A stretch of 25,100 bases of DNA, from positions 1-25,100 of the IMG/VR virus record IMGVR_UViG_3300007735_000522; one strand, given 5' to 3'. Below are positions 1-25,100 of this stretch, piece by piece. Within the stretch, counting starts at the first letter, position 1, and every line of letters starts with the position of its first letter. A program made the translations under genes and the position numbers. Below the pieces are notes generated by a model that worked only from the letters and a program-made list of their open reading frames with translations, did no database searches and was not told the DNA's origin. This DNA is from a virus.

Positions 1-368
1 GCTTCGAGTGCAGCCACCTGACTTTCCAGTTCGGCAACCTTCTTACGAAGTGAGCGGTTCTCCTTGTGTAAGGCATCGAGTTCTTTGAGCTGCTTGTGGG
101 CATCGGCAAGATCTGCCTTTGCTTGATTGAGTTGTTCAATGAGAAACGTGGTTTGTTCGGATAGATAGGAGATAGACTGGCCTTGTGTGTCAAGTGCGGT
201 CGAGAGGTTCTCAATACTTGATCGTAGGTCGTCTGCCGTCACATCAACATTGAATAGGCGCTTCAACCAGGACAGGGCTTTGGTGCGGCCTTTCTTGGTG
301 CGTAGGTAAGCCCATAGCGCAGCCGGAGCGGCGAGCATAACGCCAACCAAGCTCTCAAACAGTCCCAT
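1..368 (-). CDS. Coiled-coil protein with hydrophobic N-terminus (partial)
   Basis: The gene starts at ATG 368-366 behind a good ribosome site (AGGAGG, four bases before the start) and runs off the left edge, so only about 122 residues are seen. Residues 1-22 (MGLFESLVGVMLAAPAALWAY) form a hydrophobic or amphipathic helix that could be one membrane segment. A short basic stretch follows, then from about residue 45 a long heptad-like region rich in L, E, K, Q and A, typical of a coiled coil. It is the last visible gene of the minus-strand late module, directly after the 1530-aa virion protein. Function is not recognised. A membrane-anchored lysis accessory or a minor structural protein are both possible, and the sequence does not choose between them. 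Confidence 0.8.
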   Translation of the reverse strand, partial: MGLFESLVGVMLAAPAALWAYLRTKKGRTKALSWLKRLFNVDVTADDLRSSIENLSTALDTQGQSISYLSEQTTFLIEQLNQAKADLADAHKQLKELDALHKENRSLRKKVAELESQVAALE

Positions 369-385
369 AGCGCCTCCTATTCACG

Positions 386-409
386 CTCACCTATCGGCAG
401 GCGCCGACA
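386..409 (-). promoter_or_regulatory. Late intergenic element A (promoter or start-associated signal)
   Basis: On the minus strand this reads TGTCGG, seven bases, then CGATAGGTGAG, between the stop of the 1530-aa gene and the coiled-coil gene. The same arrangement occurs in four other late gaps (8209-8233, 11204-11227, 13644-13668, 18341-18365). It lies 18 bases upstream of the start, just before the ribosome site. It may be a promoter for a single-subunit phage RNA polymerase (ATA box followed by GG) or a start-associated sequence; neither is proven. Confidence 0.5.
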
Positions 410-410
410 C

Positions 411-3400
411 TTACGAGAAGAATCCTGACTCCGCAAGAGCACGCCCACGCCTGATAATGTCCGCCTCGGGCATACCAGCCTTTTCTGCGTTGGCAACAAA
501 CTCACGTACCTTGCGCTCGTCTATTTTCTGGCGTCGCGCCGTGGTGAGAATCTGATCCTCTGCGTAGCGGTATCTTGATGCTACCTCACCAGCCTCGGTT
601 TCTGGCGTGACAGTAGTGACTGGCGCACCAAGTCCCTTAGACAGGATCGAGGTAAGCACCTTCTCGTCTTCGTTGGATAGGTTCACATCATAACCGGCAG
701 CTTTCAGAGCCGCCTCTGCTGCTGGTATGACTGTCCTATCATACGTGGTAGCCATAGGCAAAATGGTCTTGAATACATCAAGCCACTTCTCATTGACCTT
801 GTATACTTGGTCTTCCGGATCCCAGATAGGCTGCATAGTGGAGAGAGGTCCGCGACCAATGACAGACGATAGCGCTGTGTACCAAGCCGGCGCCTCAACG
901 CCCTCGGCCGAATACGTACGGCCGGTGTACAGGTTTCTTTCAGCATTGAACTGTATGAACGCCTTCACGAATGGGTTCATGCCGGAGACAATCTCCTCGT
1001 AGTCCAATCCGTCTTCGGTAAAGTACTTGTTGAGATCAAGGATTGGGGACTCCAACCTTACAGCGATAGGGTTCTCCGGATCAGCACCGAGTACCCCCAT
1101 AAGAGGTCCGAGTTTATCCTGTAACTCTGGATTCACCATAAAGGCAAAGGCTTCTTGCGCATACTCCGGTATGAAGTACATGTCACCATTCGGGTCTCCA
1201 AAGATACCAGTGATTGTATCCCAACCTTCGAGGACCGTATTGAAAGTCCCGGGCTTATTGATGAGGAGTCGCATTTGCAGTGGTATGTTGTAGCGCATCC
1301 ACGTGTAGAAAGGAAGCGCAAGTCGGCCAAAAGTGCGCTCCGCCTCTGTGAGGTTAGAATAGTCAAACTGCGCCAACCTCATGTTTGCTGCTGCATTCTT
1401 ACGACCATTTTCAGACGTTCCGTACTTACGGAGTCCCGCAAGAACAGCAGCACCACGATGTATCTCTTCCATGTTCTTGTTCATGTCGCGTACAAGTTGT
1501 ACTGGGCGTAAGTTGAGAACACGTCCCCCAACTTCGACGTCGAAGCCCGCATTGAGAGCCGCCTCGGTACCTCGCTGGAATACGCTTCTTGGATCATCTT
1601 CGGTTTTCTTGATGGACATGGTTGGCTTCTTTACCTTGACCTTCAAGCTCGTTCCAGGTATCTTGACAAGCGTGACTTCTGAACGAATGGGTTTACGGTC
1701 ATTACGAATGCTCAACCAATCAGGATCGCTTCTCAACAGATCTGGCAGACTTTGCTCGCGCTTCAAGCCAGAGTACACAGCAACAGACTGGTATGGATCA
1801 TAGACGCCTGCCTCAATGTTGGCTGTGTATCCATCGGCAAGGGTATGGTCATACCCCTTGACGTTGTACTTTGAGAGTCGATCGATGTTTGTCTGTATCC
1901 GTATTTTAGCGATTGTATCGTTACTGACTTTCGATAGATTGATGATGTCGGCACGCGCAAGCGCAGCTGCGTCATCGCTCAAACCACCACGACTGATCAA
2001 CTTCTCCAAGTACTTCTCGGCCTGTACACCGGTAAGTTTTTCAAGCGGAGATAATGCTATGTCGGTAGTGAGACGAGTCCACCAGATTCTATTGCCGTCT
2101 GTGTAGTCAACAGCACGTGCGTCAGCTGTCATGAAGTTGCTGAATGTCGCACCTATACCATTTCGCTGTACGAAACCGGGACCACCACCAAAGGTAGCAC
2201 CGGTACGGAATCCCTGTGTTGCCGCATTGAGCGTGCTTAGGAAGTTGAACTTAGTTGCATCGTCGAGTGCATACCGTGAGTTCCATTCAAGCCACTGACC
2301 CAAACGGTTGTTTAGGTTCTCACTGGCGATAGTACCAGCTAACTCATCGGGAATGCGTGAGGTCCCGCGAATGTTCTCACTGGTAAGCGGAGAAAGGTTA
2401 GATAGATTGTATCGGCGCTTGATCTCACTGGCCGATAATTCCTTGACACCAAGTGTGGATGCAATGTAGTCCTCAAAAGCTTTACGCTCAACATTAGCTT
2501 CAACAGTAGCCTGTCTGGTACCTGGCTTCTCCTCGCGCACCTTCATCGCATCGCGTTTTGCCTGCTCAACCTTAGTGCGAAGTTTCTGTGCTGCCTGCGT
2601 GTCACCGATGTCGACGGCCTCGTCGTACGCATCAACCAACCTGCGATAATTCGCAAGCGCCTTAGGTGTCATTACTCGCTCAATGTAAATGTCACCCAAC
2701 CGGCTAAGTGAGTCCATTATGTTTTTGACCTCACTATCAGCCTCTGCTATCGCTTGCGGATTTGCAGCGTCATAGGCACGAGAGAGACGATCATTTACCT
2801 GCCCTATGTACTGGTCAAAACGTTCAGGATCACGCATAAAGTCTTTCGTAAGACGTTCAAGCTGATCTGGGCGCATCTGCGCAATCAAGCCCTCGATCAT
2901 CTTGTAAGAGGCTGTAATGCGCGGAACATTACCCCTAAACAATAAACCAGCCCTATGTAGTTCGTTGACCAACTTACGGCGTGCTATGACCTTTGCAGCA
3001 CGGTCGGCATAGTCGGCAAGAACTTCGGCAGGATCAGTTTTTAGATACTTGATGTGCTCCTCTTTTACGCCAGCGGCACGCATCTCGTCTTCCATCTCTT
3101 TTAGAGATGCGGCTCGGAACTTGGGTGGTCCGTTTGGTTCCGTAATGTCGCGTATGAAAATACTACGATCTTTTGTTGGATCGTATCCTTTGCCTGGTAT
3201 GTTGACTACACCGGCCTCGGTTACATCACGCTTCTTACCGAGAGAACCAAAGGATTTGATGAAGTCTTTGTCCATGTACTCATCGTTGAGGATGTCGCTG
3301 AACTCAATGCCATCTTTCTTCATAGCAGCAGTGTCGAAAATGACAGGACTAAACTCGTTCAGGTAGTTGACATTCATACCCTCGTCAATGAAACGGGCAT

Positions 3401-5003
3401 GGACATTATCATAGAGTTCTTTGTACTTGACGGCATAGTTGAGCGCCATACGATCAAACTCGTCCAGCGATTCCTTACCAGCAATAATGTCAGGGTCGCG
3501 TACAAGCTCACTAACCCTTTTGTACAGAGCCGGTTGTGTACGCTCGATTTGACCGAGATCAAGTAAGAACTGCTTTGATGGTATCAACTCTTCGCTTAGA
3601 ATCTCGGCAAGCCTACCCGCTGGATCTCTTGCGGCTGGTACCATAAATTCCTGATAGGCTTGGAGGAGATCCTCGTCACCTGCGTTTTTTACAACGGCAC
3701 GCACATAGTTTGACCATACTGGTGACTCAATGCCAATGTTGTTCAGGAAACGAGCTGCTTGTGTTATGCGTGCGCTATTCTTCAACGACTGATAACCCAC
3801 AATAGGGTTCCACTTGGTTCCAAACAGCTTAGGGTCAAGCTTCAATGCACGCGCCACAGCATCGACCGCATAACCACCTGCATTGAAGTTTCCGATACGA
3901 GCATCTGCTGGGCCAACCCCAAGCCCCCCTCGTAAATCCTTCGGCAAGGATTCAAACGCTTCTCTGCCAACTTTCTCGCCAAACTCCTCAACGAAGACGT
4001 TTCTTAGACCACGACTCCGAGCTGCCAAGTTACCGGCGGTTGCTTTTGCGGCAAACATTGTAGCGCGATCATTGAAGGCCTCGGTTGTTTCGTCCGCTCC
4101 CTGCTTAGCGTACTTCTTGAATGTATCCTCGGCAGCGTTTCCAAGCACCTCGCCCACCTGCTTGCGGCTCATAGCGTTTGTGCCAAACCTTACGAAACCA
4201 CTTGGACCACCGGCAGAGGCAACGTCATAGATAAAGGCAAGTGGCAACTTCCATGCCTTCTCCAAGATACCAGCGTTCTCTCGTGTAACAAACTCTGGTA
4301 TGATTTCGCCACCACCGTGAATACCAGATACATTCTCTTTGAAACGTTGCAGGCTTGGGGGACCGTATGATCCTGTTGGTGCTGCCTTCAAGTCAAGTTC
4401 AGTGGTGGCAAACTCCCCAACTTTCGTAGCAGCCCGGCTTGCAAGATCACCAGGTAAAGGTGTTATGAAGTCAATAGTACCTTTCAGTTTCTGCTCGATA
4501 CTCTGCTCGCGCTCTTGTTCAGTTCTCACTCTGCCATAGTTATACTCATCCATGCGATCAGCAAGCCACCTAAGTGGGTTGTAGTCAGCACTTGCAGTAT
4601 CAATGCCAGATAACACTTCTCGTGTAGCGCTACCAAGAACGTTCATAGCCTGAAAGACGCCCTTGACTATTGGGTTTGAAACAGCACCAACGGCAGCGTC
4701 TCTTGCTGTGTCTTTGAACCAACCAAGAAGACCGCGAGGTTTCTCAATGTCGGCACCCACAATGGCGCCACTTACTTCGGCTCGGTCAAGGCGATCAACC
4801 TGCTTTTTGAGATCAGCATTTTCTTGCAGACGAGCTTCTTCACCAGATAGGGTGATGCCTGGCGTCATGAGGCGAAGAGGTTCGGCTGGTCGTGACGACT
4901 TCTCCCCCTCCAAAAAGCTTAGCCATGACGGGGTGCCATCTTGCTTGCGGCTACCACCGGTCCCTTGTAGGTAGTTTAGCCAGGATGGTGTATTTTCTGC
5001 CAC
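411..5003 (-). CDS. Very large virion protein, probable internal/ejection protein
   Basis: A 1530-residue protein starting at GTG 5003-5001 behind AGGAG six bases upstream; the preceding gene stops 10 bases before. It is largely helical and charged, with some hydrophobic stretches (for example LPFYTWMRYNIPLQMRLL in the C-terminal third). There is no recognisable enzymatic motif: I looked for a lysozyme or transglycosylase signature and saw none. The extreme N-terminus carries two copies of a short motif, TPSWLNYLQG at residues 5-14 and TPSWLSFLEG at 24-33. Size and position, last of three large proteins after the tail nozzle, parallel the T7 gp14-gp15-gp16 ejection series, so it is probably an internal virion protein that enters the cell with the DNA. 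That role is inferred from position and not from homology I can prove. Confidence 0.75.
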   Translation of the reverse strand: MAENTPSWLNYLQGTGGSRKQDGTPSWLSFLEGEKSSRPAEPLRLMTPGITLSGEEARLQENADLKKQVDRLDRAEVSGAIVGADIEKPRGLLGWFKDTARDAAVGAVSNPIVKGVFQAMNVLGSATREVLSGIDTASADYNPLRWLADRMDEYNYGRVRTEQEREQSIEQKLKGTIDFITPLPGDLASRAATKVGEFATTELDLKAAPTGSYGPPSLQRFKENVSGIHGGGEIIPEFVTRENAGILEKAWKLPLAFIYDVASAGGPSGFVRFGTNAMSRKQVGEVLGNAAEDTFKKYAKQGADETTEAFNDRATMFAAKATAGNLAARSRGLRNVFVEEFGEKVGREAFESLPKDLRGGLGVGPADARIGNFNAGGYAVDAVARALKLDPKLFGTKWNPIVGYQSLKNSARITQAARFLNNIGIESPVWSNYVRAVVKNAGDEDLLQAYQEFMVPAARDPAGRLAEILSEELIPSKQFLLDLGQIERTQPALYKRVSELVRDPDIIAGKESLDEFDRMALNYAVKYKELYDNVHARFIDEGMNVNYLNEFSPVIFDTAAMKKDGIEFSDILNDEYMDKDFIKSFGSLGKKRDVTEAGVVNIPGKGYDPTKDRSIFIRDITEPNGPPKFRAASLKEMEDEMRAAGVKEEHIKYLKTDPAEVLADYADRAAKVIARRKLVNELHRAGLLFRGNVPRITASYKMIEGLIAQMRPDQLERLTKDFMRDPERFDQYIGQVNDRLSRAYDAANPQAIAEADSEVKNIMDSLSRLGDIYIERVMTPKALANYRRLVDAYDEAVDIGDTQAAQKLRTKVEQAKRDAMKVREEKPGTRQATVEANVERKAFEDYIASTLGVKELSASEIKRRYNLSNLSPLTSENIRGTSRIPDELAGTIASENLNNRLGQWLEWNSRYALDDATKFNFLSTLNAATQGFRTGATFGGGPGFVQRNGIGATFSNFMTADARAVDYTDGNRIWWTRLTTDIALSPLEKLTGVQAEKYLEKLISRGGLSDDAAALARADIINLSKVSNDTIAKIRIQTNIDRLSKYNVKGYDHTLADGYTANIEAGVYDPYQSVAVYSGLKREQSLPDLLRSDPDWLSIRNDRKPIRSEVTLVKIPGTSLKVKVKKPTMSIKKTEDDPRSVFQRGTEAALNAGFDVEVGGRVLNLRPVQLVRDMNKNMEEIHRGAAVLAGLRKYGTSENGRKNAAANMRLAQFDYSNLTEAERTFGRLALPFYTWMRYNIPLQMRLLINKPGTFNTVLEGWDTITGIFGDPNGDMYFIPEYAQEAFAFMVNPELQDKLGPLMGVLGADPENPIAVRLESPILDLNKYFTEDGLDYEEIVSGMNPFVKAFIQFNAERNLYTGRTYSAEGVEAPAWYTALSSVIGRGPLSTMQPIWDPEDQVYKVNEKWLDVFKTILPMATTYDRTVIPAAEAALKAAGYDVNLSNEDEKVLTSILSKGLGAPVTTVTPETEAGEVASRYRYAEDQILTTARRQKIDERKVREFVANAEKAGMPEADIIRRGRALAESGFFS

Positions 5004-5012
5004 TGGCGTCTC

Positions 5013-6530
5013 CTACTTCTTAGGCGTTGGTTTTGGGTTTGGGGTAGGCTTGGGTGTTAGTGTCGTTGTGGTAGTAGGTGTCCCGCCCTTTGTGGTGAAC
5101 AGGTTAGTTCCATAACCAGTCTTACCGGTGGTAATGGCGGTTTGCGCCGTCGGTTTAGGCTGCGTCGATACCTTCGCGGTTGAACCTTTTGGCGGATTTA
5201 GTGCGACGAGGAGCATCTCCGGAGTGTCAAAACCAAACAGATACTGTATGGCGATTTTCTCCTGCGGGCTTGCTGCTTGCAACATGCGACGCACAGCAAT
5301 CAACTGCTCCTGCTTTGTTATCTTAGGGTCTTGCAGATAACCTGATGTAGTTGTCAGTAAACGATTCAGATTGGTGAGGTCGTAGTACTGTGTCTTTGTT
5401 GGGTCAGCAACATCTTGCTCGTGCACCAACATGCTCGAACCGCTCATGTATAGGATGCCAGGAATACCCTTGACTCCGTACATTCTTGGAACAGTACCCT
5501 TCGCTACCATTTCTACGGCGTTTGCTGGACGCCCCTGTGGTCTGTTGGCGATCGCCGCAGCAAGGTTCTGTCCAAATGCCGATGACGACCCCTTGATCTC
5601 CGCCTGCATTTCTTGTACGGCCTGTGATGCTTGACCGGACCCAGATGCCTTTGCCTGCGCAGCTACAATCGCCAACGACTTCTTCAAGTCAATGTCTGAC
5701 TTCTTCTTATACATGTCAAGTTCGGCAAGTGCCTTATCCTTCTCGGTGCGGGTATCAGCGCCAGCTGCTGCGGCAAGGAGTTCGGCTATCTTACCATCCC
5801 TTGCTTGCTTGGCTTGTAGGACGGCGTTGAAACCGGTCAACTCAAACTCTCGCAACTGGTCACGTTGCTTCTGCTCGCGATCCATAGCTGCCTGTAATGC
5901 TCGGGCTTCGAGCGCAGTTTGTAGGTTTACTCGTGACCCTTCAAGTTGTGCACGCGTAGAAGCTTTCTGCGCTTCAAGTGACTGGGCGTATAGATCCCGC
6001 GCAAGGGCAGCGGTGCCCATTACGCCAGGCGTCTGGCGTTGTTCCGGATAGATAAGTTCCTGTGGAGCAGCACCAGCACCACCAATGTAAGCAAGGTTTG
6101 CTGCACCAAGTCTTTGCGCTTCCCTAACTGCATCACGTTGGGCAGCCGTCATGCCACCAGGTAGGGTCTGTGTCTTAGCCGCACCAAGAGTCTGTTCAGC
6201 AAGAGCACGTTGCGCATCCTGCATCTGGGCATACTGATCAGCCATAGCAGCAGCAGTTGTCTGTGCCTGTTGCTGTGCGAAAGCAAACTGTCCCTGTGTA
6301 GCAGAAAGTGCTTGGCTATACCGATTTCCGAGATCTTGAACCTGCTTCTCCAACACATCCTTTTCTTGCTGGGTCATACCGGTAACAATACCTTTGGCAA
6401 GTTCGTTTACCTTGTCCTTGTAGGACTGTTCAAGATCTGTTACGGACTGCTCTGACGCAGTTGTGTAGACTTGCGCAGCTTGCCCCAAACGAGCTGCTTC
6501 GGATTGACCGTAGTTGATTTTATCTGCCAT
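5013..6530 (-). CDS. Alanine/glutamine-rich helical virion protein
   Basis: A 505-residue protein starting at ATG 6530, three bases after the stop of the 551-aa gene. The ribosome site is weak (AGGGG about 11 bases upstream), suggesting translation partly depends on the upstream gene. Residues 1-300 are rich in A, Q, E and K with long coiled-coil character. Residues about 330-440 look globular. The last 50 residues are a T/P/K-rich tail with a run of threonines and PKPTPNPKPTPKK. A segment ARDLYAQSLEAQK resembles GRDLYAAQLKSLA in the neighbouring 551-aa protein, so the two may share a fold. Position supports an internal virion or ejection component. No catalytic motif is seen. Confidence 0.75.
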   Translation of the reverse strand: MADKINYGQSEAARLGQAAQVYTTASEQSVTDLEQSYKDKVNELAKGIVTGMTQQEKDVLEKQVQDLGNRYSQALSATQGQFAFAQQQAQTTAAAMADQYAQMQDAQRALAEQTLGAAKTQTLPGGMTAAQRDAVREAQRLGAANLAYIGGAGAAPQELIYPEQRQTPGVMGTAALARDLYAQSLEAQKASTRAQLEGSRVNLQTALEARALQAAMDREQKQRDQLREFELTGFNAVLQAKQARDGKIAELLAAAAGADTRTEKDKALAELDMYKKKSDIDLKKSLAIVAAQAKASGSGQASQAVQEMQAEIKGSSSAFGQNLAAAIANRPQGRPANAVEMVAKGTVPRMYGVKGIPGILYMSGSSMLVHEQDVADPTKTQYYDLTNLNRLLTTTSGYLQDPKITKQEQLIAVRRMLQAASPQEKIAIQYLFGFDTPEMLLVALNPPKGSTAKVSTQPKPTAQTAITTGKTGYGTNLFTTKGGTPTTTTTLTPKPTPNPKPTPKK

Positions 6531-6532
6531 TG

Positions 6533-8188
6533 TTATTTTACCCCTGTCGCCAACTGGTTTGCCAACGTAGTTGCTCTTGTCAACTTCGCGTTTTCTAAAC
6601 GCAACTGCTCTTCGTAGTCTACCAACTGCTTTGTCAGTGCACGATTGAGTGCTGATACCTGGCGATCACGCTCACTGATAAGACCCTGACGGCGATACTC
6701 CGGTTCAGCACCTGCTGCCCTACGTGCCGCAACAGATAAGCCGGGTGCCCCCGAAATACCACGCGCACCAAGAGACGCAAGAGATTTGAGTTGTGCTGCA
6801 TAGAGATCGCGTCCTGCTTTGCGGATTTGCGTTTCAGCACGAGCGCGTACGTCAGCTTGCTGATACTTGCCTTCTGTCTCTGCATACAACTTGTTTGCGG
6901 TTAGCCTACGGATTGCCTCTCGTAGCGCGTCCTGTTCCTCCGGTGTCCCACCCATTGCTGGTGTGGCGGTTGTTCCAGCAGCGATCTGTACAGTTGTTGG
7001 GACTTGAATAACAGGTGCTTTTGCAGTTACTGGTGCGGCTGTGATTGGGTTAGTGAAGGTTGGAACTTCTGTTGGTGGCTTTACGGGCACAGTTGGCAGA
7101 GTTGGGACCGGTATTGCTGGTGGTGTGGTCACCGGCGATACGCTTACTGGTGATACAGTAGGTGTGGTTGTTGCTGTTGTCGGTGTTGTTGTGGTAGTTG
7201 CGGTTGGGACCTTCATCTGCGCCGCAATGGAGGCAGCACCTATCGCGCCAGACTCTTGGGCTGCAAGTGGTGATGGCGCTACCGGTGGCCGTGTTGGTGT
7301 GCCAGCTATAAGAGTATCACCTTTGAGAACAAATTCACCCGTACGTATTTTGGGTACTATTTCATCAGCGTAGATTGTCGAAGTCTGACCCTTCCAGTCA
7401 GTGCCGGTCCATTGACCAGTTTCGGCATTGTACCGGTGTGTTATACCGCTGGCTGTTAGTGTCAATGGTAGGGCAAAAGTATAGCCGTTTATGGGATCAG
7501 GATTTGTGAAATAGACATTATAGCCCATTGTCTTCGAAGTTAGATTTTTGCTTGAAAACAGATTCGATGTGGGTGTTGTGGGTGTCAGGGTTGGCGTTGG
7601 GATAGTTGTTGGTGCAATGGAGGTTACGGCGCTCGGTGCGGTAAAGGTTGGAGTAGAGGTGGTGGTTGTTGGTGCCGTGGAGGTTATGGCACTTGGTGCG
7701 GTAAAGGTTGGAGCAGCAGCAGTGGTGGTCGTAGGCGCAGCCGCCGCCATTTGAGAGGCAATAGACGCGGCACCTATCGCGCCAGACTCCTGGGCAGCAA
7801 GTGGTGACGGTGAGAAAATAGGTGGTGCGGAAATAGTAGAGATGGGTTGAGTAGTTGTTGTTGGTAGAAATGGGGTCATGTCGGGATTAGTGGCTGCAAC
7901 AGTCTGTGCGAAGTTCTGTTGAGCGAACTGCGATCCGGAAAGAGTTGGTAGTGGGGCAACCGGCGTGCTGGCCGCCTCGACATTGGTGATAAGACCTTTA
8001 TTGATCAGTTCCTGCCGTATGTCCGCACCAGTCCGTTGTGCCGCATACCATGCTTGCTGTATCTTACTGCGCAGTTCCAGGGGGATAAAAAGCGGTATGT
8101 ACGCACTTTGAAGTTGTGCTGATGTAACCTGGGATGGGTCTTTGCCGAAGTAAGTCCTCAAAGTCGCATAAGCTTGTTCGTATGTCAC
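6533..8188 (-). CDS. Thr/Pro-rich virion protein with internal duplication
   Basis: A 551-residue protein starting at GTG 8188-8186 with GGAGG seven bases upstream. Residues 1-70 are a small helical domain. Residues 100-210 and 325-410 are low-complexity Thr/Pro/Ala linkers. Between them, residues 218-300 form a compact domain with aromatic and glycine residues (GYNVYFTNPDPINGY and TGQWTGTDWKGQTS). Residues 415-551 are a charged helical domain. A 22-residue block (PSPLAAQESGAIGAASIA core) appears at 126-147 and again at 304-325, and TFTAPSA(I/V)TS occurs at 161-170 and 181-190. It is the first of three large proteins after the tail genes and is probably a virion component. Linker-plus-domain architecture also suits a tail appendage. 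The product is not recognised by family. Confidence 0.72.
   Translation of the reverse strand: MTYEQAYATLRTYFGKDPSQVTSAQLQSAYIPLFIPLELRSKIQQAWYAAQRTGADIRQELINKGLITNVEAASTPVAPLPTLSGSQFAQQNFAQTVAATNPDMTPFLPTTTTQPISTISAPPIFSPSPLAAQESGAIGAASIASQMAAAAPTTTTAAAPTFTAPSAITSTAPTTTTSTPTFTAPSAVTSIAPTTIPTPTLTPTTPTSNLFSSKNLTSKTMGYNVYFTNPDPINGYTFALPLTLTASGITHRYNAETGQWTGTDWKGQTSTIYADEIVPKIRTGEFVLKGDTLIAGTPTRPPVAPSPLAAQESGAIGAASIAAQMKVPTATTTTTPTTATTTPTVSPVSVSPVTTPPAIPVPTLPTVPVKPPTEVPTFTNPITAAPVTAKAPVIQVPTTVQIAAGTTATPAMGGTPEEQDALREAIRRLTANKLYAETEGKYQQADVRARAETQIRKAGRDLYAAQLKSLASLGARGISGAPGLSVAARRAAGAEPEYRRQGLISERDRQVSALNRALTKQLVDYEEQLRLENAKLTRATTLANQLATGVK
7214..7813 (-). repeat. Duplicated 22-residue block within the 551-aa virion gene
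   Basis: The block encoding the PLAAQESGAIGAASIA core lies at 7748-7813 and again at 7214-7279, on either side of the central globular domain. A shorter Thr/Pro-linker unit (TFTAPSA core) is repeated at 7679-7708 and 7619-7648. The two long copies differ at several third positions, so the duplication is not recent, yet the protein sequence is almost unchanged. Confidence 0.8.
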
Positions 8189-8208
8189 GCTGCCACCTCC
8201 GTTCGCGC

Positions 8209-8233
8209 CTCACCTATCCGCTTGCTCCCGACA
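8209..8233 (-). promoter_or_regulatory. Late intergenic element B
   Basis: The minus strand reads TGTCGG, eight bases, then GGATAGGTGAG in the 49-base gap between the 92-aa gene and the 551-aa gene. The 3' part GATAGGTGAG is identical to element A. It stands 20 bases upstream of the GTG start, just before the GGAGG ribosome site. Confidence 0.5.
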
Positions 8234-8237
8234 GACA

Positions 8238-8516
8238 TCATAGGATTACCCCAAGCATGATGAACCCCCGGTCGCCATTAGACAACCTCTGGAACACTCC
8301 GGTATCGCCAGCGGCGATGGTGGCGTTTACAGCTTTGAACTGGTATTCCTTGTTATCGATGGTTGCGGTGCCGGCCCTTGTTGTACCATCGTACGTCAGT
8401 ACGACCCCCCGCTTCAAGCCCATTGATCCCTCAATCTCCTGCTTGAAAAGTCCAAGTCGCTTTTCAACAGTGTTCAAAGTGAGCCGGACAGACTCGTCAG
8501 ATGCTCCGCGTATCAT
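8238..8516 (-). CDS. Small structural-module protein of unknown function
   Basis: A 92-residue protein whose ATG (8516-8514) overlaps the stop of the nozzle-like tail gene in an ATGA junction, implying coupled translation. Residues 1-35 are helical and charged (SVRLTLNTVEKRLGLFKQEI). Residues 36-92 look like a compact beta domain (RGVVLTYDGTTRAGTATIDN, then a GDTGVFQRLSNGDRGFIMLGV end). The short helix-plus-beta build suits a small tail or baseplate plug protein. I do not recognise the family. It is the last gene before the next late element, so it closes the adaptor-tail block. Confidence 0.75.
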   Translation of the reverse strand: MIRGASDESVRLTLNTVEKRLGLFKQEIEGSMGLKRGVVLTYDGTTRAGTATIDNKEYQFKAVNATIAAGDTGVFQRLSNGDRGFIMLGVIL

Positions 8517-10519
8517 GGCTTATTGGGCTTCCTTCCGTGGGCGTAAAACGTGATAGCCTCAATCTCGGTACTTCCCTGAATGATGAACCTCACCTGGGCT
8601 TCGAGGGATGGTCCGTGCATTGGGTAGAACTTCTCACCTCGGTAGTTGCCGGGTGGGGCATAGGCAATGGGTGGGCTATTGGTTATCGTGAACTCTGCCG
8701 GTGACACGGGTGCGCCAGTTCCAAGAGCTATGTATGGTCCAGACGTCATCGACTTTATCGTGAAAGTGTTTGTACCACGGAAGCGCAAGCCAACCCTATG
8801 CCAAAAAGACTTTTCGTGCGGGTCTTCGCCACCTCTGACTGGCCGTGTCACAATGGTTAGATCCGTGGTTACGCCGTTGATTTTTCCAAACTCTCCCTGT
8901 GCGGCACCGGTGGGTTGCATGTTGAAACGCCAGACCTGCTTATTTGTTCCGTCATTCCAGATGAAGTACACGCAGTTACCCATTTCCTGCATAGAGATTG
9001 GTCCCGCAATGCCGGCCGTATAGGTCGTGCTTGGAAGAACAAACTCCGTCCAACCACCGCGATCCCCAAACTCGCGCAGAACGTATAGAGTATTTTGAAC
9101 AGCCAGCATTAGATACTTGTCCCAAGCGACAATGTTGTCGGTGGCGTCAGCAAATGAGGTCTGTGGATACATAACGTTCTCGCTGATGTGGGTTACGCTT
9201 TGGGTGTTGGTCTGCCAAAGCAACGAGTTCTCATCGAGAAAGCATACTGTACCTGTTGCCGGCCATGCTCGGACGTGGTTGAACGCACCTCCGGCATTAG
9301 CGAAACCTCTCGTACCAACACCACCCCGGATAAGTTCCACGGTAAAGTTCAGTGCAAGTTCTTCTTCAAGGACCACACCAGCACTTGTACCACGCAAAAG
9401 GAAGATACCACTGTCGTTAGAAATGGTCTTGGTGAAGACAAGTAGTCCCTGCGGCACAACGACCATCGCAGTGATCTGGCTATCTGGTTGACCTACCGTG
9501 AATACAGCAAGTGGGTCGAATACTGTTGGGCTATCCGGGTTTGAGAACCAGATACCGTTTCTAATGCGTGCCGAGTTAGACGAGGACAGCGGGAGTCCTT
9601 TTCCAATGTCCGCCGTGTCGCGGTAGTACTCGATGTCGCCGAGAATCATCTGACCCGACCAGAAAGCGCCTACGTTTGCGTGCGGTACGTAACCCGAGGC
9701 TGGTGCTGTTATACCACCGTCAGCATTGAATGGGGTTTCACCGTATGCGTTGTACGCACGAACAACCACGTCTGTATCAGCAGCAGTACCAGAAAAGGTT
9801 GCTGATGTAGCGCCAGCTGCTGCCGTTGTCTTCAACGTTCCATTTGATAGATAAACACGAAACCCGAGGATTGCGCTGCTTCCAGGCGCGGTACCGGCAT
9901 CCCAGTTGACGGTGATTGTACCGGCTGCGTGGGTAGCAGTTACGTTACTTGGTGCCTCCGGTGTGTAGCCGGGATAGATAGCAACCGTACCAGATCCATC
10001 AATGACTCTCCAAGCGCCAATGCTTGACGATGATTCAGCCCAGATAAAGATTGGGCCAGCAGTAGCACCAGTGCCAAGTGTGTATGATTGGTTGATCAGC
10101 AGAGCTGGGATTGTCCTACCGCTTGCTATCGTTGATTGCTGAAATGAGACGTCCGAGATAAAGTGCGAGTCTGATGAAACCGTTAGTGTAGCCGTACCAT
10201 TGGACGAAGTGATTCTTGTCCATGAGGTAGAGTTTACGGTTGTATACGTTGAGTTGACAGATGGCGCTGTGCAGTACCAGACTTCACCATTATCCTTGAT
10301 GCCAACAAGGTATTGTGTCCCATCGGCTGCGATCAATGGCCTGATTTCACGAAAGCCGGCTTCTGTGCCGACTCTTTGTAGCGGTGGTTGAGAACGCATC
10401 ACATAGTCTTTTACAAGGATGAACCCCACCAACCTACTCCACTCATTTGGCTGGTAGTCCTCTGCGGCGTAGGCTAACTTTTCTCCACCGCTGAAATCGG
10501 CAAGGGTGATCTTCCTCAT
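8513..10519 (-). CDS. Nozzle-like tail protein with inserted FN3 domain
   Basis: A 668-residue protein, ATG 10519-10517, three bases after the stop of the adaptor gene, with a purine-rich site inside the adaptor's end. The body is a series of beta-strand blocks (QYLVGIKDNGEVWYC, GLLVFTKTISNDSGIFLL, MLAVQNTLYVLREFG) resembling the propeller-like tail tubular protein B/nozzle of T7-type phages, and its place after the adaptor fits. Residues about 187-273 are a fibronectin type III-like module: PEAPSNVTATHAAGTITVNW, then GFRVYLSNG and VVVRAYNAYGE. Such modules are common accessory domains on phage surface proteins and may bind cell-surface carbohydrate. The tail role is fairly secure from context; the nozzle assignment is inferred. 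Confidence 0.78.
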   Translation of the reverse strand: MRKITLADFSGGEKLAYAAEDYQPNEWSRLVGFILVKDYVMRSQPPLQRVGTEAGFREIRPLIAADGTQYLVGIKDNGEVWYCTAPSVNSTYTTVNSTSWTRITSSNGTATLTVSSDSHFISDVSFQQSTIASGRTIPALLINQSYTLGTGATAGPIFIWAESSSSIGAWRVIDGSGTVAIYPGYTPEAPSNVTATHAAGTITVNWDAGTAPGSSAILGFRVYLSNGTLKTTAAAGATSATFSGTAADTDVVVRAYNAYGETPFNADGGITAPASGYVPHANVGAFWSGQMILGDIEYYRDTADIGKGLPLSSSNSARIRNGIWFSNPDSPTVFDPLAVFTVGQPDSQITAMVVVPQGLLVFTKTISNDSGIFLLRGTSAGVVLEEELALNFTVELIRGGVGTRGFANAGGAFNHVRAWPATGTVCFLDENSLLWQTNTQSVTHISENVMYPQTSFADATDNIVAWDKYLMLAVQNTLYVLREFGDRGGWTEFVLPSTTYTAGIAGPISMQEMGNCVYFIWNDGTNKQVWRFNMQPTGAAQGEFGKINGVTTDLTIVTRPVRGGEDPHEKSFWHRVGLRFRGTNTFTIKSMTSGPYIALGTGAPVSPAEFTITNSPPIAYAPPGNYRGEKFYPMHGPSLEAQVRFIIQGSTEIEAITFYAHGRKPNKP

Positions 10520-10522
10520 CGG

Positions 10523-11191
10523 CTACACCCCGTAGTTTGTGCTGCGTCGTCCCCAAATGCGCTGACGTCCACCAAGACGGAAGATACTGCGATCGCGCTC
10601 ACTTAGGTAGTCTTCCTTCATCTGTTCGATACCATTACGGAACAGGGTATTGTAGTATGCGCGGCGTTCAGTATCGTCACCTTCCCGGTAGAGCACACGT
10701 ACAGCAGCGCCGTAAGCAATGATTGTATGGAACTTAGACTCAAAGGTTGGTGTGTCAGTGTTGTTTACCATCTCAACCGGTTCGCTGAAATAGCGAATAG
10801 TCACGGTCTCGTTTTCGCTTGGCGTCGGCCAGAACTGAATGCTGCCCCGCCAGGTATTGTACTCCTGTGGGTTATCGTTGATCAGCGGCCCAAGTGTGTC
10901 ATCGACAGAATAGCGGCTACGCGGCTTCAACTGGCGGCGGTTAGTGTCGTTGCTTAGGACGGCAACCGAGGCAATGGAGGTCTCGCCCACACCGGCAGGC
11001 AGGGTGTAGCTGGCTGTGCCGGGTACAAGGGTTATGGTAGCCTCATCGCGTAGAAAAGGCCAGTCAGCCTCTCGCATGATTTCAAGATAAGCCTCATTGA
11101 TGAAGATGTTTAGGTCAGCATCAGAGACGATGTCTGTGCTGGCGATGGCTACAAGCGAGCGAACATGGGATCGCAGTTGTGAAAGGTTCAA
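10523..11191 (-). CDS. Head-tail adaptor (connector) protein
   Basis: A 222-residue protein. I place its start at TTG 11191-11189 because a strong GAGGAGG lies eight bases upstream and no better start exists. The N-terminus (SDADLNIFINEAYLEIMREA followed by DWPFLRD) is characteristic of short-tailed phage adaptor proteins that sit beneath the portal. A beta-rich middle (VPGTASYTLPAGV, IQFWPTPSENETVTIRYF) and a helical end with a basic tail follow. It lies between capsid and nozzle genes, the usual place. It should form a dodecameric ring joining portal to tail. It begins a transcription block: the capsid terminator and late element D are immediately upstream. Confidence 0.82.
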   Translation of the reverse strand: MNLSQLRSHVRSLVAIASTDIVSDADLNIFINEAYLEIMREADWPFLRDEATITLVPGTASYTLPAGVGETSIASVAVLSNDTNRRQLKPRSRYSVDDTLGPLINDNPQEYNTWRGSIQFWPTPSENETVTIRYFSEPVEMVNNTDTPTFESKFHTIIAYGAAVRVLYREGDDTERRAYYNTLFRNGIEQMKEDYLSERDRSIFRLGGRQRIWGRRSTNYGV

Positions 11192-11203
11192 GGGGGTCGC
11201 CTC

Positions 11204-11227
11204 CTCAACTATGGTAAGTGTCCGACA
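11204..11227 (-). promoter_or_regulatory. Late intergenic element D
   Basis: The minus strand reads TGTCGG, then ACACTTACC and ATAGTTGAG, directly followed by the GGAGG of the adaptor gene. It is the weakest match at its 3' part (ATAGTTGAG in place of ATAGGTGAG) but keeps the TGTCGG half and the spacing. It lies just downstream of the capsid terminator, where a new transcript would need to begin. Confidence 0.4.
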
Positions 11228-11235
11228 AAGGGTAA

Positions 11236-11263
11236 GCCCCCGACAGCCGAAGCCATCGGGGGC
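11236..11263 (-). terminator. Hairpin after the major capsid gene
   Basis: On the minus strand GCCCCCGA pairs with TCGGGGGC. Inside lies a second small stem GC-TTCG-GC with the very stable UUCG tetraloop. It lies 19 bases beyond the capsid stop codon. The following bases (TTACCCTTTG) are only moderately U-rich, so it may be a partial terminator or an mRNA 3'-end stabiliser that sets high capsid expression. Confidence 0.65.
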
Positions 11264-11282
11264 GCCCTAACTCAATCAGCGA

Positions 11283-12479
11283 CTATGCGCGGTTGAGCTT
11301 ACCGTGTGCACGGCGGTTGTTTGTGCCAAAGCACAGAACCGAAGCCAACGGTGTAACAGAATCGAGGGTTCCTACGATCTGTTGAGCAGGCATTGCCTTC
11401 ATGAAGTTACCACCGAGGTAGCGAGCTACCAGGTAGTCTGTGTTCACGAAGTATGCCGTGTTGACCGGAGCATCTGGATCGAGACGGACAACGATACCAT
11501 CAAAGTCAAGCTGACGGAAGCGGCTGTCTACTGTACCAGAAACTCCTGGGTACTGGATCTTGCTGTCGAATGAGTTCTCGTACTCGGAGAACACGTTGCG
11601 GCCAGCGATGATTGCGTTTGGACGCTCACCTGATGCGACATAGATGTCGTCAGAGATTGTACGGAACGCAGTGCGGATGTCCTGTGCAGCAGGAAGGATT
11701 GTCTTCTCGGTGGCTGTCCAGTAGTCCTTGATTGCGGAGCAAACAACTGTACCGGAATCTGCTGTTGAAGCGATCGTTCCAGATGTTGCTGTGGTGTACA
11801 CGATTGTTGTTGATGTTACAGAAGTCAATGTGTAGGTACCATTGAGGGCTGTGTTAGTCAGACCCGATACAACTACGCTGTCACCAGCGATGTAATCGTG
11901 TGCTCCAACGGTTACGGTGGCTGTTGAACCAGCACGTGCTACGTTTGTAACAGTCTTGGTTGAGACACCGCCGCGGATACCACCAACGGTACGCGCAGAA
12001 GTTGTTGAGAGTGTGTCGCTGTTTGAGATAACCTCATCGAGCGTGTTGAATGCGCCTGCTCCGGCTGAACCAGCAGTGTGAAGAACGGTTGCGATCTTCT
12101 TTCCGTGGCCCTTGACGGCTGCGTCAAGGTGTGCCTTTGCAAGTGAAACAACGGCTTCTGGACCGCTGTTCATTTCCAGTTGCTTGAACTGAACGCGAAC
12201 CTTAGATACAAGTGGTTCTGCCCACTCGTACTTGGCAACGCCGAGGATGTCAGATGACACGCCGGTGTTGAAGGTTCCTGACGCATCTGTGAACACGGTT
12301 GAGGTGTCATCAGCTGCGATGATTGGGAAGATAACGGATGGTCCAGTTGTGGACGATACGTTTGCCTTGAAGAAATCAAGGGTTGGGTGTGCTGTGAGCA
12401 CGTTGTCAACGAGTTGCTTCTCGATCTTTTGGATCGTAGCGGACAACAGTTCGTTGAAGTCTGCTTGGCCAAGAGCCAT
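11283..12479 (-). CDS. Major capsid protein with inserted Ig-like beta domain
   Basis: A 398-residue protein, ATG 12479-12477, with AAGGAG eight bases upstream. Position after the scaffold, length and sequence style (N-terminal helix, LVSKVRVQFKQLEMNSG, PNAIIAGRNVFSEYE, a hydrophobic C-terminal end) fit an HK97-fold capsid. Residues about 174-247 are different: a Thr/Val/Gly-rich beta segment with STATVTVGAHDYIAGDSVVV, then NGTYTLTSVTSTTIVYTT and a SGT...SGTV ending. This is the small Ig-like repeat often found inside phage structural proteins, here apparently inserted in a surface loop. It would be displayed on the capsid exterior and could decorate the shell or bind surfaces. The capsid role is confident; the surface exposure is inferred. 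Confidence 0.88.
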   Translation of the reverse strand: MALGQADFNELLSATIQKIEKQLVDNVLTAHPTLDFFKANVSSTTGPSVIFPIIAADDTSTVFTDASGTFNTGVSSDILGVAKYEWAEPLVSKVRVQFKQLEMNSGPEAVVSLAKAHLDAAVKGHGKKIATVLHTAGSAGAGAFNTLDEVISNSDTLSTTSARTVGGIRGGVSTKTVTNVARAGSTATVTVGAHDYIAGDSVVVSGLTNTALNGTYTLTSVTSTTIVYTTATSGTIASTADSGTVVCSAIKDYWTATEKTILPAAQDIRTAFRTISDDIYVASGERPNAIIAGRNVFSEYENSFDSKIQYPGVSGTVDSRFRQLDFDGIVVRLDPDAPVNTAYFVNTDYLVARYLGGNFMKAMPAQQIVGTLDSVTPLASVLCFGTNNRRAHGKLNRA

Positions 12480-12512
12480 TTGTGGATCTCCTTAGGGGTC
12501 GGGGTTGGAGGC

Positions 12513-13544
12513 TTACTGTTTAGAAGTAAGTTCCTGGAACGCTGCCCAAGCTGCGTCCTCGATGTTGCTCGGCGGTCGACTTGCGGCTACCGAGCCACCC
12601 GTTGATTTCGCTGTGATAGCGCCAGTGGCTTCCTTCTTTGCAGAGACCGCAGCCTTCTTAGGGCTTGCTGCCTTCTGCGACTCTTCAAACTTGAATGCCT
12701 TGTATGCGACCTTCAAGTTAGTCAAGTCATTGTCGAGAGCATACCGCAGTAAGTTCAACTTGACTTCGACTTCCTGTACGGGGTCGAGGTTCAACCTGTT
12801 CTCTACCTTGATTTGCGCCCACTGGTTCTCGTACTCCTGAACAAGTTTGGCTTCCTCGGCCTGTTGTGCAGCAAGTGCGTCCTGTTGGGCGCGCTCTTGC
12901 TCAAACCGGTTCAACCGTGTCTTGATTTCGGAGAGTTCGCTGTTAGACTTAGTTTCCTCGGCCCACTTCTCTTGAACTTCTTTGGTGATGCCAAAGGTCT
13001 GCAAGAACTGGGGATCGAGTTTATCTGCCTTAGCGAGTTCTACGATCACCTGTGAAATCGTCAGAGTTGGATCCTCGGTGGAGGCCACGAACCCACTGAC
13101 AACCTCGGCCTGATTGGTCTGCCACGCCTTAGTCAGATTCTCCACATACTCGACTTGTGCCCGAGTTGCTTCGCGTTCAGCCTCAACGGCTTTACGTTCA
13201 TCTGCAAGTGCCTGTGTCTTACGGGTATAATCCGCTTGACGCAGTGCCGCTTCCTTTACAGAGACTTCCGTCCCATCTGGAAGGACAATAACATCGCTTT
13301 CAGTTACGGCAATAGGGCCTTTCGAAGTCGCCTCACTATCACCGCTCTCGGCAGTTTCCTCAACCTCTTCGGTTTCGGCTTCTGTCTCTCCAACAGTCTC
13401 GGATTCAATCACCGCCTCGGTGTTTTCATCCTGCGCTTCTACCGCATTATCTGCTTCTGGTGCTGTGTCGGTTGGCTGTTCGGCCTTTGAAAGCTCCGAC
13501 AATGCTTCCGAGAATAGATTCTCGAAGGTTGTTTCTTCTGCCAC
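12513..13544 (-). CDS. Scaffolding protein
   Basis: A 343-residue protein starting at GTG 13544-13542 behind GGAG eight bases upstream. Residues 1-85 are extremely acidic and presumably disordered (runs of E, D, T, such as TEAETEEVEETAESGDSE). Residues about 105-270 are a long charged coiled coil with Q and A (ALADERKAVEAEREATRAQV). The C-terminal 70 residues are basic and Ala/Ser-rich, then end in a short helix (NIEDAAWAAFQELTSK). An acidic start, coiled-coil middle and basic helical end that contacts capsid is the usual build of phage scaffolds. Its place between portal and capsid agrees. It opens a transcript with its own promoter-like site and leader hairpin. Confidence 0.85.
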   Translation of the reverse strand: MAEETTFENLFSEALSELSKAEQPTDTAPEADNAVEAQDENTEAVIESETVGETEAETEEVEETAESGDSEATSKGPIAVTESDVIVLPDGTEVSVKEAALRQADYTRKTQALADERKAVEAEREATRAQVEYVENLTKAWQTNQAEVVSGFVASTEDPTLTISQVIVELAKADKLDPQFLQTFGITKEVQEKWAEETKSNSELSEIKTRLNRFEQERAQQDALAAQQAEEAKLVQEYENQWAQIKVENRLNLDPVQEVEVKLNLLRYALDNDLTNLKVAYKAFKFEESQKAASPKKAAVSAKKEATGAITAKSTGGSVAASRPPSNIEDAAWAAFQELTSKQ

Positions 13545-13568
13545 AGTTCTGTCTCCTTACCCGAGTGT

Positions 13569-13623
13569 CTCGTAGCGGCGTGTGTCGCATTGCGATACGC
13601 GCTATGGCTTATTCGGCTACGAG
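13569..13623 (-). promoter_or_regulatory. Leader hairpin ahead of scaffold/capsid genes
   Basis: CTCGTAGC (13569-13576) is the exact complement of GCTACGAG (13616-13623). Nested inside, TGCGATACGC (13591-13600) is opposed to GCGTGTGTCGCA (13578-13589) around a single central base. In the minus-strand transcript this gives a long two-part hairpin starting about 18 bases after the putative start point and ending 11 bases before the ribosome site. It may protect the 5' end of the scaffold-capsid mRNA or gate its translation. Confidence 0.6.
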
Positions 13624-13643
13624 GGTACGCCAGAACAGCGTCC

Positions 13644-13668
13644 CTCGATTATAGGTGTCCGCCCGACA
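13644..13668 (-). promoter_or_regulatory. Late element C with perfect -10 box
   Basis: The minus strand reads TGTCGGGCGGACACC followed by TATAATCGAG in the 126-base portal-scaffold gap. TATAAT (13648-13653) is a perfect sigma-70 -10 box, but no convincing -35 hexamer lies 16-18 bases upstream. The site also matches the element shared with the other late gaps (GTCG, ten bases, TATA). It is probably the start of the scaffold-capsid transcript. Confidence 0.55.
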
Positions 13669-13670
13669 GG

Positions 13671-15578
13671 TTAGGCTATTGCTTCGCCAGCAGTCGGCGG
13701 AACTTGCTCGGTTGCGAGCGCGGCCAAGAGTTCTGGTGGCAGTTGCTCCGCACCCATTGGCAGTGCGGCTGGTTCTTGTACTGGGGCCTGTGGTGACATA
13801 GCCGCCGTAGCTTGCTCGGCTGGAACCCCACCTGGGATTGCCGGACCAGCTGGTGCGCCCATCTTCTTCAAGAACTGATCTGGGTCATAGCCAAGATCGC
13901 GGACTACGTGGCGCATTGCTGGCTCTGGGTCGTATCCAAACGAGGCGAGTGCCGGCAATACAACGCTTAGCATCTCGATTGCTCGGGCCTGCTTTGTCGC
14001 TGGGTTGACCGCAGAGAGTGATCCACCCTCAACACGCATGTCGAACTCTCCGGTCAAGACCTCGTTGTCAATGTCAGACCAGATTCCACCATTCTGACCA
14101 AGCAAACGGATTACCCGACCCTCAATCAAGAACTCCTGACATAGTCTGATGATCTGGTTGAAGATACCAGAAGCTGCCTTCTCAACGGCTTGCTGCTTAT
14201 CCTTAGCACGTAGTGTTGCCACACCGTCAACAACAGCTGCTGCGTATGCGCTCATACGATCCGCACCTACACCACCAGCCTGGAAGTCATTGATACCGAG
14301 TACCTGACGGATAGCGTCTTCGAACTTAGCCTGCGCACCGTAGATGTCGGCCGGTAGTGGGGCGCGTGGTAGCGCAGTGATTGCATCTCTTGGCATGATG
14401 CCGTTGATTGGTTCCATCTCAACGACCACATCGGGCTCGTCAGACTCCAACCGATCCCGGCTATCTGCGTCAAAAAGACCCTTGACCGTGACGTACTTGT
14501 TACCGGCGCGGCGCATGTTGTCAACCTGCTCGGTGAAAGTCTCGTTCATCTTCTCTTGAAGTGAAGCAATATTCTCCAAGTCACCAAATGACCAGATCTC
14601 ATTACCACCGTCAGAGAAGTTTCTCATGTGGATGTAGGGAGCATGGCGGTGTGAGTATGGAATCTCGCCCCGGTACAACGGCTTGTTCATGCCAAGTTGT
14701 AAAACTGTCAGTGTACGGGTACGCATGTCGTAGAACTCATAGATAGTTGCTGTCTCGTAGATCAATGGTTCCAAAATCGACTGATCGCCACGCCAGTTAT
14801 CCTTCTCACGAGTATCAATGAGGCCATCTGCTACGACGTCATTGGTATTTTTCAGTGTCTTGTTCGCCTTGATTTCGTCAACAGGCAGAACGATGCGCTG
14901 TGCTACCCAGCGAGTCTCCTCAATACGACGAGCATTGTGTGGGAAGAAGATGTCGTAGGGGCTAACGTACTCAACATACGGCTCATCAGCCTCAACACGC
15001 TTGTCTGTCAAAGCAACATACTCAACCAACTTGGAAACTTCTTCCATTGGTCGTCCTTCTGTTGCAGCAAGTCCAGCTTCTGCTGCCATCACGCCTTGTA
15101 GATCGCGTTGGACGTCCTCAACAGCACGTGGAGTCTCTTCAATCATGGACTTCCAACCAATTTTGCAGAAACCATTACCCAAAACTACCATGTCTTGCGC
15201 CATGTCACGCAAAACAGAGGTAGCGTTCGTCCGCATCCAGTAGTACTGGGCTACTGCTTCGGCTACTTTGGCTGTTACTTCGGCTTGTTCGCCACCCTGA
15301 TAGGGCACAGCTACCGGCTTTGGGTCTCTGGCTACAACAGAAGCAAGGATAATGTTCAAATGTGGCAGTACCATGTTGATGGTTTCAAGGTCTGCCGGGT
15401 GTAGCCGCTCAAAAATGGTACCAGCTACCGTAGATTCACCCAGAGGCATCGACTTGCCAGTACGATAAAGTGCTTCAAGCGAGCGAAACCAGCTATGGCG
15501 CCACTTGTAACGCTGCTTAGCGTCTTCGATAAGGTCTTGTATCTCATCGAGTTCATACGGTCTGACCTTTTCAGCCAC
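13671..15578 (-). CDS. Portal protein
   Basis: A 635-residue protein. The open frame extends to 15605, but I choose GTG 15578-15576 because AAGGAG stands five bases upstream; it overlaps the terL end by eight bases. Long helices, a central beta region with an NMRRAGNKYVT segment, and a late helical wing/stem (VDGVATLRAKDKQQAVEKAA) fit a portal. The C-terminal 50 residues are Pro/Ala/Glu-rich. It sits immediately after terL, the standard order. The portal forms the twelve-subunit ring through which DNA is packaged and released. Length and the long helical C-terminus suit a short-tailed phage. I cannot place it in a named portal family from sequence alone. Confidence 0.85.
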   Translation of the reverse strand: MAEKVRPYELDEIQDLIEDAKQRYKWRHSWFRSLEALYRTGKSMPLGESTVAGTIFERLHPADLETINMVLPHLNIILASVVARDPKPVAVPYQGGEQAEVTAKVAEAVAQYYWMRTNATSVLRDMAQDMVVLGNGFCKIGWKSMIEETPRAVEDVQRDLQGVMAAEAGLAATEGRPMEEVSKLVEYVALTDKRVEADEPYVEYVSPYDIFFPHNARRIEETRWVAQRIVLPVDEIKANKTLKNTNDVVADGLIDTREKDNWRGDQSILEPLIYETATIYEFYDMRTRTLTVLQLGMNKPLYRGEIPYSHRHAPYIHMRNFSDGGNEIWSFGDLENIASLQEKMNETFTEQVDNMRRAGNKYVTVKGLFDADSRDRLESDEPDVVVEMEPINGIMPRDAITALPRAPLPADIYGAQAKFEDAIRQVLGINDFQAGGVGADRMSAYAAAVVDGVATLRAKDKQQAVEKAASGIFNQIIRLCQEFLIEGRVIRLLGQNGGIWSDIDNEVLTGEFDMRVEGGSLSAVNPATKQARAIEMLSVVLPALASFGYDPEPAMRHVVRDLGYDPDQFLKKMGAPAGPAIPGGVPAEQATAAMSPQAPVQEPAALPMGAEQLPPELLAALATEQVPPTAGEAIA

Positions 15579-17304
15579 GGTATCTCCTTGATCTGTTGGC
15601 CGCACGGCGGTATTGCGACCAGAATCGGCGGTTTGCTCGTTCTTCGTACCGCCTCATCTCATCCACTTCGCCGTACAGGATGTTGAAGTCGAGCCGATTA
15701 GCGCCGTCCACAGCCGTCTCAACTATCTGACCGCTCCCGACAGGCGTAATCTCCTCAATGAGGACGTAAACTCCGATGGCCAGGGACATAACCAAGTCGT
15801 CATGGCAGCCTACGTCAGCAGCGGTAGTGCCATTCTCCCTACGAACATAGGTACTCAACTCCTCACGCAGCTTCCCATAGACATTCAGTAACCTGGGTTG
15901 GTCGCTTTCGTCCGGTGCAATGTACTCGGCAAGGCGGTTGATCACCAGCGGCTTGGTAGTTCTGGTAGTTGGGAAGCCAAATATCGGGGCGCGCTTGCGC
16001 TTTGCCGCAGCCGGTGGCAGATAGCGATACAGGTTTTGGTAGTTGAACTGGTTTCGTAGCTTGTCAATGATGGATACACCGATACCACCAGCGTTTTCTA
16101 TGACCATCAGGGCGGCTGGCTGTCCTGGTCCCTTGAAGTAACGACCAATCAAGTCCAGCTCGCCTGCCCAGTCACCCGGCTCAATGGCGTTGCTATGGTA
16201 GTAACCAACGATTTCTGGCGTGCCGTCCTCCAACACTTGCAAGATGTGGGCTGCCGAGTAGTCGGCACCAACACCAAGAGCAGGGTCAGCTGCTACAACG
16301 AACTGTCGTGAGAAGTCAATCTGATCTGGGTGATAGGCAAGTGACAGTGGCGCTCGCGGCCCGTCATTGGGATCTTCCAACTCAAAGACAAGACCTTCGA
16401 TACTGTCGCTAACCCAGCCAGTGTACTCGAACTCTGGACAGTCTTGCTCTGCTGGTATCCAAGAAAACCGTGGACGACCGGACTCTCTGAACGCTTCCTC
16501 GTCCGTGCTCGGATACTCTGCGTAGAAAAGCCAGGGTTCAGAGATGAACTCCCGCTTCTTGTGTTCGTACTGTTCTGGTGTGATAAGCCTTGACGAGGAC
16601 CACGGCTCAAAGATGGACGTGAACTCGTTCTGCCCACGCTTGCCTTCTCGGTAGATCTTGGCAAACATGTTGTTACCACCACGAGCAGTCGAGATGATAA
16701 TCAAACGACCACCGGCGTCCGTAGTCGGCTTGATGGTACGGTATGTGTTGGCTGGGTCTTCCATCAGAGCGAACTCGTCCAGGATCACAAGCGATGCAGT
16801 TTCACCAGCACCGGCAGTCTTCGTACCAGCAAACGACTTCAATCGGTTAGTCGTGCCATCTGTGAACTTGAAGGCCATCTGCTTAGCAGCGTCACCGTCA
16901 AGCTCTGGTCCCCTTGCCTTCATCCACTCTGGCAGGAACGAGTACATAAACCGTGCCATGCCGAGGTTCTTGTCTGCGCTGTCCTGGCTCTTTGAGATCA
17001 GTAGGATGTTGGCACGTGGCTTGAACAGGCAGTGCCAGAGAGCATAGGCCATTGCCAGTGTGGTAAAGCCAAGCTGACGGGCTTTGAGGATGATGGTGAA
17101 GCGTTCCTGCATGTACGCACGCAGCGCCCGCTCCTGGTAATCCCACAGACCAAAAGGCTCACGGCCACGACTATCCCGCTCTGACTCAATCCAGACATAC
17201 GTCCTAATGAAGTACTCGGGGTCAGCAGCACACTTACGAAACTCTAACTCATACCAAAGTTTTTCGAGTTCAACAATGATGGGCGCAGATACGGCAACTG
17301 TCAT
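15571..17304 (-). CDS. terL: Terminase large subunit (ATPase-nuclease)
   Basis: A 577-residue packaging motor. Its ATG overlaps the methyltransferase stop (ATGA). ATPase half: a Walker A-like segment KARQLGFTT at residues 74-82, Walker B VILDEF at 173-178 with its catalytic glutamate, and the coupling motif STA at 205-207. RNase H-like nuclease half: AADPALG with D340, D348 nearby, VIENAG with E403, and HDD at 501-503, giving the expected acidic metal-binding set. Both halves appear complete, so the protein should cut concatemers and pump DNA into the prohead through the portal encoded next. Within the terminase group the exact cutting strategy (headful or cos) cannot be read from this window. 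Confidence 0.95.
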   Translation of the reverse strand: MTVAVSAPIIVELEKLWYELEFRKCAADPEYFIRTYVWIESERDSRGREPFGLWDYQERALRAYMQERFTIILKARQLGFTTLAMAYALWHCLFKPRANILLISKSQDSADKNLGMARFMYSFLPEWMKARGPELDGDAAKQMAFKFTDGTTNRLKSFAGTKTAGAGETASLVILDEFALMEDPANTYRTIKPTTDAGGRLIIISTARGGNNMFAKIYREGKRGQNEFTSIFEPWSSSRLITPEQYEHKKREFISEPWLFYAEYPSTDEEAFRESGRPRFSWIPAEQDCPEFEYTGWVSDSIEGLVFELEDPNDGPRAPLSLAYHPDQIDFSRQFVVAADPALGVGADYSAAHILQVLEDGTPEIVGYYHSNAIEPGDWAGELDLIGRYFKGPGQPAALMVIENAGGIGVSIIDKLRNQFNYQNLYRYLPPAAAKRKRAPIFGFPTTRTTKPLVINRLAEYIAPDESDQPRLLNVYGKLREELSTYVRRENGTTAADVGCHDDLVMSLAIGVYVLIEEITPVGSGQIVETAVDGANRLDFNILYGEVDEMRRYEERANRRFWSQYRRAANRSRRYRG

Positions 17305-17825
17305 TGTGATCCTGCTAACGGTACATACAATGCGCCAACTTTTTCACACGCAATACGCAAACCACCAGATCCAGGAAAAATGTCCACTACTTCATCGCCA
17401 TCTTGGGCATTGAGTAGTTTGATTACCCAGTCATTGAACTTATCTGGTTTTGCACCAGGCATACCCTTCTTCATACTGCGAGCGCAAGACAACCAGTCGT
17501 ACACCATTGGGTTTCTCCCATTGTGTATCCTACCACCGTAGAAAATGATAGGCTCCCATGCATACTGGGTATGAGTCTTGCGAATCTGAAAGAAGGTCTT
17601 GCACCAAGCCCCCACGCGGGCACCCTCTGGTATTGTGGGCAGTAGCCATGCAAGGTCTTTTGGATTGCATGAGTAAACCCAACCGTCAGGGTACTCCTCT
17701 GTGAGTCTGGCAATGAGGTCAATGTGACTTTGCTTATCGTCCCACTTGGCAGCCTCTGGGTGCAATTCCCCGTACATCCTCTTACCCATCCCAAGATAAG
17801 GTGGGTCTGCGTATGCGAACTTCAT
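17301..17825 (-). CDS. Small DNA methyltransferase (N6-adenine/N4-cytosine type)
   Basis: A 174-residue protein, joined to terS and terL by 4-base ATGA overlaps at both ends. The catalytic motif DPPY is at residues 7-10, right at the N-terminus. The AdoMet-binding motif DIFPGSGG is at 148-155, near the C-terminus, preceded by KPDKFNDWVIKLL. Catalytic motif first and FxGxG last is the permuted (beta-type) order. It is short, leaving about 110 residues for target recognition. Both key motifs look intact, so activity is plausible. Placement inside the terminase operon is unusual and suggests the mark affects packaging-site recognition or protects packaged DNA from host restriction. Target sequence cannot be predicted. 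Confidence 0.85.
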   Translation of the reverse strand: MKFAYADPPYLGMGKRMYGELHPEAAKWDDKQSHIDLIARLTEEYPDGWVYSCNPKDLAWLLPTIPEGARVGAWCKTFFQIRKTHTQYAWEPIIFYGGRIHNGRNPMVYDWLSCARSMKKGMPGAKPDKFNDWVIKLLNAQDGDEVVDIFPGSGGLRIACEKVGALYVPLAGSQ

Positions 17826-18334
17826 GCGGTCTCCTTGCGCTTGGCCAACTCTGCCTCGATCTTCTCAACCGGCACTAACGCCAAAACCCGGTCATACAGC
17901 GCATCGGTGTCCAAGTCACGGAAGTCAGACCTACGAGAAGCAACTTCCTCGTCCACAAAGATCTTGCCATACGTCTTGAAGTAGAGCTCGGCACTTGCCC
18001 GGTCACCTGACTTAGCCCGCTCAACCAACTTCTGCTTGATCAGTGCGTACTCGGCGGTATCGTCATCGACCTTCTCGACATTGCCACTTGGCTTGACCGC
18101 CAGCGTGGTTGCCCCTGGCAGTTTCAGTGCCTGCTCTCTCTGACGATTTTCAAACTTGGCAATGAACTCATCATTCTGCTTCCACGTCCGTAGCGTGCGG
18201 TCTGTGATACCCTTGACCTTCGCCCATTCGATGTCACTTGTAGGCAAACCAGCTACCGCTCTTTGGTGTTTGTCAAGCAACAACCATTCGATGTACTCGT
18301 TCTGTAACAGCTCATACCGGTTCAGTTTGGGCAT
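17822..18334 (-). CDS. terS: Terminase small subunit
   Basis: I take the start at ATG 18334-18332, since GGAGG lies five bases upstream; a GTG four codons earlier overlaps that ribosome site and is unlikely. The 170-residue product has an N-terminal helix-turn-helix, with WAKVKGITDRTLRTWKQNDE at about residues 37-56. It then has a middle helical region (YALIKQKLVERAKSGDRASAELYF) and a C-terminal charged helix. This arrangement, and its position at the head of the packaging operon two genes before terL, fits the DNA-recognition subunit of terminase. It would bind the packaging site and deliver DNA to TerL. It is the first gene of the leftward late region, next to the structured gap. Confidence 0.8.
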   Translation of the reverse strand: MPKLNRYELLQNEYIEWLLLDKHQRAVAGLPTSDIEWAKVKGITDRTLRTWKQNDEFIAKFENRQREQALKLPGATTLAVKPSGNVEKVDDDTAEYALIKQKLVERAKSGDRASAELYFKTYGKIFVDEEVASRRSDFRDLDTDALYDRVLALVPVEKIEAELAKRKETA

Positions 18335-18340
18335 TTTGTC

Positions 18341-18365
18341 CTCCACCTATCCCTTCCGGAACGAC
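18341..18365 (-). promoter_or_regulatory. Late intergenic element E upstream of terS
   Basis: The minus strand reads GTCGTTCCGG then AAGGGATAGGTGGAG, seven bases before the terS start, with GATAGGTG shared with elements A and B. GTCG to GATA spacing is ten bases, as in element B. The GGAGG ribosome site forms its 3' end. If the element is a promoter, the terS mRNA would have a leader of only about 12 bases. Confidence 0.45.
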
Positions 18366-18510
18366 TTCCACTTTGCGGAAACGGGGATCGTTTCTTTGAC
18401 GGTTCTATTTCCGTTGCTTCATAGTGAGTAGGTGTCTTGTTTTGGGTTCCGGATTCGATTTTGGGTCAAAATCTACGAGCGATAGTATATATACGGAGAC
18501 ACGCTGGCTC

Positions 18511-18527
18511 GGGGGGAATGGCCCCCC
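18511..18527. repeat. GGGGGG/CCCCCC hairpin
   Basis: Six G (18511-18516) pair with six C (18522-18527) across a five-base loop. No U-run follows on either strand, so a standard terminator is not supported. Confidence 0.6.
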
Positions 18528-18575
18528 TCGGCTGGTACTTTGGTCTTGGTCTGGTAGGTTGGCAGGAGCTGGCGC

Positions 18576-18607
18576 GTGAGCGTGCTGCACGCGTGTTTCA
18601 CGCTCAC
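18576..18607. repeat. 9-bp inverted repeat with nested palindrome
   Basis: GTGAGCGTG (18576-18584) is the exact complement of CACGCTCAC (18599-18607). The loop contains the palindrome CACGCGTG (18588-18595). This could form a hairpin or be a two-site binding region. No flanking gene explains it. Confidence 0.65.
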
Positions 18608-18730
18608 ACCTTCGGGCCTGGCGGGACCTGGCCGGGGGAAACACGGGGACAGGCAACACGGCCGGGCGGGTCACCGGCTCCGGGCCAGTGACTGTCTATT
18701 GTTGATCTCACCTGTGTGACCAACTCTCAC

Positions 18731-18774
18731 GCGGGACTGTCGGTCACTGATCGGGCGTCTGCCGAGTGTCCCGC
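18731..18774. repeat. GCGGGAC/GTCCCGC inverted repeat
   Basis: GCGGGAC (18731-18737) pairs with GTCCCGC (18768-18774), and after a 2x2 mismatch TCGG (18740-18743) pairs with CCGA (18762-18765). This stem competes with a longer-range pairing involving GATCGGGC inside its loop, so alternative structures are possible. Confidence 0.55.
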
Positions 18775-18795
18775 CCTGGTGACCTGAACGGACCA

Positions 18796-18824
18796 CCCCG
18801 GCAGAGTGGAGGCTCTGTCCGGGG
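18796..18824 (-). terminator. Strong hairpin after the four-cysteine microgene
   Basis: CCCCGG (18796-18801) plus CAGAG pairs with CTCTG, one bulged T, and CCGGGG (18819-18824) across a six-base loop. It begins 13 bases beyond the stop of the 29-aa minus-strand ORF. There is no U-run, so it is called a 3'-end hairpin rather than a proven terminator. Its outer CCCCGG/CCGGGG stem resembles the outer stem of the module at 19513-19558. Confidence 0.5.
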
Positions 18825-18837
18825 CGGCCCGATCTTG

Positions 18838-18927
18838 TCAGCTCTGGCGGTGTGCTGCTCGGTGTGCTGCTGACTTGTAGCACCACACAGCGCAACGGCG
18901 CTCTCCGCACTCTTCGCATCGAGGCAT
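18838..18927 (-). CDS. Four-cysteine microprotein (29 aa)
   Basis: ATG 18927-18925 is preceded by a strong purine-rich site (GAAGGAAGGAG, six bases before the start) and by the same two-hairpin leader found before the three plus-strand genes. That shared leader is the main reason to believe this very short ORF. The product begins MPRCEECGERRCAVWCYKSA and has cysteines at 4, 7, 12 and 16 with an Arg/His-rich end, so it could bind one zinc ion. It ends in front of a strong hairpin. Function is unknown; a small nucleic-acid- or protein-binding factor is conceivable. If the ORF is not translated, the leader copy would need another explanation. Confidence 0.5.
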   Translation of the reverse strand: MPRCEECGERRCAVWCYKSAAHRAAHRQS

Positions 18928-18948
18928 GCGCGTCTCCTTCCTTCTTCA

Positions 18949-18978
18949 CCCGTGTCACCGGGCGCGCTACTTGCGCAC
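18949..18978 (-). promoter_or_regulatory. Two-hairpin leader, copy 4 (minus strand)
   Basis: Read on the minus strand: GTGCGC-AAGTA-GCGCGC (six pairs, one G-U), then CCCG-GTGACA-CGGG, then a ribosome site and ATG. It contains the exact 12-mer CCGGTGACACGG (18950-18961) also present in the three plus-strand leaders. Confidence 0.6.
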
Positions 18979-19076
18979 ACAACACTGTGGGCGCGGGGTA
19001 GTCCGATACAAGAGGCGACACAACAGCAACACAACGACCCTTGCGCGAACCTGGGCGGCGCCCAACAGTAGTAGTT

Positions 19077-19107
19077 GCGAGACAGTCTCGCCGCCGGTGA
19101 CACGGCG
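19077..19107 (+). promoter_or_regulatory. Two-hairpin leader, copy 1 (ArdA-like gene)
   Basis: Hairpin one is GCGAGA-CAG-TCTCGC (19077-19091). Hairpin two is CGCCG-GTGACA-CGGCG (19092-19107). The ribosome site AAGGAG follows at 19116-19121 and ATG at 19129. The first hairpin differs in sequence from those of the other copies but keeps the same shape and place. Confidence 0.65.
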
Positions 19108-19128
19108 CAACACCGAAGGAGCAACACC

Positions 19129-19506
19129 ATGAACGACAACACCGCGACAGACCTGACCACAGCGCAGCAGCTGGCGAACATTCTCGAACAGGGCGACGAG
19201 GCGACCGACAACGATGCCCTCGTGGAACTTGTCGCCGACTTCTCGGAGGAGGCGGTCGTCGCCTTCGTTGAGATCCACGGAGCGCATTACTACAAGCTCG
19301 ACGAGGCAGACCAGTGGGCGGACACATTCCGCGACTGCTACATCGGCGAGATGACGGCCGAGGACTACGCCGAACACCTGCTCGACGAGGGGGTATTCGG
19401 AGAGGTTGGCGACGCTCTGCGGAGGTACATCGACATAGAGCACCTAGCGCACGACCTGCGTCACGACATACACGAGCTTGGCGGCTTCCTATTCCGCGCC
19501 CAGTAG
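19129..19506 (+). CDS. ardA: ArdA-like antirestriction protein
   Basis: ATG 19129 is chosen because AAGGAG lies seven bases upstream; the open frame extends further but through the structured leader. The 125-residue, strongly acidic product has FRDCYIGEMTAEDYAEHLL at about 67-85 and YIDIEHLAHDLRHDIHELGG at 100-119. Both match the style of the ArdA C-terminal half (a FxDxYxG motif, then YiDxexxaxDL). ArdA proteins are acidic DNA mimics that block type I restriction enzymes (and sometimes their methylase) as the phage enters. Typical ArdA is about 165 residues, so this one is short at the N-terminus. It belongs to the GC-rich three-gene island and would be expected early in infection. Confidence 0.8.
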   Translation: MNDNTATDLTTAQQLANILEQGDEATDNDALVELVADFSEEAVVAFVEIHGAHYYKLDEADQWADTFRDCYIGEMTAEDYAEHLLDEGVFGEVGDALRRYIDIEHLAHDLRHDIHELGGFLFRAQ

Positions 19507-19512
19507 CAGACA

Positions 19513-19558
19513 GCCCCGGACCGCTTCGGGCGGCGCAGGCTCACGACCTGACCGGGGC
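19513..19558 (+). ncRNA. Predicted three-way-junction RNA module, copy 1
   Basis: Seven bases after the ardA stop, GCCCCGG (19513-19519) pairs with CCGGGGC (19552-19558). Enclosed are CCGC-TTCGG-GCGG (19521-19533) and CAGG-CTCACGA-CCTG (19536-19550). The copy at 20558-20602 keeps all three stems with paired base changes in stems 1 and 3 and an identical 7-base loop CTCACGA. This is an intercistronic RNA structure; function is unknown. Confidence 0.6.
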
Positions 19559-19563
19559 ACGCA

Positions 19564-19597
19564 GTGCGCACAACGCGCACGCCGCCGGTGACACGGC
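19564..19597 (+). promoter_or_regulatory. Two-hairpin leader, copy 2 (308-aa gene)
   Basis: Hairpin one is GTGCGC-ACAAC-GCGCAC (19564-19580). Hairpin two is GCCG-GTGACA-CGGC (19584-19597). AAGAAGGA and ATG 19621 follow. Confidence 0.65.
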
Positions 19598-19620
19598 ACA
19601 ACTGAAAGAAGGAACAGATC

Positions 19621-20547
19621 ATGAACTGGAACAAGAACTACGAGCAGGACGAGAATGGTGTCGTGCGTGCCTGGGTTGACTACGAGGCAGACCATGCCTT
19701 CCGGAACAAATGGTACGAGGGCGCAGGCTGGGACGTTGACGCCTGCGAAATCGCTCGCAGAGAACTCGGCGCAGACTTCACCGAGCCAGAGACGAGCGAG
19801 GACGTGGACCAAATCGGGCGACAGCTGGAACACCTGGCAACCATCGCAGAGGAAGAGGCGGACAGCGCAACCGACGACGCGCAGGCTCTGGCTCTTCTCC
19901 GTCGTGCACGTGAACTGCGCAAGGCAGGCGAGTGCCTGCGCGTGAGCGACGACGATCGTCTCTTCTTCTCACAGATCAACGGCGACGAGGAACTGGCAGC
20001 TGCACGCCAGCTTCTCGCTGACTGGGACGAGGCTCACGAGGGACGCGTCTGGCTGGAAGATCGAGACGGAGACGGAGAACTCACCTCGGCGCTGGCTGCG
20101 TACGAGAGAGAACTGCGCGGCTCTCGCTCTGGCTTCTCCGAGATGGTGGTCGAGGCGACCGACGAGTGGCTCACGATCTCATTCTCTGGGTACGGTTGCG
20201 ACATGCGGGACCTCTCGCTGGTCGTGCGCTGGGGCATGCCAGTCGACGCTCTGCTCTCTTGGGCGACCGATGCAACCCTGGCACAGGTGAACGAGGCTCT
20301 GCGGATCGACGCGGAATACCCCGGCGCACTGAACCGCGCTCTGCGGTGCCTCTCTGTGTCACTCACCGAGCCGGACGCAGACGAGCTGCTGTCGGTGGCT
20401 GGTGGGATCCTCTCCTCATACCCTGACGACATGATGGACCGGGTCGTTCAGGCGCTGAACGTCCTGGAAGGTTCAGACGGTGGCGAGTGGTCCGGTGACT
20501 TCTCCGAGCTGGTCCGCGCCTCTGTTCACTTCTCCCTCGTCGGCTGA
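19621..20547 (+). CDS. Acidic protein of unknown function (308 aa)
   Basis: ATG 19621 follows AAGAAGGA with seven bases' spacing and the conserved leader. The product is very rich in Asp and Glu throughout, with few Lys, and has alternating helical stretches (ALALLRRARELRKAGECLRV; AARQLLADWDEAHEGRVWLE). The start MNWNKNYEQDENGVVRAWVD and the middle segment EWLTISFSGYGCDMRDL look globular. There is no signal peptide, membrane segment or catalytic motif I recognise. Being between ardA and another early-type gene, and strongly acidic, it could be another DNA mimic or host-defence inhibitor, but that is only an inference. The codon and base composition is GC-rich like its neighbours and unlike the late genes. 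Confidence 0.75.
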   Translation: MNWNKNYEQDENGVVRAWVDYEADHAFRNKWYEGAGWDVDACEIARRELGADFTEPETSEDVDQIGRQLEHLATIAEEEADSATDDAQALALLRRARELRKAGECLRVSDDDRLFFSQINGDEELAAARQLLADWDEAHEGRVWLEDRDGDGELTSALAAYERELRGSRSGFSEMVVEATDEWLTISFSGYGCDMRDLSLVVRWGMPVDALLSWATDATLAQVNEALRIDAEYPGALNRALRCLSVSLTEPDADELLSVAGGILSSYPDDMMDRVVQALNVLEGSDGGEWSGDFSELVRASVHFSLVG

Positions 20548-20557
20548 AACGCCGATC

Positions 20558-20602
20558 GCCTCGGCCCGCACTGGCGGCGCCGGCTCACGACCGGACCGAG
20601 GC
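20558..20602 (+). ncRNA. Predicted three-way-junction RNA module, copy 2
   Basis: Ten bases after the upstream stop, GCCTCGG (20558-20564) pairs with CCGAGGC (20596-20602). Inside are CCGC-ACTG-GCGG (20566-20577) and CCGG-CTCACGA-CCGG (20580-20594). Relative to copy 1, a C-G pair became T-A in stem 1 and an A-T pair became C-G in stem 3, while the stems stay intact and the loop CTCACGA is unchanged. Confidence 0.6.
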
Positions 20603-20606
20603 ACGA

Positions 20607-20637
20607 CCCGCAGACGCGGGCCACCGGTGACACGGTG
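20607..20637 (+). promoter_or_regulatory. Two-hairpin leader, copy 3 (137-aa gene)
   Basis: Hairpin one is CCCGC-AGAC-GCGGG (20607-20620). Hairpin two is CACCG-GTGACA-CGGTG (20622-20637), where an A-T pair stands in place of the G-C pair of copies 1 and 2. AAAGGA and ATG 20657 follow. Confidence 0.65.
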
Positions 20638-20656
20638 AAACTGAAAGGAAACAACA

Positions 20657-21070
20657 ATGGAACCGACGACGATCGCAGACGTGCGGCGAGTCTTCTCGCT
20701 GCTGGAAGAGGACGCAAAGAAAGCAGGACTGCTGCCAGACGGCAGGTTGCAACTGGAAGAAGGCTCCGCCACGTACGGCCGCGCCTGGCGTCTCGTCTGG
20801 AAAGACAGAGAGCCGACGGCACACTCCGGACGCGGCGCACACTTCCGCCCACCTCGACCACTGGAAGACTTCCTCGGCTCGACCAAGCGAGAGGCGTTCG
20901 AGAGCTTGATCCGGATGCGCAGGGAGATCTGGGACCGGGAGCAAGCACGCAAAGAGACTGCCGAGCTGCTCGCCTCACTCACAGCGCAGGAACTGGAAAC
21001 CTTCCGAGTCTTGCTCGCTGACGGGGGGCTCACGATCGAGGAGGCGGCCGCTGCTGCTCGCAAACTCTGA
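20657..21070 (+). CDS. Unknown helical protein (137 aa), third gene of GC-rich island
   Basis: ATG 20657 follows AAAGGA seven bases upstream and the third copy of the leader. Residues 1-55 (TIADVRRVFSLLEEDAKKAG, then an aromatic ATYGRAWRLVW strand) look like a small alpha/beta unit. Residues 75-137 are helical (REAFESLIRMRREIWDREQA; LTAQELETFRVLLADGG). The ending GLTIEEAAAAARKL resembles a short helix-turn-helix tail but is too brief to call. No family is recognised. It is the last gene before a strong hairpin and convergent minus-strand genes. Confidence 0.7.
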   Translation: MEPTTIADVRRVFSLLEEDAKKAGLLPDGRLQLEEGSATYGRAWRLVWKDREPTAHSGRGAHFRPPRPLEDFLGSTKREAFESLIRMRREIWDREQARKETAELLASLTAQELETFRVLLADGGLTIEEAAAAARKL

Positions 21071-21092
21071 CACACTGACACCAGGCACCGGG

Positions 21093-21120
21093 CGGCGCTG
21101 ACCGAGCAGGTCAGTCGCCG
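21093..21120. terminator. Hairpin between convergent genes
   Basis: CGGCG plus CTGACC pairs with GGTCAG, one bulged T, and CGCCG across the loop GAGCA. It lies 23 bases after the 137-aa gene and covers the stop codon of the opposing 118-aa gene, so it could end transcription from both sides. There is no strong U-run. The preceding GGGCGGCGC matches part of the three-way-junction modules, suggesting a degenerate third copy. Confidence 0.5.
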
Positions 21121-21467
21121 TCTGGCTGCTTGCGTTGGGCCGTCGAGCCACGACCCGCCTCCACTGCGTCCCGCCATGCCCAGAGCAGGACGAGGTGCTC
21201 GTCCCTGAACGTGAGCAGCAGCGCCGGTGCGTTGTGCCCTTCGTCCAGAAGCTCGCGGATGATGGGCCGACGATCCACGCCCCTGGTCAGGTTGAGGGCG
21301 TCCGTCCGTGCGATCTTGGCGTTCGCCAGCTCGGTGGCGTACCGTCTTTTCAGTCGAGCCACGACCCTCCTATCCGCCTTGCTGATACGCGGTCGAGCCA
21401 CGACCCCACTGCTCTCCGGGAGGAGACCGTACTGTGCCAGCACTGGACGTAGTTCTTCTTCTGTCAT
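21111..21467 (-). CDS. Unknown basic protein (118 aa)
   Basis: ATG 21467-21465 lies one base after the stop of the sigma-like gene, with GGAGG seven bases upstream, inside the end of that gene, so the two are translated together. The product has an N-terminal helix (MTEEELRPVLAQYGLLPESS), a basic helical middle with two VVAR segments (RISKADRRVVARLKRRYATE) and a helical end (LLLTFRDEHLVLLWAWRDAV). The basic middle could bind nucleic acid. Family is not recognised. The gene contains three copies of a 14-base dyad sequence, one in a different reading frame from the other two. Coupling to a sigma-like gene suggests a regulatory partner, by inference only. Confidence 0.7.
   Translation of the reverse strand: MTEEELRPVLAQYGLLPESSGVVARPRISKADRRVVARLKRRYATELANAKIARTDALNLTRGVDRRPIIRELLDEGHNAPALLLTFRDEHLVLLWAWRDAVEAGRGSTAQRKQPDGD
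21142..21405 (+). repeat. Three copies of GTCGAGCCACGACC
   Basis: The 14-mer occurs at 21142-21155, 21353-21366 and 21392-21405, all in the same orientation inside the 118-aa gene. Each is a small dyad (GTCG-AGCCA-CGAC). Copies two and three are read in the same frame, copy one in another, so protein conservation alone cannot explain the repetition. Confidence 0.75.
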
Positions 21468-21468
21468 G

Positions 21469-21846
21469 TCATACCTCCGGGAGATCTATCCCACTCGTGC
21501 CCTCCGTGGGCAGATAACTTCTATCGAGAATAGCGGCGAGCCACGGCGTGCCTTCCATCCGCTCACGTAGTGCCTTGATCGCACGCATAGTCTCACGCCT
21601 CATCGTCTGGTCAGAGCACCCGAGCATACGACCGGCCTCGGCATACGATACCTGGCCGATAACGCACAGCTCGATGGCTGACCGCTGGCGATCCGGCAGG
21701 TCTTGCAGCAGGGTATCGAGGACCAGAGCGGAGGCGTCCTCACTGGGATCACTGGCAAAGTACTCGTCGTAGTACGAAAGGTCGCCGGCAAGAACACCCG
21801 AGTCACTTCGACTGGGATCGTAGGGTATGTCCTTGCCACGTCTCAC
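21469..21846 (-). CDS. Sigma-70 region 4-like regulator
   Basis: A 125-residue product, start taken at GTG 21846-21844; no good ribosome site precedes it, so the start is uncertain and a leaderless mRNA is possible. Residues about 44-97 read as sigma region 4: LLQDLPDRQRSAIELCVIGQ, then SYAEAGRMLGCSDQTMRRET as the helix-turn-helix and a trailing RAIKALRERM helix. Region 2 is absent, so it is not a full sigma factor. It may modify host RNA polymerase promoter recognition by binding DNA or polymerase. In a phage with a WhiB-like gene (a family whose members bind sigma region 4), a regulatory link is worth considering. Residues 1-40 are acidic and without a clear fold. Confidence 0.78.
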   Translation of the reverse strand: MRRGKDIPYDPSRSDSGVLAGDLSYYDEYFASDPSEDASALVLDTLLQDLPDRQRSAIELCVIGQVSYAEAGRMLGCSDQTMRRETMRAIKALRERMEGTPWLAAILDRSYLPTEGTSGIDLPEV

Positions 21847-21955
21847 AGTTGTGAAAGTGTCTTGTGTTTGCTGGGGTAGCGCGGATAGTTACAGGTACGC
21901 TGGTAGTGACGAACTCGGTTAGCTTCCTTCCCGAGTGTGCGGCTAAGCCAGACAG

Positions 21956-21985
21956 AAAGACTCTCTGTGTCACCAGGGAGTCTTT
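21956..21985. terminator. 12-bp stem terminator, possibly bidirectional
   Basis: AAAGACTCTCTG pairs with CAGGGAGTCTTT across a six-base loop TGTCAC (GTGACA on the minus strand). CGCTTTTC follows on the plus strand and TTTCTGTC on the minus strand. It lies about 110 bases upstream of the sigma-like gene, so it is not simply its 3' end. It could attenuate transcription entering that gene from the right. Confidence 0.7.
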
Positions 21986-22009
21986 CGCTTTTCTGGATCG
22001 TGGTGGCTG

Positions 22010-22099
22010 GGGTCTCTTGGGTGGTGTGTGTCTTTCCTCTGTGGCCATTCTTACGAAATGGCCAACAGGGAAAACCACCCACAACACCCTGAAAGACCC
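22010..22099. repeat. 90-base imperfect inverted repeat
   Basis: The innermost stem TGGCCATT (22042-22049) pairs with AATGGCCA (22057-22064) around CTTACGA. Pairing continues outward through CTG/CAG, TTTCC/GGAAA, GGTGT/ACACC-like stretches and ends with GGGTCT...AGACCC at 22010 and 22099. The folded arm would be about 40 bases with a few bulges. Candidates are a small structured RNA, a miniature mobile element or an origin element. Confidence 0.65.
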
Positions 22100-22214
22100 G
22101 GGCGGGAAAGACAAAACCGCAGGTCAGAGCCTTATTTGAGCATGAAAAGAAGCCAATGAGTCTTTCCGAAGCAGGGTAATCCACGCGAGCGTTTCCGAAA
22201 ATGACATGTCCGTT

Positions 22215-22256
22215 TTGTACCAGTTTGTCCTGATAAATAATGTGACACAGGTCACA
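22215..22256 (+). promoter_or_regulatory. Candidate promoter with CRP/GlxR-type operator
   Basis: TTGTAC (22215-22220) and TAATGT (22238-22243) stand 17 bases apart. TGTGACACAGGTCACA (22241-22256) matches TGTGA-N6-TCACA exactly, the consensus of CRP-family regulators including actinobacterial GlxR. The box overlaps the -10 end and expected start point, so binding there should repress. The -35 match is poor (three of six). Confidence 0.5.
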
Positions 22257-22302
22257 CCACCAGTCACGTGCCAAGACCACCAATACACCCACTATCCCTA
22301 CC

Positions 22303-22938
22303 ATGCCACGCATAACATACACAGATACGATCTGCCAAGAGCCCAACTGTACCGACCAAGCACGAGCAAGAAACTGGTGCATGAAGCACTACCTGAACAA
22401 GTACAGAAACCAAGCTGTCCAATGTAAGACTGACGGTTGCCAGTCCCGCTGGCTGTCAAAGAAGGTTGGCTACTGTGCCCGTCACAGCAAAGATCCATCT
22501 GCCCCGGTAGGACAGACCGCCCGTATCGGCACGGCCTGGGATACTGACCGACTGAAAAGCCAGGTCACTGTCAATGAGGCAGGGTGCTGGGTATGGCAAG
22601 GAAACACGGTTCGTGGCTATGGTCAGGTCGATGCTTGGGTAGGTAGGTCACGTATCAAGTCAGCACACCGGCTCTCCTACATCCTTGCCAACGGTGAGAT
22701 CGAGGAGGGTATGCAGGTCCATCACAAGTGTGCGGTCCGGCTATGTGTCAACCCCGACCATCTCCAACTGGTCACCCTGGAAAGCAACATTGCCGAGATG
22801 CACCAGCGTAACAAATACTTGAAGCAGATAGGCGAGCAGGCTATGGAGATCAGCCGGCTACGTGAGGAGAACCAAGCCCTGCTTAGCCTGCTTACACAAC
22901 AGACCCTTGCCGCTGGACGTGAGACGCTAACAGTGTAG
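22303..22938 (+). CDS. HNH endonuclease with two N-terminal zinc fingers
   Basis: A 211-residue protein. There is no purine-rich site before ATG 22303 and no earlier in-frame start, so initiation is unusual. Residues 11-29 (C11, C16, C26, H29) and 41-61 (C41, C46, C58, H61) are two similar CCCH zinc motifs. Residues 94-160 are an HNH nuclease domain of the homing-endonuclease style: CWVWQGNTVRGYGQ, AHRLSY at 121-126, then HH at 140-141 with C143, C148, N150 and H153. Residues 178-200 form a short coiled coil. It should nick or cut DNA with metal help. It may be a selfish free-standing homing endonuclease or serve recombination or packaging. It is the first gene of the rightward operon. Confidence 0.88.
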   Translation: MPRITYTDTICQEPNCTDQARARNWCMKHYLNKYRNQAVQCKTDGCQSRWLSKKVGYCARHSKDPSAPVGQTARIGTAWDTDRLKSQVTVNEAGCWVWQGNTVRGYGQVDAWVGRSRIKSAHRLSYILANGEIEEGMQVHHKCAVRLCVNPDHLQLVTLESNIAEMHQRNKYLKQIGEQAMEISRLREENQALLSLLTQQTLAAGRETLTV

Positions 22939-22989
22939 TCACAGGTAGCAACCGCTGTTACCAGTGACAAGATAGGAAGCCAAACTAAC

Positions 22990-23139
22990 ATGGGTATCTA
23001 CGACGTAACGGTGACCGTGACGATCAAGGCACCTTCAAGAAACCTTGCCGTAGCACACGCCCTTGACAGGGTAATGAACCGCAATGACCACGCTATTGAG
23101 GAAGTCCAACTCGAACAGGTAAGCGAGGTCAAGGCATGA
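22990..23139 (+). CDS. Small protein of unknown function (49 aa)
   Basis: ATG 22990 follows AGGAAG at 11 bases. The stop overlaps the ATG of the next gene (ATGA), supporting a real coding unit. The product MGIYDVTVTVTIKAPSRNLA begins with a beta strand, then an amphipathic helix (VAHALDRVMNRNDHAIEEVQ) and a short strand. It looks like a compact beta-alpha-beta miniprotein. No known family is recognised. Confidence 0.7.
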   Translation: MGIYDVTVTVTIKAPSRNLAVAHALDRVMNRNDHAIEEVQLEQVSEVKA

Positions 23140-23435
23140 AGCTCATCCTGAAAATCGCAGCCGGTATTGTCATTGGCTGGGTAGTGATACTCGTCAGCGG
23201 ACTGATCATAGCAACGATGACAGCCAAAGCCATCTCTGAATCAACTGTCAAGCCAGCAATGGACCAAGTAGCCCAACCATTCCTGGACATGCAGCAGCAG
23301 CTGGCTACCACAGAAAAGCAGCGTTTGTATTCCGAGTGCTTACAGCGGGAACGCGAGCGTGGCCAGCAACCAGCCGGTGACAACTCAATACTGAACTTCT
23401 TGGGTCGAGAGAACTGCGGAGCATACCTACAATGA
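23136..23435 (+). CDS. Single-pass membrane protein (99 aa)
   Basis: ATG 23136 overlaps the upstream stop. Residues 4-27 (ILKIAAGIVIGWVVILVSGL and following IIAT) form one long hydrophobic segment; the rest is a polar, Gln-rich helix (MDQVAQPFLDMQQQLATTEK) with Cys at 68 and 94. The short N-terminal charge (K2, K6) favours the bulk being outside or a signal-anchor. The two cysteines might form a disulphide if exported. A lysis accessory or envelope-modifying role is possible but not shown. It is the second of four small genes joined by stop-start overlaps. Confidence 0.75.
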   Translation: MKLILKIAAGIVIGWVVILVSGLIIATMTAKAISESTVKPAMDQVAQPFLDMQQQLATTEKQRLYSECLQRERERGQQPAGDNSILNFLGRENCGAYLQ

Positions 23436-23617
23436 ACACCTTCACTATGACATGTGCCCACTGTGACAAGACCTTCAAGATCACCAGTTCAAACAGACAC
23501 TTGATCTCAAAGGGAGCATGCGAAGCCTGCTACCTACGCCTCTCACTGGACCCACACGCCAAGTTCAGTATCCGTATCACACCAAAGGGACTGGCTGCCC
23601 TGGAAGGAAACGAATGA
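23432..23617 (+). CDS. Zinc-ribbon miniprotein (61 aa)
   Basis: ATG 23432 overlaps the upstream stop (ATGA). Cysteines 8, 11, 30 and 33 form CxxC-x18-CxxC, a zinc-ribbon arrangement (MTCAHCDKTFKITSSNRHLI, then KGACEACYLRL). The basic residues between the pairs could contact nucleic acid. Phages often carry such proteins as regulators, but a specific role cannot be read here. Confidence 0.75.
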   Translation: MNTFTMTCAHCDKTFKITSSNRHLISKGACEACYLRLSLDPHAKFSIRITPKGLAALEGNE

Positions 23618-23883
23618 CCGAGATCCCAAGCACACCGGTTGAAGGCTGCGGCTGCGGCTGCAACGATACACCAGCTGAACTCGAAGCCAAGCGTATCGCA
23701 TGTGGCAGAGAAGCGGTACAGGTCGACGCACTCGAAATGATCCGTGCCCAAGTCAAAGCCTATGAGGAAGCAGACTCACTGACCGACGAACAGCAAGAGT
23801 CCCTCGACAATGCACGCAACATACTTGCACAAGTCGAGGAACTAACAAGGCAAGGTCACGTCATCAACCTTCGACTCGAATAA
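23614..23883 (+). CDS. Cysteine-start acidic helical protein (89 aa)
   Basis: ATG 23614 overlaps the upstream stop and has GGAAGGAAA just before it. Longer frames upstream run over the zinc-ribbon gene and are rejected. The N-terminus has EGCGCGCND (Cys 12, 14, 16), with another Cys at 30. The rest is an acidic two-helix region (VQVDALEMIRAQVKAYEEAD; EQQESLDNARNILAQVEELT). The cysteine cluster suggests metal binding. Function is unknown. It is the last gene before the strong terminator. Confidence 0.75.
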   Translation: MTEIPSTPVEGCGCGCNDTPAELEAKRIACGREAVQVDALEMIRAQVKAYEEADSLTDEQQESLDNARNILAQVEELTRQGHVINLRLE

Positions 23884-23898
23884 CCAAGACAAATAAGA

Positions 23899-23928
23899 AA
23901 CCCCCGGCAGGAGAAGTGGCCGGGGGTT
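23899..23928. terminator. Strong intrinsic terminator between convergent genes
   Basis: AACCCCCGGC (23899-23908) pairs with GCCGGGGGTT (23919-23928), and CTTGTTTT follows on the plus strand. It lies 15 bases after the 89-aa gene and nine bases beyond the minus-strand microgene's stop, where TTCTTATTTG follows on that strand, so it may act in both directions. Confidence 0.88.
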
Positions 23929-23937
23929 CTTGTTTTA

Positions 23938-24087
23938 TCAGAGACGGATGCCGAGATCGTTGGCAAGCTTGCGGTGCTTGTCACGTCCCTTCTCAATCCG
24001 TTCTTGCATAGCCTGGGCATCTGGTGTATTGCCGAGGTGGTAAAGCAAAGCGCCGATTAGGATCGGCACGAGTATGGCTACTAACAT
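23938..24087 (-). CDS. Membrane microprotein (49 aa) on opposite strand
   Basis: ATG 24087-24085 has the strongest ribosome site in the window (AAGGAGGG, three bases before the start). The product MLVAILVPILIGALLYHLGN is one hydrophobic segment, followed by a charged helix (AQAMQERIEKGRDKHRKLAN). It resembles a small single-pass membrane protein with a cytoplasmic tail, the scale of phage holin-like or superinfection-exclusion peptides, but the family is not recognised. It is transcribed against both neighbours and has its own likely promoter and shared terminator, so it is an independent single-gene unit. Confidence 0.7.
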   Translation of the reverse strand: MLVAILVPILIGALLYHLGNTPDAQAMQERIEKGRDKHRKLANDLGIRL

Positions 24088-24121
24088 GGTCCCTCCTTAG
24101 GGATAGATCGGTATGGGTAGA

Positions 24122-24149
24122 ACCATAGACGCTGACCGGGGGCTGGCAA
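24122..24149 (-). promoter_or_regulatory. Candidate promoter for the membrane microprotein
   Basis: On the minus strand TTGCCA (five of six with TTGACA) is followed after 16 bases by TATGGT (four of six with TATAAT), about 35 bases before the start codon. This single-gene unit needs its own promoter because its neighbours run the other way. Confidence 0.45.
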
Positions 24150-24164
24150 GACACTTATCATAAC

Positions 24165-24347
24165 ATGAAAGATCCCTTCGGCCCGGGTATCAGGTTCAAG
24201 ATACGATGGTGGCGTACCCTTCGCTGGCTGCACGTACAGCATAGGCTGGTATGGTATGTTATTGGGATCATAATGGGGTGGTGCTTATGCAGTGAGTACA
24301 ACGTCTGGCTTGATACAGGTAAGTGGACCTGGTTTCCGTGGCAGTGA
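24165..24347 (+). CDS. Tryptophan-rich small membrane protein (60 aa)
   Basis: ATG 24165 has no visible ribosome site, so the start is uncertain and a later start is possible. The product begins with a basic, Trp-rich part (RFKIRWWRTLRWLHVQHRLV), then one membrane segment (WYVIGIIMGWCLC), and ends EYNVWLDTGKWTWFPWQ. Eight or nine tryptophans in 60 residues is striking. Positive charge before the segment predicts the N-terminus inside. Its stop overlaps the next small gene (GTGA). Function is unknown. Confidence 0.6.
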   Translation: MKDPFGPGIRFKIRWWRTLRWLHVQHRLVWYVIGIIMGWCLCSEYNVWLDTGKWTWFPWQ

Positions 24348-24487
24348 AACGGATACTCGATAGGGTCCGACGTGTCCAAGAGTTGAGACGATCAAACGCG
24401 GCAACCCCTATTCAGTCACGCAAGAAGTACAACCGGGCACGCTCAAAAGCCCAGCTGAAAAAGGACATAACGGACAACCCCCGGTAA
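24344..24487 (+). CDS. Highly basic small protein (47 aa)
   Basis: GTG 24344 overlaps the upstream stop as GTGA; a GTG two codons earlier (24338) is an alternative. The product VKRILDRVRRVQELRRSNAA is followed by a second basic part (RKKYNRARSKAQLKKDI), with many Arg and Lys and no cysteine. It could bind nucleic acid. Its TAA stop shares an A with the next ATG (TAATG), suggesting coupled translation. Confidence 0.6.
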   Translation: MKRILDRVRRVQELRRSNAATPIQSRKKYNRARSKAQLKKDITDNPR

Positions 24488-24552
24488 TGGCAACCTGGTC
24501 GTGCCAAGACAAGAAGACCTATAACGATACCCTGTATGACCCATACAGATGA
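24487..24552 (+). CDS. 21-residue ORF overlapping the WhiB-like start
   Basis: ATG 24487 arises from the upstream stop as TAATG, and the frame ends at TGA 24550-24552, 17 bases inside the WhiB-like gene. The product MATWSCQDKKTYNDTLYDPY(R) has no recognised similarity. The value of this ORF may be in coupling: ribosomes finishing here are placed on the WhiB-like start, which lacks a strong site of its own. Confidence 0.4.
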   Translation: MATWSCQDKKTYNDTLYDPYR

Positions 24553-25100
24553 CGATCGCACAGACTTCAACAACCTCGAACAGTTCGAGAAAGCAACTAA
24601 CCTACTTGATTCTGACTGGCTTGACCAAGCTGCATGTGCAGAGATGGACCTTGACATGTTCTTCAAGTATGACGAGCAACGTGGTCCAAGTCTACAAGCA
24701 TTGAAGGCATGCCGGGATTGCCCTGTCAGATGGCAATGCCTACAAACAGCAGCGGAGTTTGAGTCCAATCTCAAAACCAACAAAGGCAAAGGCATGTTTG
24801 CTGGTCTCATCCCAACCCACCGACTCAAACTGTACAACGGAGTAGCCATGAAAAACTGGGAAGAAGTGTCACTCGCTATGTTGGAGAAGTCAATCAAGGA
24901 TCGCGAGGATGAGGGCGACTGGACACAGAGTGCATACGAAATCCAAAAGAGAGCACAAGCACACCGGCTACTCAAATACCCCAACAAGAGAACCAAGTAT
25001 TGCCCAGAGCATAACTTCCCGATTGTCGGTATGCGTACAGAGAGACGCAAGATAGGCAACGTACAGATGTTTGCCTGCTACCACGACGACAAGTCACATT
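24536..25100 (+). CDS. WhiB-like iron-sulphur regulator with C-terminal extension (partial)
   Basis: ATG 24536 opens a frame that leaves the window after 188 codons. Cysteines 34, 59, 62 and 68 give C-x24-C-x2-C-x5-C, with AACAEMDLDMFF around the first and KACRDCPVRWQCLQTA around the rest. GKGMFAGLIPTHR at 84-96 stands for the family's GVWGGL turn. These are the marks of WhiB proteins, which bind a 4Fe-4S cluster and the sigma factor. Typical members end soon after the turn. This one continues with a charged helix and then YCPEHNFPIVG and MFACYHDD, where C156, H159, C181 and H183 could make an extra zinc site. Phage WhiBs such as the one in TM4 can inhibit the host WhiB and affect superinfection, but this role is not shown here. 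Confidence 0.88.
   Translation, partial: MTHTDDDRTDFNNLEQFEKATNLLDSDWLDQAACAEMDLDMFFKYDEQRGPSLQALKACRDCPVRWQCLQTAAEFESNLKTNKGKGMFAGLIPTHRLKLYNGVAMKNWEEVSLAMLEKSIKDREDEGDWTQSAYEIQKRAQAHRLLKYPNKRTKYCPEHNFPIVGMRTERRKIGNVQMFACYHDDKSH

Follow-up and report, generated by a model that had tools for sequence, protein, structure and literature searches.

Intergenic tRNAs punctuate mitochondrial transcripts, serving as cut sites that free single-gene mRNAs, and RNase P is also known to cleave individual mRNAs of phages or bacteria. Plant mitochondria contain t-elements, which are tRNA-like cut sites between genes, and a tRNA-like fold in MALAT1 is processed by RNase P and RNase Z, releasing mascRNA as a small RNA (PMC4919922). 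Within phage RNA and within mRNAs, polycistronic ones included, tRNA-like folds are cleaved by bacterial RNase P, whose non-tRNA substrates include the P1/P7 C4 antisense RNA, phage M3 RNA, T4 gene 32 mRNA, and polycistronic operon mRNAs (PMC11143913).

The window, meaning the whole 25.1-kb stretch of DNA that was analyzed, is an IMG/VR virus record that carries tRNA-like modules in two successive intercistronic gaps. The arrangement resembles mitochondrial punctuation and t-elements, in which tRNAs or tRNA-like elements between genes act as cut sites; those systems are organellar, whereas the phage operons considered here contain dedicated anticodon-armless elements followed by a leader hairpin. 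It also resembles mascRNA and menRNA, which are tRNA-like, have a reduced or absent anticodon arm, and are cut by RNase P and RNase Z from within a longer transcript, but these are single-copy, 3'-terminal parts of animal long noncoding RNAs, and neither window copy matches them. The known non-tRNA substrates of RNase P are individual cases, whereas the window type is a repeated element between successive genes. Such elements in phages were not described in the literature searched, which left subscription journals mostly outside.

Modules and leaders of the three-gene unit

The terminase and portal genes of the window are on the minus strand, and an island at approximately 18.5 to 21.1 kb has a G+C content of 62 to 65%, compared with near 52% for the remaining genome. 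Both gaps of the three-gene unit in this island have the same layout: a stop codon, a spacer of 6 or 10 nt, the module, an A, hairpin, GTGACA-loop hairpin, Shine-Dalgarno-like sequence, and ATG. Neither promoter-like nor terminator-like sites were found in the gaps or at the modules.

19077-19107, plus strand: leader of gene 1, of the same two-hairpin design, without an upstream tRNA-like structure (gene 1 is the first of the unit)
19129-19506, plus strand: gene 1, 125 aa, ArdA-like antirestriction protein (Pfam PF07275, E 2.5e-8; PHROG 2059)
19513-19558, plus strand: module 1 (M1), anticodon-armless tRNA-like structure, 6 nt after the gene 1 stop codon
19513-19519/19552-19558, plus strand: M1 acceptor-like stem
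19521-19524/19530-19533, plus strand: M1 D-like arm
19536-19539/19547-19550, plus strand: M1 T-like arm, with loop CTCACGA at 19540-19546
19559, plus strand: M1 discriminator-like A
19564-19597, plus strand: leader of gene 2, two hairpins, then Shine-Dalgarno-like AAGAAGG
19564-19580, plus strand: gene 2 leader hairpin I, GTGCGC-ACAAC-GCGCAC
19584-19597, plus strand: gene 2 leader hairpin II, GCCG-GTGACA-CGGC
19621-20547, plus strand: gene 2, 308 aa, no match in the Pfam/PHROG family search
20558-20602, plus strand: module 2 (M2), second tRNA-like structure, 10 nt after the gene 2 stop codon
20558-20564/20596-20602, plus strand: M2 acceptor-like stem
20566-20569/20574-20577, plus strand: M2 D-like arm
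20580-20583/20591-20594, plus strand: M2 T-like arm, with loop CTCACGA at 20584-20590
20603, plus strand: M2 discriminator-like A
20607-20637, plus strand: leader of gene 3, two hairpins
20607-20620, plus strand: gene 3 leader hairpin I, CCCGC-AGAC-GCGGG
20622-20637, plus strand: gene 3 leader hairpin II, CACCG-GTGACA-CGGTG
20657-21070, plus strand: gene 3, 137 aa, with relatives in L023 (83%) and L052 (41%); the L052 relative belongs to an operon that carries several tRNA-like structures

M1 reads GCCCCGG A CCGC TTCGG GCGG CG CAGG CTCACGA CCTG A CCGGGGC, and M2 reads GCCTCGG C CCGC ACTG GCGG CG CCGG CTCACGA CCGG A CCGAGGC. A sequence-only reading of this DNA had placed a three-way-junction module in both gaps, and both copies are indeed present, with the three-way junction as the minimum-free-energy fold of each (z of -2.6 for M1 and -2.05 for M2 relative to dinucleotide-shuffled sequence, modest evidence by themselves). 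It had correctly described the two substitutions between the copies, a closing-stem pair changing from C-G to T-A and a third-arm pair from A-T to C-G, and the hairpins of the leader that it saw just downstream were likewise confirmed. It was right to put the modules shortly after a stop codon, although the actual distances are 6 and 10 nt and not the 7 to 11 bases given.

The acceptor-like stem has seven pairs in both modules, matching the 7-bp acceptor stem of tRNA, and a 2-nt linker replaces the anticodon arm. A T54-A58 pair is usual in tRNA T loops. The modules depart from the canonical T arm (5 bp with loop TTCRANY) in having 4 bp plus a mismatch and a CTCACGA loop without this pair, and the sequences 3' of them (ACGC and ACGA) contain no CCA. 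ARAGORN found no tRNA in the window, and Rfam matched nothing there, neither a hammerhead nor mascRNA-menRNA (the latter up to E 5). The modules are thus not tRNAs, as had been stated, but the reason given, lack of a T arm, was mistaken: a T-arm counterpart is present, and it is the anticodon arm that is missing.

The GTGACA hairpin occurs in seven leaders of the window and its relative L023, with stems that vary (CGCCG/CGGCG, CACCG/CGGTG, CCTCG/CGAGG, and others). One of these leaders, of the same two-hairpin design, precedes a 29-aa cysteine-rich open reading frame at 18839-18928 on the minus strand of the window, which is kept in L023. In the window, L023, L053, L068, L061, L070, and L073, one leader hairpin has a loop that hardly varies within each phage but is distinct from phage to phage (GTGACA, GTAGCA, TTAGGA, CCGAT/CAGAT, and TTACAG), whereas the stems are variable, as if the loop were read by a phage-specific factor. 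A kissing interaction of the module loop (UCAC) with leader hairpin II (GUGA) was weighed but rejected, since leaders without a module share the loop and L053 has GTAGCA.

Two further sequence features lie around the unit. In a minus-strand gene at 21111-21467, the nucleotide motif GGGTCGTGGCTCGAC occurs on the minus strand at 21141-21160, 21352-21371, and 21391-21410, and its copies in the window are translated in different frames (VVAR, RGSTA). Its counterpart in L061, L068, and L070 is GGCTCGTCCTC, present in several copies whose frames give VARP and AGSSS, which suggests a phage-specific motif acting at the DNA or RNA level. A noncoding block at approximately 18471-18540 (GCGATAGTATATATACG ... 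GGGGGAATGGCCCCCC) recurs upstream of the variable island in terminase relatives and is possibly a packaging, origin, or control site.

Covariation among relatives

The only close relative found in IMG/VR was L023, in which M2 differs by one change in 45 nt, located in the junction, while the flanking DNA is approximately 79% identical; L023 lacks both the ArdA gene and module 1. Two further relatives, L061 and L068, were reached through their terminase and sigma-like proteins, and their islands hold other, unrelated genes. The first gap of L068 contains GCGCTTC C CTGA TCAG TCGG CA AAGG TTCACGA CCTA GGAGCGC A, an element that has the dimensions of those in the window, most of its pairs changed, and a TTCACGA loop. 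The gap of L061 contains GAGCGG AGTG GTCGG CACT CTCG CCGGG TTCAATT CCCGG CCGCTC A, which comprises an acceptor stem, a D arm, and a canonical T arm without an anticodon arm; its nearest Rfam match is mascRNA-menRNA (RF01684; E 1e-4), at 31.1 bits, under the family threshold of 42.5. No clear element was found in L073, L076, or L070, which are among the close relatives and have short or degenerate islands.

In L068 and L061, compensatory changes occur in all three stems of the three-way fold, and these two elements were located by place, not by fold, although the unselected set is small (M1, M2, L023, L068, and L061). Homologous gaps without covariation had been named in advance as the observation that would speak against a conserved RNA, and the gaps of L061 and L068 instead keep the fold with changed pairs. 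Among the window-type elements (M1, M2, L023, L068, and L144), pairing is possible in 98.7% of cells, and both partners are changed in 10 of the 15 pairs, compared with 4.3 such pairs in shuffles and 1 to 3 when the partner strand was slid, which lowered pairing to 29 to 43%. For a set of 17 elements, most of which were found through this fold and are therefore partly selected, so that the counts lean towards the fold, 97.3% of cells pair (35 to 47% in slid controls), 15 of 16 pairs are changed on both sides, and every pair of the acceptor-like stem shows such a change. The earlier claim of a conserved three-way-junction RNA with compensatory changes is therefore upheld and much strengthened. 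The claim that the CTCACGA loop is invariant holds only for the window and L023; T loops are TTCACGA in L068 and TTCAATT or TTCGATT in other relatives.

The 3' ends of tRNAs often serve as recombination or integration sites. The modules could accordingly mark cassette boundaries at which early genes of the variable island are swapped, and both the replacement of the island by unrelated genes among relatives and the joint absence of the ArdA gene and module 1 from L023 fit such a reading. A recombination site would keep its sequence, however, whereas here it is the pairing that is kept; copies differ within one phage (L052, L143, and L111), and an unsystematic look noticed no recombinase near the modules. 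A role as cassette boundary is consequently considered highly improbable. Attachment site, terminator, and chance were likewise weighed as explanations and ranked low.

A wider class of intercistronic tRNA-like elements

The wider class was defined as acceptor-, D-, and T-like arms without an anticodon arm, beginning 0 to 20 nt past a stop codon and followed by a leader hairpin and a start codon, and was searched for with a structure descriptor and then with a DNA pattern for armless elements. Both window modules fall within this definition, and sequence comparison shows the fold, its compensatory conservation, its fixed place between stop codon and leader, and its likeness to canonical tRNA halves in related phages. 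Elements were found in the uncultured phages L052, L143, L110, L111, L144, L154, and others, mostly 5 to 13 nt after a stop codon and before a start codon, and the first five of these phages have two to four element-bearing gaps each. Members of the class have an acceptor-like stem, a D-like arm, and a T-like arm whose loop is 7 nt long; a discriminator-like A comes next, and a hairpin lies 2 to 5 nt further on. The elements of L061, L052, and others have the canonical T arm, unlike the window modules, and such elements also lie between stop and start codons in the terminase relatives L079, L083, and L086; one such gap of L083 is occupied by a complete tRNA-Lys.

At descriptor scores of 20 or higher, 14 of 16 matches lay 0 to 15 nt after the stop codon of an open reading frame of at least 50 codons (1.25 expected), and a hairpin started 1 to 6 nt past the element in 17 of 19. 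Seven matches scored 19 or higher in 725 kb (both strands) of the window and related loci, and all seven were intercistronic elements, compared with 6 at 19 or higher and 2 at 20 or higher per 4.2 Mb of shuffled sequence; the window copies scored 21.7 and 20.7. Matches to the window pattern in L003 to L045 other than L023 were discarded, one as chance and the others as a single recurring, apparently coding stretch that contains the motif, and matches to the leader motif in L046 to L050 were attributed to chance. No named phage carrying the element was found in a search by similarity of neighboring genes, not by fold, and named phages with the element may exist; Mycobacterium phage Jeon, the one named phage with a weak match, had no element in the 8.4 kb examined.

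The main weakness of a processing role is that a covariance model built from canonical elements of other phages (R1) misses the window copies, which were undetected even at E 10. This failure, together with a window T loop that departs from the tRNA consensus, would also fit if the modules were sites for another nuclease or elements for translation coupling or attenuation, with the tRNA likeness reflecting convergence on a compact three-way junction. Intermediate loops exist, however: three successive gaps of L144 have T loops TTCGATT, TTCGATT, and TTCATGA, the third in an element with the exact dimensions of module 1, and L068 has TTCACGA. The G-C closing pairs of the T arm and the A-C that follows are common to both types, the best nontraining matches of a window-type model (R2) were three canonical elements (L111, E 0.05; L165 and L143, E 0.8), and no terminator-like site was found in the gaps. 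Such convergence is held to be quite improbable, and we infer that the window modules are tied to the canonical elements through the intermediates in L144 and L068.

Model R1 also matched sequences in other settings. Six consecutive armless tRNA-like matches, spaced at approximately 110 to 140 nt, lie at L150:2320-2954 in an unrelated phage and are an array, not gene punctuation. Haloarchaeal genomes (Haloarcula and Halomicroarcula) contain armless tRNA-like sequences with a canonical T arm (R1 E 7e-5 and 0.006), as follows; other matches in the genome_contigs scan were chance.

L177:2717-2766: haloarchaeal armless tRNA-like sequence
L194:301-350: haloarchaeal armless tRNA-like sequence
L175:4386-4435: haloarchaeal armless tRNA-like sequence

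A phage contig carries a ROOL RNA (L153:5187-5907, above the Rfam cut-off) immediately 3' of two tRNA genes, with a further tRNA at 7172-7243.

Proposed processing of the polycistronic transcript

In L143, one gap contains a type II hammerhead ribozyme (RF02276) that scores above the Rfam cut-off and starts at the stop codon, and tRNA-like elements occupy three other gaps of the same operon. The hammerhead resembles the modules in filling an intercistronic gap and differs in being self-cleaving; the window has no hammerhead match, in line with the sequence-only reading, which saw no hammerhead core there, though one of the equivalent gaps in L143 has one. As judged from the sequences, then, the equivalent place in other phages holds a complete tRNA or a hammerhead. 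What hammerheads, complete tRNAs, and truncated ones have in common, and what suits this place, is that the RNA is cut there. Because of this, and because neither promoter-like nor terminator-like sites were found in the gaps, the modules are read as intercistronic processing elements. Processing, terminator or antiterminator, and riboregulator functions had all been proposed earlier; the first is the best supported, and the modules lack a terminator-like site.

The modules are probably cut by host RNase P on the 5' side and by RNase Z on the 3' side, freeing the mRNA of the next gene; cleavage itself, the enzymes responsible, and any consequences for mRNA stability and expression are what we infer from these comparisons. 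In this model, each module would punctuate the polycistronic phage transcript as an anticodon-armless tRNA-like RNA, and its acceptor-like stem and T-like arm, the former stacked on the latter, would mimic the part of a precursor tRNA that is read by host RNase P. The predicted RNase P cut is on the 5' side of the closing stem, immediately past the upstream stop codon, and the predicted RNase Z cut follows the discriminator-like A. The downstream mRNA would then begin with 2 to 5 nt and a stable 5' hairpin before its ribosome-binding site.

The same two cuts would release the module, and the element might instead be kept for this small, stable tRNA-like product, which could work in trans during infection, perhaps as bait for host enzymes such as tRNA nucleases, RNase P, or those that modify tRNAs; the mRNA cut would then be a by-product. 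mascRNA, the nearest Rfam match of the L061 element, is released in this manner by RNase P and RNase Z (PMC4919922), and several phages have at least two copies. Selection for a trans-acting product appears unlikely, since every stem drifts and the T loop varies by phage, yet the position after the stop codon and before the leader hairpin is kept, and the hammerhead in the equivalent gap of L143 yields no tRNA-like product.

Beyond the processing role proposed for the window modules, it seems, on balance, that dedicated armless tRNA-like elements, interchangeable with complete tRNAs and hammerheads, are a widespread and undescribed means by which phage operons are split into single-gene mRNAs via host RNase P and RNase Z. 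The literature searched contained no dedicated tRNA-like element that recurs from gap to gap along a phage operon, and because a hammerhead fills one gap of an operon of this kind, the function is directly testable. If this reading is correct, the element has been overlooked by gene finders and tRNA scanners and would provide a ready-made cistron separator, and phages would have hijacked two essential tRNA-maturation enzymes to shape the mRNA of each gene.
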